Positions 1 through 64,000 of a stretch of 64,000 nucleotides of DNA are shown in pieces; the stretch's first letter is position 1; each line of letters begins with the position of its first letter. The stretch comes from Candidatus Nitrospira allomarina (lineage in GTDB: Bacteria; Nitrospirota; Nitrospiria; Nitrospirales; UBA8639). The translations under genes were made by a program, and so were the position numbers. Under the pieces are notes generated by a model. It searched no databases and was not told the DNA's origin. It saw only the letters and a list, made by a program, of their open reading frames with translations. The DNA lies in assembly GCF_032050975.1 (NCBI RefSeq), contig NZ_CP116967.1:3407001-3471000 (forward strand), given 5' to 3'.

Positions 1-1570
1 TCAAACCAGCCGTAGTAATCGCCGATTGCGCCGCCGCCTGAGTTAAACCGACCACATTCGGCACCACCGGCCCCAGCGACACCACCAACGCCACGGCACT
101 ACCTGGTGCCACATTGCTCCCGGCCCCTGGATTCTGACTGATGACATTTCCTGCGGAGACTGTCGCACTGGCGGCAGTCGTCACCGCCCCCACTGTTAAT
201 CCGACATTCGTAATTGCCGTCTGGGCGGCAGCTTGCGCCAAGCCCACGACATTCGGCACCGCAGTACCCAGGGAAACGACAATGTTCACCGCACTGCCCG
301 CTGTAATACTCGTGCCTGGTGCGGGAGTTTGACTAATGACCCTCCCGATGGGCACCGACTGGCTATTTGCCGAGGTCACCGTGCCCACTGTCAGGCCGGC
401 ATTGGAAATCGCCGTTTGCGCAGCCGACTGTGTCAAGCCCACCACATTGGGCACTGCCGGCCCCGTCGACACCACCAGGTTCACCGCACTGCCTGGCGCG
501 ACATTGCTCCCGGCCCCTGGATTCTGACTGATGACATTCCCAGTCGGTACCGATGGATGACTGGCTGTCGTGATGGCCCCTACCGTCAAACCGGCATTGG
601 TAATCGCCGTTTGGGCAGCCGACTGGGTCAAGCCCACCACATTCGGCACCGCGGTTCCCAGGGACACCACGAAAGCCACGGCACTCCCCGGCTCCACATT
701 GCCCCCTGCCACGGGGTTCTGACTGATGACGAGCCCAATAGGCACGGTCGCACTATTTGCGGACGTTACGGTCCCCACCGTGAGACCCGCATTGGTAATG
801 GCGGTTTGGGCATTGCCCTGCGTGAACCCCACGACATCCGGCACCGACGCGCCCAGAGACACCAATAAGGCTACGGTACTGCCCGCCCCTACATTTGTCC
901 CCGCCGCCGGATTCTGACTGATGACGTTTCCAATAGGCACGGTCGCACTATTCGCGGACGTCACCGTCCCTACCGCAAGGTTGGCACTGGTAATCGCCGA
1001 TTGCGCCGTGCCTTGGGGCAACCCCACGACATTTGGCACCGCGATACCCAGAGAGACCACGAAGGCCACCGCATTACCCTGAAAAACATTGGTCCCCGCC
1101 GCCGGATTCTGACTGATGACGTTTCCAATAGGCACGGTCGCACTATTCGCGGACGTTACGGTCCCCACCGTGAGATCCGCATTGGTAATGGTGGTTTGGG
1201 CCGCCGCCTGTGCCAATCCCACCACATTCGGCACCGCCACACCAGAAATCACGAGGTCCACCGGAGTGCCCGGTACCACATTGATCCCACCTGCCGGATC
1301 TTGGTTGACGACGTGGCCAAGAGGCACACCACCATCAATGACCGCCGTCACAACTCCCACAGTAAGACCGACGTTTACAATTTCTGATTCTGCTGTAGCC
1401 TGGGGGTTCCCGATAACATTTGGAACTTCTATGGCTCTTGCTGTTGCTGGAAAGATAAAGTTGAGGAAAACGAGGCTTACGAGAACCAGCAGCCACAGAT
1501 AGATCAACCTGTGACCTCTTGGCAACTTCTGGTGGGTTAGATTCAACCCGTTCAGGTGCTGAACCTTCAT
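1..1570 (-). CDS. Secreted PASTA-repeat protein, C-terminus outside window
   Basis: The reading frame is open from an ATG at 1570 to the window edge, so the N-terminus is complete and the C-terminus is missing. Residues about 20-45 form a hydrophobic segment ending in Ala-Thr-Ala-Arg-Ala, consistent with a signal peptide. It is followed by at least eight PASTA-like units of about 67 residues, each starting V-P-N-V-V-G and carrying a G-x-V-I-S-Q-x-P-x-x-G core. PASTA domains are best known from Ser/Thr kinases and penicillin-binding proteins, where they bind peptidoglycan fragments, but no kinase or PBP domain is visible here. The units are more diverged from one another than those of the neighbouring gene. 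A structural or adhesive extracellular role is inference. Confidence 0.85.
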   Translation of the reverse strand, partial: MKVQHLNGLNLTHQKLPRGHRLIYLWLLVLVSLVFLNFIFPATARAIEVPNVIGNPQATAESEIVNVGLTVGVVTAVIDGGVPLGHVVNQDPAGGINVVPGTPVDLVISGVAVPNVVGLAQAAAQTTITNADLTVGTVTSANSATVPIGNVISQNPAAGTNVFQGNAVAFVVSLGIAVPNVVGLPQGTAQSAITSANLAVGTVTSANSATVPIGNVISQNPAAGTNVGAGSTVALLVSLGASVPDVVGFTQGNAQTAITNAGLTVGTVTSANSATVPIGLVISQNPVAGGNVEPGSAVAFVVSLGTAVPNVVGLTQSAAQTAITNAGLTVGAITTASHPSVPTGNVISQNPGAGSNVAPGSAVNLVVSTGPAVPNVVGLTQSAAQTAISNAGLTVGTVTSANSQSVPIGRVISQTPAPGTSITAGSAVNIVVSLGTAVPNVVGLAQAAAQTAITNVGLTVGAVTTAASATVSAGNVISQNPGAGSNVAPGSAVALVVSLGPVVPNVVGLTQAAAQSAITTAGL

Positions 1571-1710
1571 CACATCCCCGGAGGACTCGGTCGTGGAATA
1601 CACTACGTGGCCGAAAGATATCTGATTATGAGCATAAGAGAAATGAAATGTAAGCTAAAATGTCAAAGTATGAGAAACTATGCCTATAAGCCAATCAGCT
1701 CGAATCCCTG

Positions 1711-4440
1711 CTACTGAATTTCCCAATCGGAGGGGGCGGAACCCGGGAAACCGACGGTCGAGATTGATAATCCATTCATCAACCAGATCGCCACTATGGC
1801 ACTTTTATCATTGCGCCAGATGACATCGGCATTACCATCTCCGTTCACGTCGCCGACTTGAGAAATTTGCCACGCGACGGGCACGCCCCCCGGAAAGCCG
1901 GCCGTCGTAATGGTGGTTCCATTCATTAACCAAATCGCGGTACTGCCATTACTCTGATTGCGCCAGATTAAGTCCGTCTTTCCATCGCCGTTCACATCGC
2001 CCACCCCGGCAATCTCAAAAGTGGTTGGGGCAACTCCGACAAAACCTACGTCGGTCACCGACAACCCGTTCATCAGCCACATAGCCACTCCTCCAGTAGT
2101 GCCATTGCGCCAAATGACATCTGCTCTACCATCCCCATTGACATCGCCCACACCCTCGATTTTCCAGGCAAGGGGCACTCCGCCCGGAAAACCGGAGGCG
2201 GCAATGGTGGTCCCGTTCATCAACCAAATTGCGGTGCTGCCATCAGTGATGTTACGCCAGACCAGGTCGGCATTACCATCGCCGTTCACATCGCCCACCC
2301 CGGCAATCTCAAACGCCGTCGACGTGCTTCCAGGAAAGCCCACGGCCGTGACCGCCACCCCGTTCATCAGCCACACGGCCACCGTGCCGCTGGTATTGCG
2401 CCAGATGACATCCGCCTTGCCATCGCCATTCACATCGCCTACGCCCGCAATCTGCCAAATCCTCGGCACCCCGCCCGGGAAGCCGGAGGCGGCGATTGTC
2501 GTTCCATTCATCAACCAAATCGCGGTACTACCATCACTCTGGTTGCGCCAGATGAGATCAGTCGTGCCCGACGCATCCAGATCTCCCAATGCCGGAGGAC
2601 TCTTAGGTGGCACCATGGTCAAGGCCGTGGTTACAAAAAAATCGGGGCCTGTGAGGGCCATCGCCCTTCTGGCTTTTGTGGTCCGATGAATCGTTTCAAA
2701 CAGGATGTTCTTGGTAAATCCTGGGGTTACCTTATGCTGACCGGAGAGATGATACAATAGGTCGGAAGAAGACCCCATCCCAATCGTTTCACTTTCTCGA
2801 AAATTCGGTTGTCCCGCCACGGCACCAGCCGAGACATCCAGAAATTCCGTCGTGGCTCCTGTCGACTTATTCACCGTATAAATCCTGGCCGGAAATACCG
2901 TCGCCCCCCCAGGCACCGTTCGGTTGTCCGTGATCGCATAAAGCGTCCCGGATGCATCAAAGGCCAGGTCCATAAAGTTTCCAAACAGTTTGGCCTTTTG
3001 AGTAGCCACTCCTGTCGTCGGATTAATCGTGACTAACCGCCGGGCACTGTTGACTTCGGACGTCACCACAAGCAACCCCCAGAGCAAATTTGTCCCGGGT
3101 TCCGTGGCCAACCCTCGCCCGCCTTCTAACAATTCTCCCGTGGATAACGACAAGGGGATCCTGCCCAGTGAGGCCCCGCTTTCCGGATTCAGCCGATACA
3201 AACTCGGCGGGGCTCCAGATTGCGGAGAAAGAGAAAGTTCCTCGACGGAATACAACGTGGTCCCGACAAAGGCTAAGCCATGTGTGCGATGCGTCAGATC
3301 TCCAATTTTAGTTACGACCCCATCGGTGCGAAGGCGGTAGAGGCTATTCACCAGAGGCCCGGTCCTGGGATCATTTTGTACCCCCATCAGAAAAACGGGT
3401 GGTCCTGACGAAATAACCAAGGCCACTGAACTGCCCGGAGCCACATTGGTCCCTGCGCCCGGTTTTTGACCAATAACGTCGCCAATTGGCACCGTGGCAC
3501 TAATGGTTGTCGTCACTATCCCCACTGTCAGACCGGCCGCGGCCAAGGTCTTTTGAGCATTGTTCTGCGACAAGCCCACGACATTCGGCACTGCGGCTCC
3601 AAGAGATACGATCAGGTCCACTGCACTGCCCGGAGCCACATTGTCCCCGGCTGACGGGGTTTGACTGATGACCGCACCAATGTCCACGATCGCACTATTC
3701 ACTGTCGTTACGGTCCCCACCTTCAAACCCGCACTGGTAATGGCGGTTTGCGCCGCGGCCTGCGTCAAGCCCTCCACATTCGGCACTGCGGCTCCAAGGG
3801 ATACGACCAGGTTCACCGCACTGCCGGCCGCCACCTTGCTTCCTGGCTGGGGAGTTTGACTAATAACTCTGCCACTGGAGACTGTCTGACTGTTGGTTGA
3901 GGTCACTGTGCCCAACCTCAATCCTGCTCTGGTAATTGCAGTTTGCGCCGCGGCCTGGGTTAGGCCTACGACATTCGGCACCGCCGGGCCCGTCGACACC
4001 ACCAGGTTCACCGCGCTGCCCGCCGCCACACTCGCCCCGGCCCCCGGCGTTTGACTGATGACCCGCCCCGCAGCCACCGAGGCATGACTGCTGTTCGTAA
4101 CGGTCCCGACCTTCAGGCCCGCCTTGGTGACCGCAGCCTCCGCCGCGGCCTGCGTGCTCCCCACCACATTCGGGACGGTCACCGGCGCCGGGCCCGTCGA
4201 CACCACCAGGTTCACCGCGCTGCCCGCCGCTACACTCGCCCCGGCCCCCGGCGTTTGACTGATGACCCGCCCCGCAGCCACCGAGGCATGACTGCTGTTC
4301 GTGATGGTCCCGACCTTCAGGCCCGGCTTGGTGACCGCAGCCTCCGCCGCGGCCTGCGTGCTCCCCACCACATTCGGGACGGTCACCGGCGCCGGGCCCG
4401 TCGACACCACCAGGTTCACCGCGCTGCCCGCCGCTACACT
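1711..4440 (-). CDS. PASTA / FG-GAP-like repeat protein, C-terminal part after a frameshift
   Basis: This frame continues the protein that starts at 6974; the two are separated by one missing C in a run near 4441-4447. It carries PASTA units 13-17, then about 200 residues resembling a beta-propeller (repeated LYRL.. and TLYAITDN-type strands), then six FG-GAP/VCBS-like units of about 50 residues with the motif G-D-V-N-G-D-G-x-A-D-x-I-W-R-N followed by W-L-M-N-G. The D-x-N-x-D-G core is a typical calcium-binding loop. The last codons lie at 1711-1713. No ribosome binding site is evident at the frameshift, so independent translation is unlikely. The intact product would be a large secreted repeat protein of roughly 1750 residues. 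Confidence 0.8.
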   Translation of the reverse strand, partial: SVAAGSAVNLVVSTGPAPVTVPNVVGSTQAAAEAAVTKPGLKVGTITNSSHASVAAGRVISQTPGAGASVAAGSAVNLVVSTGPAPVTVPNVVGSTQAAAEAAVTKAGLKVGTVTNSSHASVAAGRVISQTPGAGASVAAGSAVNLVVSTGPAVPNVVGLTQAAAQTAITRAGLRLGTVTSTNSQTVSSGRVISQTPQPGSKVAAGSAVNLVVSLGAAVPNVEGLTQAAAQTAITSAGLKVGTVTTVNSAIVDIGAVISQTPSAGDNVAPGSAVDLIVSLGAAVPNVVGLSQNNAQKTLAAAGLTVGIVTTTISATVPIGDVIGQKPGAGTNVAPGSSVALVISSGPPVFLMGVQNDPRTGPLVNSLYRLRTDGVVTKIGDLTHRTHGLAFVGTTLYSVEELSLSPQSGAPPSLYRLNPESGASLGRIPLSLSTGELLEGGRGLATEPGTNLLWGLLVVTSEVNSARRLVTINPTTGVATQKAKLFGNFMDLAFDASGTLYAITDNRTVPGGATVFPARIYTVNKSTGATTEFLDVSAGAVAGQPNFRESETIGMGSSSDLLYHLSGQHKVTPGFTKNILFETIHRTTKARRAMALTGPDFFVTTALTMVPPKSPPALGDLDASGTTDLIWRNQSDGSTAIWLMNGTTIAASGFPGGVPRIWQIAGVGDVNGDGKADVIWRNTSGTVAVWLMNGVAVTAVGFPGSTSTAFEIAGVGDVNGDGNADLVWRNITDGSTAIWLMNGTTIAASGFPGGVPLAWKIEGVGDVNGDGRADVIWRNGTTGGVAMWLMNGLSVTDVGFVGVAPTTFEIAGVGDVNGDGKTDLIWRNQSNGSTAIWLMNGTTITTAGFPGGVPVAWQISQVGDVNGDGNADVIWRNDKSAIVAIWLMNGLSISTVGFPGSAPSDWEIQ

Positions 4441-6820
4441 CGCCCGGCCCCCGGCGTTTGACTGATGACCCGCCCCGCAGCCACCGAGGCATGACTGCTG
4501 TTCGTGATGGTCCCGACCTTCAGGCCCGCCTTGGTGACCGCAGCCTCCGCCGCGGCCTGCGTGCTCCCCACCACATTCGGGACGGTGACCGGCGCCGGGC
4601 CCGTCGACACCACCAGGTTCACCGCGCTGCCCGCCGCTACACTCGCCCCGGCCCCCGGCGTTTGACTGATGACCCGCCCCGCAGCCACCGAGGCATGACT
4701 GCTGTTCGTGATGGTCCCGACCTTCAGGCCCGCCTTGGTGACCGCAGCCTCCGCCGCGGCCTGCGTGCTTCCCACCACATTCGGGACGGTCACCGGCGCC
4801 GGGCCCGTCGACACTACCAGGTTCACCGCGCTGCCCGCCGCTACACTCGCCCCGCCTCCCGGCGTTTGACTGATGACCCGCCCCGCGGCCACCGACGCAT
4901 GACTGCTGTTCGTGATGGTCCCGACCTTCAGGCCCGCCTTGGTGACCGCAGCCTCCGCCGCGGCCTGCGTGCTTCCCACCACATTCGGGACGGTCACCGG
5001 CGCCGGGCCCGTCGACACCACCAGGTTCACCGCGCTGCCCGCCGCTACACTCGCCCCGGCCCCCGGCGTTTGACTGATGACCCGCCCCGCAGCCACCGAG
5101 GCATGACTGCTGTTCGTAACGGTCCCGACCTTCAGGCCCGCCTTGGTGACCGCAGCCTCCGCCGCGGCCTGCGTGCTTCCCACCACATTCGGGACGGTCA
5201 CCGGCGCCGGGCCCGTCGACACCACCAGGTTCACCGCGCTGCCCGCCGCTACACTCGCCCCGGCCCCCGGCGTTTGACTGATGACCCGCCCCGCAGCCAC
5301 CGAGGCATGACTGCTGTTCGTAACGGTCCCGACCTTCAGGCCCGCCTTGGTGACCGCAGCCTCTGCCGCGGCCTGCGTGCTTCCCACCACATTCGGGACG
5401 GTGACCGGCGCCGGGCCCGTCGACACCACCAGGTTCACCGCGCTGCCCGCCGCTACACTCGCCCCGCCTCCCGGCGTTTGACTGATGACCCGCCCCGCAG
5501 CCACCGAGGCATGACTGCTGTTCGTGATGGTCCCGACCTTCAGGCCCGCCTTGGTGACCGCAGCCTCCGCCGCGGCCTGCGTGCTTCCCACCACATTCGG
5601 GACGGTGACCGGCGCCGGGCCCGTCGACACCACCAGGTTCACCGCGCTGCCCGCCGCTACACTCGCCCCGCCTCCCGGCGTTTGACTGATGACCCGCCCC
5701 GCGGCCACCGACGCATGACTGCTGTTCGTGATGGTCCCGACCTTCAGGCCCGCCTTGGTGACCGCAGCCTCCGCCGCGGCCTGCGTGCTTCCCACCACAT
5801 TCGGGACGGTCACCGGTGCCGGGCCCGTCGACACCACCAGGTTCACCGCGCTGCCCGCCGCTACACTCGCCCCGCCTCCCGGCGTTTGACTGATGACACT
5901 TCCCGAAGGCACCGAGGCATGGTTGGCAGACGTGATGGACCCCACGACCAAGCCCGCCCCCACAATAGCCGACTCCGCCGCCGCCTGCGTGTTTCCCACC
6001 ACATTCGGGACGGTCACCGGCGCCGGGCCCGTCGACACCACCAGGTTTACCGCGCTGCCCGCCGCTACACTCGCCCCGCCTCCCGGCGTTTGACTGATGA
6101 CACTTCCCGAAGGCACCGAGGCATGGTTGGCAGACGTGATGGACCCCACGACCAAGCCCGCCCCCACAATAGCCGACTCCGCCGCCGCCTGCGTGCTCCC
6201 CACCACATTCGGGACGGTGACCGGCGCCGGACCCGTCGACACCACCAGGTTCACCGCGCTGCCCGCCGCTACACTCGCCCCGCCTCCCGGCGTTTGACTG
6301 ATGACACTTCCCGAAGGCACCGAGGCATGGTTGGCAGACGTGATGGACCCCACGACCAAGCCCGCCCCCACAATAGCCGACTCCGCCGCCGCCTGCGTGT
6401 TTCCCACCACATTCGGGACGGTCACCGGCGCCGGGCCCGTCGACACCACCAGGTTCACCGCGCTGCCCGCCGCTACATTCGCCCCGCCTCCCGGCGTTTG
6501 ACTGATGACACTTCCCGAAGGCACCGAGGCATGGTTGGCAGACGTGATGGACCCCACGACCAAGCCCGCCCCCACAATAGCCGACTCCGCCGCCGCCTGC
6601 GTGTTTCCCACCACATTCGGGACGGTCATCGGCGCCGGGCCCGTCGACACCACCAGGTTCACCGCGCTGCCCGCCGCTACACTCGCCCCGCCTCCCGGCG
6701 TTTGACTGATGACACTTCCCGAAGGCACCGAGGCATGGTTGGCAAACGTGATGGACCCCACGGTCAGGCCCGCTCCCGTAATGGCCGACTCCGCCGCCCC
6801 CTGACTCAATCCAACCACAT
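3985..6820 (-). repeat. Tandem array of 204-bp PASTA-coding units
   Basis: About fourteen consecutive 204-bp direct repeats lie inside the PASTA gene. Neighbouring copies differ at only a few bases, including synonymous sites, which means recent expansion or gene conversion rather than protein-level selection alone. Such an array is prone to slippage and assembly collapse, so the copy number here should be treated as approximate. Confidence 0.9.
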
Positions 6821-6974
6821 CGGGGACATCTTCAGCCCATACTGTCGGCAAGGCGAAGGTGGGGACCAACATACCCACCACAACCATGACCTGAAAAAGA
6901 TGTATCAGCCAACCATGGCATTCACTTCGTTTGAGTTTCCGGACATCATTAAGCTGTTGGTCTGCGGCGTTCAT
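4434..6974 (-). CDS. Secreted PASTA-repeat protein, N-terminal part before a frameshift
   Basis: I chose the ATG at 6974 because an AGAGG sequence lies eight bases upstream and the product then starts with a basic region, a hydrophobic stretch and an Ala-containing cleavage site (VWA/ED) typical of a signal peptide. An in-frame ATG at 7061 is a weaker alternative. Twelve PASTA units follow, each 68 residues; units 2-5 and 6-12 form two nearly identical subgroups (AESAIVGAGL versus AEAAVTKAGL). In unit 12 the frame is lost where a CCCC run present in sister repeats is CCC, and translation would stop a few codons later. The downstream frame resumes exactly in phase with the repeat, so this is one gene with a recent mutation or a sequence error. 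Confidence 0.8.
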   Translation of the reverse strand: MNAADQQLNDVRKLKRSECHGWLIHLFQVMVVVGMLVPTFALPTVWAEDVPDVVGLSQGAAESAITGAGLTVGSITFANHASVPSGSVISQTPGGGASVAAGSAVNLVVSTGPAPMTVPNVVGNTQAAAESAIVGAGLVVGSITSANHASVPSGSVISQTPGGGANVAAGSAVNLVVSTGPAPVTVPNVVGNTQAAAESAIVGAGLVVGSITSANHASVPSGSVISQTPGGGASVAAGSAVNLVVSTGPAPVTVPNVVGSTQAAAESAIVGAGLVVGSITSANHASVPSGSVISQTPGGGASVAAGSAVNLVVSTGPAPVTVPNVVGNTQAAAESAIVGAGLVVGSITSANHASVPSGSVISQTPGGGASVAAGSAVNLVVSTGPAPVTVPNVVGSTQAAAEAAVTKAGLKVGTITNSSHASVAAGRVISQTPGGGASVAAGSAVNLVVSTGPAPVTVPNVVGSTQAAAEAAVTKAGLKVGTITNSSHASVAAGRVISQTPGGGASVAAGSAVNLVVSTGPAPVTVPNVVGSTQAAAEAAVTKAGLKVGTVTNSSHASVAAGRVISQTPGAGASVAAGSAVNLVVSTGPAPVTVPNVVGSTQAAAEAAVTKAGLKVGTVTNSSHASVAAGRVISQTPGAGASVAAGSAVNLVVSTGPAPVTVPNVVGSTQAAAEAAVTKAGLKVGTITNSSHASVAAGRVISQTPGGGASVAAGSAVNLVVSTGPAPVTVPNVVGSTQAAAEAAVTKAGLKVGTITNSSHASVAAGRVISQTPGAGASVAAGSAVNLVVSTGPAPVTVPNVVGSTQAAAEAAVTKAGLKVGTITNSSHASVAAGRVISQTPGAGRV

Positions 6975-7389
6975 GCGCAATGCCTCTTGGGGGTGGAAGC
7001 AAGCGAAACATCTTTGTAAATGGGATGAAAAACACGGACACCTATGCCCGGAATTTCCCATCAGGTAAAAAATTATGGACGCAGCCTAGCCGAACACCCC
7101 CCTCTTTTCAATGTACCTTTATCTCCCCCTTTTGGTGCTTTTATATGCATCTGGGGAAAGGGCTAACCCTATAGCTAGGATGAATCTGGCAGAGGGGTTT
7201 TGAAAAAATTATTGGTTGCCCCGGCCAAATTTTCGATACGACCAAGGAGACTGAAGATTGCAAGAGTCCTTTGTACCTCGCTCCCTCTGAACGGTTGTCG
7301 ACCTCTCCTGAGATCCTTATAATGATGATCAGTGTTCGCTCAATTAGCCTGATCACAAACACGACATCACAAGAAAAGGAGTTTTCGAC
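6975..7389. other. Intergenic region between divergent genes
   Basis: This 415-bp stretch separates the divergent PASTA and DUF3386-like genes. I see no convincing coding frame in it. It holds the promoter at 7295-7323 for the rightward gene and presumably a leftward promoter that I could not locate. Confidence 0.5.
7295..7323 (+). promoter_or_regulatory. Sigma-70-type promoter of the DUF3386-like gene
   Basis: A perfect TATAAT lies at 7318-7323 with a TTGTCG (4 of 6 matches to TTGACA) at 7295-7300, spaced by 17 bp. The start codon of the downstream gene is 66 bp away, preceded by AGGAG. Confidence 0.6.
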
Positions 7390-8067
7390 ATGGAAAAGAA
7401 TACAGTAGAAAAACCAACCACCGAGGTCCAGGACGATCCAAAAGCCCGCGAGTTGCTGCAAGCCGCCTTTGCCAAAACCGCACGGTGGCAACCAGACTTC
7501 AAAGGCTTTCAGGCCGACCTGCGCATTAATGTGAATGGAAAAGAAACCAAAGGGAGCGTAACCGTCAAAGGGCCGCGGGATGTGACGGTGGTCATCGATG
7601 ATACGGAATTACAAACGTGGGCCCAAAACCAGATTGGAATGATTGCCGTGCATCGGGGGCCCAGAACGTTCGAGGAATCAGACGGGAAACATACCCTGAC
7701 GTTAGGGGGAGAAGAACAGCACCCTTTAGGTCAGCGGATCACCATTCATGGAGATGGCATGGGTTCCTGGTATAGGGTGAAAGACAACCGCATTACCCAA
7801 ATCAATCGAAACATGCCACAGGCGGCTTTTACCATCAACGTGGAAGATAGTGCAGTCACCCAAGATCAACATTATCTCACCACCCGATATACGGTCTATT
7901 ATTTTTCTCCAAAAGACCGGTCACTGAAAAATGTCGACAGTTTTTCGGATACACATATCAGGATAGGCAACTCAGACCTCCCGGCGACCCGAAGGATTAT
8001 TTCTTATGAAAACGGGGAAATCGTCGTGCGATCCCTCACGTTCGAAAATCACAAAATGCTGGCATAA
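7390..8067 (+). CDS. DUF3386-like protein
   Basis: The ATG at 7390 follows AAAAGGAGTTTTCGAC, a good ribosome binding site. The 225-residue product has no signal peptide or membrane segment. The middle holds alternating short beta-strand-like segments (F-x-A-D-L-R-I-N-V-N-G-K, G-S-V-T-V-K-G), and the end has Y-E-N-G-E-I-V-V-R. The overall pattern, with A-R-E-L-L-x-A-A-F near the N-terminus, resembles the DUF3386 family known mainly from cyanobacteria, whose function is unknown. The gene stands alone between divergent and convergent neighbours, with its own promoter and a hairpin after the stop. The family assignment is from memory of its pattern and is moderately sure. Confidence 0.75.
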   Translation: MEKNTVEKPTTEVQDDPKARELLQAAFAKTARWQPDFKGFQADLRINVNGKETKGSVTVKGPRDVTVVIDDTELQTWAQNQIGMIAVHRGPRTFEESDGKHTLTLGGEEQHPLGQRITIHGDGMGSWYRVKDNRITQINRNMPQAAFTINVEDSAVTQDQHYLTTRYTVYYFSPKDRSLKNVDSFSDTHIRIGNSDLPATRRIISYENGEIVVRSLTFENHKMLA

Positions 8068-8072
8068 CGCAC

Positions 8073-8105
8073 AACCCCAGTCCAACATAATGTTGGCCTG
8101 GGGTT
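8073..8105 (+). terminator. Hairpin after the DUF3386-like gene
   Basis: Two 16-base arms (8073-8088 and 8090-8105) pair with one mismatch: AACCCCAGTCCAACAT against ATGTTGGCCTGGGGTT. A CTTTTGGTTTT stretch follows a few bases later. It lies between convergent genes and may terminate both directions. Confidence 0.6.
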
Positions 8106-8222
8106 GGTGGGGCCCTTTTGGTTTTGACGATGAATCTTCCCAGCCCCTACTTTTCAGAGAGAAAAAATTTCTAAAGAACGTGTAAAAATTCCGCAGAGAT
8201 CGCGAGATTCCATCCGGCTCCT

Positions 8223-8957
8223 TCAACGTAAGCCCTGGCCCCCCGTTCCTCCGCCAAATCCCCCAAAGTTACCGCCAAATCCCCCCTGTCCCGTTCCCCA
8301 ATATTCTCCATTTTTCCAGCGTGGAAACGGATGACGCCGTTCTGGACGGGTGAACCGCCATAGCGCGTAAAACATCAGCACCACCACCGCGATATTCATC
8401 CAAAAAGCGGCCGATCGCTGAGGCTTTGGTTTCTCCTTTTCAAGAGTAGCCCGCGCAGCCAGTGTGGAAAGTGATACGGCTGACCGGTAGATATTGATCC
8501 CATACTCTCCGGACCGAAACATCGGACGCAAATGCTTGAGGGAAATTTCATCCAACTGTTGAGGAGTCACGACCGACAAAAGGTTCTTCCCGACGACCAC
8601 CACCGCTTGGCGTTCTTTGACCGCCACCAGTAACAGGATGCCACGCTCCTGTTGCGCCGTCCCGATCCGCCAGGCTTCATAGAGGCGGGAGGCATACTCC
8701 TGGGCATGGGAAAGAGGACTGATACTCGGAAGGGTCACCACCAGCATTTCAACACCGGAAGAGGATTCAAGATCTTTGCACACTGATCGAATTTGTTTGT
8801 GCCATTCCTCGTCGAGCAAGTGGGCATAATCACTCACATACCCCAGCGGGGTTGGGAGATTTTGTTCCTTTGGAGTCATCCCCATGGAGAGTGCAGAGAA
8901 AGCCAGCACAAACATCAGAATGAACGGACCGACAAACCCTCTGTTAGACTTAGTCAT
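8223..8957 (-). CDS. TPM-domain (YgcG-type) membrane protein
   Basis: The 244-residue product has an N-terminal hydrophobic segment (about residues 8-26) and then a TPM domain starting at P-L-G-Y-V-S-D-Y-A-H-L-L-D, with the conserved V-E-M-L-V-V-T-L and R-G-I-L-L-L-V-A-V strands. A second hydrophobic helix lies near residues 185-203, followed by a glycine- and phenylalanine-rich tail (GGFGGNFGGFGGG). This order is the standard layout of YgcG/TPM_phosphatase family proteins: signal, periplasmic TPM domain, one membrane helix, Gly-rich tail. The family has been linked to phosphatase activity and to photosystem II repair in plants; the bacterial role is unclear. Its start overlaps the stop of the upstream gene by four bases. 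Confidence 0.8.
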   Translation of the reverse strand: MTKSNRGFVGPFILMFVLAFSALSMGMTPKEQNLPTPLGYVSDYAHLLDEEWHKQIRSVCKDLESSSGVEMLVVTLPSISPLSHAQEYASRLYEAWRIGTAQQERGILLLVAVKERQAVVVVGKNLLSVVTPQQLDEISLKHLRPMFRSGEYGINIYRSAVSLSTLAARATLEKEKPKPQRSAAFWMNIAVVVLMFYALWRFTRPERRHPFPRWKNGEYWGTGQGGFGGNFGGFGGGTGGQGLR

Positions 8958-9718
8958 ACGCGGCTTTCCTGACGAACGGCCTGAACCCGTTTACACAAAC
9001 CCTCCACAGTCTGAAGATACCGCTCATACACCTTGGTCCATTCAAGTGAACCCGGACTATTCATGCCCCGCTTCATCTGCAGTATTTCGAGAAGAACCGT
9101 TGGTTCAAACTGCAAGGCACGGGGAAGGCATTCAAGAATCTGGACGTCTTTTCCCTTTGAGGGTTGGCCTATGATCCACAGCATACCTCGCACACAAGAA
9201 AGAACGGAGGTAATAGAAAGCATCAGCAAAGCCCGGATCGCCTCGGCTCGTCCTTCTCCTTCGACAAACCGTTGCCGCATCCGAAACACATTCGCCAGGA
9301 GTTCATGCTCACATTGCCATCCCAACTGCTGACGATCAATGTGCCCGGCGCCGAACGGATCTTTGCCTGCCAAGCGCACATGATGCTCTTGCATTTGAAA
9401 ATAGTCCAACGGGAACAGATCACGTGATTGAGACAAGTCCTCCTGAGTCATCAACAGCGGGGCGACGATTTGGTGCTTGCCCCATTTGCGATGTAATTGT
9501 CCTGCACGCTGGAGCCCGCTTACCGATAGCGCCCTGACCAGCACCAAAAAATTGAAATTGGATCGGCCGGCAATAAAATCTCCCCGGGCCGCGCTGCCAT
9601 AGAGAAGAAGCCCTTCTAAATCAGCACCCCAATCCTTCTGAAGCTGTGTTAAAAATTGTTCGAGGGTTTCCCGCAGGTCTTCGGGAAGTTCGAGTGACGG
9701 GAACATTGATAACGACAT
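8954..9718 (-). CDS. Nucleotidyltransferase-fold protein with lost catalytic acidic residues
   Basis: Residues 35-65 have the fold signature of a minimal nucleotidyltransferase: L-L-L-Y-G-S-A-A-R-G-D-F followed by R-S-N-F-N-F-L-V. In active members the second motif is S-D-x-D; here both aspartates are asparagine, so metal-dependent transfer is unlikely. The rest (about 180 residues) is alpha-helical and could be a helical partner domain like those of KNTase/HEPN proteins. The stop codon overlaps the start of the TPM gene (ATGA), so the two are probably translated together. The ATG at 9718 is used; a Met four codons later is possible. Function unknown. Confidence 0.75.
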   Translation of the reverse strand: MSLSMFPSLELPEDLRETLEQFLTQLQKDWGADLEGLLLYGSAARGDFIAGRSNFNFLVLVRALSVSGLQRAGQLHRKWGKHQIVAPLLMTQEDLSQSRDLFPLDYFQMQEHHVRLAGKDPFGAGHIDRQQLGWQCEHELLANVFRMRQRFVEGEGRAEAIRALLMLSITSVLSCVRGMLWIIGQPSKGKDVQILECLPRALQFEPTVLLEILQMKRGMNSPGSLEWTKVYERYLQTVEGLCKRVQAVRQESRV

Positions 9719-9776
9719 AGGATACGAGCCAAATATTGGAAAAAGGATGAGTGACGAAGATGGACTCCAACGTTAA

Positions 9777-11051
9777 TTACGCAGACCGTGCATGATCGGG
9801 AATCTGATGGGCCCGGGGATCCGGTAACAAGCCCGCAGCTTGAAACCGATCCATCCAACCAAAGGGTGAGGTGGTTCGAAGCCCGGCTGTTGCGGTCAAC
9901 ACTTGATATTGCAAACGCGGATTTTTATCCATCGTTGAGAAGACGCGGTCTCGCAACATTCCCAGAAGAGGATTTCCGGTATTCCAGAAAAAGACCTCTT
10001 CATCAGCCAGACGTTGCAGCATGGTGACCTGGGGACGCCGTTGCGTTTCAAATGCCTTAAGATTCGATGCCGACCAGTTTCCCGTTCGATGGCAATGTTC
10101 AAGAACCTCCGCGAGGGTAACCGCGTCCACCATCGCTTGCATCCGTCCCTGGGAGGCATGCGGATTCATCCCATGGGCGGCATCACCCATGACCACCGCC
10201 CCATCCTGAACCCAGGTTTTCGCCCGGACTCTTCCGGTTCCCATATAGGCTGTCTGGTTCCAATCCTGTAAGGAGTCAAAGACCGGGGCAAGTTCCGGCG
10301 CGATCGTTTTCCATTTTTCCCGAAGAGCTGGTACCCCATCGGCCTTGACCTGACTCAGGGAATCCGACGAAACCATATAAAAGGCATAGACTTTTTGACC
10401 GGCAGCGGGGAAAATTCCCAAAATTGATTTTTTCCCCACATAATACTGCGATTCCTCTAGGGATGTTGGTGATTCCAGCATGGCCACAAGATAACTGTCG
10501 AGATACCGATGAAGCGCGGTGGGAATGCCAAGGGCTCCCCGAACCTCCGAAAACGGTCCGTCTGCGCCAACCACCACCTGAGCCCCAATCGTCACCTGGC
10601 TGCCTCCAATGTCCGCCTTGACGCCTGTAATACCTTTGCCATTCCGCAGCAGAGAACGAAAGCATGCCCCATACCGAAGTCCCTCCGGATTCTCCCGCTT
10701 CAGTGCGTCCAGAATGGTGTGATGTACGACATGAGGCCACATCACTAAAGCCCGATTGAATGGCGGGGGCAACATCGCATAGTCAATGGTACAGAGTCGC
10801 GTTCCCCCACTTCGACGAAAATGAAAGAACCTGACCGGTTTATAGGCATGAACCGGCAACTGTTCTAATAAACCAAGCCGCTGAAGGATTTCCTGTCCAT
10901 TGGGTTGAAGTATTTCTCCCCGCAAGCCCTGTGGGGGCCCAGCAGCCTGTTCCAGAACGATATTGGCAATCCCTTTTCGGGCTAACAGAAGCCCCAGGAC
11001 CGCTCCCCCGCCACCGGCGCCTATGATCAGAACCTGTGTCTGTAGATCCAT
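9777..11051 (-). CDS. FAD-dependent monooxygenase (UbiH/PHBH type)
   Basis: The N-terminus carries the dinucleotide-binding motif G-A-G-G-G-G-A-V-L-G, and near residue 285 is the second FAD motif G-D-A-A-H-G-M-N-P-H-A-S-Q-G. The D-G-P-F-S-x-V-R segment near residue 160 is also typical of class A flavin monooxygenases, which hydroxylate aromatic or isoprenoid substrates using NAD(P)H and oxygen. The substrate cannot be told from sequence. I chose the ATG at 11051 (MDLQTQ) because it puts the FAD motif at the very N-terminus and has AGGGTG six bases upstream; an in-frame ATG at 11075 adds eight residues. The length of about 424 residues is normal for the family. Confidence 0.85.
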   Translation of the reverse strand: MDLQTQVLIIGAGGGGAVLGLLLARKGIANIVLEQAAGPPQGLRGEILQPNGQEILQRLGLLEQLPVHAYKPVRFFHFRRSGGTRLCTIDYAMLPPPFNRALVMWPHVVHHTILDALKRENPEGLRYGACFRSLLRNGKGITGVKADIGGSQVTIGAQVVVGADGPFSEVRGALGIPTALHRYLDSYLVAMLESPTSLEESQYYVGKKSILGIFPAAGQKVYAFYMVSSDSLSQVKADGVPALREKWKTIAPELAPVFDSLQDWNQTAYMGTGRVRAKTWVQDGAVVMGDAAHGMNPHASQGRMQAMVDAVTLAEVLEHCHRTGNWSASNLKAFETQRRPQVTMLQRLADEEVFFWNTGNPLLGMLRDRVFSTMDKNPRLQYQVLTATAGLRTTSPFGWMDRFQAAGLLPDPRAHQIPDHARSA

Positions 11052-11168
11052 AGCTAACACCCTACGAATACACATTCGCTACCGACCGGGACACCCGGGC
11101 GGGCGAGAAGCTGCAATTCACAAACTCCGATTTTAGAAACCGACCATCCTCCGGCGGGAATGGAAAGA

Positions 11169-11546
11169 TCAGGTTTCCGAGAAAATGGACTGAAAGTGAT
11201 CGTCAGACTCTTCCCAGGCTGGCGGATAGGTACTGGACAACCATTGCCGAAGATACAATTTTTGCTCTGAGGACAACATGCTTTTGATTTGGTGGGTCCG
11301 TCCTTGAAGGGGCTGAAGAAATCCAACCCTTTTCTCGGGATCTAACGTGGCCGTTCGAACATACACCGTCGTATAGACAAGTGGCTTGGTCTCATCGCCA
11401 TCCCCTTGGAGCCAGACGGAAATATATTTATCCATCTGTAAACCCGAACTATCCAGGGCCGGGTCCGTGTCATGAAACAACTCGTTTTCGGTCTGCTCCA
11501 GGGGCACCGCCCCTTCAGCGCGAAACAAAAAATTATGCTTCCACAT
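11169..11546 (-). CDS. Hypothetical 125-residue protein
   Basis: The start at 11546 (MWKHNFLFRAEG) is preceded by AAAGGAA seven bases upstream; an in-frame ATG at 11570 lacks one. The product is acidic with no signal peptide or membrane segment. It contains beta-strand-like stretches (Y-I-S-V-W-L-Q-G-D-G-D-E, Y-T-T-V-Y-V-R-T-A-T-L) and a Trp-rich C-terminus. I do not recognise a family. It lies 118 bp upstream of the FAD monooxygenase in the same direction and could share its transcript. Confidence 0.6.
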   Translation of the reverse strand: MWKHNFLFRAEGAVPLEQTENELFHDTDPALDSSGLQMDKYISVWLQGDGDETKPLVYTTVYVRTATLDPEKRVGFLQPLQGRTHQIKSMLSSEQKLYLRQWLSSTYPPAWEESDDHFQSIFSET

Positions 11547-11849
11547 GAAGAATTTCCTTTGGATTAACAATCAAACCAGGTATGATAGTGTCAAGCGGTT
11601 TACGACAATGTCAAGATAGATCATGCCATCATCATCAGATGGCTGTGTACCGGAATCATTCATGCAGGCTCCTCACGGAAAATCACTACAAGACTAGATT
11701 AAATCCTGCGGTTTTATTATTCTTACGCTGTCTAAAATTAGGATGGATGTGTGGCCTCGATACAGTAGGGTACCGGCAGGAACATCCCTCTCCCGTCACA
11801 GCACAGACGATCATCTGATATCCACTTTCTATACATGGAGGTTCCACGA

Positions 11850-12503
11850 GTGAAGACACAACCCAACTGGTTTATCATGGTGTGCATTGTCAGCCTGGGA
11901 GTCGTCGGATGTCAGGGGTCGGGGCAGACGGTGAATTTTAACCCCCATGCCTTCCCGTCCACGATGAAGGCCACGACCAACCCTCACGAAGATCTGACCA
12001 TTGTAGTTGAACCGTTTCAGGATAAACGAGCGCAGAAAACTCGTCTGGGTTCCCGCACACATTTTTGGGGAGGTGCGACGCATTTTAATGTCTGGAATGG
12101 AAACCTCGGTGAAGGCATGGCGGATCTTGCCCTGGAATACCTCCAACAGGAGGGATGGCAGGCCTCGCGGACGACAACGTCTGAAACTCCCGCAGGAAGT
12201 GCTCCGGCCGATGTCACCCTGACAGGCGATATCTTGGTCATGGAGGCGAATGCAAAAACCGGCTTCGGCTTTACGGATATTGAGGTTAAAATACGTGTGG
12301 CCTTTGAAGCGAAAAATGCGGTGGATGGCAGCACCGTCCGGATGGTGCTCGGTGCGAATGGAACCGACAGCGTCGTCACATTCAATCCCAAGGATGTGGA
12401 GGAGCTCACTAATCATGTCGCCAAAGACTTGTTCAACCAATTATTTCTGGATCTGACAGTCAAAGATCGGGCGTTTCAATTAAAATCAGATAGATTATTA
12501 TAA
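11850..12503 (+). CDS. Putative lipoprotein of unknown function
   Basis: A GTG at 11850 has GGAGG eight bases upstream and is preferred over the in-frame ATG at 11835, which contains that same GGAGG inside its coding sequence. The N-terminus has a hydrophobic stretch ending V-V-G-C, a lipobox, so the mature protein would start at this Cys. The rest (about 195 residues) includes an L-T-I-V-V-E-P-F-Q-D strand and L-T-G-D-I-L-V-M-E-A, a layout seen in outer-membrane-associated lipoproteins such as the YajG group. The gene is monocistronic by spacing. The specific role is unknown. Confidence 0.75.
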   Translation: MKTQPNWFIMVCIVSLGVVGCQGSGQTVNFNPHAFPSTMKATTNPHEDLTIVVEPFQDKRAQKTRLGSRTHFWGGATHFNVWNGNLGEGMADLALEYLQQEGWQASRTTTSETPAGSAPADVTLTGDILVMEANAKTGFGFTDIEVKIRVAFEAKNAVDGSTVRMVLGANGTDSVVTFNPKDVEELTNHVAKDLFNQLFLDLTVKDRAFQLKSDRLL

Positions 12504-12730
12504 GATGACAGCTCTTTTGCCCTATCTCCCGTTGTGTCCTCTCCACATGGGGTGGAGACCGAACCATCATTGTCCTCAGGAGGTGAACCTCTACTAAACA
12601 TCATGCAAGCCTCGACGGAGAAGGAACGGTCTCCGACTTCATCCTCAGAAGCGAACGTTCAAAGGTCTCATGGACTATTTATTTTTTTTACTGTCTTCAT
12701 GGGTCGCTTCACTTGGAAAAGGAGTCGTTG

Positions 12731-13732
12731 ATGGAAACTACTGGTACCGAACCCTCTGTCCCTCAAGCGAATATTTTGATTGTGGAGGACGAGGAAGGCC
12801 CGCGCGAGGCGTTAAAGGTCATTCTTTCTCCCTATTTCAATCTCTTTACGGTTGATCGGGCCGAAATCGCGCATCAAATTCTTAAAACCCACCCTATTGA
12901 TCTCGTCACCCTCGATTTAAAACTCCCTGACCTGTCGGGAAACGACCTCCTTTCCCAGATTCGAAAAGACGGGAAGGATGTCGATGTCATCATCATCACC
13001 GGATATGGCACACTCCAATCTGCCATCGAAGCCATCCGACACGGGGTGGCCGCCTATATCCTCAAACCGTTCAATGTGGCTGAGTTGCTCGACACCATCA
13101 ATAAAACGCTCGAGCGCCGCCGCCGATATTCCTCTCTGCAAGCAGCGCTTCAGGCATTTGGAAACCTTTGGGCATCAGGGATCGATGTCGAATCCGCCCT
13201 GGCCAATATTAAAACCCTCCTGGCCGCCAAGCATCCCGAGCTGGTTCAACATGGCAGCCGGGTAAATTTTTATGCGGCTCTGCTCATTGAACATCTCCAG
13301 TTAACCCCGGAGGAGCAGACGGCCATACAACTCGGGGCCTATCTCCATGACATCGGCAAAATCGGTCTTCATGATCACCTCATTGCCGGGATGCATTCCC
13401 CGACGGAACAAGACCAGGAACTGCTCAAATGCCATCCCACGATCGGAGGGAAAATGGTGAAGGGTCTCCCATTTCACCCCTGCGTCGAACAGATCATCCG
13501 CCATCACCATGAAAAATATGATGGGTCCGGCTATCCGGATGGATTGATCGGCGAACACATTCCCTTATCGGCACGCATTGTCGGCCTGGCTAATATTTTC
13601 GATCATTTTGTGACCGGCTATGGGCCCCGAACGGCGATGCCCGTACCGGAAGCCCGGGAAAAAATTCGTCAGGAAGCGGGAAAAAGCGTCGATCCGAATC
13701 TGGCTGATTTGTTTGCGAAAGTTGTCTGGTAG
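12731..13732 (+). CDS. Response regulator with HD-GYP domain
   Basis: The ATG at 12731 follows AAAAGGAG at a six-base distance. Residues 10-125 are a receiver domain: acidic pocket V-E-D-E-E, phosphoacceptor Asp62 in T-L-D-L-K-L-P-D, a Thr in I-I-I-T-G-Y-G, and Lys in Y-I-L-K-P-F. Residues about 170-333 are an HD-GYP domain with H206-D207 in L-H-D-I-G-K-I-G and H-H-H-E-K-Y-D-G-S-G-Y-P. Active HD-GYP proteins hydrolyse cyclic di-GMP, so phosphorylation would be expected to control c-di-GMP turnover. The hybrid kinase 57 bp downstream on the same strand is the likely partner. Confidence 0.92.
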   Translation: METTGTEPSVPQANILIVEDEEGPREALKVILSPYFNLFTVDRAEIAHQILKTHPIDLVTLDLKLPDLSGNDLLSQIRKDGKDVDVIIITGYGTLQSAIEAIRHGVAAYILKPFNVAELLDTINKTLERRRRYSSLQAALQAFGNLWASGIDVESALANIKTLLAAKHPELVQHGSRVNFYAALLIEHLQLTPEEQTAIQLGAYLHDIGKIGLHDHLIAGMHSPTEQDQELLKCHPTIGGKMVKGLPFHPCVEQIIRHHHEKYDGSGYPDGLIGEHIPLSARIVGLANIFDHFVTGYGPRTAMPVPEAREKIRQEAGKSVDPNLADLFAKVVW

Positions 13733-13788
13733 CGATATCACAGACTGGAGACACACGCGCCGATATGAGACGGCACCATTGAGACACC

Positions 13789-16170
13789 ATGACTAAGAAC
13801 CGTCAAAAGACTTCAAAAAAAATCAGCCCGGTACAGTCCGTCGAGAAATGGGAACAGGCGTTTGATGCCCTGACGGATCATGTCATGATCCTTGACAGCT
13901 CAGGGACGATTGTCTGGACCAATCGAGCCATTCGCGACCAGGTCCAACCGCACATCGGGCCATTAGTCGGACATCATTACCGTACCCCCTACTATGGAAC
14001 GACCATTCCCAAAAATCCTCCGCCGTGGGAAACGGTGTTAGCAGGGGCATTGTCTGCGGTGGTGGAAACACAGTTCCCTACCATGCCTGGGGATTTTCTC
14101 GTCTCCTGCTATCCCCTCTTTGACTCGCAGGGTATCCAGTGGGGTGCCATTTCGGTGGTCAAAGATATTACCGAACGCAAACGGATTGATGAAGCCTTGC
14201 GGAAAATTGCCCAAAGCGATCCGGCTCCCGGCAGCATGGCGTTTCTGCGGTTTTTGGTAAGAGACCTCTGTCAGGCCCTGAATGTGCCCTATGCCATATT
14301 AGCGGAAATGGAATCCCCGGCCCGGCCGCGGACCCACACGGTCGCCATTTGGTCCAATGGGACTTTCGGGGAAAATATGCCGTGGACCCCTCCTCCGGCG
14401 ATTTTTGAGCAACTTCTGAAAGTCAAAGGATGCCATGGAGACAATTTGGAAACCTCGCTCTTTCCTCCAGACTCTCCGCTCGGCTCATGGTCGATCATCA
14501 GTTATTTGGGAACGGCCCTCCGTGGCCAGACAGGACAAATTATCGGGATCCTGCTGGTCTTTAGCCCAATGGCCATTCGCAAAATCCATGTGGCCCAATC
14601 CATCATTCAACTGTTTGCTGCCAGGGCGGCCGGTGAACTTCAACGTAAAAAAGCCGAAGATGCGTTGCGGGATAGTGAGCAGCGTTACCGGGCTATCGTC
14701 GAACATGCCTATGATTTAATCATCGAAACCACCGCGACGGGTGAATGTCAGTACGTCACCCCGAATTGTCAAAAAGTCTTAGGCTATGAGGCAGCCGACA
14801 TCCTGGGGAAAAATTTCTTTGACTTTATCCATCCCGAAGAACGGGGGCCGTTATCGGAGTCGTTTCATTCTCATCTCAAAACACTTCAGGAAATTGATAT
14901 GGTATGTCGCCTGCAAACGAAACAATCGGAATGGCGATGGTTTGAAAGTCACATTCACCCCTTCCGAACCAGCATCGGGACGGTCGTGGGGGTGATCGTG
15001 ACACGAGACATCACGGAATGGAAACGCCTGGAAGACGAACGACTACGGGCCACCAAACTTGAGTCGGTTGGCTTATTGGCCGGCGGCATTGCGCATGATT
15101 TCAATAATATTCTCACGTCGGTGTTTGCCAATATCGGACTGGCCAAAATGGTGACCGCAAAACAATCGCCGCCTCAGGGAGAAAAAGTCATTGAACGACT
15201 CGAGGCTGCGGAAAAAGCCTGTTTGCGAGCGCGGGATCTCACCAAGCAACTGCTCACCTTTGCGAAAGGCGGCGCCCCGGTCAAAAGCACGACTTCTGTG
15301 GCCTCTATTATTACCGACACGGTGCAATTCGCCCTACGAGGTTCCGCAGTCCGGTGCACCACGCATCTCCCCGATGACCTCTGGGCGATCGAAGTCGATG
15401 AAGGCCAAATCAGTCAGGTGATACAGAATCTCGTGATTAATAGCGACCAGGCCATGCCGGATGGAGGCACCATCAGCGTCGTCGCAAAAAATTGTCTGGT
15501 CACCCCTCAGACCGTGCTTCCCCTGAAACCCGGCAAGTATGTGTGTGTGTCCGTCGCGGACCAGGGCATCGGCATCCCTGACGATCATCTTCAAAAGATC
15601 TTCGATCCCTACTTTACAACCAAACAAAAAGGGAGCGGACTGGGCCTGGCCACGACCTATTCCATCATGAAACGCCATGGAGGGCACGTGGCCGTCACCT
15701 CTTCACTCGGCAACGGCACATGCTTCACCCTCTATCTCCCCGCCTCAACCTCCCTGTCCGCCAATAAGGATGAAACACCGGAAAGTCTCGTGCAAGGCGC
15801 GGGAAAAATTTTAGTCATGGATGATGAAGAAGACATCCAGGATGTCTTAGGAAAAATGCTCGAGCATCTCGGATTCGAGGTGGACTTTGCTGCCGACGGA
15901 CTAAAAGCCGTGTCGCTCTACACCCAAGCCAGTCAGGACGGCCACCCGTATCTGGCCACCATCCTTGATCTCACGATACCCGGAGGAATGGGAGGCAAGG
16001 AGACGTTGCGCCTCATCAAAGACCATGATCCGGACGCGAAGGTCATCGTCTCCAGCGGGTACTCCAACGACCCGGTCATGGCCCATGCCAGCCAATTCGG
16101 ATTCTCAGGCTTTATTGCCAAGCCGTATAATCTCCTCGATCTTTCTAAAGTTTTAACTCAGATCATTTGA
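13789..16170 (+). CDS. Hybrid sensor histidine kinase (PAS-GAF-PAS-HisKA-HATPase-REC)
   Basis: The 793-residue protein has no membrane segment. Domains in order: PAS (about 20-135), GAF-like (about 150-280), PAS with PAC (about 295-415), HisKA with His436 in G-G-I-A-H-D-F-N-N, HATPase_c (N box V-I-Q-N-L-V-I-N-S-D, G1 box D-Q-G-I-G-I, G2 box G-S-G-L-G-L-A), and a C-terminal receiver domain with M-D-D-E-E, phosphoacceptor Asp727 and Lys in I-A-K-P-Y. The H-D-F-N-N form is typical of soluble hybrid kinases. The internal receiver could phosphorylate or restrain transfer to the HD-GYP regulator encoded just upstream. Its convergent neighbour mtnA ends 12 bp away. Confidence 0.93.
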   Translation: MTKNRQKTSKKISPVQSVEKWEQAFDALTDHVMILDSSGTIVWTNRAIRDQVQPHIGPLVGHHYRTPYYGTTIPKNPPPWETVLAGALSAVVETQFPTMPGDFLVSCYPLFDSQGIQWGAISVVKDITERKRIDEALRKIAQSDPAPGSMAFLRFLVRDLCQALNVPYAILAEMESPARPRTHTVAIWSNGTFGENMPWTPPPAIFEQLLKVKGCHGDNLETSLFPPDSPLGSWSIISYLGTALRGQTGQIIGILLVFSPMAIRKIHVAQSIIQLFAARAAGELQRKKAEDALRDSEQRYRAIVEHAYDLIIETTATGECQYVTPNCQKVLGYEAADILGKNFFDFIHPEERGPLSESFHSHLKTLQEIDMVCRLQTKQSEWRWFESHIHPFRTSIGTVVGVIVTRDITEWKRLEDERLRATKLESVGLLAGGIAHDFNNILTSVFANIGLAKMVTAKQSPPQGEKVIERLEAAEKACLRARDLTKQLLTFAKGGAPVKSTTSVASIITDTVQFALRGSAVRCTTHLPDDLWAIEVDEGQISQVIQNLVINSDQAMPDGGTISVVAKNCLVTPQTVLPLKPGKYVCVSVADQGIGIPDDHLQKIFDPYFTTKQKGSGLGLATTYSIMKRHGGHVAVTSSLGNGTCFTLYLPASTSLSANKDETPESLVQGAGKILVMDDEEDIQDVLGKMLEHLGFEVDFAADGLKAVSLYTQASQDGHPYLATILDLTIPGGMGGKETLRLIKDHDPDAKVIVSSGYSNDPVMAHASQFGFSGFIAKPYNLLDLSKVLTQII

Positions 16171-16182
16171 CAAATCATTCCA

Positions 16183-17223
16183 TCAGGAAGATGGCAATGA
16201 AAAATGTTGAGCTAAGGCTTGCGGGGGGATAATGCCCCGTTCGGTAATAATCCCCGCAATCAGGTCGGCCGGGGTCACGTCAAATGCCGGATTCCAGACT
16301 TCCACACCGTGAGGGGCAATCATCCGGCCACTATGCAGGCAGGTCACCTCTGACGGGCTCCGCTCTTCGATGGGAATGCCGTTCCCATCCGCCGTCTCCA
16401 TATCAATCGTCGATGAAGGCGCGGCCACATAAAACGGGATGCCATGGGCATGCGCTAAGACCGCCACAGAATACGTGCCGATCTTATTGGCCACATCGCC
16501 ATTGGCGGCAATCCGGTCAGCCCCGACGACGCAACAGTGGATTCGGCCCTGGCGCATCAGAGCCCCGGCCGCATTATCCGTAATCACCGTCACAGGAATA
16601 CCATCCTGCTGAAGCTCCCAGGCCGTCAGACGTGCACCCTGAAGGACCGGACGCGTCTCATCGGCAAAGACCCGAATCTGTTTGCCCTGCTCCCAGGCCG
16701 CCCGGACCACGCCTAATGCCGTCCCATATCCTGCCGTCGCCAAGGCTCCGGCATTACAATGCGTAAGTATATGGTCTCCATCACGAATGATCGCGGCGCC
16801 AAACCTGCCAATCGCCCGATTGACCCGAAGATCCTCCTCCAAAATCGCCAGGGCTTCTTCCTGTAATCGTTTCTGGATATCCTGAATTGTCGACGTGGAG
16901 ATAGCCGTCAACACGCGTGTCATCCGGTCAACGGCCCAGAATAAGTTCACGGCGGTCGGACGCGTCGCGGCCAGGGTGCGGCACACGTTCTCCATATGGG
17001 CGGAAAATCCCTCAGAGTGAGTATCCGCATATTGCGTGGCCCCCAGGGCAATGCCCAAAGCCGCCGTCACCCCGATGGCCGGCGCGCCGCGAACGCTTAA
17101 ATTCCGAATGGCTTCGGCCACCTCCTCAAATCCCGCACAATCAAGAAACCGCACGTCTCCCGGGAGCGCACGTTGATCCAGAATCACGACATGATTATTT
17201 TTCCATTCAACTGTGGGGATCAT
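16183..17223 (-). CDS. mtnA: S-methyl-5-thioribose-1-phosphate isomerase
   Basis: This 346-residue protein matches MtnA of the methionine salvage pathway, which converts 5-methylthioribose-1-phosphate to 5-methylthioribulose-1-phosphate. Family hallmarks are R-G-A-P-A-I-G near residue 46, catalytic Cys156 in T-H-C-N-A-G-A-L-A, and Asp236 in [18 protein letters not shown]. The length is normal. AAAGGAAATCAGG precedes the ATG. No other methionine salvage gene is present in the window. Confidence 0.96.
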
Positions 17224-17332
17224 CCTGATTTCCTTTCACACGAGATGTTAAAACCGACTCAATTGTTCCACGGCCCTTCACCGCCTACTCTGAATGATCA
17301 TCCCGCCACATCCTTGGGCAAAGATGAGAGAA

Positions 17333-20300
17333 TTATAAGGGACCGGGTAGGCCGGATCGTCCAGCATCCGGTGGAGCGGAACCCGGATCCTCCTGAGTGC
17401 CATTTAATAAATCATACGGCAGGGTCAACGTATTTTTTAAGATATCAAACGCCAATTGTGCTAAACCGGTCAGCCCGGTTTTCACGGACTCCATGGGCAG
17501 ATACTTGACCTCCGGATCACCCAATGGTCCGTTAATCGAAAACAACGCCGTGGCGAGGCCTTTCCGATCTCCGGAAAAAATTCGTCCAAAGAGAGGGATA
17601 TCTTTCAAAATATCGGAATAGGACCCAAAAGGACTAACGGCGGAAATCACTTCAAGCCGGTCCCGTTTCCAGTCATACATGCCTGCGGCAGAGACTTTCA
17701 TGATGGGACTTTGGATCAACAAATCTTTCGAGGAAAATACCCCGTCTTCCACGGTGAGCTTGCTGCTCACGGTCGTAAACGGAAAGCCGGTCTCTTCAAG
17801 ATCAACTTTTCCCCGAAGGACCTGGGGTAAATTCAAGAGCGCGAGTATGCGCGGAAAGATCGTCCCTTTGCGGATATAGCCCTCGCCGAGCGAAATTTTG
17901 ACACTCCCGTTGAGAGTGGGAATGATTCCCCGGTCATCCCGGCCATGGCCCTGGAGCATGCCCCGTACCGACATGCTGCCGGTAATCAACCGGCGCTCCT
18001 CGCCAAACAGACTCAAGACATGCTCGAAAGGCAAGTCCTTTGCCTGAAACGACGCACGCATGGCAGCCGGCCGCCCTTCCGGGAGATGGACAAAAAACCG
18101 TCCCCCGACAGTGCCGTGTTCCGCCACCATCGATTGAACTTTATCCACCGAGACAAGTTTGTCATGAATCTTTAACACGGCCGATAATTTTTTTCCGGAA
18201 AGCGTCTTATAGCTCGGACGTTCGATATGTACCGAACCCTCCAGTGATCCATGCGCCGCTAACCACTCGATTCCATCCCGGATAGCCGAACGTCCCTCTT
18301 TAGGAATCAGCAAATCAATATCGAATTGCGGCGAGTCAAACATGACACTGGCAACCGGTGTGGTCTTCCAGTTTTTCATAAAACCGGTGATGACGGCTTC
18401 ACTATTCTTCAGGCGAAACTCCATGCGTTTCAAATCAAGCTGATCCTCATCCACTTTCAATCGAATAAAGAGATTCGAAATGGGATCGCTAACCCCGCGA
18501 AGCGCCACCACGCCTTCGGTCAACGCCACCCAACCTTTGGTATTCCACCGGGTCCAATCGGTGCCGCGTCCGCTGCCTTTCAATTGCACTTCGAGAATGC
18601 CCGACTGGACGAGATCTCCCAAGACACGAATACCCTCCGGCAGCACGCCTAAATACACCGGACCGGAATCCACCCGCGCCTCCCATGTAACCTCCGAGCG
18701 ATACCGGATGGTCCCCTGTCCGCGAAGACGAAGCGGGAGCATAACCAGTTCCACGCGTTCAAAATGAACACGGTTTCCGGGATGAAACTGTCCATCAAAC
18801 TCAAGGCGTCCATCCTGACCGGCCTGCTTCTGTAAAAGAGAGGGCACATCCATGAAGGCCCCTCGCCCATCAATCCATCCTTTTAGTTTGGGATGACGGG
18901 TCGGCCCCGTGAGAGTGACCGAGGCATGAAGCGGACCGGTGATCTGCATCCCTGGTGATACCGCCCGTTTCCCGGAAACGGGGAAGAGGTCCTCGCCGGC
19001 AAACCCGCCCTGAATGGTGAGCGGCTCAAAGCGAGAAGCCCCTTTGTAGGTGATGGTCCCATTCAACGCCAGCGGATAGGCGCCCACGTTTCCTTGTAGA
19101 CCTTCTAACACCGTACTCTCGCGGGAAAAGGTAATGGTACCGTGGCCTTGCGTAAAAGGCTGAGGCAGCCCGGGAATCTGTATCACCAATCCTTCAGGTT
19201 TAAACTCGCCATACTGAAATTTCAACCCAGACGATTCCAACAGATTCCCTGCAAACCGGAGACGCAGCAGCCCACTGCCATCCGAGACCTTCCAGGCATT
19301 CAACAGCCCAAAGTCGGATGGCGCTCCCAACTGCGTCACCACCCGGAGAACCTTCTCCGCGGGCACAGGACCTTGCAGGCCCACATCCCCCCACGGGCCT
19401 GACTCTTTTAACAGGAAGACGCCCTCCGTCACCTCAACGGGAATACCATCATAGATGCCCTGCACCCCGGACAATTGCATGCGATCCGGTTCCACCACCA
19501 CGGTCCCCTGGATATGATCGGTGGTGGGCCATTCGGGAATACGAACGTACCCGTCGGCTAAATGAAACGTGCCGGTGACCGAGGTCTGCACATCCTCACG
19601 CGTGGACCCGGTCACACGAGCCTCGGCAATGTTCAACCCCCCTCCCCATTCGCCTTTCTCCCACACCGGGAGGAGGTCATCCGGAATCCACGTCTTGGGC
19701 AGATGTTGTCGAATCATGGCGAGGTCAACATTCGAGGAACGCATGGAAAACCCCATCATTTGATGTCCGTCTTCCAACATTTCCGTATTGGCCGAACCAT
19801 CCAGATCAATAAAAGAACTGGATACGTTGATATGCGAGAGAGAGAGTCGGGAAGTTTTCGCATTCTGAACCCAGGTCACCTGCGATTTGACCGACAGCGT
19901 GCCGGGCACTGCCATAAGCGATTGGCCATTGGGCAGATATTCTCCCAGTTGATTGATCTCCAGATGATCGGCCTTTACCTTGCCGGAAAATTTGATCTGC
20001 TCGAAACCAACCGGCTCGCTGGCAATGGAAAGCACCGGCGACGCCCAACGGGCTTCGAGTTCTCCCTTGATGCGAAACGGCGCCAGCTCCTGCGTCTGCC
20101 GGATTTTTCCAGACAATTCGAAAGATGACGCCATAGAAGGCCCGTCATGAGTGGTGTCGGAGACGAAGGCCACATCTTCAATGACAAATCCCCGAACGGC
20201 TTCACGAGGTGACTCATCAATGACGATAATTTTACCGTCCGTCACCACAACCTTTCCCAGCACCAGAAATTTCGTCGCCGACACGATGGGAGAGTCGTTG

Positions 20301-20692
20301 CTGGCATAGCTCAAAAAGCGCCATTCCCCGTCGGCTTCACGTCGCAATTCTATCTCGGGAGACTCTACCAGGAATTCGCGCACCACAATTTTTTTCATAA
20401 GCAACTGCCCGATTCCCAGGTCCAAACTCATGGATTTCGCACGAAACACCGCATGCGACTCAGGCTGTTCCTGAACCACAATGTCCAATACCAAAAAATG
20501 CGGAGAGGGAAATAAGGCAAAGGACGTATGTCCCACGGTCACGTGCGAACCAAATGTCCGTTGAATCTGTTGCAGCGCCAAAGTCTTCAGATAATCCGGA
20601 TTCAAAAACAAGGGAAGCACAATCAGGGCAATGGTCAGAACCAGCGCACCGAGTGCACCCCACCAGAACATCTGTTTGCCGGACCATCGCAC
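17333..20692 (-). CDS. AsmA-family protein
   Basis: A GTG start at 20692 has GAGGG seven bases upstream. An N-terminal membrane helix (about residues 9-30) is followed by about 1090 residues of mostly beta-strand, the layout of AsmA/TamB-like proteins that bridge the envelope and are proposed to move phospholipids. The N-terminal A-L-Q-Q-I-Q-R-T-F-G-S-H-V-T-V-G segment and the C-terminal region with G-x-I-x-x-G-T-I-F-P-R-I and L-x-I-Q-S-P-I-M-K-V-S-A-A-G are typical of the AsmA N-terminal and AsmA-like C-terminal domains. It is transcribed away from the HD gene; the last residues (about 15) are Pro- and Gly-rich. Confidence 0.85.
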   Translation of the reverse strand: MRWSGKQMFWWGALGALVLTIALIVLPLFLNPDYLKTLALQQIQRTFGSHVTVGHTSFALFPSPHFLVLDIVVQEQPESHAVFRAKSMSLDLGIGQLLMKKIVVREFLVESPEIELRREADGEWRFLSYASNDSPIVSATKFLVLGKVVVTDGKIIVIDESPREAVRGFVIEDVAFVSDTTHDGPSMASSFELSGKIRQTQELAPFRIKGELEARWASPVLSIASEPVGFEQIKFSGKVKADHLEINQLGEYLPNGQSLMAVPGTLSVKSQVTWVQNAKTSRLSLSHINVSSSFIDLDGSANTEMLEDGHQMMGFSMRSSNVDLAMIRQHLPKTWIPDDLLPVWEKGEWGGGLNIAEARVTGSTREDVQTSVTGTFHLADGYVRIPEWPTTDHIQGTVVVEPDRMQLSGVQGIYDGIPVEVTEGVFLLKESGPWGDVGLQGPVPAEKVLRVVTQLGAPSDFGLLNAWKVSDGSGLLRLRFAGNLLESSGLKFQYGEFKPEGLVIQIPGLPQPFTQGHGTITFSRESTVLEGLQGNVGAYPLALNGTITYKGASRFEPLTIQGGFAGEDLFPVSGKRAVSPGMQITGPLHASVTLTGPTRHPKLKGWIDGRGAFMDVPSLLQKQAGQDGRLEFDGQFHPGNRVHFERVELVMLPLRLRGQGTIRYRSEVTWEARVDSGPVYLGVLPEGIRVLGDLVQSGILEVQLKGSGRGTDWTRWNTKGWVALTEGVVALRGVSDPISNLFIRLKVDEDQLDLKRMEFRLKNSEAVITGFMKNWKTTPVASVMFDSPQFDIDLLIPKEGRSAIRDGIEWLAAHGSLEGSVHIERPSYKTLSGKKLSAVLKIHDKLVSVDKVQSMVAEHGTVGGRFFVHLPEGRPAAMRASFQAKDLPFEHVLSLFGEERRLITGSMSVRGMLQGHGRDDRGIIPTLNGSVKISLGEGYIRKGTIFPRILALLNLPQVLRGKVDLEETGFPFTTVSSKLTVEDGVFSSKDLLIQSPIMKVSAAGMYDWKRDRLEVISAVSPFGSYSDILKDIPLFGRIFSGDRKGLATALFSINGPLGDPEVKYLPMESVKTGLTGLAQLAFDILKNTLTLPYDLLNGTQEDPGSAPPDAGRSGLPGPL

Positions 20693-20988
20693 TCGATTAC
20701 CCTCTTCGGATCACCAGAAACCTAAACCGTTGTGTGGATGATGTCAGGGATAGGAACCATGAAAACCTGTCCTGCATCATACCGAAATCCGTGGGAAATG
20801 TAAGAATGATGCCGATGCGCCGGGGACAGAGCCCCTTGCGGGGCGGTCCGTCATTGGTCACACGTCCCATGTGGAGAACGCCATCGATTTCTTGACACCT
20901 CCCCAGGCCTGGGATATCCTGCCCCACTGTTCAACACTCCATAATCCTTACGCTTTTCGTTTATGAGGATTGTACCATTCTAGCCGTC

Positions 20989-21858
20989 GTGTCCCGGCCC
21001 CCATTGAAGTCCACCTACACCGTTCTTACCCGTACGCAAGTGGCCTCACTGCTGAAATGGTACGACCAGCCGCATCCCGACAGGCCCAATCGCACGATTC
21101 CCGGATATGACAAGGCCCATGCGTTGCGCACGGCACGCCTCTGTGTGGCCGTTGCCGCAGCTCTGGGCCATCCACTCTCCCGCCTTCGTCAATTTGAAGC
21201 CGCCTGTTTGCTGCATGATATGGGTCGGGCCGGACTTGATCCCGTCTTGTTCGGCCGGATCTGGTCGTGGGCGAAGGAACACAAAATCCCGACCAGGCCA
21301 CGGGAATGGCGGGCCCGCTATCCCCAAACCCCCTATGGCCGTGAATCTCACGCCTTCATCGCACAATATGGAGCCGCCTTACAAGCTCGTGGCCTGCCAC
21401 TGACCCCTACGGTCAAGGATCACATCGATATGCGATTAGGCTTTGCCCGGCGCCTCCACACCTACCTCCGTCCCGTAAAAACCGCAATCGTTACCATAGA
21501 CATCCCCTGGTCGCCCTGGATGGAACGCATCATGTTGTACTATTACTATCCGGAAAAACTCGACCGCGCGGCCGCCTGGACGCACCAACTCGCGGAAATC
21601 CTCGTCGCCTGCGAGCAACTGGAAGCCTATAGCAATCACCGGCGAGGCAAAGATTATTACGCGCGGGCAGAAGAAAGCTTTTCCGCCGCCTTCGCCTATC
21701 TCCGTCAACTCACCGCTCAGCGAATCGTCAGTCACCAGGTTATGGATGTCATCTGCCGCCTCACCAGGGAAGGCCGTTTTACCACAATTTTACGGCAGGC
21801 CCGAGGGGGCATTCTATCAGCCGCCGATCAACAATTTTTACAAACCGTCTCGTGCTGA
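20989..21858 (+). CDS. HD-domain protein, degenerate HD-GYP-like
   Basis: Residues about 35-190 resemble an HD hydrolase: L-R-T-A-R-L-C near the first metal ligand position, L-L-H-D-M-G-R-A-G-L-D near residue 80 and H-I-D-M-R-L-G around 145. The H-D-x-G-R-x-G motif fits HD-GYP proteins, but no clear G-Y-P follows, so c-di-GMP hydrolysis is uncertain. The start is the GTG at 20989, without a visible ribosome binding site. The next gene (yjbQ-like) begins eight bases after its stop and has its own GAGGAG. The gene is divergent from the AsmA-like gene. Confidence 0.8.
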   Translation: MSRPPLKSTYTVLTRTQVASLLKWYDQPHPDRPNRTIPGYDKAHALRTARLCVAVAAALGHPLSRLRQFEAACLLHDMGRAGLDPVLFGRIWSWAKEHKIPTRPREWRARYPQTPYGRESHAFIAQYGAALQARGLPLTPTVKDHIDMRLGFARRLHTYLRPVKTAIVTIDIPWSPWMERIMLYYYYPEKLDRAAAWTHQLAEILVACEQLEAYSNHRRGKDYYARAEESFSAAFAYLRQLTAQRIVSHQVMDVICRLTREGRFTTILRQARGGILSAADQQFLQTVSC

Positions 21859-21866
21859 GGAGACCC

Positions 21867-22289
21867 ATGGCCGTCATCACCCACTACCTCAACATTTCCA
21901 TGACCGGCCATTCGACCATCGAAAACCTCACAAAGCCGATTCACGACCTGCTCGCCGAATCGGGCCTACAGAGTGGAATGCTGACGCTCTTTGTGCAACA
22001 TACGACGGCCTCGGTCATGATCATCGAAGATGAGCCGGGAATTCGTGCCGATACCAAAACCTTTTGGGACCGCACGATACCTGCCGATCCACTGTTAGAA
22101 CATAATACGCGGAACGCCGGCGAAGATAACGGCCACTCCCATCTTCGCGGTCAGTTACAGGGACCTTCACTCACAATTCCGTTCGTCAATGGCTCCTTAA
22201 CCCTTGGCACCTGGCAACAACTCGTCCTCATCGATTTTGATACCAGACCACGAACCCGAAACCTGGTTGTCCAGCTCCTGGGAGAATAG
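21867..22289 (+). CDS. yjbQ: YjbQ / UPF0047 family protein
   Basis: The ATG at 21867 has GAGGAG six bases upstream. The 140-residue product has the YjbQ signature: S-G-M-L-T-L-F-V-Q-H-T-T-A-S-V-M-I-I-E-D-E, H-N-x-x-N-A-G-E-D-N-G-H-S-H-L-R and a C-terminal G-T-W-Q-Q-L-V-L-I-D-F-D. Family members can complement thiamine phosphate synthase mutants weakly and are annotated as secondary thiamine-phosphate synthase; the conserved His residues suggest metal binding. The physiological role is not settled. Confidence 0.93.
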   Translation: MAVITHYLNISMTGHSTIENLTKPIHDLLAESGLQSGMLTLFVQHTTASVMIIEDEPGIRADTKTFWDRTIPADPLLEHNTRNAGEDNGHSHLRGQLQGPSLTIPFVNGSLTLGTWQQLVLIDFDTRPRTRNLVVQLLGE

Positions 22290-22308
22290 GCCCAGGAAAA
22301 AATTTCGT

Positions 22309-23496
22309 ATGCTGTTGCACCATACACCACAGACTTTCCCTTCAGACCGGGCCAAAGTCCGCGTTCGACCACACCGACGGTTTGGAAAATGGCAGAAGCC
22401 TTTTCTTCTCGTCGCGTTCGTCACGGGATTTCTGCCGAATATCGCCATAGGAGAGCCATTCGTCCCCAAACAGGCGCGATCGATTTCCACCTCACCCTCG
22501 TATCTGCACCTCGTCGCCCAGAAACCTCTTGGTGCGGAAGAGCTCAATACCATCGCCGTCTTTGAAAAAGCCGCGCAGTCAGTGGTCTACATCACCAACA
22601 CGGCGGTGCGTCGGGATATCTGGTCGCTTAATACCTTCGAAGTGCCGCAAGGGTCGGGATCCGGATTCATCTGGAACCGCCAAGGGCATATCGTCACCAA
22701 TTACCACGTCATCTATGGCGCGGATTCCATACAAGTGGTGTTGGACGATCAATCCACAACTGACGCGCGCATCGTTGGCGTGGACCCTGATCATGATCTT
22801 GCCGTGCTCCAGATCACCGGCAAGGCCGAGTCACTTATGCCCTTGGAGATCGGCACCTCCCAGGACCTTCGCGTCGGTCAGCGCGTGTTGGCCATCGGCA
22901 ATCCCTTCGGGCTGGATCACACCCTCACCACCGGTGTCGTCAGTGCGCTGGGTCGTTCAATCAAATCGGTGAACGACCGCACAATTGAGAACGCCATCCA
23001 AACCGATGCGGCCATCAACCCCGGAAATTCCGGTGGACCGCTCCTCAACAGCGCAGGAGAACTCATTGGCGTCAACACCCAGATAGTCAGTCCCAGTGGA
23101 GCCTACGCGGGCATCGGCTTTGCGGTGCCGGTCGACATTGTCAAACGTGTCGTCCCCCAACTCATTCAATATGGAAAAGTCATTCGCCCCGGTCTGGGCA
23201 TCTCCCTCATCCCGGATTCCATCGCCGCCCGCTGGGGGATCAAAGGCCTGGTAATCGCCAAAGTCCTGCCGGGAAGTATGGCCGACAAAGCAGGCCTGCA
23301 AGGCTTGGAAGAAACCAAAACCGGCCGGATTCGCTTGGGTGATGTCATTACGAATATTAATGGAGAAGCGATACGCACCTATGACGACCTCGCCCGACTA
23401 TTGGACCGGCATAATGTCGGAGATCGCATCAAACTCGGCATTCGCCGCAGCGGCAAAGAACAAACCCTCTCCCTCACACTCCAAGCCGTCCAATAA
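22309..23496 (+). CDS. Deg/HtrA-type serine protease with one PDZ domain
   Basis: The ATG at 22309 starts 20 bp after yjbQ; an upstream in-frame start at 22204 would overlap yjbQ by 86 bp and is less likely. A hydrophobic segment at residues 31-47 is a signal peptide or anchor. The trypsin-like domain has His133 in T-N-Y-H-V-I, Asp163 in D-H-D-L-A-V-L and Ser241 in N-P-G-N-S-G-G-P-L. A single PDZ domain occupies about residues 285-390, ending with I-N-G-E-A-I-R-T-Y-D-D-L. One PDZ resembles DegS-like or short HtrA proteases. Expected to act in the periplasm on misfolded proteins. Confidence 0.93.
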   Translation: MLLHHTPQTFPSDRAKVRVRPHRRFGKWQKPFLLVAFVTGFLPNIAIGEPFVPKQARSISTSPSYLHLVAQKPLGAEELNTIAVFEKAAQSVVYITNTAVRRDIWSLNTFEVPQGSGSGFIWNRQGHIVTNYHVIYGADSIQVVLDDQSTTDARIVGVDPDHDLAVLQITGKAESLMPLEIGTSQDLRVGQRVLAIGNPFGLDHTLTTGVVSALGRSIKSVNDRTIENAIQTDAAINPGNSGGPLLNSAGELIGVNTQIVSPSGAYAGIGFAVPVDIVKRVVPQLIQYGKVIRPGLGISLIPDSIAARWGIKGLVIAKVLPGSMADKAGLQGLEETKTGRIRLGDVITNINGEAIRTYDDLARLLDRHNVGDRIKLGIRRSGKEQTLSLTLQAVQ

Positions 23497-23626
23497 GCCA
23501 TCGATCCAGGTCAACCTACGTCAACCGCGCAGGTGCTCATCAAGCATCCATCTTCGCATCATTCCTATCACCTTCAGATCAGCCACCCGGACCGACGCAC
23601 AACTCAACAGGAGGGCAGTTGATAGG

Positions 23627-23772
23627 ACGCCTGCCGGCTGGCCCCAGGGAGGGACGCTCTTCGCATTTAGCGGACCTTGTCTGAGCGGAGCGAGTTGGTC
23701 CGCCCCCAAGCCGAAAGCACTTGACCGATCTTCCCAGAAATATTCTTTATTTATTCCTTTCCTACTTTTCCC
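23627..23772 (+). repeat. Palindromic repeat: half type-A head plus conserved spacer
   Basis: The left arm of a type-A head (GACGCCTGCCGGCTGGCCCC) with its apical hairpin GCGGACC...GGTCCGC is present, without the closing right arm. It runs into a roughly 70-bp spacer (CCAAGCCGAAA..CTTGACC.. ATTTATTCC.. CTACTTT) that recurs at 28090-28160 and, inverted, at 55779-55850. Confidence 0.85.
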
Positions 23773-23773
23773 G

Positions 23774-24150
23774 ACGCCTTCCGGGCAGCCCCAGAGGCGA
23801 ACATCCGCACAAAATGGCGGGCCCTGTTTGAGCAGCGCGAGTTGGCCCGCCCTCCTACACTCGGTGTTTGCCTCTTGTAATATGGCTGAACGAGGCGTCA
23901 ATGGGTTTGGCCACTTTGACCGAAACCAAAGTGGCTCGTCGTCCGGGGGCGAAACCCCGGAAGCTCTGAAAAGAGACGCACCAAGCCAGCGCTCCGCTCC
24001 CAGGCCGACCCCCTGGCATCCATCTATGTATGTATGTATGTATGCATGCACGACATTCGTAATCGAGCAACAATCTCTCCGCCTTATCATTCCTACGAGG
24101 TTCTAACAGGAATCTCCTTATTCCACCTGTACTTTCCCTACAAGGTTGGG
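23774..24150 (+). repeat. Palindromic repeat: full type-B unit with tail
   Basis: Type-B head: outer arms GACGCCTTCCGGGCAGCC and GGCTGAACGAGGCGTC, inner arms AGAGGCGAACATCCG and CGGTGTTTGCCTCT, apical GGCGGGCC...GGCCCGCC. The next hairpin is the variant GGCCACTTTG...CAAAGTGGC, followed by CCGGGGG CGAAA CCCCGG, then a GCGCTCCGCTCC module and a degenerate GGTTGGGTA tail. An ATGT/TATG microsatellite (24025-24044, five copies) lies inside the tail part. Confidence 0.85.
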
Positions 24151-24202
24151 TAGCATAAAAACACATCACAAAATTCTACACCTCAACTCCAAAGGAGTTC
24201 CT

Positions 24203-24439
24203 GTGTCGGAAATCATATTTTTGGTAGAAGATGCACCCGAAGGAGGAGTCACAGCACGGGCCTTGGGAGAATCAATTTTCACCGAAGCGGACTATATGGC
24301 CGAACTACATACGAAGGTTCGGGATGCGGTCAAATGCCACTTTGACGAAGATAAAGCCCCAAAAATCATTCGCCCTACACCACGTGCGAGAAGAAGTCAT
24401 CGTGGCATGAAATTACCGCGTAACCTGCCTATTGTTTGA
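24203..24439 (+). pseudogene. HicB-like antitoxin gene with frameshift, and toxin stub
   Basis: A GTG at 24203 preceded by AAAGGAG begins S-E-I-I-F-L-V-E-D-A-P-E-G-G-V-T-A-R-A, the pattern of a small HicB-like antitoxin. After I-I-R the frame reads through into the next gene. Removing one C from the CGCCCT at about 24371-24376 restores L-H-H-V-R-E-E-V-I-V-A and a TGA at 24408-24410 that overlaps an ATG by four bases. That ATG opens M-K-L-P-R-N-L-P, the conserved N-terminus of the partner HicA toxin, but a stop follows after ten codons. So antitoxin and toxin both look inactivated. Confidence 0.7.
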
Positions 24440-24755
24440 ACAATACGCGCGTTGGCGTTGCACCGGCCGCCCAGTATTTCAGACTAGAGTTTATCCTCTT
24501 CGAGACGAGCGATACGACTTCATTATGCAAACCGATTCCCTCAACACGCTTCCATGGCCTCAAAACTTCCGGATGCGGTGATGCCTCAGCCGGTCCGCGC
24601 GAGATGGAGACCCTTGGAGGTATAATCTAAAAGAGGCCGGGAAAAGGCGTGAATAATCAATGAGGGTTCTTCTTGCTTCCCCTCAAGCATTCCCGACGAT
24701 TAGTAGCGGAAAGCTATCTTAAATTTTTTGTTCAAAACCTAATGGAGATGATGCC
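24440..24755 (+). other. Intergenic region with gene debris before pepN
   Basis: No intact gene is visible. After the HicA stub there is a 50-codon open stretch (24429-24581, third frame) without a start codon that I do not recognise and that does not resemble the missing part of HicA. A TATAAT occurs at 24621-24626 without a convincing -35 element; it may belong to the pepN promoter. Confidence 0.4.
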
Positions 24756-27437
24756 GTGTCTGAAATAAATTCCGTGACATACCTAAAAGATTATCAGCAA
24801 CCGGATTACTGGGTGACCCATGTGGACCTGACTGTGGATTTACGCGAGGGAGAGACGTTGGTCCGCGCCGTCCTACAGGTGAAAAAAAACGGGAATCATG
24901 CCAACCCGTTGGTTCTCGATGGCGAAGAACTCGAATTGCTGGAGGTCAAGCAGAACAATCTGCCTGTCGCGAAGGGAGCCAATCGGGCAGACGGCTACGT
25001 GATGAATCGAACATCCCTCTCGCTCCAGCCCACGCAGGATGCCTTTACGGTAAACACGCTGGTCAGAATTCATCCTGAACAGAACACGGCACTGGAAGGC
25101 CTGTATAAATCAGGAGGCAACTGGTGTACGCAATGCGAAGCGGAAGGGTTTCGGCGGATCACCTTTTTCCCTGACCGCCCCGATAATATGGCGACCTACA
25201 GCACCAGGATAATTGCGGATCAAATCGCCGCCCCGGTCCTGCTTTCTAACGGCAACCTCATCGATCAGGGGCAACTTGAAAATGGTCGTCATTATACGGT
25301 GTGGGAAGATCCCTTCCCCAAGCCCAGTTATTTGTTTGCCCTGGTCGCCGGGGATTTAGCCTGCCTGGATGATACCTACGTGACCGCAAGCGGTCGTCAG
25401 GTCATGTTGTGTATTTATGCGGCCCCCAAAGACCTCGATAAACTCGGGCACGCCATGGCCTCGCTGAAAAAAGCCATGAAATGGGACGAAGACGTGTATG
25501 GTCGTGAATATGATCTCGACTTGTTCAATATTGTCGCCGTGGACGATTTCAATATGGGGGCTATGGAAAACAAATCGCTGAATATCTTCAACACAAAGTA
25601 TGTGTTGGCGCATCCCGATACGGCCACCGATGCGGACTATGAAGGCGTGGAAGGGGTGGTGGCGCATGAATACTTTCACAACTGGACCGGCAACCGGGTA
25701 ACCTGCCGGGACTGGTTTCAGTTGTGTTTGAAAGAAGGGTTGACCGTTTTTAGAGATCAGGAATTTTCCGGGGACATGGGGTCACAAGCGGTCAATCGCA
25801 TCGCCAACGTCAGAACTTTGCGCATGAGTCAATTCCCCGAAGATGCCGGGCCAATGGCGCACCCACCGAGACCGAATCAGTTTGTCACAATCAATAACTT
25901 TTACACCGCCACCGTCTACAGTAAGGGGGCTGAGCTCAATAGGATGTTGCATGCCTTATTGGGAAAAGAAGATTTCCGCAAAGCGTCGGATACATATTTC
26001 GAACGGTTCGACGGGCAAGCCGTCACCGTGGAGGACTGGGTGCGCTGCATGGAGGAGGCGTCCGGTCGGGACCTCACCCAGTTCATGCTGTGGTATACGC
26101 AAGCGGGGACGCCAAAGATCACAGCGCATTGGTCCCATGATCAGGCGACAAACAATTTCACACTCACGCTCGAGCAGCAGGTCCCCACCATCACCCATCA
26201 GTCCAACGGGCAACCCAGACACATTCCGGTGAAATTCGGGTTGGTGGGTCCTGATGGGCAGGATGTGGCTCAGGGTGTCCTTGAGCTCACTCAAGCGACG
26301 CATACCTTTACCTTTGAGAAGGTCCCACCCCATACGGTCCCTTCGCTGTTCCGGCATTTTTCGGCCCCGGTCAATCTGGAGGCTCCGTATACCGACGACC
26401 AATTGCGACATTTGATGGTCCATGACCGGGACGGATTTAATCAGTGGGAGGCAGGAAACCGGTTCCTGACCACGAATCTCATGGCACAGGTGGATCGCTA
26501 TGAACATGGACAGGACATCATCGTGGGCGACGATGTCCTGGATTCGTTTCGTCGGATTCTGCAACGCGCGGACATGGACCAGGAACTCAAGAGCCTGGCC
26601 TTAAGTCTGCCCGTCTACCAGGAAATCGCGCCGCAACGAGAGGTCATTGATCCGCATGCCATCATCGCCGTTCGGAAGACCTTCTTAGAAACGCTCGGCC
26701 GTGAACTGCACGATGAATTTCTCGAGATGTACAACACCACGTATCATCCCGGCAAGCCGTACGATCGTGCAGATGCCGGTCGCCGCAGTCTACAAAATAT
26801 CGCGCTCGGGTATTTATCGCATTCAGGAGATGCGGAAGTGGCCAAGCTGGCCGTCAGGCAATATAGCCAGGCCAACAATATGACGGACCGCTATGCCGCG
26901 CTGAATATCATCATCAATATGGACGAGGCGCAACCCTATCGGGATGGCGTGGCCCAACATTTCTACTATCAATTCGAACATGATGCGTTAGTCGTGGATA
27001 AATGGGTCGGAGCCTTCGCAAGATCCCAGGCGGATGATGTGTTACAAATCGTGAAATCCCTCACACAACATCAAGCCTTCACACATCCCACCCCGAACCG
27101 AATGCGAGCGTTATATGGAACCTTCTCACAGGCCAACCCCAAAGGCTTTCATGCAAAAGACGGATCAGGGTATGCCTTCGTCGCGGACTTTCTCATGGGA
27201 CTGGATGCCAAAAACCCCCAAGTGGCCTCACGAATGATCGGGGCATTCGAAAAATTCAGGCAGCACCGAAAGGATCTACAAACCCACATGGAAGCACAAC
27301 TTCGTCGCATAGCATCCATGGAAAGTCTGTCAACCGATCTCAGTGAAAAGCTGGAGCGGTATTTGGGGAAGGAAACCTATAGCCGGCTCAGAGCTGGAAA
27401 AGGGGATGCGCACACACCAACGCCGTCACAAACATAA
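24756..27437 (+). CDS. pepN: Aminopeptidase N (M1 family)
   Basis: The GTG at 24756 has GGAG eight bases upstream. The 893-residue product has all M1 hallmarks: exopeptidase motif G-A-M-E-N-K near residue 267, zinc site H-E-Y-F-H-N-W-T-G-N-R-V-T with the third ligand Glu in L-K-E-G-L-T-V-F-R, and a catalytic Tyr region N-F-Y-T-A-T-V-Y-S-K-G-A-E-L. Length and motif form match the E. coli PepN branch (monozinc, cytoplasmic, broad N-terminal amino acid release). It is the only clearly housekeeping gene between the flanking repeat and toxin-antitoxin stretches. Confidence 0.96.
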   Translation: MSEINSVTYLKDYQQPDYWVTHVDLTVDLREGETLVRAVLQVKKNGNHANPLVLDGEELELLEVKQNNLPVAKGANRADGYVMNRTSLSLQPTQDAFTVNTLVRIHPEQNTALEGLYKSGGNWCTQCEAEGFRRITFFPDRPDNMATYSTRIIADQIAAPVLLSNGNLIDQGQLENGRHYTVWEDPFPKPSYLFALVAGDLACLDDTYVTASGRQVMLCIYAAPKDLDKLGHAMASLKKAMKWDEDVYGREYDLDLFNIVAVDDFNMGAMENKSLNIFNTKYVLAHPDTATDADYEGVEGVVAHEYFHNWTGNRVTCRDWFQLCLKEGLTVFRDQEFSGDMGSQAVNRIANVRTLRMSQFPEDAGPMAHPPRPNQFVTINNFYTATVYSKGAELNRMLHALLGKEDFRKASDTYFERFDGQAVTVEDWVRCMEEASGRDLTQFMLWYTQAGTPKITAHWSHDQATNNFTLTLEQQVPTITHQSNGQPRHIPVKFGLVGPDGQDVAQGVLELTQATHTFTFEKVPPHTVPSLFRHFSAPVNLEAPYTDDQLRHLMVHDRDGFNQWEAGNRFLTTNLMAQVDRYEHGQDIIVGDDVLDSFRRILQRADMDQELKSLALSLPVYQEIAPQREVIDPHAIIAVRKTFLETLGRELHDEFLEMYNTTYHPGKPYDRADAGRRSLQNIALGYLSHSGDAEVAKLAVRQYSQANNMTDRYAALNIIINMDEAQPYRDGVAQHFYYQFEHDALVVDKWVGAFARSQADDVLQIVKSLTQHQAFTHPTPNRMRALYGTFSQANPKGFHAKDGSGYAFVADFLMGLDAKNPQVASRMIGAFEKFRQHRKDLQTHMEAQLRRIASMESLSTDLSEKLERYLGKETYSRLRAGKGDAHTPTPSQT

Positions 27438-27597
27438 AAGCCGTGTTGAGAACAGACAGAGCTCAAAGGTGACCGACCAAGCCCGCACTGTCACCTCGCC
27501 CATCGAAACGCAAGGGCTAAAAAGGTCCCACATTCCCACCACCTGCCAGTCAGCCAATCGGGCCGACGCGCTAATAAACAAGGGGGCTCGTTAATTC

Positions 27598-27788
27598 GAC
27601 GCCTGCCGGCTGGCCCCAGGAGGGACGCTCTTATCCGTTGCGGACCTTGTCTGAGCCCGGCGAGTTGGTCCGCTCTTCAAAAAGTTTGTGGCCCTCCCCT
27701 CCAATGCGGCCAGACGGGGCGTCAATGGTTTTGGGTCCTTTTGCCGAAACAAAAGGACCTTGTCGTCCGGGGACGAAACCCCGGCATC
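27598..27788 (+). repeat. Palindromic repeat, type A, full unit
   Basis: Head arms GACGCCTGCCGGCTGGCC and GGCCAGACGGGGCGTC, apical GCGGACC...GGTCCGC, then GGTCCTTTTG CCGAAA CAAAAGGACC and CCGGGG ACGAAA CCCCGG. It starts 160 bp after the pepN stop in the same direction. Confidence 0.9.
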
Positions 27789-27896
27789 TAAAAACATTCC
27801 AATTCTTTCCGACATTATTAATCAGACTTCCAACGCCCCAGCTGCAAGTTGGTCCACCATCCGTGAATTTGCCTCGGTAGGCTTTATTTTGATCCG

Positions 27897-28158
27897 ACGC
27901 CTGTCGGCTGACTCATAGGAGGGTCGCTCTTCGCATTTAGCGGGCCTTGCCTGAGCCCCGCTTCACTTTTCCCATCTAATCCTCCCTGACCTGGTGGCAT
28001 GGCCGAGCAGTCCAACAGGTCCGGGGAAAAAGGCGGGCAGTGTTTGAGCCCTTCGGCGTTGGTCAGGATAAACTCCGCGAGTTTGCCCGCCCCCAAGCCG
28101 AAACCCCTTGACCTATCCACCCATCACTATTCTTCATTTATTCCCTTTCTACTTTGTC
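27897..28158 (+). repeat. Palindromic repeat remnant plus second-family hairpin and spacer
   Basis: A broken type-A left arm (27897-27960) is followed by a different unit: CCCTGACCTGGTGGCATGGCCGAGC, then the stem GGCGGGCA...TGCCCGCC closing an internal TGAGCCCTTCGGCGTTGG loop. This second unit recurs at 34026-34145 and partly at 31066-31110. The spacer shared with 23700-23770 follows. Confidence 0.75.
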
Positions 28159-28159
28159 T

Positions 28160-28347
28160 GACGCCTGCCGGCTGGCCCCAGAGAGGGACGCTCCTAGCAT
28201 TTAGCGGCCCTTGTCTGAGCGGAGCGAGTTGGGCCGCTCTTCCAAAATTTAGCGTCTCTCCCCTCCAATGCGGCCAGCCGGGGCGTCAATGGTTTTGGCC
28301 ACTTTTGCGGAAACAAAAGTGGCTCGTCGTCCGGGGACGAAACCCCG
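28160..28347 (+). repeat. Palindromic repeat, type A with variant second hairpin
   Basis: The type-A head has apical GCGGCCC...GGGCCGC. The second hairpin is GGCCACTTTTG CGGAAA CAAAAGTGGC instead of GGTCCTTTTG...CAAAAGGACC, both arms having changed together. Confidence 0.9.
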
Positions 28348-28383
28348 TCCCCAATGCCCCTGAAGCTTTCGTGTTTTACTTCC

Positions 28384-28678
28384 GACGCCTTCCGGGCAGC
28401 CTCAGAGGCAAACATCCGCACAAATTGGCGGGCCTTGTTTGAGCAGCGCGAGTTGGCCCGCCTTCTCACGGTCGGTGTTCGCCTCATGTAATATGGCTGA
28501 ACGGAGCGTCAATGGTTTTGGGTCCTTTTCCCGAAAGAAAAGGACCTCGTCGTCCGGGGGCGAAACCCCGGAGGACCTCAAAATGAAAAGACACACCAAC
28601 CAAAGCCTCCGCTCTCGGGTCGACCTCCGGCCCTACCAATTTCTGTACTTTATGCGAAAGGTTGGGTACATTCCAGAG
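28384..28678 (+). repeat. Palindromic repeat, type B with long tail
   Basis: The type-B head is followed by GGTCCTTTTC CCGAAA GAAAAGGACC, another two-sided change, then CCGGGGG CGAAA CCCCGG, the CCTCCGCTCTCGGG module and a tail CTGTACTTTATGCGAAAGG..GGTACATTCC. The tail is nearly the same as at 31430-31478, although that copy has a type-A head. Confidence 0.9.
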
Positions 28679-28849
28679 TATCGGACGTTTCGCCCCCATG
28701 ACACTCTCCTCCACTTTCTCATAAATAATAGGGATCTCCGGAGTCACGTTTTTCACGCCTCATCAGCCAAAATCCACCTTCAAAACCTTTTCCTTTAATG
28801 GGACACCTGAAGACTAGCCATTCATGAGAAAACCAAGTATGTTAGCATC

Positions 28850-29092
28850 GTGGAGAGTTACACATTCACTGAATATTTTGAAAAAGAAGTATTACGTAAA
28901 CGTCCATATCTCAAAAAAGACTGGTGCATTCAAGTGGTAGAAAATCCATCTAAGAGCGAACCTCAAGAAGGAGATCGTTTTCGATTTTGGGGACCAATAG
29001 CTGAACTTAATGGCCGGATGTTACGTGTCATCACACTTGCCGATAAAAAGACAATTCACAATGCCTTTCATGATCGAGGATTCAGACCATGA
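28850..29092 (+). CDS. DUF4258-like putative toxin
   Basis: The frame starts with GTG at 28850. The 80-residue basic product has a pattern Y-L-K-K-D-W-C-I-Q-V-V-E-N-P, then R-F-R-F-W-G-P-I-A-E-L-N-G-R-M-L-R-V-I and a C-terminal F-H-D-R-G-F. This resembles DUF4258-type proteins, which share the RelE/BrnT-like fold and are frequent in toxin-antitoxin pairs. It overlaps the DUF2283 gene by four bases, so the two are probably coupled. RNase activity is inference from the family; the start codon is not certain because no strong ribosome binding site is visible. Confidence 0.7.
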   Translation: MESYTFTEYFEKEVLRKRPYLKKDWCIQVVENPSKSEPQEGDRFRFWGPIAELNGRMLRVITLADKKTIHNAFHDRGFRP

Positions 29093-29307
29093 AATTGAAC
29101 TATTACCCAGACACAGATTCACTCTACATCGATCTGACCGAACACCCCAGCGTAGAAAGCCGGGAAGTATCGGAGGGAATTGTCCTGGATTATGACGCTG
29201 CAGGCAATCTGGTAGGCATTGATATTGATAATGCGAGTTCCAAGGTACATCTCAAGGAATTAACCTTAAACAAACTGCCAGCTTCCGTGCATTCCATAGC
29301 CGAATAA
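29089..29307 (+). CDS. DUF2283 protein, putative antitoxin
   Basis: The 72-residue product M-K-L-N-Y-Y-P-D-T-D-S-L-Y-I-D-L with D-Y-D-A-A-G-N-L-V-G-I-D-I-D-N-A-S is a clear DUF2283 member. These small beta-sheet proteins are often found next to DUF4258-type toxins, as here, with an ATGA overlap. Its role as antitoxin is inferred from that pairing. A type-B palindromic repeat begins 130 bp after the stop. Confidence 0.85.
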   Translation: MKLNYYPDTDSLYIDLTEHPSVESREVSEGIVLDYDAAGNLVGIDIDNASSKVHLKELTLNKLPASVHSIAE

Positions 29308-29437
29308 CAGCCCGTTGGGCTTCCTCAAATCTGGCAGGAATCTACTTTCCCGTACTTCTCCCTTCAAGCCATATTTCTATCATAGCGCTCCCCCCTTCTT
29401 TCATGTGCATCTCTGAAAAATTCTCCTCCTATGTTTC

Positions 29438-29712
29438 GACGTCTTCCGGGCAGCCTCAGAGGCAAACATCCGCACAAATTGGCGGGCCTTGTGTGAGCCT
29501 CGCGAGTTGGCCCGCCTTCTTACACTCGGTGTTGGCCTCTTGTAATATGGCTGAACGGGGCGTCGTTTTGCATAGTGCGTCTCGAAGAGCGCGACCCTTG
29601 TTTGGTCACTTTTCCCGAAAGAAAAGGACCTCGTCGTCCGGGGACGAAACCCCGGAGGACCTCAAAAAGTAAAAGCCATCCCAAGCAAGCACTCCGTTCC
29701 CGGACTAACCCC
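29438..29712 (+). repeat. Palindromic repeat, type B with insert
   Basis: The type-B head is complete, but between the closing GGCGTC and the second hairpin there is a roughly 40-bp insert containing GTGCGTCTCGAAGAGCGCGAC. A similar insert is found in the two inverted copies at 51835 and 52191. Third hairpin CCGGGG ACGAAA CCCCGG and the AGCACTCCGTTCCCGG module follow. Confidence 0.85.
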
Positions 29713-29893
29713 CTAAACAAAAGGTCTGTGTATCATCAGAGCGTGAGATCAACGGATCAATCCGGATAAGCACATGTGATCCAGGGAAACCGACCGTATG
29801 GAATCGCCTATTCAGGTGGACAATAAAAAAAGGCAGGATCGTTACCCTATGAACTCGTGCCTTCTTCCACTGTAAAAACAGCAGACAACGGCG

Positions 29894-30772
29894 TCAGAAT
29901 TCAAACCACGACTCCACGATTTTCCTCCAGGCCAGAAATTGCCGACCCACTCCCTGCATCAATGTGGTGTCCTTGTTTTCCAGCGCCGTATCCAGGCGGA
30001 TCATTTCTCGTTGGAGTGTGTGTACCCCTTGAGCGTGAGGTGCGGCCCGCGGATCTTTTTCCCACTGGGCTAGTCCATGTTTGATATTGCCGACAGTCAG
30101 ACGGGCGCTGGAATACAGTCCGTTTTGAATAAAATTTTTGGCCAAGGCTAGGTTGTCATAGATAATCAGGCGCGGGTCAGTGTTAACGCTTTCGTCCACA
30201 ATGGCCCCTCGAAAGATTTCTCCTAAGGCGTGTTGAGTCTTCTCATAGTTTTGATTGGTAAGTTCCTGTTTCGCGGTCTTGAGGGCCGCCGCCAGCTTTC
30301 GGAGGTCAACGGAAAAATCAAGTTTCACGATGCCGGCATAGGTCTGTTTAATGTCAAATGACTGCAGGTGGCGGTACACGGTGTCATACTCGCTGAGAAG
30401 AAAGAGATCATCCAACACGGGCACGTAATAGTTTTTGTTCCCTTTTCGTGAAGTAAAGGTCACCTTTCCATACTTGAGTGTGGAGTCGACCTTCATCGAA
30501 GGCAGGTCACGTGTGAGCTGAACAACCAGCGCTTCGGCCTGTTCGATATGGTGGAGGGCGTCGTCCGGCAGATCGATATCCAGGGCTAAAAACGCAATAT
30601 TAATATGGCCCATCATGTTATGGACTTCCAAACCCGTAGCAGACCTGTTCGGTGCCAAGGGTGACCCCGCCGCCGGTTCCACAGGATGTTGGGAGCCTGG
30701 TGTATCTCCATAGGCGGGTGGCCCACAGATGAGAAAGCCCAACGCAACCATAAGAAATGATTTCTTTATCAT
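29894..30772 (-). CDS. YfdX-like periplasmic protein
   Basis: A signal peptide (K-K-S-F-L-M-V-A-L-G-F-L-I-C-G, cleavage near A-Y-G/D) begins the 292-residue product. The rest is helical with repeated Ala-rich segments such as N-I-A-F-L-A-L-D-I-D-L-P-D-D-A-L-H-H-I-E-Q-A-E and a central Y-Y-V-P-V-L-D-D-L-F-L-L-S-E-Y, which fits the YfdX family (periplasmic, in enterobacteria linked to acid and antibiotic stress). Assignment rests on pattern memory. It is the only minus-strand non-toxin gene in this accessory stretch. A weak hairpin followed by a T-run on the minus strand near 29825-29865 may terminate it. Confidence 0.7.
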   Translation of the reverse strand: MIKKSFLMVALGFLICGPPAYGDTPGSQHPVEPAAGSPLAPNRSATGLEVHNMMGHINIAFLALDIDLPDDALHHIEQAEALVVQLTRDLPSMKVDSTLKYGKVTFTSRKGNKNYYVPVLDDLFLLSEYDTVYRHLQSFDIKQTYAGIVKLDFSVDLRKLAAALKTAKQELTNQNYEKTQHALGEIFRGAIVDESVNTDPRLIIYDNLALAKNFIQNGLYSSARLTVGNIKHGLAQWEKDPRAAPHAQGVHTLQREMIRLDTALENKDTTLMQGVGRQFLAWRKIVESWFEF

Positions 30773-31187
30773 AAAAAAACGTTCGTTGAGGATAAAGATT
30801 ACGCCTGCCGCTACTACCGTAAAGCCTTCACAAGCGATTCTCCAGGCAGCCGATAACGCCTAGCAGGGCGAAGGGCACGCCTTCCATATTCCAATCGTAA
30901 GCCGTATCGTGAAGAAAACAATGACTACTGGTGCAATAGAATGGGCGATAAAGTTTGGAAGCGGTGTGTCCGAACCTAACAAGGGGAACCGCGATCCCTC
31001 AAACCAACCCTACTGGACAAGCCAACCTCCCACTACTAGCAAGAACCCTTGCCCTTCCCCAAACTAATCCCCTGACCAGGTAGCATGACCGAGCCGTGCA
31101 CCCGGTCCCAACATTCGCTCCCCCATCATTACTCTAGTTCTCTCTCTTTCTTGAAAACTTCTGAATGCTGGATCTCCTGAATGATCC
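30773..31187. other. Non-coding stretch upstream of the YfdX-like gene
   Basis: I see no gene here. At 31066-31110 lies a partial copy of the second repeat family (CCCTGACCAGGTAGCATGACCGAGC). The leftward promoter of the YfdX-like gene must be in this region but no good consensus was found. Confidence 0.45.
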
Positions 31188-31478
31188 GACGCCTGCCGGC
31201 TGGCCCCAGGGAGGGACGCTCTTAGAATTTAGCGGACCGTGTTTGAGCGGAGCGAGTTGGGCCGCTCCTCTCAGGTTAGCGTCCCTCCCCTCCAATAAGG
31301 CCAGACGGGGCGTCAATGGTTTTGGGTCCTTTTGCCGAAACAAAAGGACCTCGCCGTCCGGGGACGAAACCCCGAAAACTCTGAGAGACGCACCATGCAA
31401 GCGCCCCGCCACCGGGACGCCCCCCGTCCCTATCAAATTCTGTACTTTATGCAAACGGTTGGGTACATTCCTCATACA
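31188..31478 (+). repeat. Palindromic repeat, type A with long tail
   Basis: Full type-A unit: the inner arms GGGAGGGACGCTC and AGCGTCCCTCCC pair around an apical stem that here is imperfect (GCGGACC against GGGCCGC). Second and third hairpins are canonical. The tail with CTGTACTTTATGC and GGTTGGGTACATTCC ends about 70 bp before the DUF433 gene. Confidence 0.9.
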
Positions 31479-31547
31479 ACGAACTCTTTGTGGCGCAAAA
31501 GAAAGGACCCATCCCTCTCAACGGCAAAACAACTGGAGGAACACGTG

Positions 31548-31787
31548 ATGAACTACCACCAGCACCTGATTCGTGATCCCCAAATCTGTGGGGGAGAATT
31601 AGTGATCAAAGGCACACGAGTGACCGTGCGCACCATTCTCGTAAGTTTGGCCGAAGGCGCCACCATCGACGAAATCCTCAAGGACTTTCCGACGGTGACA
31701 GAACCCGCTGTGCGTGCTGTCATCGCCTTTGCGGCCACATCAGCAGAAGAGGACCTCCTGTTACCCAGCGTACCGAGTATTTCGTAA
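31548..31787 (+). CDS. DUF433 antitoxin-like protein
   Basis: The ATG at 31548 has GGAGG eight bases upstream. The 79-residue product I-R-D-P-Q-I-C-G-G-E-L-V-I-K-G-T-R-V-T-V-R-T-I-L, with L-A-E-G-A-T-I-D-E-I-L-K-D-F-P, is a typical DUF433 protein. DUF433 proteins have a winged helix or HTH-like fold and act as antitoxins to PIN-like DUF5615 proteins. The expected partner follows directly but is broken. Confidence 0.85.
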   Translation: MNYHQHLIRDPQICGGELVIKGTRVTVRTILVSLAEGATIDEILKDFPTVTEPAVRAVIAFAATSAEEDLLLPSVPSIS

Positions 31788-31969
31788 AGATCAAACTCGA
31801 TGAAAACCTTCCAGTTCGGCTTGCTCGTGCTCTGGAGAAACTGGGACATGATACCGATACCATTCCCGAAGAAGGCTTGACTGGCCGGAGTGATCTTCAC
31901 ATTGAGTCACCCACCCCCCCACCCTCGCTACACAGCACAACCTCGGAAGAAGGAAAGAATGGGCAATAA
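31784..31969 (+). pseudogene. Truncated DUF5615 PIN-like toxin
   Basis: Immediately after the antitoxin the frame reads V-K-I-K-L-D-E-N-L-P-V-R-L-A-R-A-L-E-K-L-G-H-D, then D-T-I-P-E-E-G-L-T-G-R-S-D, the N-terminal third of a DUF5615 PIN-like toxin. The start codon position has GTA where GTG would be expected. After G-R-S-D the sequence diverges into a Pro/Ser-rich low-complexity tail (run of C at 31911-31922) and stops. The acidic residues of the C-terminal half of the PIN active site are absent, so the toxin should be dead. Confidence 0.7.
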
Positions 31970-32048
31970 ACAGGCAAATAAAAGGCCCAGAAAAATCCCT
32001 GATCATTCCGTGGCGATGCGTAGAAAAGTCTTTCAGGGAATGAAATGA
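31959..32048 (+). CDS. Possible 29-residue basic leader peptide
   Basis: An ATG at 31959 has AAGGAAAGA directly upstream and opens 29 codons rich in Lys and Arg. Its TGA (32046-32048) overlaps the ATG of the next gene at 32045. Ribosome binding site plus ATGA overlap suggest translational coupling, but the length is short and I recognise no family. It may be the remaining end of an older gene. Confidence 0.35.
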   Translation: MGNKQANKRPRKIPDHSVAMRRKVFQGMK

Positions 32049-32362
32049 AGGACTGGCTTTTCCAGGTGGAATCTCCGCTGGGTTTCACGATCCGGTGTAC
32101 ACAAGACTACTGGACATTTATCGTTTCAGAGAAGCACCCTGTTTTACGTGGAAGGGAAAATGAAATTCAGCAAATACTCAAGGAACCCACTGAAATTCGT
32201 CGAAGTAAAAAAGACCCAAACGTCATATTATTCTATGGTGTGTCTCAGGCGCGATGGCTTTGCGCGGTTGTCAGAAAGGAAAACGGGACAGGATTCTTGA
32301 TTACAGCCTATCCAACCGACATAATAAAGACAGGAGAACCAATATGGACAAAATCAAAGTAA
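32045..32362 (+). CDS. Putative toxin of a DUF2283-associated pair
   Basis: The 105-residue basic product begins W-L-F-Q-V-E-S-P-L-G-F-T-I-R-C-T-Q-D-Y-W, has R-G-R-E-N-E-I-Q-Q-I-L-K-E-P-T-E-I-R-R-S-K and ends L-I-T-A-Y-P-T-D. This is a recurrent family found next to DUF2283 genes; like DUF4258 it seems to be a RelE-like small RNase fold, though this is inference. It has CAGGGA upstream of the ATG and overlaps the following gene by 19 bp. Unrelated in detail to the pair at 28850, but of the same organisation. Confidence 0.7.
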   Translation: MKDWLFQVESPLGFTIRCTQDYWTFIVSEKHPVLRGRENEIQQILKEPTEIRRSKKDPNVILFYGVSQARWLCAVVRKENGTGFLITAYPTDIIKTGEPIWTKSK

Positions 32363-32562
32363 TTCATGACACAGTGGGCCATACCTTAACAGTATGGTTA
32401 GATGATCCTGCCCTAGAGCATGTCTGCGAAGAAACGAATGAAGAAGTCATTCTCATAAAGGATAAAGCCGGTCATGTGATCGGGTTTGAAAAGCTTCATT
32501 ACACACCTTCAAACTCACAAAAAAGACTTGCCGTTGAAACTGTAGTTCAGACCGGCCCTTAA
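32344..32562 (+). CDS. DUF2283 protein, putative antitoxin
   Basis: The ATG at 32344 has GGAG seven bases upstream. The 72-residue product has D-T-V-G-H-T-L-T-V-W-L-D-D-P, C-E-E-T-N-E-E-V-I-L-I-K-D-K-A-G-H-V-I-G-F-E-K, a strong DUF2283 pattern of the longer subtype. The start lies within the end of the upstream gene, as expected for a coupled antitoxin. A type-A palindromic repeat begins about 195 bp after its stop. Confidence 0.82.
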   Translation: MDKIKVIHDTVGHTLTVWLDDPALEHVCEETNEEVILIKDKAGHVIGFEKLHYTPSNSQKRLAVETVVQTGP

Positions 32563-32757
32563 ACAACCGGGAGCATAGGACATTAATACGCCATGCCGCC
32601 TGCTCATAGTTAAAAGGGTTTTCCGGAAACCTCCATTTACCCTCTCACCTTACCGCGCAGCCCTATCATCTGCGCCATCCATCTTTTCAACTCCGTCATT
32701 CCTCCGGTCATCCCCTTTTCATGGAAGTCCCCGAAAGGTTCGTCTCCTAGTGTTCCG

Positions 32758-32945
32758 ACGCCTGCCGGCTGGCCCCAGGGAGGGACGCTCTTCGCATCTA
32801 GCGGCCCTTGTTTGAGCCTGGCGAGTTGGGCCGCTCTTTTCAGGATTGGCGTCCCTCCTTTCTAATCATGCCAGACGGGGCGTCAATGGTTTTGGGTCCT
32901 TTTGCCGAAACAAAAGGACCTCGTCAACCGGGGGCGAAACCCCGG
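32758..32945 (+). repeat. Palindromic repeat, type A, full unit
   Basis: Head with apical GCGGCCC...GGGCCGC. The third hairpin (CCGGGGG CGAAA CCCCGG) is preceded by TCGTCAA instead of TCGTCGT. Confidence 0.9.
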
Positions 32946-33263
32946 ATTGGCCTGAAAAAGGGAGAGCCGGGACCACACATACCTGCGACCATTACCAGCG
33001 TGGAAAATATCCGAATTCCCTATCTTCCCCTTTAATAGTATGTCGCAGGGTCTCTACTCAGATTTCCAGGTTAATGCTCATAGAACATTAGGAAACCTTC
33101 AAGTACAATATGGACATGACACCTAAAAAGATTGGGGGCAATCAGCATCTTGAGCCAACTTGCCTTGTGAAGGTTCCCAAAAATTGAATGAATCTTGTTG
33201 AAACCCAAATGCCACATTGCCCTCAATCTGTTAAAAGGGGTCATAAAAACAAAGGAGTGACGT

Positions 33264-33497
33264 ATGGAACCCAGTCCACAGAAAATCATTGAAGACGCCA
33301 TGCAATTAGAACCCGAGAGTCGGGCCTTTGTTGCCGAATCTCTCTTACAAAGTTTGGATTTTGAGGAAGACTTTTCATTATCTGAGGAATGGAAGCACGA
33401 AATCCGAAGACGATGCGAAGAGATAGATAGTGGGCAAGCAGCCTTAATCGAGGGAAAGAAGGTGCTTTCTCAACTCCGTAAAAAATACCCTTCATGA
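33264..33497 (+). CDS. Addiction-module antitoxin (Unstab_antitox family)
   Basis: The ATG at 33264 is preceded by AAAGGAG. The acidic 77-residue product has I-I-E-D-A-M-Q-L-E-P-E-S-R-A-F-V-A-E-S-L-L-Q-S-L and ends W-K-H-E-I-R-R-R-C-E-E-I-D-S-G-Q, the standard pattern of the short putative addiction module component family paired with ParE/RelE toxins. It overlaps the remnant of its toxin by four bases. Confidence 0.85.
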   Translation: MEPSPQKIIEDAMQLEPESRAFVAESLLQSLDFEEDFSLSEEWKHEIRRRCEEIDSGQAALIEGKKVLSQLRKKYPS

Positions 33498-33793
33498 CAA
33501 TTCGCTGGCAGCCAGATACAGTAGAAGAAGTAGGTGCTATTGCGGCTTTTTATCAAGAGAAACAACCGGGACTTGAACAGCGATTTCTAGCTGTTTAAGA
33601 AGATGCCCTTCGGCGAATAGAACGACGTCCCCACATGTATCAAGCGATCGAACAAGGCATTCGACGATAAAGGCTACCGCGTTTCGCCTATGGCGTTATT
33701 TTTCGTGTACGATCTGAGCACGTCGAAATCATAGCGGTCATGCATTTACACCGACAGCCTGGTTACTGGCAAACGCGAGGCTCGGTGAAATAG
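33494..33793 (+). pseudogene. RelE/ParE-family toxin with two in-frame stop codons
   Basis: From the ATG at 33494 one uninterrupted frame encodes a whole ParE-like toxin (W-Q-P-D-T-V-E-E-V, F-Y-Q-E-K-Q-P-G-L, R-R-I-E-R-R-P, R-L-P-R-F-A-Y-G-V-I-F-R-V, H-L-H-R-Q-P-G-Y-W) ending at TAG 33791-33793. It contains TAA codons at 33596-33598 (codon 35) and 33668-33670 (codon 59). No frameshift is needed to read the rest, so the loss of function looks recent and by point mutation. Confidence 0.8.
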
Positions 33794-33897
33794 TCCACAG
33801 CTCTCGCACCACCAGTATCCGCCTTTTCTCATCTCCGCACTTCCTTCCGTCCTCTCACTTTGTTGCAAATTTATGAATAGTTCGTCTCCCATGCCCC

Positions 33898-33982
33898 GAC
33901 GCCTGCCGTTTGCCGCAAAGGAGGGACGCTCTTCTCAGTTAGCGGACCGTGTTTGAGCGCAGCGAGTTGGTCCGCCCTCCCC
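33898..33982 (+). repeat. Palindromic repeat, type-A left half only
   Basis: GACGCCTGCCGTTTGCCGCA and GGAGGGACGCTC are followed by the apical GCGGACC...GGTCCGC. No closing arm or later hairpins. The left arm is diverged (GTTTGCCGCA for GGCTGGCCCC). Confidence 0.75.
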
Positions 33983-34025
33983 TTCGTCATCCTTGACATT
34001 CGATCGGAAATCCATCTTCCTTTTT

Positions 34026-34292
34026 TTTCTGATCCTCCCTGACCTAGTGGCATGGCCGAGCCGTGCAACCGGTCCCGGGAAAAAGGCGGGCAGTGTTTGA
34101 GCCCTTCGGCGTTGGCTCAGGATAAACTCCGCGAGTTTGCCCGCCGCCGGAGCCGGTGAACCGCGGAGGACACCCGAAGGGCCATGCCACGGTCAAGATG
34201 GTTTTGGGTCCTTTTGCCGAAACAAAAAGCCTGTCCTGAGCCCGGTCGAAGGAGACCTCGTCGTACGGGGACGAAACCCCGGCATCTAGAAA
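34026..34292 (+). repeat. Second-family hairpin joined to diverged palindromic repeat hairpins
   Basis: CCCTGACCTAGTGGCATGGCCGAGC and the GGCGGGCA...TGCCCGCC stem match 27984-28095. After a stretch that is not conserved, GGTCCTTTTG CCGAAA CAAAA follows, whose right arm is broken by a 30-bp insert (CCTGTCCTGAGCCCGGTCGA), then ACGGGG ACGAAA CCCCGG. Confidence 0.7.
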
Positions 34293-34424
34293 ACTTTCCC
34301 ATCTCCACCTTGAGCCGGCAACCATCCCCAACTTATCCCTCAGTTGAGCTTTGCTATTTTTGGGAACTGGTCTTAAGAATGGGGAAAGAGCCCAATAATG
34401 GGCAAATGGCCTGAACTGGCGCCA

Positions 34425-34754
34425 TCATATAGAAAGGAGCCGCTTGAGCAGGATGTCTTCGATATTCTGGCGTGAGTCAAGGACAGAAAGAACAAAAACC
34501 TTGTGCCCTGAAATTCGATAGATGATTCTCCATGGAGACACGATCAGTTCACGATATTGCAACACCCCTTGGGCATGGAGTTCTGGGATAATTCGGCCTC
34601 GCATTGGCGCCTGATAGAGTCTTGAAGCAGATTTGGTAAGTTTTCGGAGAATCTGCAAGGCCCGGGGAACGCTGTCTTCTGCGAGGTAAGAAACAATCGC
34701 CTGCAAGTCATTTTCCGCAATTTCCGCCCAAATGACCTCATAAACCTGTTTCAT
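34425..34754 (-). CDS. ParE/RelE-type toxin
   Basis: The 109-residue product has Y-E-V-I-W-A-E-I-A-E-N-D-L-Q-A-I-V-S-Y-L, R-L-Y-Q-A-P-M-R-G-R-I-I-P-E-L and Y-R-E-L-I-V-S-P-W-R-I-I-Y-R-I-S, followed by V-L-S-V-L-D-S-R-Q, the standard ParE-like toxin layout. ParE toxins poison gyrase, RelE members cleave mRNA; which applies is not evident. The ATG overlaps the antitoxin stop by four bases. No disruption is visible, so it is expected to be active. Confidence 0.9.
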   Translation of the reverse strand: MKQVYEVIWAEIAENDLQAIVSYLAEDSVPRALQILRKLTKSASRLYQAPMRGRIIPELHAQGVLQYRELIVSPWRIIYRISGHKVFVLSVLDSRQNIEDILLKRLLSI

Positions 34755-35026
34755 CGTCCCTGCAATCGAGACGCTAATTTCTTGAATACCTCAGCTTGTG
34801 TTCGAGTCTTGCCCCGTTTAATATCTTCTTCTCCTTGTGAAATCAGCTTTAACAGGCCAAGGGCATTTCTCATATCCTCATAGCTTTGGGGATCCTGTAG
34901 GACGGCCTTGGGTTCACCATTTTGTGTAATCACGACGGGGCGATGGGTATGGTTTACTTGATCTAATAACGCGGCCGCATTCGCTTTGAGATAAGTAATC
35001 GGTTTGATGTCTGACGTAATTTTCAT
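34751..35026 (-). CDS. Phd/YefM-type antitoxin
   Basis: The 91-residue protein reads K-P-I-T-Y-L-K-A-N-A-A-A-L-L-D-Q-V and P-V-V-I-T-Q-N-G-E-P-K-A-V-L-Q, the Phd/YefM DNA-binding and dimer core. The helical C-terminus would neutralise the toxin encoded directly after it. An AGGAGG-like GAGGCC precedes the ATG. Phd/YefM proteins usually repress their own operon; the operator was not identified. Confidence 0.9.
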   Translation of the reverse strand: MKITSDIKPITYLKANAAALLDQVNHTHRPVVITQNGEPKAVLQDPQSYEDMRNALGLLKLISQGEEDIKRGKTRTQAEVFKKLASRLQGR

Positions 35027-35246
35027 ACAAGGCCTCCTCGGTCCTTAAAGCGTACCATATTCAGTCTGGCACTTACAGGGAAAAACTCTCCCAATACCAC
35101 ATGAGTGCACACCGGGTGACTGTTCAATAAAGTGGGGGCACCCATTTTCTTAAACTTGACCCGGTGAATTCCTCCTGACCTCGGGCTTTCACCTTGTTTC
35201 TTCCCAAATCACCACCTGCAGGTCGACCACCAGGGCTGCCGCTTAT

Positions 35247-35320
35247 TTGTTAGGTGGACCGTGTTTGAGCCCTTCGGCGTTGGCTCAGGATAAACTCCGC
35301 GAGTTTGACTCCCACCCTCA
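35247..35320 (+). repeat. Repeat remnant with TGAGCCCTTCGGCG loop
   Basis: Loop segment TTTGAGCCCTTCGGCGTTGG with TCAGGATAAACTCCGCGAG, as in the second family, but the stem arms are degraded (GGTGGACC against GACTCCC). Confidence 0.6.
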
Positions 35321-35356
35321 TGGGAATCCCACAAAGATTTCTCTCCTACTTTGTCC

Positions 35357-35543
35357 GACGCCTTCCGGGCAGCCTCAGAGGCAAACATCCGCACAAATGG
35401 GCGGGCCTTGTTTGAGCATCGCGAGTTGGCCCGCCTTCCTACACTCGGTGTTTGCCTCTTGTAATATGGCTGAACGGGGCGTCAATGGGTTTGGCCACTT
35501 TGACCCAAACCAAAGTGGCTCGTCGTCCGGGGGCGAAACCCCG
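35357..35543 (+). repeat. Palindromic repeat, type B, full unit
   Basis: Type-B head with apical GGCGGGCC...GGCCCGCC, second hairpin GGCCACTTTG ACCCAAAC CAAAGTGGC, third hairpin CCGGGGG CGAAA CCCCG. It is preceded by the CTCCTACTTTGTC spacer end. Confidence 0.9.
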
Positions 35544-35648
35544 AATTCCTTACCCTCGACTTCGAGCCGACCCAACGCCAGCCCGTTTTCGCTTGACTGG
35601 TCTTGATCGAAGAAGGGGGAAACGGTATCGTGTCAGGAGGTCCCTCAC

Positions 35649-35960
35649 ATGACCGGGCAACCTATCATGCAAACCATACGCGAACAAATCGAAGCGAAGC
35701 GCGACAACATTCTTGCTCTAGCGGCCTCGCATGGAGCTCACAACATTCGTCTATTCGGCTCCGTCCTCAGAGGCGAAGCCACTGGCCGAAGCGACGTCGA
35801 TTTTCTCGTACAGATGGATGAGGGACGCACCCTGTTAGATTTGATAGGGCTGTCACAAGATCTGGAAGAACTCCTTCATTGCAAGGTCGATGTGGTAACC
35901 GACCGCGGGATCAGTCCATACCTCAAGGAACGCATTACTGCCGAAGCCGCTCCCCTATGA
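35649..35960 (+). CDS. mntA: MntA-type nucleotidyltransferase antitoxin
   Basis: The ATG at 35649 has AGGAGG eight bases upstream. The 103-residue protein is a minimal nucleotidyltransferase with G37-S38 and D49-V-D51, the G-S-x10-D-x-D motif intact. In MntA/HepT systems this enzyme AMPylates a Tyr of the HEPN toxin and so inactivates it. It overlaps the HepT gene by four bases (ATGA). Compare the degenerate nucleotidyltransferase at 8954, where these Asp residues are lost. Confidence 0.92.
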   Translation: MTGQPIMQTIREQIEAKRDNILALAASHGAHNIRLFGSVLRGEATGRSDVDFLVQMDEGRTLLDLIGLSQDLEELLHCKVDVVTDRGISPYLKERITAEAAPL

Positions 35961-36313
35961 AAGATGATCGTATGTATCTCCTCCACATCCGGGATGCTCT
36001 TGGCAATATTCGAGAGTATACGACACCCGGGCGTGAGGCGTTCTTTAACGACCGGAAAACTCAGGACGCAGTCATACGCAATTTAGAAATCATCGGCGAA
36101 GCGGTCAAGCATATGTCCGCGTCACTGAAAGCCACACACAACACCATCGCTTGGAAACAAATAGCCGGCATGCGAGACAGACTCATTCACGATTATTTTG
36201 GCGTCGACCTCAATCTTGTCTGGGATGTCGTGGCCAGCGAACTACCCCAACTTGAGCGCAAAACAAATCAGATTCTCGGCCATCCAGAAAAGCCGACCGG
36301 ACCCAATTCATAA
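35957..36313 (+). CDS. hepT: HepT-type HEPN RNase toxin
   Basis: The 118-residue helical protein has R73-x4-H78-x-Y80 in M-R-D-R-L-I-H-D-Y-F, the HEPN RNase catalytic motif and the Tyr that MntA AMPylates. Other family features: I-R-D-A-L-G-N-I near the N-terminus, V-I-R-N-L-E-I-I-G-E-A-V. All active residues are present, so the pair seems functional. It lies at the right end of the toxin-antitoxin stretch, just before the defence island. Confidence 0.92.
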   Translation: MKDDRMYLLHIRDALGNIREYTTPGREAFFNDRKTQDAVIRNLEIIGEAVKHMSASLKATHNTIAWKQIAGMRDRLIHDYFGVDLNLVWDVVASELPQLERKTNQILGHPEKPTGPNS

Positions 36314-36399
36314 GCAACCCACACAAGAGTAAACCATTTTCCTCCGTCCTTCCTCCACTCTCCCTTAGGATTCCCTAACAAATTCTTCCCCTATGCCCC

Positions 36400-36548
36400 G
36401 ACGCCTGCCGGCTGGCCCCAGGGAGGGACGCTCTTCGCAGCTAGCGGCCCTTGTTTGAGCGGAGCGAGTTGGGCCGCTCTTTGTATCTTTGGCGTCCCTC
36501 CCCTCCAATAAGGCCAGACGGGGGCGTCGTTCGAGTCCGTAACCCCGT
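36400..36548 (+). repeat. Palindromic repeat, type A with deletion
   Basis: The head is complete (apical GCGGCCC...GGGCCGC), but the second hairpin is missing: GGGCGTC is followed almost directly by a short GAGTCCGTAACCCCG remnant of the third. Confidence 0.85.
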
Positions 36549-36584
36549 CCCCAATACCCCTGAAGTTTTCGTACTTTACCTTCC

Positions 36585-36771
36585 GACGCCTTCCGGGCAG
36601 CCTTAGAGGCAAACATCCGCACAAATGGGCGGGCCTTGTTTGAGCATCGCGAGTTGGCCCGCCTTCCTACACCCGGTGTTTGCCTCTTGTAATATGGCTG
36701 AACGGGGCGTCAATGGTTTTGGGTCCTTTTGCCAAAACAAAAGGACCTCGTCGTACGGGGACGAAACCCCG
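36585..36771 (+). repeat. Palindromic repeat, type B, full unit
   Basis: The last plus-orientation copy before the defence island. Type-B head is combined with the second hairpin GGTCCTTTTG CCAAAA CAAAAGGACC; third hairpin ACGGGG ACGAAA CCCCG. Confidence 0.9.
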
Positions 36772-36939
36772 CCTCCCCGCTCTTGAAATCTCAATGCCCC
36801 CTTCGCGACCCCAATCCGGACCAATCCTAAAAACACATATTTAGCTGAGAATTTTCCCCAATTTTAGTTATCAGAACGTCGAATATTCACCCTCGAAATT
36901 TCGCGGCAGAAGTCCTGAAGCTTCGCGCCCCAAATTTTT

Positions 36940-37137
36940 TTACATCTCATCCGCGATTCTCCGAAGAATCTTCTGAGAAAAATTTCCACTAAATTTAATC
37001 CAAAAAAGATCTCCCTCATTTTTGTCAAACAGATCGAATGCCTTCAATCCAAAAATTTTTTCTGTACTTAAATGGATGTCTGAGGTACATTTCCAGAAAT
37101 CAACCTTGATCCAGCACGCCAAACCATTTGGATATTA
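36940..37137 (-). pseudogene. Possible gene fragment at the island's left edge
   Basis: A minus-strand frame encodes about 65 residues ending F-D-L-F-D-K-N-E-G-D-L-F-W-I-K-F and R-R-I-A-D-E-M. It has no good start: a TAA lies just upstream and only a TTG is available. The composition is protein-like, so it may be the C-terminal remnant of a lost gene, but I recognise no family. The surrounding 36772-37326 holds nothing else I can call and marks the change from GC-rich to AT-rich sequence. Confidence 0.3.
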
Positions 37138-37326
37138 CCTGAACTACCCCCAACAGGTTTATGCCAACGCCTCATCCCCACCCTCACAAATCCATAGCCG
37201 ATGCTCTATTCCAGGGTGAGAATCTTTCTCAGGGGAAAGAGGTCTTCATCCTTCAAAACTGTTTGAACAAAACTGGCACATCTCGAATTAACTCAAGTAC
37301 CAAGCATGCAACCGAAAAGGGCATTT

Positions 37327-37725
37327 ATGAAATTAGAAAGTACTATTGGCCATGCAAACCCAAAAAGCAACGAGCTTACATTTGTTGATGCAAACGAACT
37401 CGTTCGCAGCTTTTGCGAGCAACGAAACTGGCGGCAGTTTCATAAGCCGAAAGACTTAGCTATTGGGGTTGTCACGGAAGGCGCAGAACTTCTCGACTTG
37501 TTCAGGTTTAAAAGTGAACTGGAAGTTGAAGCTCTACTTTCCCACAAACGGACACGGGAAATGATTGCGGATGAAATGGCTGATGTTCAGTTCTTTCTAC
37601 TTCGATTAAGTGAAATAACCGGCATCAACTTAGGCGATGCCTTACGAAAAAAAATCAGAAAGAACCGAAGTAAGTACCCAGTGAAAAAAGCTAAGGGATC
37701 TAACCGAAAATATAACGAAAGCTGA
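37327..37725 (+). CDS. MazG-like nucleotide pyrophosphohydrolase
   Basis: The ATG at 37327 has AAGGG five bases upstream and is preferred over an ATG at 37306. The product (132 residues) has the MazG-like metal-binding layout: W-R-Q-F-H-K-P-K-D-L-A-I-G-V-V-T-E-G-A-E-L-L-D and D-E-M-A-D-V-Q-F-F-L-L-R-L, that is E-x-x-E with D-E-x-x-D, ending I-R-K-N-R-S-K-Y-P-V. This subgroup hydrolyses (d)NTPs such as dCTP to monophosphates. Only six bases separate it from the nuclease-helicase gene, so they form an operon. A role in nucleotide depletion or signal removal during defence is inference. Confidence 0.9.
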   Translation: MKLESTIGHANPKSNELTFVDANELVRSFCEQRNWRQFHKPKDLAIGVVTEGAELLDLFRFKSELEVEALLSHKRTREMIADEMADVQFFLLRLSEITGINLGDALRKKIRKNRSKYPVKKAKGSNRKYNES

Positions 37726-37731
37726 GGGTAA

Positions 37732-40125
37732 ATGCGACTCTATTCTTCTACCTCAGTTGACTTTGTAAGTGATGCGAATCGTAATCAGATCGCAGAAAAA
37801 CTTCGACGGTCGTTTTTTGAATCCTACAGATATAATCCTTCTGAAAATGAAGTACGATCCTGGAAAAATTCATTGCGTGCCATGTCCGGGGTTGTGACTA
37901 CAGCAGGACTTAAAGACAACGGCATCATGATCGAATACCAGTTGCCTCTGACCTCTAAAAGGCTTGATTTTATTATTACCGGGCAAGATCAAACAGGCCG
38001 CGAAAACGCGGCTATTGTTGAACTAAAACAATGGGAAAAGACCAAGCATAATGCAGGCGAGACACTTTTGACGTTTATAGGTGGAGGTGAGCGGCCTGTC
38101 CTTCATCCATCCGTTCAGGTAGGACATTATAAAATGTATCTGGGCGATACCCATACCGCATTTCATCAAGAAGCTAACCCTGTCCACCTCAGTGCCTGCT
38201 CCTATCTACACAACTATCAGGAAATTGAAGAAGATCCCTTGTTCAACTCTTCCTTTGATACGTGGTTAGATCAATACCCAGTATTTACCATGAGTAAGAC
38301 TGATAGGTTATGCGAATACCTTTACGCCCACACAGGAAAAGGAAAAGGCGACACGATACTAAAAAAAATAGAATCGGGAAACTACAAGCCCAGCAAAAAG
38401 CTGATGGAACATGTTGCTGGTGTAATCGAAGGGGAACCTTCGTATGTGTTACTAGATGAGCAATTAATAGTGTTTGAAAGAGTATTGGCACGCTCAAGGC
38501 GAATGGAAGAACAGGGCAAAGGTGTTCTTATCATTAAGGGTGGTCCTGGGACAGGAAAATCAGTCATTGCGATCAACCTAATGGCAAGGCTCCTGCGCGA
38601 GAGCCGAAACGTCCATTACACAACAGGCTCTAGAGCTTTTACGGAAACACTACGAAAAGTTATAGGGCGCCGAGGATCAACCCAGTTTAAATATTTCAAT
38701 AGTTATATGGGAGAAGAGGAAGAACTAATCGACATTATGATTGCGGACGAGTCCCATAGAATTAGGACGACAAGTAATAGTCGCTTTACTCCAAAGGGGA
38801 AACGTTCAAACACTTCCCAGATAGATGAACTCTTAAGCGTTTCCCGATTATGTGTGTTTTTTATAGACGACGCACAGATAGTTCGGCCCAACGAAATTGG
38901 CTCAGTAGATCACATAAAGCGTGCATCCGAAGCCCAGGGTATACCATACGAGGAATACCAGCTTGAGGCCCAATTCCGTTGCGGTGGTTCTGACGGATTT
39001 CTAAATTGGGTTGACAACACCTTAGAGATTCGGCGAACGGCGAATATCATCTGGGAGGGAGCGGAAGGCTTTCAGTTTAAAATCTTCGACAGTCCAAAAG
39101 CCTTAGAAGACGCGATTCGGGAGAAGGCATCCAAGGGAAATTCTGCCAGGGTAGTGGCTGGTTTCTGTTGGAAATGGTCCCCTGCACGAAAAGATGGAAC
39201 CCTTGAAGAGGATGTTGTCATTGGGGACTTCAAACGCCCTTGGGATGCCAAACCTGGAGCCAAGAAACTCGCCAAGGGAATCCCCCCAGCCGAGCTATGG
39301 GCATATGATCCCGGGGGGCTTGATCAGGTTGGCTGCGTATACACTGCACAAGGTTTCGAGTTTGATTATGTCGGGGTCATTTTTGGGCGAGATTTAGTTT
39401 ACAGATTTGATGATGGTGGTTGGAAAGGGGACAGGAAAGAGTCTGCAGATTCTGTGGTGAAGCGCTCCAAGGAAAGCTTTGTTGATCTCGTCAAGAATAC
39501 TTATCGAGTTTTACTCAGCCGGGGAATAAAGGGCTGTTACGTCCACTTCATGGATAAGGAAACTGAACGTTTTTTTAAAAGTCGAATGGACTTACAGTCC
39601 ACACTTGAAAAAGCTGTTACTACAGATGACTGGATGCCAACAATTATCGAACAGCCTGGGGAAAAGGCCTATAGAGAATATCTTCCTCTTTTGGCGCTTG
39701 AAGCTGCAGCAGGATACTTTGGGAAAGAAAGTGATACGAGCCCTGTTGGTTGGGTAAAAGTATCGGGCAGAAAGTTAAATGTTCGAATGTTTGTGGCAAA
39801 AGTTGTGGGGGATTCCATGGCTCCCAAGATTTTGGATGGGACTTATTGCCTTTTCGAATATGGCCCGGAAGGCACAAGGAATGGGCAGATTGTGCTAGCC
39901 GAACACAAGGGCTTTCATGAAATAGACACTAATTCCAGCTATTCGATCAAATACTACTTCTCTGAAAAACAAGTCCTAGAAGATAGTTGGACGCATCGAA
40001 GAATCGTCCTTAAGCCAGCAAACAAGAATTATCAAGAAATTGAAATTCCAGAAGAGCGGGCCGACGAATTTAGGATAGTTGCCCTTTACAGGGGAACTAT
40101 CAATTTGGATTCGGTGGACACCTAA
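37732..40125 (+). CDS. PD-(D/E)XK nuclease - DUF2075 helicase - S24 peptidase fusion
   Basis: This 797-residue protein has three parts. Residues about 55-110 carry a PD-(D/E)XK-like nuclease signature, Asp79 in R-L-D-F-I-I and Glu97-x-Lys99 in I-V-E-L-K. Residues about 255-640 are a DUF2075 (Schlafen-type) P-loop helicase/ATPase domain: Walker A G-G-P-G-T-G-K-S at 270-277, D-E-S-H box, F-I-D-D-A-Q, Q-F-R-C-G-G, and Y-T-A-Q-G-F-E-F. Residues about 655-790 are an S24/LexA-like peptidase with Ser695 in V-V-G-D-S-M and Lys740 in Y-S-I-K. Ala660-Gly661 lies 34 residues before Ser695, the LexA spacing for self-cleavage. The gene is AT-rich compared with neighbours outside the island, suggesting transfer. 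Phage or damage response is inference. Confidence 0.85.
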   Translation: MRLYSSTSVDFVSDANRNQIAEKLRRSFFESYRYNPSENEVRSWKNSLRAMSGVVTTAGLKDNGIMIEYQLPLTSKRLDFIITGQDQTGRENAAIVELKQWEKTKHNAGETLLTFIGGGERPVLHPSVQVGHYKMYLGDTHTAFHQEANPVHLSACSYLHNYQEIEEDPLFNSSFDTWLDQYPVFTMSKTDRLCEYLYAHTGKGKGDTILKKIESGNYKPSKKLMEHVAGVIEGEPSYVLLDEQLIVFERVLARSRRMEEQGKGVLIIKGGPGTGKSVIAINLMARLLRESRNVHYTTGSRAFTETLRKVIGRRGSTQFKYFNSYMGEEEELIDIMIADESHRIRTTSNSRFTPKGKRSNTSQIDELLSVSRLCVFFIDDAQIVRPNEIGSVDHIKRASEAQGIPYEEYQLEAQFRCGGSDGFLNWVDNTLEIRRTANIIWEGAEGFQFKIFDSPKALEDAIREKASKGNSARVVAGFCWKWSPARKDGTLEEDVVIGDFKRPWDAKPGAKKLAKGIPPAELWAYDPGGLDQVGCVYTAQGFEFDYVGVIFGRDLVYRFDDGGWKGDRKESADSVVKRSKESFVDLVKNTYRVLLSRGIKGCYVHFMDKETERFFKSRMDLQSTLEKAVTTDDWMPTIIEQPGEKAYREYLPLLALEAAAGYFGKESDTSPVGWVKVSGRKLNVRMFVAKVVGDSMAPKILDGTYCLFEYGPEGTRNGQIVLAEHKGFHEIDTNSSYSIKYYFSEKQVLEDSWTHRRIVLKPANKNYQEIEIPEERADEFRIVALYRGTINLDSVDT

Positions 40126-40191
40126 GCGACTGCTCCAGTGGAACAAGCAGAGGCTTCTCAAATGAAAATGTACTTCACGGGATTTTGACCT

Positions 40192-40629
40192 ATGCGATAT
40201 TGGTGGGTAAATCAAAATCAAATTTACCGCCAGGAGATTAACGGAGAATATCTTTGGTCTCCGAAGCGATCAGTGGGTGGCCGGCGAAATCCGTTCTATG
40301 AATTTATGCGTGAAGTGTCTCCAGGAGACGTTCTTCTTTCCTTTTGCGACACACGCATCACCGCTCTTGGCATTGCCCAGTCGTACTGCTATGAGTGGCC
40401 AAAACCGGATGAGTTTGGCACCACCGGCCTAAACTGGAGCGCGATCGGTTGGAAAGTAGATGTTCGCTTTCAAGAGCTGTCCAATCGAATCCGGCCCAAG
40501 GAACATATTCAGAAACTGCGGCCCTTTTTGCCAGAGAAATATTCGCCACTTCAGAAGGATGGTAATGGATTACAGAACCTCTATTTGGCCAAAGTCAGCC
40601 CTGCGCTTGCTGCATCGTTATTTGGGTAG
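40192..40629 (+). CDS. EVE-like N-terminal half of an HNH nuclease gene split by amber codon
   Basis: The 145-residue product starts M-R-Y-W-W-V-N-Q-N-Q, then Y-L-W-S-P-K-R and N-P-F-Y-E-F-M-R-E-V-S-P-G-D-V-L-L-S-F, and resembles the PUA/EVE-like domain found at the N-terminus of some HNH restriction endonucleases, where it can recognise modified bases. The frame ends with TAG at 40627-40629 but continues open without shift into the HNH part. In a single-gene reading the TAG would correspond to a Gln codon (CAG). So this is most likely one gene broken by a point mutation. Confidence 0.75.
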   Translation: MRYWWVNQNQIYRQEINGEYLWSPKRSVGGRRNPFYEFMREVSPGDVLLSFCDTRITALGIAQSYCYEWPKPDEFGTTGLNWSAIGWKVDVRFQELSNRIRPKEHIQKLRPFLPEKYSPLQKDGNGLQNLYLAKVSPALAASLFG

Positions 40630-40650
40630 ATTGGTCCTGAGGCAACTGCT

Positions 40651-41175
40651 GTGCAGGATACAGCAAATGCTATCGCCGAGCTGAGGCCTGTTGTACTGCA
40701 ACCCGAAGCAACCCTGGAGGAGTGGGAACAGAGGGTTGAGCGGATGATTCATAACACCCCGACACTACAGGAGACGGAAAAGGAATCGCTCATACAGGCT
40801 CGACGTGGGCAGGGCATGTTCCGGGCCAACGTTCAGCGGATTGAGAGGCAATGTCGGATTACCAGGGTCAATCGGCAGGAACATCTGATTGCCAGTCACT
40901 GCAAGCCCTGGCGCGACTCCACCAATGACGAGCGCCTGGACGGCGAAAACGGGCTGCTACTGACGCCAACCATCGACCACCTTTTCGATAAGGGCTTCAT
41001 CTCATTTGAAGGTAACGGCAGGCTCATAATCTCGCCGGTGGCGCATCGGCCATCGCTGATTAAAATGAGTATCGATGTTGACCACGATTTGAACGTTGGT
41101 GCCTTTAGCGAAGGACAGCGTCGCTTCCTGGACTATCACCGGGAGAATGTTCTTCGCATGGCAGGGCCGCCCTAG
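40651..41175 (+). CDS. HNH endonuclease domain, C-terminal half of the split gene
   Basis: In the same frame after the TAG, a GTG at 40651 could restart translation, but no ribosome binding site is evident. The 174 residues include R-V-N-R-Q-E-H-L-I-A-S-H-C-K-P-W-R-D, N-D-E-R-L-D-G-E-N-G-L-L-L-T-P-T-I-D-H-L-F-D-K-G, the HNH_2-type active site with H-x-x-x-S-H-C, N and H. These proteins are nucleases of type IV-like restriction. With its EVE-like part the full enzyme would have about 327 residues. Confidence 0.85.
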   Translation: MQDTANAIAELRPVVLQPEATLEEWEQRVERMIHNTPTLQETEKESLIQARRGQGMFRANVQRIERQCRITRVNRQEHLIASHCKPWRDSTNDERLDGENGLLLTPTIDHLFDKGFISFEGNGRLIISPVAHRPSLIKMSIDVDHDLNVGAFSEGQRRFLDYHRENVLRMAGPP

Positions 41176-41488
41176 GGAATGGGACAGGGTAAAAAGTAAG
41201 TCGGAAATTCCTACAAATTGAATGATTACTGCCCCAACATTTTTTTGTCTGCCAATTGGCGGGGATGAGTTATGAGTCAACAACAGGCTTGACCCGTAGC
41301 CGAATACGGAATTCGGATACATGGCGTTGTTTAAGATGGGATTGGAGAATTAGCAGCCACTTGGAGGCGGCGCAGTGATGCAATCGTTAGGCGTCAACGC
41401 AGAGCTTTCGAGCAACCGTCCGCTTACGACCCAAAGCGGACATTCAAGCTTGATTTACAGGTTGGACGAAAATAATTAGTACCAATAT
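41176..41488. repeat. Intercassette region with TGTCCGCTT-type hairpin
   Basis: The region has no gene. A perfect hairpin GTCCGCTT-ACGACCC(A)-AAGCGGAC lies at 41418-41441. Thirty bases before it is GTTAGGC (41386-41392), which fits the GTTRRRY core of integron recombination sites. Related sequence recurs after the two following cassettes. Confidence 0.6.
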
Positions 41489-42418
41489 ATGGGAAAAGCA
41501 CCCGACTTACGAGAAAATTTCAATCCACCTGATGAAATCATTCAGGCTGGCTTGAATGGGGATCTGGTCTTTTTTGTAGGAGCTGGGGCATCCGTGCTAC
41601 TTGGCCTGCCGTCATGGTCTGGACTGGCTACACGAACTCTCGATGATTTACGACAGAAGGGCTATTTGAACTATTCAGAAATTGAACAGCTAAATGACCT
41701 AGATCCCAAGAAGCAATTGTCAATTGCATACTCGATTGCTGAAGATAACAAATATAAATTAGACCTTACTAAGCACCTCACTGGTAAAAGTGAAGCCAAT
41801 AGTTTCTATAAAGCTGTTAATGACATAGGCTGTTCTTGTGTAACAACAAACTATGACGAACTATTGGCCCCACGTTTCGTAGATACGAAAGATGGATCTA
41901 CAACGGCTGCATCAATAAATCGAGTATATGAGAGAGAAAAGTTTTTCGCAAAATTGCTTAATGAGCCAGGAACAGTAGTTCATCTACATGGTGCTATTAG
42001 TAAACCAGAAACAATGATCGTGACAACTAAGGATTATCTTGAGCACTACGACCATGAAAATGTCCAAGAATTTCTGGATGAATTATTTGAAAAGAAGACC
42101 ATTTTATTTCTTGGTTACGGTCTGGAAGAAGCGGAAATATTAGAACATATATTAAGAAGGGGGTCAGCAAACCCAACCAGTGATAGAAGACGTTTTGCGT
42201 TACAGGGATTTTTCGTAAGTCAAAAACCACTTTATGAAAAACTTCATACATATTACGAGAAATCATTTGGAGTACATCTATTAGGCTTTGTCCGCGATCA
42301 CGAGAATTACAAATGTCTAGAGACGATTATAAAATCCTGGGCAAATGAAATTGAGGTAAGAAAGCCACCATTAGCTGCTGATAATGACTTTATGGATGAG
42401 GTTCTCGATGGTGACTAG
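41489..42418 (+). CDS. SIR2-family protein
   Basis: The 309-residue product has the SIR2 Rossmann features: F-F-V-G-A-G-A-S at 28-35, V-T-T-N-Y-D-E-L at 118-125 and V-V-H-L-H-G at 163-168, with I-L-F-L-G-Y-G-L-E-E-A-E near 215. No zinc ribbon is seen, as is usual in the defence-associated SIR2 group (SIR2_2), which degrades NAD+ after phage detection rather than deacetylating. The start is the ATG at 41489. Its stop lies inside the start of the 943-residue gene (11-bp overlap), so the two act as one unit. NADase action is from family knowledge. Confidence 0.88.
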   Translation: MGKAPDLRENFNPPDEIIQAGLNGDLVFFVGAGASVLLGLPSWSGLATRTLDDLRQKGYLNYSEIEQLNDLDPKKQLSIAYSIAEDNKYKLDLTKHLTGKSEANSFYKAVNDIGCSCVTTNYDELLAPRFVDTKDGSTTAASINRVYEREKFFAKLLNEPGTVVHLHGAISKPETMIVTTKDYLEHYDHENVQEFLDELFEKKTILFLGYGLEEAEILEHILRRGSANPTSDRRRFALQGFFVSQKPLYEKLHTYYEKSFGVHLLGFVRDHENYKCLETIIKSWANEIEVRKPPLAADNDFMDEVLDGD

Positions 42419-45239
42419 GTTATCAGCTAGAGAGCTGGATCTATTGCAACGTATTGATGAGAAGGAAGAGTTACGACCGCTATTTTTCCGTAAAGTTAAG
42501 GGCCTAAAATGGTTCGACCCTCTCACGGAACGGGGCTATTTTAGCCCTGACGCAAACCCGAAGCCTGTGCCTGCTAAAGAGGAGGGATACGTAAATATAC
42601 CATTTTGGCCCGTTGTTGATTATCTCGTTAAAACGGCTCCAGAATTCGCTGATAAAAAAAACCAAGAATATGCAGAAAAATTTCTTCAAGTTCTTGTGGA
42701 TGTTACTACTTACGCCAAAAATAATGGGATTAGCAATTACCGTACTTGGTCGCAATTTGCCGAAATACTCACGCAAATACCACATAATTCAATCCCTCTT
42801 AACACCATAGATATTGTCGACTACTGGCTAGACGACAAATATGAGCAAGGTCTAGTTGCACAGAAGATAGGTAAGAAATGGTTACCAAGGCTGTTGCAAT
42901 TAAGTGATGACCATGCCTTGCAATTAGCCAAGAGAATTATCGAACTCCTCTATAAAGTAATATTTGTCGAGCGTAAGTACGGTGAGAAGGGTAAGCAGGA
43001 ATCCTCTCTGAGATTTAAGGCCTATCACGCTCAAAAAATTACTGAAATGATAGCTAGGTTAGCCGGTGAAAAACTCGGTTTAGAAGCTATTCGAATATTC
43101 GATGCACTTTTAAGAAATACTCTAGAACAACACGAGAACGATTTATGGTCCTCAATTTGGCGACCTGCGATCGAAGACCACGAGCAAAATAAGCGCCGAG
43201 AGGATGCGGGAAATGTATTGATCCAGGCGTATCGTGATTCGATTGTTGGTTACATTCGTACCAACCCAGAGGAAGCGTCAAAATATGTTAAAAGCATGCT
43301 TGAGTCTGAATATCAGACTATTCAAAGGATAGCGATATACGTAATTACTATAAATTATCATCTATTTACAATTGGAATTGATAGCCTGCTGGCTGAGAAA
43401 TATTTGGATAGTAATTATCGGCATGAGATGTGGAATTTTATAAACAAAAGCTATCCACATTTTTCAGTCACGCAAAAAGAGAAAGTACTTGAATTAATAG
43501 CCAGCATAACTAGGCAAGATGATAATGGCGAATATCATGCGGGTGCAACCGCCTACAATAAAGCCATTTGGCTTTCAGCTATAAAGGCTCATGGGGATAG
43601 GGAAGCGCAGCTCTACGCAGAAAACACAGATATTGCCAGAACTGAACCAGATCATCCCAATTTTTCGAGCTACATGTCGGTACGATGGGGAGGTCGAAAG
43701 TCACCTAGAACTCAAGAAGAATTGCAAGCGCTATCGATTGATGAGCTGATTCAGGAATTAGAGAATTACAAAGATCCAGTCGGGTTTGATGAGCCAGGTC
43801 TGGAGGGGTTGGTAAAGGTCTTTAAACAGTTAGTAAAGACAGAGCCGCTCAATTTTTATCTGAATTTGAACAAATTCATTAATCTCGATTTGGCGTATAT
43901 TTACGAGATTATCGAGGCATATAGAGACTTATGGGCAGAGAAAGCCAAATTACCCTGGGATGAAATATGGAAAAAATTATTAGATTTTTGTTCTGACATT
44001 ATTACACAGGAACGATTTTGGGACCCTGAGAATGCAAAGCAGAGAGGAAAATTTGTTGCGAACCGATATTGGATTGTGAGTAGTATCGGACAATTAATCA
44101 AGGCAGGTGCAACATCAGATGATCATGCATTTAATGAGAGATATTTAGCTGGTGCAGAAAAATTAATCGCATACCTCTTAAATCTAGAGGAAGGGAACGA
44201 ATATAAAGAAGATAGTGATGCTGTATTTATATCAATTAATAGTCCCCGTGGGCATTGCCTAGAAGCTCTAATCAATTTAACCTTACGCTCGTGCCGAATT
44301 GCAGACAAAAATAACAATAAAGATCATTCGGAGATCTGGGCACACTTTCAGCATTACTATGATTCGGAGCTGGATCGTGCGGATTCAAAAATTCCTGAGT
44401 ATGAATTTGCTACGCTGGTGACTAATTATTTGCCTAATTTCCTATATATGTCAAAAGGATGGATTCTTGAAAACCTCAGCAGGATATTTGATCAAGATCA
44501 TTATTTAAAATGGCTGTGTGCCATGCAGGGCTATGCCTATGTAGGAACAATATCTCAGGAAATTTATAATTATTTAAAAGAGCATGGTGACTTATTAAAA
44601 GTCCTCGATGATGAGAATATCAAAGACAGAGTAGAGGAGAGGGCAATTCAGAATATTGCTATCGCCTTTATAAATGACTTTGAATCTTTTGAAGAAGATA
44701 ATAGTCTCATAAATATACTAATAACTAGGAATGACCAAAAAGAAATAAGCCATTTAATATGGTTTCTCTGGACTTTGAAAAAGAAAGGCGATGACAAATT
44801 AAAAAAGAAAATCTATGAATTGTGGCAAAAAATTCAAGAAAATATCGATTTAACGACAAAAGAAGGAAGAAGGATGGCCTCCCAGCTATGCTTCTGGGCC
44901 GTATTTATAGAGCAGATCGACGAAGAAAGACGACAACTACTTCTAGCAATAGCACCTTTTTCTGATGAATCGCATAATTCAGATGCGCTATTAGAAAGTA
45001 TTTCCGAAATCAGTAAAACACAACCTTTCGAAGCCCATGAAATTTGGATGAAGATGTTAGAAGGCTCTACACCAGATTATCCAGAACAAGCGGTTAGAAA
45101 GATATTTACTAATTTACTAAACACAGGTGCTGAAGGGGTGCGTAAAGCTAAAGAGGCGGAAAGCGTGTATCTAAAAAGTGGTAATGATAGACCTTCGATT
45201 TGGTTAAGAGAAATTATAAAAGAGACAAGGGGGATGTAA
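42408..45239 (+). CDS. Large helical protein partner of SIR2, putative sensor
   Basis: The ATG at 42408 has GAGG six bases upstream, inside the SIR2 gene. The 943-residue product is strongly helical, Leu- and Lys/Glu-rich, with no membrane segment, P-loop or nuclease motif that I can find. Regular helix-turn-helix stretches (for example A-L-Q-L-A-K-R-I-I-E-L-L and W-F-L-W-T-L-K-K-K-G) suggest a TPR- or HEAT-like superhelix. The arrangement, SIR2 effector plus a large overlapping helical protein, resembles two-gene abortive infection systems in which the second protein senses phage. I cannot assign it to a named system; it may belong to a DUF4020-like group, but this is unsure. Confidence 0.75.
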   Translation: MVTRLSARELDLLQRIDEKEELRPLFFRKVKGLKWFDPLTERGYFSPDANPKPVPAKEEGYVNIPFWPVVDYLVKTAPEFADKKNQEYAEKFLQVLVDVTTYAKNNGISNYRTWSQFAEILTQIPHNSIPLNTIDIVDYWLDDKYEQGLVAQKIGKKWLPRLLQLSDDHALQLAKRIIELLYKVIFVERKYGEKGKQESSLRFKAYHAQKITEMIARLAGEKLGLEAIRIFDALLRNTLEQHENDLWSSIWRPAIEDHEQNKRREDAGNVLIQAYRDSIVGYIRTNPEEASKYVKSMLESEYQTIQRIAIYVITINYHLFTIGIDSLLAEKYLDSNYRHEMWNFINKSYPHFSVTQKEKVLELIASITRQDDNGEYHAGATAYNKAIWLSAIKAHGDREAQLYAENTDIARTEPDHPNFSSYMSVRWGGRKSPRTQEELQALSIDELIQELENYKDPVGFDEPGLEGLVKVFKQLVKTEPLNFYLNLNKFINLDLAYIYEIIEAYRDLWAEKAKLPWDEIWKKLLDFCSDIITQERFWDPENAKQRGKFVANRYWIVSSIGQLIKAGATSDDHAFNERYLAGAEKLIAYLLNLEEGNEYKEDSDAVFISINSPRGHCLEALINLTLRSCRIADKNNNKDHSEIWAHFQHYYDSELDRADSKIPEYEFATLVTNYLPNFLYMSKGWILENLSRIFDQDHYLKWLCAMQGYAYVGTISQEIYNYLKEHGDLLKVLDDENIKDRVEERAIQNIAIAFINDFESFEEDNSLINILITRNDQKEISHLIWFLWTLKKKGDDKLKKKIYELWQKIQENIDLTTKEGRRMASQLCFWAVFIEQIDEERRQLLLAIAPFSDESHNSDALLESISEISKTQPFEAHEIWMKMLEGSTPDYPEQAVRKIFTNLLNTGAEGVRKAKEAESVYLKSGNDRPSIWLREIIKETRGM

Positions 45240-45277
45240 AAAGTAGCATTATAAATACGCTCGTTGTTAAACAGTGA

Positions 45278-45294
45278 GCGTCCGCTTTTGGCCG
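45278..45294 (+). repeat. Degenerate TGTCCGCTT-type element after the SIR2 operon
   Basis: GCGTCCGCTTTTGGCCGC follows the stop of the helical protein by about 40 bp. The left half matches the elements at 41418 and 46656; the right arm is lost. GTTAAAC at 45266-45272 again fits GTTRRRY. The rest of 45240-45499 holds no gene that I can see. Confidence 0.5.
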
Positions 45295-45499
45295 CTTACA
45301 GCCACTCGTGAAAGGACCTTGAATTTGTTCTGCACGCATGGCCCGATAGCCGCAAGGTTGGATTGGCCTCTAGAGTCTGGGAAGGAGATTGCTTCTAATC
45401 GGAATGTGCTTGTCAAATACCCCTCTCATTGGCGGAGTCTAGACCTTTGATTTTATTTGATCTTGAGGGCCTTTATTTACGGTATCAAAAACAAAAATA

Positions 45500-46615
45500 A
45501 TGAAAACAGTATTTATTCTAGGAGCAGGATTTTCGCTCGACGCCGGCGCACCCACTCAAGCCAGCTTGATGGCCGAGGCTTTTCGTCTATATAGGGAAGA
45601 CCGAAGTCTTTTTGACCCTGAACGATTTGAGGACTTTAAGAAGTTTCTACTCAACCAGCTCAATGTTTCAGAAGGTAATCTCTCAAAAGTTGCCCTAGAA
45701 GACATATTTACACCACTTGATCGTTGCTTGAGTGAAAATTCTCAATTTCGCGGTATTGGTCTGGGCCAAATCATGAAAGTACGAGAGTCTGTTTTTTACG
45801 TTGTAGGTCAAACCATTCACTTGATCTTAGAACGTACTGGCAAGTCAAAGAATTATATAGATTTGTTTGCAGATTATTTAACGAAAGAGTCATCGGTAAG
45901 GTCAGGCTATAAATACAAAAGGGCGGATCCTGTAAGTGTAATCAGCACAAATTGGGATATTCTTTTGGATACCTCAATATATCGGAGCATTCGTGATGAT
46001 AGCCATGATGGAGTTGTTGACTACTGTTGTTACATAAGTTCTCTAGACAAGTCCGATGAGTCAATAAAGCCGGGATTGGAGAAGCTTGGCCAAGGAGGTT
46101 TTAATGTAAAGTTATTGAAGCTTCATGGTTCATTGAATTGGCTCCAATGCCCTCGATGCATGAGATTATATGCCAGATTTTCTGGAAAAGAAGCCATGTA
46201 CAACTTTATAAATCCTATGCCATGCAGGCATTGTGATACTAATTTCCCAGAAGAACAAGGAAATCATTTACTCGTCTCAAATTTAATAATGCCTACCTTT
46301 ATCAAGGACCTTTCAAATCCGCAATATAAGATTATATGGCAGAATGCCGGGATCGAAATATCAGAAGCCACACGAATTGTTTTCATCGGTTATTCTCTAC
46401 CTAGTGCCGATTTTGAAATGCGTCAGCTACTTTCTCGGATGATGCGAAAGAATACAAATATCGAAGTCGTTGATTATTGTAAATCCGATGATACTGAAAA
46501 GAAAGAGAGCCTCAAAAATCACTGGGGTAACTTTTTTGGTGATAGAAATGTCAAATTTCACTTTGATGGTGCCTCTCAATATATAGAGGACTTGGTTGGG
46601 TCCGAGTCAGAATAA
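45500..46615 (+). CDS. SIR2-family protein with zinc ribbon
   Basis: The 371-residue protein has V-F-I-L-G-A-G-F-S at 4-12, V-I-S-T-N-W-D at 147-153, and K-L-H-G-S-L-N-W at 207-214. Unlike the first SIR2 protein, it has a Cys4 zinc site, C217-x2-C220 and C242-x2-C245, as in canonical sirtuins, and ends with a F-I-G-Y-S-L-P-S-A-D-F-E-M NAD-site strand. No partner gene is adjacent, and no ribosome binding site is visible before the ATG (AAAACAAAAATA), so it may use an A-rich leader. Whether it is an NADase effector or a deacetylase cannot be decided from sequence. Confidence 0.85.
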   Translation: MKTVFILGAGFSLDAGAPTQASLMAEAFRLYREDRSLFDPERFEDFKKFLLNQLNVSEGNLSKVALEDIFTPLDRCLSENSQFRGIGLGQIMKVRESVFYVVGQTIHLILERTGKSKNYIDLFADYLTKESSVRSGYKYKRADPVSVISTNWDILLDTSIYRSIRDDSHDGVVDYCCYISSLDKSDESIKPGLEKLGQGGFNVKLLKLHGSLNWLQCPRCMRLYARFSGKEAMYNFINPMPCRHCDTNFPEEQGNHLLVSNLIMPTFIKDLSNPQYKIIWQNAGIEISEATRIVFIGYSLPSADFEMRQLLSRMMRKNTNIEVVDYCKSDDTEKKESLKNHWGNFFGDRNVKFHFDGASQYIEDLVGSESE

Positions 46616-46655
46616 AGACCTAAAGCAGTTGCGGGATACGATTATGAACGCTTAA

Positions 46656-46683
46656 ATGTCCGCTTATGGCCGAAGGCAGACAT
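46656..46683 (+). repeat. TGTCCGCTT-type hairpin after the second SIR2 gene
   Basis: ATGTCCGCTTATGGCCGAAGGCAGACAT forms an imperfect hairpin (ATGTC/GACAT outer, GC-TT/AAGGC inner with mismatches). It closes the AT-rich island on the right. Confidence 0.6.
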
Positions 46684-47080
46684 GTCTGTTAGCGACCCTA
46701 AGGGGTTCGGAGACAAGTCTTGCAATCCCGCCAATCTCCTGCCTTGCCTGCGAAGTCCTGCAACTTTCCCCTACGCCCCCATTTCCATTGGCCCATCGTG
46801 TTGAAGTGGGAAGGACTTTTTCTTTTCGTTTCCTCCGGGCTTAATTGGTTGGGATTATGAAGATGTATGGATTGATGGAGATAAAAAAATAGTTTTCCGT
46901 TGAAAGATGTCGGCCCAGACGGGGTAGGATGAATTCCCGCCATCAACCTGCGAGAATAACCATAGTGGAGGGAAAGGGATCAACCTTTTATTTGAATAAT
47001 AAAAAAAATACCAACTAGTGGAAAAAGAGAAAGATGCCTTTCAGAAAATAAAAAAGTATATTGTTGTCTTTCCTAAAAGC
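46684..47080. other. Right edge of the defence island, no gene seen
   Basis: The sequence changes from AT-rich to GC-richer around here. I find no supported gene. An A-rich tract (46990-47010) precedes the deaminase gene and may contain its promoter. In-frame GTG at 47018 could extend that gene by 21 residues. Confidence 0.4.
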
Positions 47081-47560
47081 ATGCAGAAACCTCAACAGCA
47101 CATAAGTCCCGAGGACTATATGCGCCTGGCGATTGTCATGGCGCAGAAGATCCCCCGGTATCCCTTCGGAGCCGTCATCGTTCGCCGGACAACTGGAGAG
47201 ATTCTCGCGAAGGGGTACAACCGTTCTTCCCGCAACCCTACCCTCCACGGCGAAATCGATGTGATCAATCGTTGTGCGGCCAAGCATGCACCGCTGGATT
47301 GGATCACCCTCGATTTGTATACGACCGCTGAACCCTGTCCCATGTGTCAGAGTGCGATCGAGTGGGCAGGCATAGCCACGGTGTACTTTGGCACGTCGAT
47401 TCCGTTTCTCCAACAACACGGGTGGAGGCAAATTGATATTCGGGCCGAGGAGGTGGCACGGAGGACTCCTTTTCGGAATACGAGAGTGATTGGGGGGATT
47501 TTGGAGCAGGAGTGTAATGCGTTGTTTGAGGCGGCACAGCGCGATGGGTTGAAGGAGTAG
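47081..47560 (+). CDS. Nucleoside/CMP deaminase family protein
   Basis: The product (159 residues from the ATG at 47081) has the zinc-binding deaminase motifs N-P-T-L-H-G-E-I-D-V-I and T-T-A-E-P-C-P-M-C, preceded by F-G-A-V-I-V-R. The T-A-E-P-C-P-M-C form and A-I-E-W-A-G-I spacing resemble guanine/nucleoside deaminases and TadA-like proteins; the L-H-G-E (not H-A-E) favours a nucleoside or guanine deaminase-type subgroup. No strong ribosome binding site helps to choose between 47081 and the upstream GTG at 47018. A minus-oriented palindromic repeat begins 17 bp after the stop. Confidence 0.8.
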   Translation: MQKPQQHISPEDYMRLAIVMAQKIPRYPFGAVIVRRTTGEILAKGYNRSSRNPTLHGEIDVINRCAAKHAPLDWITLDLYTTAEPCPMCQSAIEWAGIATVYFGTSIPFLQQHGWRQIDIRAEEVARRTPFRNTRVIGGILEQECNALFEAAQRDGLKE

Positions 47561-47577
47561 ATTTTTCGATGGTGATG

Positions 47578-47766
47578 CCGGGGTTTCGCCCCCGGACGGC
47601 GAGGTCCTTTTGTTTCGGCAAAAGGACCCAAAACCATTGACGCCCCGTCTGGTTCATTAGAACGGAGGGACGCTAACTTTTTGAAGAGCGGACCAACTCG
47701 CAAGGCTCAGACAAGGTCCGCCAGGTGCGAAGAGCGTCCCTCCCTGGGGCCAGCCGGCAGGCGTCG
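47578..47766 (-). repeat. Palindromic repeat, type A, first inverted copy
   Basis: The same unit as in the plus-oriented set but inverted, reading CCGGGG TTTCG CCCCCGG, GGTCCTTTTG TTTCGG CAAAAGGACC, then the head ending GGCAGGCGTC. It lies between the convergent deaminase and katG genes, just downstream of katG's end. A half element of a second common repeat (AGATCCTTCGCC..GGCTCAGGATGACA) follows at 47878-47905. Confidence 0.9.
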
Positions 47767-47998
47767 ACTCAATGGGCAGCTTGCTGAGTTTGAACGCCGA
47801 CCCGGTTGGCCGACCTGAAGGTGATTGGGATGACAAAGCGAGGGGAATGCCAGCCTTACCGTGCCATGGCCTAGCCAGATCCTTCGCCTAAGGCTCAGGA
47901 TGACAAAAAAATGCCAATTTACTTACCACTGTCTACCGCGTCACGTTACGACTTGGGGAGTCGAAGCGGCCGGTAATCGCCTAGCCGGATGATTCGCG

Positions 47999-50832
<2,834 letters not shown>

Positions 50833-51678
50833 TTATTCCTGGCGTTGGGTGACCTCTGTCTCGTCTGCCATCCAGGTGGGATATTGTCCCGGTTTTCCCA
50901 GAAAGGGTAAGGCCATCAACATCAACCAGGTGAGTTTGCCCGGGTCCCGGTATGCTTCCAGCCCGATCGTCATCCCTGTCTGTCCACGGCTGGGATCAGG
51001 CAGATAGGTGCCCAGCACCCGATCCCACCAGGGCAGATTAAATCCGAAGTTCCGGTTGGTCTCCCGGGGAATCACCGAATGATGGATTCGGTGCATGTCC
51101 GGCGTGACCAGGAACCATCTGAGCAGACGATCCACCGTCCAGGGAATGCGCACATTGCTATGATTGAACATGGACGTGGCATTGAGCAGGACTTCGAAGG
51201 CCACCACCGCGCCGGGTGAGGCGCCGATTAAGAGCACCGCGGCAATCTTGATGACCATGGACAGAAGAATTTCGAGCGGATGAAACCGCACGCCGGTGGT
51301 GACATCAAAATCCACATCGGTATGGTGCACCATGTGCAAGCGCCAGAGGATGGGGACCGCATGCATCAACACATGCTGAAAATACACCACCAGATCCAAC
51401 AGGATGACGGCGAGGCTGAGTTCCACCCACCAGGGCCAATCCAGTTGATGAAAGATCCCCACTTGCGCTTGCCCTGCCAGGACCGCCGCACCCACCGCCC
51501 CTGATGCCAGAAGCACCCGGATGAAGAGGGTGCTGACGCCCCCCATGGCGAGATTGATGATCCAGCGTGTGGACCGGTCGGCAGACCATGGACGTCGGGG
51601 AGCCATGCGTTCCCATATGGCCATGATGGCGAGGATGCCGATAAATGCGCTGATGCGAATGATGAGGTCAGTGTTCAT
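50833..51678 (-). CDS. Sterol desaturase / fatty acid hydroxylase family protein
   Basis: The 281-residue protein has four or more membrane helices and the eight-His diiron signature: F-Q-H-V-L-M-H, L-H-M-V-H-H-T-D-V-D-F-D and M-H-R-I-H-H-S-V-I-P-R-E-T-N-x-N-F-G-F. Such integral membrane diiron enzymes hydroxylate or desaturate lipids. The substrate (fatty acid, sterol or carotenoid) is not determined by sequence. ATG at 51678. Three inverted palindromic repeats lie upstream of it. Confidence 0.9.
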   Translation of the reverse strand: MNTDLIIRISAFIGILAIMAIWERMAPRRPWSADRSTRWIINLAMGGVSTLFIRVLLASGAVGAAVLAGQAQVGIFHQLDWPWWVELSLAVILLDLVVYFQHVLMHAVPILWRLHMVHHTDVDFDVTTGVRFHPLEILLSMVIKIAAVLLIGASPGAVVAFEVLLNATSMFNHSNVRIPWTVDRLLRWFLVTPDMHRIHHSVIPRETNRNFGFNLPWWDRVLGTYLPDPSRGQTGMTIGLEAYRDPGKLTWLMLMALPFLGKPGQYPTWMADETEVTQRQE

Positions 51679-51834
51679 GGGGAGACTTTAGATTTGCCTT
51701 AACACACTAGCTCACCTTCCCGTGTCGGACAAAGGAAAAGGAGGGGAATCCTTTGACAGGGGGTCATAGGGGGAAAATCCTATTCTGAATGGTGACATTA
51801 GCACTTGGCGCGACTCGTTTTTTTTTCGGTGCAT

Positions 51835-52077
51835 TCCGGGGTTTCGCCCCCGGACGGCGAGGTTTCGCCTGGTGCGTCTCGAAGAGCGCGACATTTGTTG
51901 TGGAGGCAAAAGGACCCAAAACCATTGACGCCCCGTCTGGCCTTATTGCAGAGGAGGGACGCGAACCTTTTGAAGAGCGGCCCAACTCGCCGGGCTCAGA
52001 CACGGGCCGCTAAATGCGAAGAGCGTCCCTCCTTGAGCCAGCCGGCAGGCGTCGGACAAAGTAGGAGAGGAACCTTT
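51835..52077 (-). repeat. Palindromic repeat, type A, inverted, first of a duplicated pair
   Basis: The unit from CCGGGGTTTCGCCCCCGG to GGCAGGCGTCGG, with the 40-bp GTGCGTCTCGAAGAGCGCGAC insert in place of a normal second hairpin. It is almost identical to 52191-52432, including the following GACAAAGTAGGAGAGGAACC. Confidence 0.9.
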
Positions 52078-52190
52078 ATGGGATTCATTAGAAAGTGGGA
52101 GAATCGCAGGAAGGATAGAAAGGATAAAGAAGCTGCGGTTCAGCTCCTGAGCGGAGCGCTTGCGTGGGGCGTCTTTTCCTTTTTGAGCTT

Positions 52191-52432
52191 CCGGGGTTTC
52201 GCCCCCGGACGGCGAGGTTTCGCCTGGTGCGTCTCGAAGAGCGCGACATTTGTTGTGGAGGCAAAAGTGGCCAAAACCATTGACGCCCCGTCTGGCCTTA
52301 TTGCAGAGGAGGGACGCGAACTTTTTGAAGAGCGGCCCAACTCGCCGGGCTCAGACACGGGCCGCTAAATGCGAAGAGCGTCCCTCCTTGAGCCAGCCGG
52401 CAGGCGTCGGACAAAGTAGGAGAGGAACCTTT
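52191..52432 (-). repeat. Palindromic repeat, type A, inverted, second of a duplicated pair
   Basis: Offset by 356 bp from the previous copy with only a few differences, for example GCAAAAGTGGCC for GCAAAAGGACCC. It is preceded by GCTCCTGAGCGGAGCGCTTGCG (52144-52165), the inverted form of the module found after plus-strand copies. Confidence 0.9.
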
Positions 52433-52490
52433 ATGGGTTTCTAGGAAAAGTGGGAGAATGGCAAGAATGATAGTAAAGGGAAGATAAATG

Positions 52491-52679
52491 CCGGGGTTTT
52501 GCCCCCGGACGGCGAGGTCCTTTTGTTTCAGCAAAAGGACCCAAAACCATTGACGCCCCGTCTGGCCTTATTGCAGAGAAGGGACGCGAACTTTTTGAAG
52601 AGCGGCCCAACTCGCCGGGCTCACACAAGGGCCGCCAGATGCGAAGAGCGTCCCTCCTTGGGCCAGCCGGCAGGCGTCG
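52491..52679 (-). repeat. Palindromic repeat, type A, inverted, canonical
   Basis: Second hairpin intact: GGTCCTTTTG TTTCAG CAAAAGGACC; third CCGGGG TTTTG CCCCCGG. The following 52680-52889 holds a half repeat AGATCCTTCGCG..CGCTCAGGATGAC at 52743-52770 and otherwise nothing that I can call. Confidence 0.9.
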
Positions 52680-52889
52680 AAAAAAAGTCATGTGTGGGAG
52701 GAGAACGTGTGGTGTGAAACGGGCGTGAAGTGGTTAGGGCACAGATCCTTCGCGTTCGCTCAGGATGACAACGCAGAGAGAACGGGTTGCTAACAATCTG
52801 CAAGGATATCGGAGCGGGAGAAGAGAGAGGCTCGATTACACCTAGTAGAAATGATGCTTTCAGATTGCAAATCAAGCGGAGTGGGGCGA

Positions 52890-53828
52890 TTATCTTCTAT
52901 TTTGTGAGACCATCTGTCGGGTGGTGCGGGATCTTCCCTGTGGTTTCTTCCGTTGTTTATGCCTACGTGAAATTTTTTTGTTGACCCATTCGTGTAACGC
53001 TATCCATACGGTATCCGCCCCGCTGTTCTCTCTGGTTGCCTCTTGCGCACATGTCAGAATTTCCTGATATGACCGCACGTGGAACTGGACCTGATCCTGC
53101 CTGACGGTCCGGGTGAAGTCGCTCCATTCAGGGGCTTTGACCTTTTGGGCCATGGGCAGGTCGGCGCTGTCTACATAGACGATGACGACCGCCGGTTGCT
53201 TATTTTTCTGCCGCGCCAGCTTATAGGCCACGACGAGAGTGCGCATCCATTGGTAGGCCGGTCCCGCGAATGGACAGGGGTTGTAATCTGTTTGGGCATC
53301 GAGGTGAAAGACTTTCGGAATGATGTCCCAATATTGAATGTCTTTTTCGCTTAAGGCGCACCGACTGGTCATGTCGATGACTCGCTTGGCTTGCTGGGCA
53401 TAGTTTCCGTTGCACGGGACGGAGCCTTTGCGCCGCACCGTTTGCGAGCACGCCCCTCCATCCTGCTCCGTAAATTTACATTCAAACATGATCACGGAAT
53501 GGGGATTTTCCGCATAGACATCCACTTGGGTCGGACGAGGTTCATTGAGCAATGATGGGCGCGCGCGCCATTCCAAGGTGATTTCCCATGGGCCACCGGC
53601 CAGCACCCCCAGGTTGGTTGCCAGGGCATCGAGAATCGCCTCGCAATCGGGGGAGGTTTTGATGGTGCCGAAGACATCAATCGCGAGTGCTTGGGATGAA
53701 TGCGTGACATGCGTATCGATGGCTCCTCCCCGGCCTGTGTGCCACGGAAAGGTGTCCCATGGCTCACAGGCTTGATGCGCGTGGGGAAAGATATTGCGTT
53801 CAAGGCGTGTTCTGGTGGCGTGATCCAT
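52890..53828 (-). CDS. PD-(D/E)XK nuclease-like protein with Cys cluster
   Basis: The 312-residue protein has Q-V-D-V-Y-A-E-N-P-H-S-V-I-M-F-E-C-K-F-T, a PD-(D/E)XK-type site (Asp, then Glu-x-Lys). Four Cys follow in the order C-S-Q, P-C-N-G-N-Y, R-C-A-L, N-P-C-P-F, spaced as in nuclease families with an iron-sulfur or zinc site (PGN_0703-like putative restriction endonucleases). The C-terminus is very basic (R-R-H-K-Q-R-K-K-P-Q-G-R), suiting nucleic acid binding. Not linked to a methylase. It lies between minus-oriented palindromic repeats. Confidence 0.7.
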   Translation of the reverse strand: MDHATRTRLERNIFPHAHQACEPWDTFPWHTGRGGAIDTHVTHSSQALAIDVFGTIKTSPDCEAILDALATNLGVLAGGPWEITLEWRARPSLLNEPRPTQVDVYAENPHSVIMFECKFTEQDGGACSQTVRRKGSVPCNGNYAQQAKRVIDMTSRCALSEKDIQYWDIIPKVFHLDAQTDYNPCPFAGPAYQWMRTLVVAYKLARQKNKQPAVVIVYVDSADLPMAQKVKAPEWSDFTRTVRQDQVQFHVRSYQEILTCAQEATRENSGADTVWIALHEWVNKKISRRHKQRKKPQGRSRTTRQMVSQNRR

Positions 53829-53992
53829 ACGTGTTGGCCTTTAAAGTGAGCATAGAAATTGGAATGTGGTGTTTATTATCTTTATCGGTAAAGGGGGGAT
53901 GAAGCTGAATGATGTGAGGAGAATTGGAGTTGGGAGAGAGGTTTAGAGAAGAGGAATGACAGGGACTGAATGCAGAAAAGGAATGCTGTCCT

Positions 53993-54180
53993 CCGGGGTT
54001 TCGTCCCCGGGCGACGAGGTCCTTTTGTTTCGGCAAAAGGACCCAAAACCATTGACGCCCCGTCTGGCCTCATTGAAGCGGAGGGCCGCTAACTTTTTGA
54101 AGAGCGGACCAACTCGCGGGACTCAGACAAGGTCCGCCAGATGCAAAGAGCATCCCTCCTGGGGCCAGCCGGAAGGCGTC
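53993..54180 (-). repeat. Palindromic repeat, type A, inverted
   Basis: CCGGGG TTTCGT CCCCGG, GGTCCTTTTG TTTCGG CAAAAGGACC, apical GCGGACC...GGTCCGC. The inner stem has changed on one side (GAGCATCCCTCC), a sign of decay. It lies between the 3' end of the DUF1566 gene and the start of the nuclease-like gene. Confidence 0.9.
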
Positions 54181-54309
54181 GGAGAAATTCGGAGAGGAAT
54201 TTTTTATTGATGACTATGAAAGAGGAAGAAGTGCAGACCTGACTGAAAATGAGAAAGATTTTGAGATGAGAGGAAGGGGGGCTCCATCCCCTATTATTCT
54301 TAAGCCTCA

Positions 54310-55020
54310 TCACCACGTGGCCTCAAGCACTTCATGGTCTTGGTGAGGCTCCACAAAGGCGGCCAACCCTAGTCCGTCGGTGCTCTGGCCATCGCGCACG
54401 CACCAGGCGAGCCCTTTACCCTCCAACTTGATGACGAACACACCGCCCAGGAAATAATTCACGAGCCAGGCGAACGTGGGAGTCCCCCCGGTTGTCGACG
54501 CCGACCAATAGTTGGCCGACTGCACGTTTTGAAACGGATGCCCATCCGGCAAACAGAGTCCCCCGCCTAAGCAAAGGATCGAATTGATATCCATGAGACT
54601 CGATAGTTGTTCACGCATCGGCAGTGCCCAGCCTTTCCGTCCCCCCACCTCGCGGGTGGTGCAATGGCTGATGGCCCCGGCCCAGTTAAAGAAGGTCACC
54701 GCCGGGGAGGTTTCCCACACGACGCCCGTTTCCCGGTCACAGTAGGCAACGCCATACAGGACAGGGACAAACCGGTCTGCACCGGAGAATGTCTGTCCCC
54801 CCATCTTTGAGATACCGCACGGACCGATCGCGCCGGTGTCGGAGGTGGTAGACATGGGGTCGTTCACCATATCGTTGTGCGCATGCATGTCAGTGAACGG
54901 TTGTTGGGTGCTGTTCTCTGGTGGTGCATGTTTGGCCCAGATCACCCCTGATAGCGCCAGACACATCGTCAGCATCGCCCCACCCCCTACACCCGCAATG
55001 ATTGCTCGTCGAGCAGACAT
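54310..55020 (-). CDS. DUF1566-domain secreted or anchored protein
   Basis: The ATG at 55020 has GGGAGG six bases upstream and is preferred to an in-frame start at 55053. The product (236 residues) starts with M-S-A-R-R and a hydrophobic segment (residues 6-30), a signal peptide or anchor. The C-terminal half has G-R-K-G-W-A-L-P-M-R-E-Q-L, A-N-Y-W-S-A-S-T and A-W-C-V-R-D-G, the DUF1566 (Lcl C-terminal) pattern found in surface-associated proteins. Four or more Cys suggest disulfides. Function unknown. Confidence 0.8.
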   Translation of the reverse strand: MSARRAIIAGVGGGAMLTMCLALSGVIWAKHAPPENSTQQPFTDMHAHNDMVNDPMSTTSDTGAIGPCGISKMGGQTFSGADRFVPVLYGVAYCDRETGVVWETSPAVTFFNWAGAISHCTTREVGGRKGWALPMREQLSSLMDINSILCLGGGLCLPDGHPFQNVQSANYWSASTTGGTPTFAWLVNYFLGGVFVIKLEGKGLAWCVRDGQSTDGLGLAAFVEPHQDHEVLEATW

Positions 55021-55289
55021 TCCGTACCTCCCTGAATTCCGTGACACCGGCAACCCTCCCCATGCATCCCACTGATAGCAAACGAGAACGCCAGATTGCC
55101 TTCTTTAATATACTGGAGGAGGTATACGAATGCTATCTGGTACAACCGGCACGCAATGACGGTATCACTGAAATGTGGCGTGCGAAGTGGGAGAAGCGCA
55201 GGACGGATAATGGGGGGAAGAAAGAAGCTGGGGTTAACAGCTCCTGAGCGGAGCGCTTGCGTGTGGCGTCTTTTTCTTTTTGAGGGCTT

Positions 55290-55479
55290 CCGGGGTTTCG
55301 GCCCCGGACGACGAGGTCCTTTTGTTTCGGCAAAAGGACCCAAAACCATTGACGCCCCGTCTGGCCACATTTGAAGAGGAGGGCCGCTAACGCTTTGAAG
55401 AGCGGCCCAACTCGCCGGGCTCAGACACGGGCCGCTTAATGCGCAGAGCGTCCCTCCTGGGGCCAGCCGGCAGGCGTCG
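55290..55479 (-). repeat. Palindromic repeat, type A, inverted
   Basis: It is preceded by GCTCCTGAGCGGAGCGCTTGCG at 55241-55262 (same extra module as 52144-52165). Canonical second hairpin, third hairpin CCGGGG TTTCGG CCCCGG. Confidence 0.9.
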
Positions 55480-55588
55480 GATCAACAGTCCACATGCTAA
55501 ATGGTGCGGCGGCCCGGGTGGCTAACTGGCAGCTGATGCGTTGGAAGTCTAAATAATAGTTTCGGAAAGATAGGAAAGTTTTGAGATG

Positions 55589-55776
55589 CCGGGGTTTCGG
55601 CCCCGGACGACGAGGTCCTTTTGTTTCGGCAAAAGGACCCAAAACCATTGACGCCCCGTTCAGCCATATTACGGGAGGCGAACACCGACGGTGGGAAGGC
55701 GGGCCAACTCGCGCTGCTCAAACAGGGCCCGCCATTTTGTGCGGATGTTCGCCTCTGGGGCTGCCCGGAAGGCATC
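55589..55776 (-). repeat. Palindromic repeat, type B, only inverted type-B copy
   Basis: Head arms GACGCCCCGTTCAGCC and GGCTGCCCGGAAGGCATC, inner CGAACACCG and CGGATGTTCGCCTC, apical GGCGGGCC...GGGCCCGCC. The second hairpin is the GGTCCTTTTG form. Confidence 0.9.
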
Positions 55777-55778
55777 GG

Positions 55779-55870
55779 ACAAAGTAGAAAAGGAATAAAT
55801 GAAGAATAGTAATGTGAAGATATGTCAAGGCTTTCGGCCCGGCGGCGGGCAAACTCGCAGGGCTCAGGGC
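55779..55870 (-). repeat. Inverted spacer and half hairpin of the composite repeat
   Basis: ACAAAGTAGAAAAGGAATAAAT through GTCAAGGCTTTCGG is the reverse of the spacer at 23700-23770 and 28090-28160, followed by GGCGGGCAAACTCGCAGGGCTCAG, half a loop hairpin. This shows that half head, spacer and full head form one composite. 55871-56015 is without a recognisable feature. Confidence 0.75.
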
Positions 55871-56015
55871 AAGGGTAGCGTCCTAACGCACTCAAGCCGT
55901 TCCGGTTGCAAATTGTTAACGTCGATGACGGCAACCGGGACATGTGTTTCGTCAGATCAGAAAATTCGATCGACTATGGCGTTTGGGATTGGCCCGTTTT
56001 CGTTCTTCACCTTTT

Positions 56016-56537
56016 TTAGGATTTGACCGAGGCCTCATCCGAGGTGGCAATATCCTCGGCCCCCTCATTTTTGAAGATGGTTCGGGCACGATCCGTTGTA
56101 TCCGGATTTTCTGAATGCACCGAGATCAGGATTTTGCCTTCTTTGATCTTTCCTTCATAGAGCTTGGCTTCATATTCCGGGATGCCCATGCCGACCAGCC
56201 CGCCGGTCAATCCTCCGACTGTAGCGCCGAGTGCCACACCGCTGAGCGCGGCCATAATCGGGCCGGCAGCCACAAACGGACCAATGCCGGGGAGCGCCAA
56301 TGCCCCGATGCCCACCAGCCAGCCCAGGGCTCCACCCAACACCCCGCCCGCTCCGGCTCCGGTGACCGCTCCCTCCGGAGCCTTCGAGTGTTTTTCATGC
56401 GCTAAATCTTTGGCCCCATGGGTGTCCGGAAAGAGCACAGAGATATCGTTACTTGAGAAACCCGCAATCTTGAGATTGTCGACGATTTGCTCGGCTTGCA
56501 GAAAAGTTGTCGCAATACAAAAAACTGCTTTCGCCAT
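56016..56537 (-). CDS. Glycine-zipper general stress-like protein
   Basis: The 173-residue product has an N-terminal A-V-F-C-I-A-T-T-F-L-Q-A-E-Q-I-V-D-N-L fold like YflT/general stress protein domains, a long Gly/Ala-rich hydrophobic middle (G-A-G-A-G-G-V-L-G-G-A-L-G-W-L-V-G, G-A-T-V-G-G-L-T-G-G-L-V-G-M-G), and a C-terminal K-I-L-I-S-V-H-S strand. The middle is a glycine zipper that could insert into a membrane. AAGGAG precedes the ATG. With the BON gene upstream it seems part of an envelope or osmotic stress operon; this is inference. Confidence 0.8.
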   Translation of the reverse strand: MAKAVFCIATTFLQAEQIVDNLKIAGFSSNDISVLFPDTHGAKDLAHEKHSKAPEGAVTGAGAGGVLGGALGWLVGIGALALPGIGPFVAAGPIMAALSGVALGATVGGLTGGLVGMGIPEYEAKLYEGKIKEGKILISVHSENPDTTDRARTIFKNEGAEDIATSDEASVKS

Positions 56538-56571
56538 CTGATGCTCCTTTTCCGGGGGATAACGAGGGTAT

Positions 56572-56988
56572 TTATTCGTTCACAACTTCTAGCAGGTTGA
56601 TGACATTGTTCAGGCCGACAACTAACGTGGCCATGTTCAAAATCCGCCTTCGCTCATCATGCGTCTCCACCGGTCCCCGTAACGTGGCTTTTCCATTCAG
56701 GGTCACGATCTTAATATTGTGGGCGTTCATGGACAAGGTCTTATCGGCCATAAGTGACTGCCGAATACGCCGGGTCAGTTCCACATCCTCCTCGCTCCCT
56801 TTGGACTGGTCGAAGGGAGTCAGCGTGGTGCCCTCACTGTCCCGAATGTTTTGTTGGGAATTTTCAACTTCGGCGGACGCGACTTCGAACGCGGCCGGGA
56901 GTGTTTGACCGGAAACGGAGGGGATCTCCCAAAACCCTGCCAACGCCAGACAGCCCAGCACAATTAGACAACCTGTCACGTGCTTCAT
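56572..56988 (-). CDS. BON-domain secreted protein
   Basis: I chose the ATG at 56988 because GGA lies six bases upstream; an ATG two codons earlier (56994) is possible. The signal peptide (L-I-V-L-G-C-L-A-L-A-G-F) is followed by a linker and a BON domain: E-L-T-R-R-I-R-Q-S-L-M-A-D, I-K-I-V-T-L-N-G-K-A-T-L-R-G-P-V, L-V-V-G-L-N-N-V-I-N-L-L. BON domains bind phospholipid membranes. A Cys in the signal region (V-L-G-C) might be a lipobox, but no Gly/Ala pattern makes it certain. The stress-like gene lies 34 bp downstream. Confidence 0.85.
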   Translation of the reverse strand: MKHVTGCLIVLGCLALAGFWEIPSVSGQTLPAAFEVASAEVENSQQNIRDSEGTTLTPFDQSKGSEEDVELTRRIRQSLMADKTLSMNAHNIKIVTLNGKATLRGPVETHDERRRILNMATLVVGLNNVINLLEVVNE

Positions 56989-57433
56989 AATCATTCCGTC
57001 ATGAGGTGAAAAGAGTGAACATCAAAGGTTGGTCCGGGTCCAATGCCGGTGATGGACATATTCCCCATTTCTCCTACCACAGTGGGCCTAGATTACCCGA
57101 CCTTTTCCGAAATGTCACCATGTTGGCGGCCGGAAAATACCCGGTCGTAGAAGCACGCAAGGTGATCCCTGTGGGACGGAAACCCCGACAATGAATGTTC
57201 TTTCAGATGGGGAAGTTTCGCGAAATTTTCGTCCACCGGGCCCCTCTGACAATCGTTCGATGGACTCTCTCAACAATATCATTGACGTGTGGAGCGGGGA
57301 TGGCTTTCCGTCCCGGTTCGCGGAGCATCGCCACATCCGTGTGGGGAGATGAGTCCGGCTTCTCTTGGTCGGCCCACTGTGGTCATCACGCACAGTGAAG
57401 ATTTTCCATTCCTCGATTGTTATACTCCCAGCC
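56989..57433. other. Divergent promoter region BON / Kelch genes
   Basis: No gene supported. The Kelch gene is preceded by TTATACT about 12 bp before its ATG, a -10-like element unusually close to the start, and no -35 partner was found. Confidence 0.35.
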
Positions 57434-58504
57434 ATGCGACCCCAGGTCATTCCTGCAATCCTACGCCATGTTCCTTTGGTAAGCCCTATCCTCGTCCTTC
57501 TGGCATTCCTCAGTTCGCTCTACCTCATCGTGCCCCCGGTATCTGCACAATCAATGCAGAAAGAGGCGGATCAGGGGGTATGGCAGACGGTCAAGCCTGC
57601 ACCAACGATGCGGACTGAGGTGGCCACCGCAACCTTGAACGGCAAAATTTACGTCGTGGGCGGGTTTGAGCAACCCGCCTTCGGCAATATCATTAATCTC
57701 GGGATCACGCCATCTCTCCAGGAATATGATCCCACCACCGACCAATGGACATCCCGAGCGCCAATGCCGGTGGGCCTGCACCATGTGGGTCTCGGAGTGG
57801 CAGACGACAAACTGTTTGTTATTGGTGGATACAGGCAATCGGGACTCAGCGTCTGGCATCCCGTTGCCACCGTGTATGTCTACAATCCAGCCACGGACAT
57901 CTGGGCCGAGCGCGCACCGATGCCGACCCCTCGCGGAGCCTTGTCGGTGGCACAGCACGACGGAAAGCTCTATGCCATTGGCGGCTACGATCGGACGGCC
58001 AATAGCGCGGCAGTGGAGGTTTTCGATCCGGAGCGCAATGCCTGGACGATGCGCGCGCCGCTGCCGACCCCTCGCGATCACCTTGCGGCCGCCACCGTGT
58101 CGGGGAACATTTACGCCATCGGCGGACGCCTGAACGGCGACTATCGACAGAATCTCGCTGTTACGGAAGCCTACGATCCTGTCACCGACCGCTGGTCGCG
58201 TGTTGCAGATCTTCCGACTGCCCGTAGTGGTATCACCGCGTCCAGTGTGGGTAATCGGATATATGTGTTCGGCGGCGAACAGGAAGAAGGAACATTTCGG
58301 GAAAACGAGGCGTATAATCCGACCCGTGATGCCTGGCAGACCATGGCACCCATGCCGACAGGACGCCACGGCCTCGGGTCCGCGGTAGTGAATGACCGCA
58401 TTTACGTCATCAGTGGCGGGCCGACTCCGGGAGGCTCGTTTAGTGATGTAAACGAAGTGTTTACTCCGCCGGCATCCGTCCCCTTCACACTCCCCAAACC
58501 ATGA
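57434..58504 (+). CDS. Secreted Kelch-repeat beta-propeller protein
   Basis: From the ATG at 57434 the product (356 residues) begins with a signal peptide (L-V-L-L-A-F-L-S-S-L-Y-L-I-V, cleavage near V-S-A/Q). Six Kelch-like units follow, each with x-I-Y-x-x-G-G and later Y-x-P-x-x-D-x-W (for example K-I-Y-V-V-G-G, K-L-Y-A-I-G-G, R-I-Y-V-F-G-G). This makes a six-bladed propeller, secreted. It may bind sugars or proteins, or be an enzyme of the sialate mutarotase type; nothing decides which. An in-frame upstream start at 57365 would bury the signal peptide and is rejected. Confidence 0.88.
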   Translation: MRPQVIPAILRHVPLVSPILVLLAFLSSLYLIVPPVSAQSMQKEADQGVWQTVKPAPTMRTEVATATLNGKIYVVGGFEQPAFGNIINLGITPSLQEYDPTTDQWTSRAPMPVGLHHVGLGVADDKLFVIGGYRQSGLSVWHPVATVYVYNPATDIWAERAPMPTPRGALSVAQHDGKLYAIGGYDRTANSAAVEVFDPERNAWTMRAPLPTPRDHLAAATVSGNIYAIGGRLNGDYRQNLAVTEAYDPVTDRWSRVADLPTARSGITASSVGNRIYVFGGEQEEGTFRENEAYNPTRDAWQTMAPMPTGRHGLGSAVVNDRIYVISGGPTPGGSFSDVNEVFTPPASVPFTLPKP

Positions 58505-58642
58505 GGGGCGTCTCACGCTGCCGGGGGCTGGCCGTCATGAAATTCGAGATGAAATTTTTCGCACAGCGTCATATAATTTGCTCATAAAAAAGGATGTGCC
58601 TCTGTTTAACGGATGGTGATGAAGGGTTTGAAAGGAGAACGT

Positions 58643-58921
58643 ATGGAGTGGAGAGCGAGTCATATTCTCGTAAAGGAAAAAGGGTTGGCCGAGGACCTGA
58701 GAAAACGCCTGAAAACTGGGGCCAAATTTGCCGACCTGGCGAAGGAGTTTTCGACCTGCCCCAGCGGGTCCAAAAGTGGTGATCTGGGATGGTTTGGTCC
58801 CGGCAAAATGGTGAAGGCCTTTGAAGATGCGGTCAAACGCCTGGGACATGGCAGTCTGAGTCCGGTTGTCAAAACCCAATTCGGATATCACATCATTAAA
58901 AAAACGGGTCAGAAGGAATAA
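58643..58921 (+). CDS. ppiC: Parvulin-type peptidyl-prolyl isomerase
   Basis: The ATG at 58643 has AAAGGAG five bases upstream. The 92-residue protein is a single parvulin domain like E. coli PpiC: R-A-S-H-I-L-V-K, F-A-D-L-A-K-E-F-S-T-C-P-S-G-S-K-S-G-D-L-G-W-F and V-V-K-T-Q-F-G-Y-H-I-I. No signal peptide, so cytoplasmic. It catalyses cis-trans isomerisation of prolyl bonds. Confidence 0.95.
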   Translation: MEWRASHILVKEKGLAEDLRKRLKTGAKFADLAKEFSTCPSGSKSGDLGWFGPGKMVKAFEDAVKRLGHGSLSPVVKTQFGYHIIKKTGQKE

Positions 58922-59083
58922 CCTTTCTGACTGAGACCTCTTCCGCGATTCATACAGATCATTTCGAACAGATGAACCTGAATTATTTCTGCCCTACAAT
59001 TTCGAGGATCATACGGAAACGAAGGCTCGGGCCCTTCGACGTTACTCTCAAGACGGGATTTAGAAGGCTCCGTGACTGTTTTT

Positions 59084-59166
59084 GTCATCCTGAGAGAAAC
59101 GAAGGATCTGAGCCCAGCCCAACCAGGCCATGGCTCAGCGAGATGCTTCGCGCCGCTCAGCATGAC
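59084..59166. repeat. GTCATCCTGAG / CTCAGCATGAC inverted repeat
   Basis: GTCATCCTGAGAGAAACGA..GGATCT and AGATGCTTCGCGCCGCTCA..ATGAC form an 83-bp imperfect palindrome. It is a short interspersed repeat of a type frequent in many bacterial genomes. Half copies occur at 47878-47905 and 52743-52770. The rest of 58922-59327 holds no gene that I can support. Confidence 0.7.
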
Positions 59167-59327
59167 AATTCTGTTGAGGGTGTTTTCCTTCTGGTTTTCT
59201 TGTCATCCTCAAACGTTTATGGACCCCATCAGAATTCATCTATTCAGAATGATGACCGGTGTGAGGTGTAGAACCCGCTATGTTGTATGATCCCATTTTC
59301 GAGGATCATCATCAGCAAGGAGGTGAG

Positions 59328-59981
59328 ATGAAACAGAGACATTGTGCGCAAGTAATCATGGCGATTCTCATTTTCGGCCTGGCACCGATCCACGCCCGGG
59401 CCGAGGCCATCGTCATCGGGACGGTCAGTAAAAGTCCGTTGTCCGGCTCGGCTCCCGGCGGAACAAGCACACTCGATGTCAAAACTCTCGCACCCGATGC
59501 TTTTGCGACGACGTCCGCAAATCAGTGGGCGCTCGGCGGCCTCGTCTTTTATGAGCGGAGCGACGAAGCGTGCTATATCGGCACACTACGCACGAGTTTA
59601 AATGGTCGCCATACCGCAGAAAGCACGTCGAATAAAGCCACCAGGCCGCCGTGCACGGGTAAAAATGTTCACGACAAGCAGACGATTAAATTCGACAAGG
59701 CCGACCATGTTGTTCAGGCCATCCAGGTCTGCACCACGGATAAGAAAAAGCAAGACGACAAGATAAAAGGGGCAGAGATCTGGGCCGTGCGTGTGGGCCA
59801 GGATGGAACCCTCTTCGACGCCAGCCTGAGTGACAAATTCAGGCGCCCGAACTGTAAACGCTGGCGCGAGAAGGTTTCCTGCCCGAGCGACCAAATTGCC
59901 ATTGGCGTCGAAGCCACATGGGGCGATGGGGGTTTTGCCGGCTTGCGGCTTCGTTGTAAAGCCGTCGCGCCGATGGAATGA
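59328..59981 (+). CDS. Secreted Cys-containing protein of unknown function
   Basis: The ATG at 59328 has AAGGAGG six bases upstream; the frame is open further up but without a better site. The product (217 residues) has a signal peptide (V-I-M-A-I-L-I-F-G-L-A, cleavage A-R-A/E) and six Cys after it, probably paired. A segment K-G-A-E-I-W-A-V-R-V and the C-terminal C-P-S-D-Q-I-A-I-G-V-E-A-T-W-G-D-G-G-F-A-G-L-R-L-R-C recall jacalin-like or vitelline-membrane-like beta domains that bind carbohydrate, but this is a guess from pattern only. Confidence 0.75.
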   Translation: MKQRHCAQVIMAILIFGLAPIHARAEAIVIGTVSKSPLSGSAPGGTSTLDVKTLAPDAFATTSANQWALGGLVFYERSDEACYIGTLRTSLNGRHTAESTSNKATRPPCTGKNVHDKQTIKFDKADHVVQAIQVCTTDKKKQDDKIKGAEIWAVRVGQDGTLFDASLSDKFRRPNCKRWREKVSCPSDQIAIGVEATWGDGGFAGLRLRCKAVAPME

Positions 59982-60525
59982 CCAGCGGGAATGCGTCGAT
60001 TAAGCCTGCGCCTTGCCGTGGTCGATGGGGGATTAACATGTCTACGGATCCGGTCGACGATGACATCCCCAACACATGCTTCTTTGAATGTACAGACGGG
60101 ATAGGTTTTCCCGGCAAATGGTGGAATGATCACCAACGTTCTTCCTATGAAAATGACGAGAGTCCGTTCCTTCAACGAATGACAGGATGACGTGTCTGAT
60201 TGGATACAGGGTCGTATCTGATTGGATACGCAATCGACCACTCAACACCTGGACCGTTTTCCATCGGCGTTCCTTTTGTTTCATTCTTTTTCTTTCATTC
60301 CGGGGGTTTATCAATCGTTTTCTCAGTGGCGAGAGAGTCATTCGCTGCGCTCGCATGATTCTTGAGTTTCTGGTAGGTGATGAACCGCACCGTGTCCGGC
60401 AGTTGGATCATTGTCCTTCTTGAATTGTTTAACCACATATAGTGCCTTTCCCATCAGCAATGAAATGAAGCTGAAAACCTATATTCGGGAGTCATCTGGT
60501 TCCAGGGAATATTTGCGAGTAACGC
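59982..60525. other. Non-coding stretch before the large membrane protein
   Basis: I see no convincing gene. It contains a 13-bp direct repeat TCTGATTGGATAC at 60197-60209 and 60219-60231, and degraded pieces of a GTCATCCTGAG-type repeat around 60150-60190. A short open frame at 60187-60423 has no ribosome binding site and low-complexity content, so it is not called. Confidence 0.4.
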
Positions 60526-63500
60526 ATGGCCTCTGAAAAAAGCGACGATTTTAAAATTCCTGTGACGGGCTTATTAATTTTGCTCACCGTGCTGGGTGGA
60601 ATTTTGTTTTACCAACAACCCTTTAAAAGTGATCGGCCAGTTCATGAACAACAAAACCAGACCGTGATCGTAGGCGATAAGCGAGTGCAAAGCCGTCTGT
60701 GGCAGGACCCTTTCGCATCGGTAAAGGCTCATAAACAGGCCGAACCCAAAGCCAATCAGTCTCAGACCGGGGCTCAATCATCCCAGAGTTCTCTCATTAG
60801 TTCAGAGACCAAAGACCACCATAATTTACGCATGCAGTTACGTGAGATCACGAGGGCTATAGGAGAATACGCACCCCCATTCAAAGCCCTGATTGTCGTA
60901 ACAGAAGGCACTCCCTTTGCTTCCGGAACCGAATACCGGTTACGGCATCGCTATGCGGTGGTGTCCGCTCTTGGAGAGGCGGGGTATATCCCCGAGGAAG
61001 GGGAATTTTTCAGATATTTTTCGTGGAACCGCACAAAGCTTCAAGGTAAGGACACCTGCTGGGATGAAAGTTGTCCCGGCATGGATGTGCCTCTCGAATG
61101 GTTTAAACCGGACAACACCGATAAAGACCACGTGCTGGTCTTCTGGGTCAAGGATCAGGACCTTGAGAAAAATCCATTAGCGTCCCTGGAAGACCTCGTG
61201 GCCTTTGTGAACGATTCGGCACCCGACTCTCCACAGGAGCGAAGCCGTCACGATTCCATTGATGCCGCGATGTCGTTTACGGTGTTAGGCCCGTTTCATT
61301 CCGGAACCTTACGCGCCATGATCAGTGAAGTTCTGGGAAGACATCGGAAGGCGTCTTCCTCAAAGACACCCACCGAGGATCCAACGGCAATTCAGTACCT
61401 TTCCTATTCGGCCACCGCCTCTGAAGCAGTTCTGTTTGAAGGCCTTAACATTGATGAAGAACAGTGTTCCAGCGAAGCGGAGTGCTGGAAATACATGAAG
61501 TCCTTGGGTTTTGATGTGCATCGCGTTATAGGGACGGACGAAGAACTGGCCAGGGAACTGGCAGAGGAATTACACAAACGCAACGTGGATTTTACCGACG
61601 AACCGGATCACATTGCCCTGATCGGGGAATGGGATACGCTCTACGGGCGGAAACTGCCACTGACCTTTCTTGAAGTGACTCATCGTAATCGGAATCTTGA
61701 TCTTATCACCAAGATCAGGAATCTGGGAGACGTGGACTGGCCTGATTGGGCCCATCGCTTTAGCTACCTTCGTGGGATTGACGGTGAGTTGCCACAGAGT
61801 ATGAATGCCTCTGGCGGAAAATCCGAGAGTGACGGAACCCTTTCCCAGAACCTTTTAAAAATTAATAAGGGTCTTGAACGACCGGAAGGCCCGGCCCAAT
61901 TCGATTATTTGAGACGGGTGGCTCTGCAAATACAAGCTGAGGATCGGAGGATTCGGGAAAAGTGCCTGGACCGTGTGGGAGAAGGATCATGGCCAACCTG
62001 TCCCGGCTTTAAGGCCATAGGCATTTTGGCGGGAGATGTCTACGATAAACTGCTCCTCCTCCAAGCCTTGCGAAAGGAATTTCCCGGGGTCCTTTTCTTT
62101 ACCACCGATCTTGATGCCCGACTCTTACATCCGGGCCAATACCAATGGACTCGAAATCTGCTCATTGCCTCCCATTTCGGCCTTCGTCTTGATGACAAGG
62201 TGCAAGGGTCGATTCCCCCGTTTCGTGATGCCTATCAAACCTCATTGTTCCTGTCCACGTTGCTGGCCATTGACCCCGACGCCGTGTGTCACACGGCCTC
62301 AGGATTGTTTGCTCATGGGATATGCGACAACTCACCAGACCAACCCTCCCTTTATCGAGCGCCAAGAGTCTTTGAGGTCGGACTCACGGGCGCGTACGAC
62401 CTGAGTGACGGCACCCGCTCTATCCATGTCTCACGGCCGGACTTTGAACATGGGGAGCCCGCGCCTCCCATAGGTTTACGAACATTGATCCTGCTGGGAT
62501 GTATTCTGTTGGGTAGTTGGCTGATTTATGCGGCCATGAGCCGGAAAGCGGTGTTTCTTGCCGGAGCGGCGGCCAAATCTCCCATGTTCTGGGCCTTCTT
62601 GTTAGCCGTCGTCGGTAGCTATTCCTGGCTGTTTGTGTCCATCACCAACCAGCTCGAGGATGGAGAACCCTTTGTCTGGCTGGAAGGTATCAGTGTCTGG
62701 CCAACTGAAATTCTCAGATTGGCGGCATTCTTTTTGAGTCTTTGCTTTCTTTGCCGGGGATACAGAACCCTTCAGGCCAAATTTCGTCAACTCGAGGCAG
62801 ATTTCGATCTTTCTCCAGGAGAATGTTCCGGATGCTTCGAATGGAAAAAGTGGATGGAATTCGGTCCTGACTTTTCAAGTGGCGGCGCGCCCCCCAAACA
62901 TACGATGCGTGAAACATGGCGCATCTATACATCATTAATGGGCTTACGGTGCGCAGGATCCCGTGTTGTCGTCCAGACGGCTGTCTACCTGATTCTGTTT
63001 GCCTTCCCTATCTTCATCCTCATCGGATTTCCCACCACCCCCTGCCGGGGTGGGACGTGCTTCATTTTGGATAAGGCGATTCTTATTCTGAGTGTGGTCA
63101 CCATGTGGCTCCTGGTGTTTTTTGTGGTGTATGTCACACGGCTTTGTGCCAGGATGGTGAAGTGGGTGTTACAACCAGGGGTTGAATGGCCCCCTCGGAG
63201 TAGGCCGCGCGAACCTTGGTTCCATAGTTCTACGAAGGATGCTCTGGACAACATTCAACATGGTCTGTGGTTTTGTGGTCAGCTCACCGAAGTGGTCGGG
63301 ACCCTGATCTATTATCCCTTTATCATTGTATTGGTCATGATTGTGTCACGTTCCTCATTTTTTGATGACTGGGATCTTCCGATCAGTCTTCTTATCGTGA
63401 TAGGGAGCAACATCGGGCTGGCCGTGTTTTCAGCCTTCCATTTCCGGCAAACGGCTGAAAACGCCCGGGGACGCGTTCTCAATGAGCTGACGTCCATGTT

Positions 63501-63675
63501 GAGCACGAGTTCAGGCTCTACACGAAAAACTCAAATACAGAAGGTCATCAGCGAGGTGCAGAACTTTAGGAAAGGGGCGTTTTGCCCGTTTGCCGAACAA
63601 CCCATTCTGAAGGCCTTTGCCATTCCGTCCGGTGGCTATTTCCTCATGCTGTTCATTGAATATCTTGGCAGGTGA
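60526..63675 (+). CDS. Large membrane protein of unknown function
   Basis: The 1049-residue product has an N-terminal membrane helix (about 14-29), a large likely periplasmic region (about 30-645) and four to six further helices in the last 400 residues (for example T-L-I-L-L-G-C-I-L-L-G-S-W-L-I-Y and Y-L-I-L-F-A-F-P-I-F-I-L-I). The periplasmic part holds two segments with a Rossmann-like look, L-I-V-V-T-E-G and I-G-I-L-A-G-D-V-Y-D-K-L-L-L-L-Q-A-L, reminiscent of type 1 periplasmic-binding folds. Four Cys in C-W-D-E-S-C and C-S-S-E-A-E-C may form disulfides. I do not recognise the family. A sensing or transport role is inference. The ATG has only weak ribosome-binding sequence. Confidence 0.8.
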   Translation: MASEKSDDFKIPVTGLLILLTVLGGILFYQQPFKSDRPVHEQQNQTVIVGDKRVQSRLWQDPFASVKAHKQAEPKANQSQTGAQSSQSSLISSETKDHHNLRMQLREITRAIGEYAPPFKALIVVTEGTPFASGTEYRLRHRYAVVSALGEAGYIPEEGEFFRYFSWNRTKLQGKDTCWDESCPGMDVPLEWFKPDNTDKDHVLVFWVKDQDLEKNPLASLEDLVAFVNDSAPDSPQERSRHDSIDAAMSFTVLGPFHSGTLRAMISEVLGRHRKASSSKTPTEDPTAIQYLSYSATASEAVLFEGLNIDEEQCSSEAECWKYMKSLGFDVHRVIGTDEELARELAEELHKRNVDFTDEPDHIALIGEWDTLYGRKLPLTFLEVTHRNRNLDLITKIRNLGDVDWPDWAHRFSYLRGIDGELPQSMNASGGKSESDGTLSQNLLKINKGLERPEGPAQFDYLRRVALQIQAEDRRIREKCLDRVGEGSWPTCPGFKAIGILAGDVYDKLLLLQALRKEFPGVLFFTTDLDARLLHPGQYQWTRNLLIASHFGLRLDDKVQGSIPPFRDAYQTSLFLSTLLAIDPDAVCHTASGLFAHGICDNSPDQPSLYRAPRVFEVGLTGAYDLSDGTRSIHVSRPDFEHGEPAPPIGLRTLILLGCILLGSWLIYAAMSRKAVFLAGAAAKSPMFWAFLLAVVGSYSWLFVSITNQLEDGEPFVWLEGISVWPTEILRLAAFFLSLCFLCRGYRTLQAKFRQLEADFDLSPGECSGCFEWKKWMEFGPDFSSGGAPPKHTMRETWRIYTSLMGLRCAGSRVVVQTAVYLILFAFPIFILIGFPTTPCRGGTCFILDKAILILSVVTMWLLVFFVVYVTRLCARMVKWVLQPGVEWPPRSRPREPWFHSSTKDALDNIQHGLWFCGQLTEVVGTLIYYPFIIVLVMIVSRSSFFDDWDLPISLLIVIGSNIGLAVFSAFHFRQTAENARGRVLNELTSMLSTSSGSTRKTQIQKVISEVQNFRKGAFCPFAEQPILKAFAIPSGGYFLMLFIEYLGR

Positions 63676-63701
63676 TTGGACGGGAAACCGTTGGGGAAAA
63701 C

Positions 63702-63742
63702 AATTTCACGGGGAGCACCACGATCATACTCCCCGTGGAATT
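63702..63742. terminator. Bidirectional hairpin between convergent genes
   Basis: Two 14-base arms, AATTTCACGGGGAG and CTCCCCGTGGAATT, pair with one G-T. It lies between the large membrane protein and clpB, which converge. A T-run is not evident on either side. Confidence 0.6.
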
Positions 63743-63754
63743 GGTGGAGTGACA

Positions 63755-64000
63755 TTAGGCCTCTACATTATCCTGGGCGGTGAGGACGAATTTGCTGTCG
63801 ACCAGATCGCCCACAATGCGTTGGCCATCCACCGCTTTGCCCTGAATGATCAACCGGGAGAGCGGCGTTTCAATTTCCTGTTGAAGCAGGCGTTTCAAAG
63901 GACGTGCTCCATAGACCTGGTCATAGCCACGCGCCGCCAGATCGGCCACGGCCGCCGGCGAGAGTTCCAGGGACATCCGCCGGTCCGCTAATCTGACCCT
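63755..64000 (-). CDS. clpB: ClpB chaperone, C-terminal end only
   Basis: The frame enters from the right edge and ends at 63755. The visible 81 residues, R-L-A-D-R-R-M-S-L-E-L-S-P-A-A-V-A-D-L-A and G-Y-D-x-V-Y-G-A-R-P-L-K-R-L-L-Q-Q-E-I-E-T-P-L, are the C-terminal D2-small domain of ClpB, the AAA+ disaggregase. The Y-G-A-R-P-L-K-R sensor 2 motif is intact. Confidence 0.92.
   Translation of the reverse strand, partial: RVRLADRRMSLELSPAAVADLAARGYDQVYGARPLKRLLQQEIETPLSRLIIQGKAVDGQRIVGDLVDSKFVLTAQDNVEA

Follow-up and report, generated by a model that had tools for sequence, protein, structure and literature searches.

S24 peptidases are known to act as switches by cutting themselves: LexA and CI control transcription in this way, and UmuD a mutagenic polymerase. 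Besides Ala-Gly, the scissile pair may be Cys-Gly, a known alternative used by UmuD (PMC8565304). Cleavage of LexA-family proteins exposes C-degrons for Clp, and the LexA-like protein IrvR keeps the signature and cleaves itself without RecA (PMC7101444). Of the described enzymes that combine nuclease and helicase functions, Hachiman (HamAB) responds to damaged DNA (PMC12278908), and in E. coli it is ClpXP that turns HsdR off when restriction is alleviated (PMC4231737); a MazG domain has been predicted in defence by DefensePredictor, as a candidate (PMC13092281). In the literature searched we found neither S24 peptidases on nuclease-helicases, repeated across architectures, nor a description of DUF2075/S24/MazG systems or a paper on a MazG-helicase pair.

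The gene considered here (37732..40125, forward strand) lies in a 64,000-nucleotide window, the whole stretch of Candidatus Nitrospira allomarina DNA that was analysed. It is an intact ORF of 797 aa in which a putative nuclease, an SLFN-g3 (DUF2075) helicase and an S24 peptidase are fused, and the residues named in the original prediction (D79, E97-L98-K99, GGPGTGKS at 270-277, A660-G661, S695 and K740) are all where it placed them. A Pfam search of the protein matched residues 264-608 (38521..39555, +) to the PF09848 helicase (E 6e-88) and residues 674-784 to Peptidase_S24 (PF00717, E 1.4e-9, above the cut-off). The Walker A motif is at 38539-38562 (+) and Walker B (D339-E340-S-H342) elsewhere within the helicase domain; these and the other SF1 motif residues are invariant in homologues. 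Fold matches of the full-length model (pLDDT 87) were human SLFN11, RecD2, Dda and Dna2, the first three of them for the helicase domain. At the helicase/S24 boundary, residues ~617-649 (39580..39678, +) form a predicted flexible linker, with low pLDDT at 623-633, and it is within this region, near residue 620-645, that homologues lacking S24 stop. The N-terminal domain (residues ~1-235) had no confident match in Pfam and no match in a PDB sequence search; profile matches to HSDR_N_2 and NERD were weak, the latter seen in 6 of 20 with a best E of 4e-4. Its reading as PD-(D/E)XK-like rests on the motif D79...E97-x-K99 (37966..38028, +), whose residues are kept in 53, 53 and 54 of 54 homologues, respectively.

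Six bases 5' of the nuclease-helicase gene is a gene for a 139-aa MazG-like NTP pyrophosphohydrolase (37306..37725, +; PF12643, E 1.4e-10), whose true start may be an internal Met near 37327, judging from comparison with one related locus (L019). In a scan of 84,980 species, each represented by one genome, the 797-aa protein had 80 relatives. Among 27 full-length, S24-containing loci (three from the phylum search counted, the window's own left out), MazG is immediately 5' in 23 and further up in one; of the other three, one is at a contig edge. In the 56 S24-less relatives counted, MazG is directly upstream in 24, further upstream in four and downstream in three. Many loci show an ATGA overlap (gap -3) between the two genes, and all 56 MazG proteins compared from beside the helicase keep the ExxE...ExxD metal-binding residues unchanged. 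Genes downstream of the nuclease-helicase vary among relatives, and the unit was therefore set at two genes; because MazG mostly adjoins the helicase, whether or not S24 is there, the unit consists of MazG and the nuclease-helicase, with S24 as an addition. The pair without S24 is also present on two viral contigs. The MazG-SLFN-g3 pair looks like a so far undescribed system of two genes, found across bacteria and archaea and built around a Schlafen-class helicase; it is a guess that MazG would lower or edit the nucleotide pools in the course of the response. In three Hymenobacteraceae loci, two nuclease-helicases, both lacking S24, stand in tandem behind MazG.

The LexA-like S24 module, taken to include the cleavage-site strand, covers residues 650-789 (39679..40098, +). 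Its predicted scissile bond is A660-G661 (39709..39714, +), and the putative catalytic residues are S695 (39814..39816, +, in GDSM) and K740 (39949..39951, +, in SIKYY). Across 59 intact, non-redundant S24 modules, serine and lysine are each kept in 58, and the scissile pair is A-G in 47 and C-G in six, or 53 of 59; the remainder are A-T (four), A-S (one) and V-R (one). A660 and G661 rank 21 and 22 in conservation among the module columns, which argues that their fit is beyond chance. The five modules with A-T or A-S have an intact Ser/Lys dyad and may be uncleaved. V-R occurs in a 1208-aa protein with a weakly ResIII-like effector part (L162:2058-5684), in which the serine is also replaced by Ala and the lysine by Arg: the sole module without the dyad has thus lost A-G too, as a substrate-enzyme pair predicts (n=1).

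The original prediction gave much weight to an exact LexA spacing. In LexA, G85 and S119 are 34 residues apart, and so are G661 and S695 here, yet the distance in relatives ranges from 34 to 47, with a mode of 35; the spacing is neither conserved nor needed, and it was rejected as evidence. Alignment of homologues thus bears out the bond and the dyad in most modules, while the spacing, and the bond in the five A-T or A-S modules, fall away. A nuclease-helicase at L048:6001-8313 is fused to a canonical S24 domain of another subfamily (Cys-Gly, 35 residues from Gly to Ser and 37 from Ser to Lys), and by its sequence is a separate, independent fusion.

A model of the isolated module (pLDDT 85, pTM 0.81) places the predicted scissile site at the end of strand 650-659, ahead of a loop. 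Among PDB structures it resembles most the LexA mutant 1jhe (Foldseek E 3.7e-6; TM 0.80 on LexA, 148 columns), whose changes, K156A excepted, promote cleavage without RecA (PMC3834820). The next structural matches are RecA-bound LexA and CI (8gms, 8gmu, 8trg, 8s7g) and a hyper-cleavable CI fragment (2ho0). The expectation that a predicted structure would bring the loop to the dyad is thus borne out in kind, at fold level, by a model that is nearest to cleavable and RecA-bound forms.

Two observations go beyond the original prediction, namely that there is a MazG partner and that the module also occurs on other defence enzymes. In the phylum sample, 17 of 396 genomes had any match to the 797-aa protein, many to its S24 part only; in many of these matches the aligned part was confined to residues 630-790 and fell at the C-terminal end of another large protein. 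A module profile searched in about 400 genomes of each of three other bacterial phyla found it in 11/395, 18/395 and 5/398. The hosts are PD-(D/E)XK-SLFN-g3, GIY-YIG-SLFN-g3, HsdR (two types; five proteins), PLD-ResIII-DUF3427, ResIII of ~1040 aa and DEAD-MZB of 1977 aa, and the module is C-terminal in every intact case: it is portable among at least six nuclease-helicase architectures. In the ten GIY-YIG-SLFN-g3-S24 loci with MazG upstream, the predicted nuclease has been swapped, and MazG, helicase and S24 retained. Presence of S24 on the nuclease-helicase (SLFN-g3) tree takes 11 changes. Seven of them are imposed by branches with strong support, so by this reconstruction there have been at least seven gains or losses of S24. 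In the module's own tree, host architectures are mostly grouped (eight changes, against a least possible six), and the fusions are therefore old but repeated. Plasmid and phage searches gave one S24 match on plasmids and none in phages.

Could RecA be the trigger? The host genome encodes RecA; a search of it for PF01726 LexA found none, and its one other S24 protein is an HTH repressor with VAAG. Archaea lack bacterial-type RecA/LexA. S24 is present in 0 of 14 archaeal nuclease-helicase loci, which are scattered on the tree, versus 28 of 70 others (Fisher p 0.004, uncorrected for kinship); phylogenetic pairing left five pairs and a non-significant difference (p 0.25), with low power. The module was likewise found in 0 of 388 genomes of an archaeal phylum, in a scan without a positive control, versus 34 of 1188 bacterial genomes (p 8e-5). 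The absence of S24 from the archaea sampled fits a need for RecA, and RecA dependence of cleavage is plausible.

From the sporadic distribution, the neighbouring genes, the restriction enzymes that carry the module, and the viral contigs and plasmids, we infer a role in defence against mobile genetic elements (MGEs). In the window, a SIR2 gene and a 951-aa gene (41489-45239, +) together span the Dsr1 profile (13-287 and 309-1222 of 1227), and are by that profile a two-gene or frame-split Dsr1-like system. On the other side are a ParE/Phd toxin-antitoxin pair (34425-35026, -) and a nucleotidyltransferase with a HEPN-looking partner (35649-36313, +). Beyond the window the context is suggestive only: PADLOC families came to 109 versus 52 in two sets of about 90 neighbours (flanks versus random host genes), figures that are not per protein. 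Just downstream of the nuclease-helicase is a gene for an EVE-like plus HNH protein (40192-41175, +), broken by a single in-frame stop at 40627-40629; in another locus a relative of 329 aa, uninterrupted, lies directly behind the same operon (L022:6639-7628).

The reading that we prefer, with a probability of roughly 0.55, is that the gene encodes the effector of a MazG two-gene unit, an anti-MGE nuclease-helicase that carries a RecA-stimulated self-cleavage switch. The nuclease-SF1 helicase would act beside the MazG-type nucleotide pyrophosphohydrolase, with the LexA-type S24 module added at its C terminus in this lineage. While dormant, the module would keep the enzyme S24-bound, probably dimeric or restrained. 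RecA filaments would form on the single-stranded DNA that DNA damage, a replicating phage or incoming DNA supplies; the module would dock on these filaments, the loop would enter the Ser695/Lys740 site, and A660-G661 would be cut. This would leave a 1-660 nuclease-helicase equivalent to many natural S24-less homologues, and for that reason release, that is, activation, is slightly favoured over inactivation. The parts of this scheme are not equally secure. The sequences themselves show the domains, the conserved bond and dyad, the neighbouring MazG and the module's portability; cleavage, its triggering by RecA, the anti-MGE purpose and which way cleavage acts are inferences. Self-cleavage of the module is quite probable, and, given cleavage, RecA is the likelier trigger.

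The most serious alternative concerns the direction of the effect. The S24-bound form could be the active one, and the 1-660 fragment, ending in EAAA, could be destroyed by ClpXP after damage, sparing the damaged chromosome in a kind of built-in restriction alleviation. The predicted fragment ends in x-A-A in most modules (AAA in 23, IAA in 14 and VAA in nine of 59), LexA-type fragments with their exposed C-degrons are Clp substrates (PMC7101444), and HsdR, itself a host of the module, is a ClpXP target in restriction alleviation (PMC4231737). The two alanines at P2-P1 may, however, be kept for cleavage alone, and the natural S24-less homologues to which the fragment corresponds are presumably functional; we regard this reading as possible, on the unlikely side. 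A DNA repair or replication-stress enzyme, in place of a defence system, is a weaker candidate: SLFN11 and RecD2, among its closest folds, act on DNA under stress, and a MazG partner could sanitise nucleotides, but the sporadic distribution in the phylum sample, the occurrence on viral contigs and plasmids, the Dsr1-like and toxin-antitoxin neighbourhood and the presence of restriction enzymes among the S24 partners all speak for defence.

Doubts about the switch itself take two forms, each of which we consider improbable. One is that self-cleavage is constitutive and independent of RecA, making the module a maturation device or timer; IrvR provides a precedent for a retained signature without RecA, but RecA dependence accounts better for the lack of the module in archaea and for its close resemblance to the RecA-bound LexA and CI structures. 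The other is that S24 no longer cleaves, and instead holds the enzyme as a dimer or tethers it to RecA filaments. The L162 protein, whose module kept its fold after losing dyad and site, and the five modules with A-T or A-S may be examples of just this, but the remaining modules strictly conserve Ser, Lys and A/C-G, which speaks against it.

If the preferred reading of a RecA-stimulated cleavage switch is right, DNA damage may directly turn nuclease-helicases on or off: a LexA-type switch appears to have been wired straight onto DNA-destroying enzymes. The SOS signal would then reach restriction and defence without passing through transcription, which would explain in simple molecular terms how such enzymes are regulated once host DNA is damaged. 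More broadly, and at somewhat less than even odds, one portable LexA-type autoprotease may serve as a general fuse on anti-MGE nuclease-helicases, with RecA filaments setting restriction-type defence activity directly and post-translationally; this would take in the MazG-linked SLFN-g3 enzymes (PD-(D/E)XK or GIY-YIG), HsdR, PLD-DUF3427, ResIII and DEAD-MZB.

Compared with the described systems, the helicase shares an SF1 core with full motifs with the SLFN-g3/DUF2075 helicases (PF09848), PADLOC AbiO and Nhi. AbiO and Nhi gave no full-length match: their profiles cover part of the helicase only (237-416, E ~1e-11) and take in neither the MazG partner nor the S24 module. The main text on the DefensePredictor MazG candidates names no helicase or S24 partner (PMC13092281). 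Hachiman is also a two-gene nuclease-helicase unit, but its nuclease and helicase sit on separate subunits, HamA and HamB, which belong to other families, and it has neither an S24 switch nor MazG. HsdR of type I restriction is alike in that the same S24 module is found on some of these proteins and in the same need to spare the damaged host, whereas in the known alleviation ClpXP acts on HsdR as it translocates, and no protease within the enzyme is involved. LexA, UmuD and lambda CI (PF00717) share with the module its fold, Ser-Lys dyad and C-terminal placement, and the same Ala-Gly or Cys-Gly bond on a strand that immediately precedes the core. Ser and Lys are 45 residues apart here, against 37 in LexA, and a W..H insert is conserved in this S24 subfamily; in the known proteins the cargo is a DNA-binding repressor or a polymerase subunit, and here it is a nuclease-helicase.
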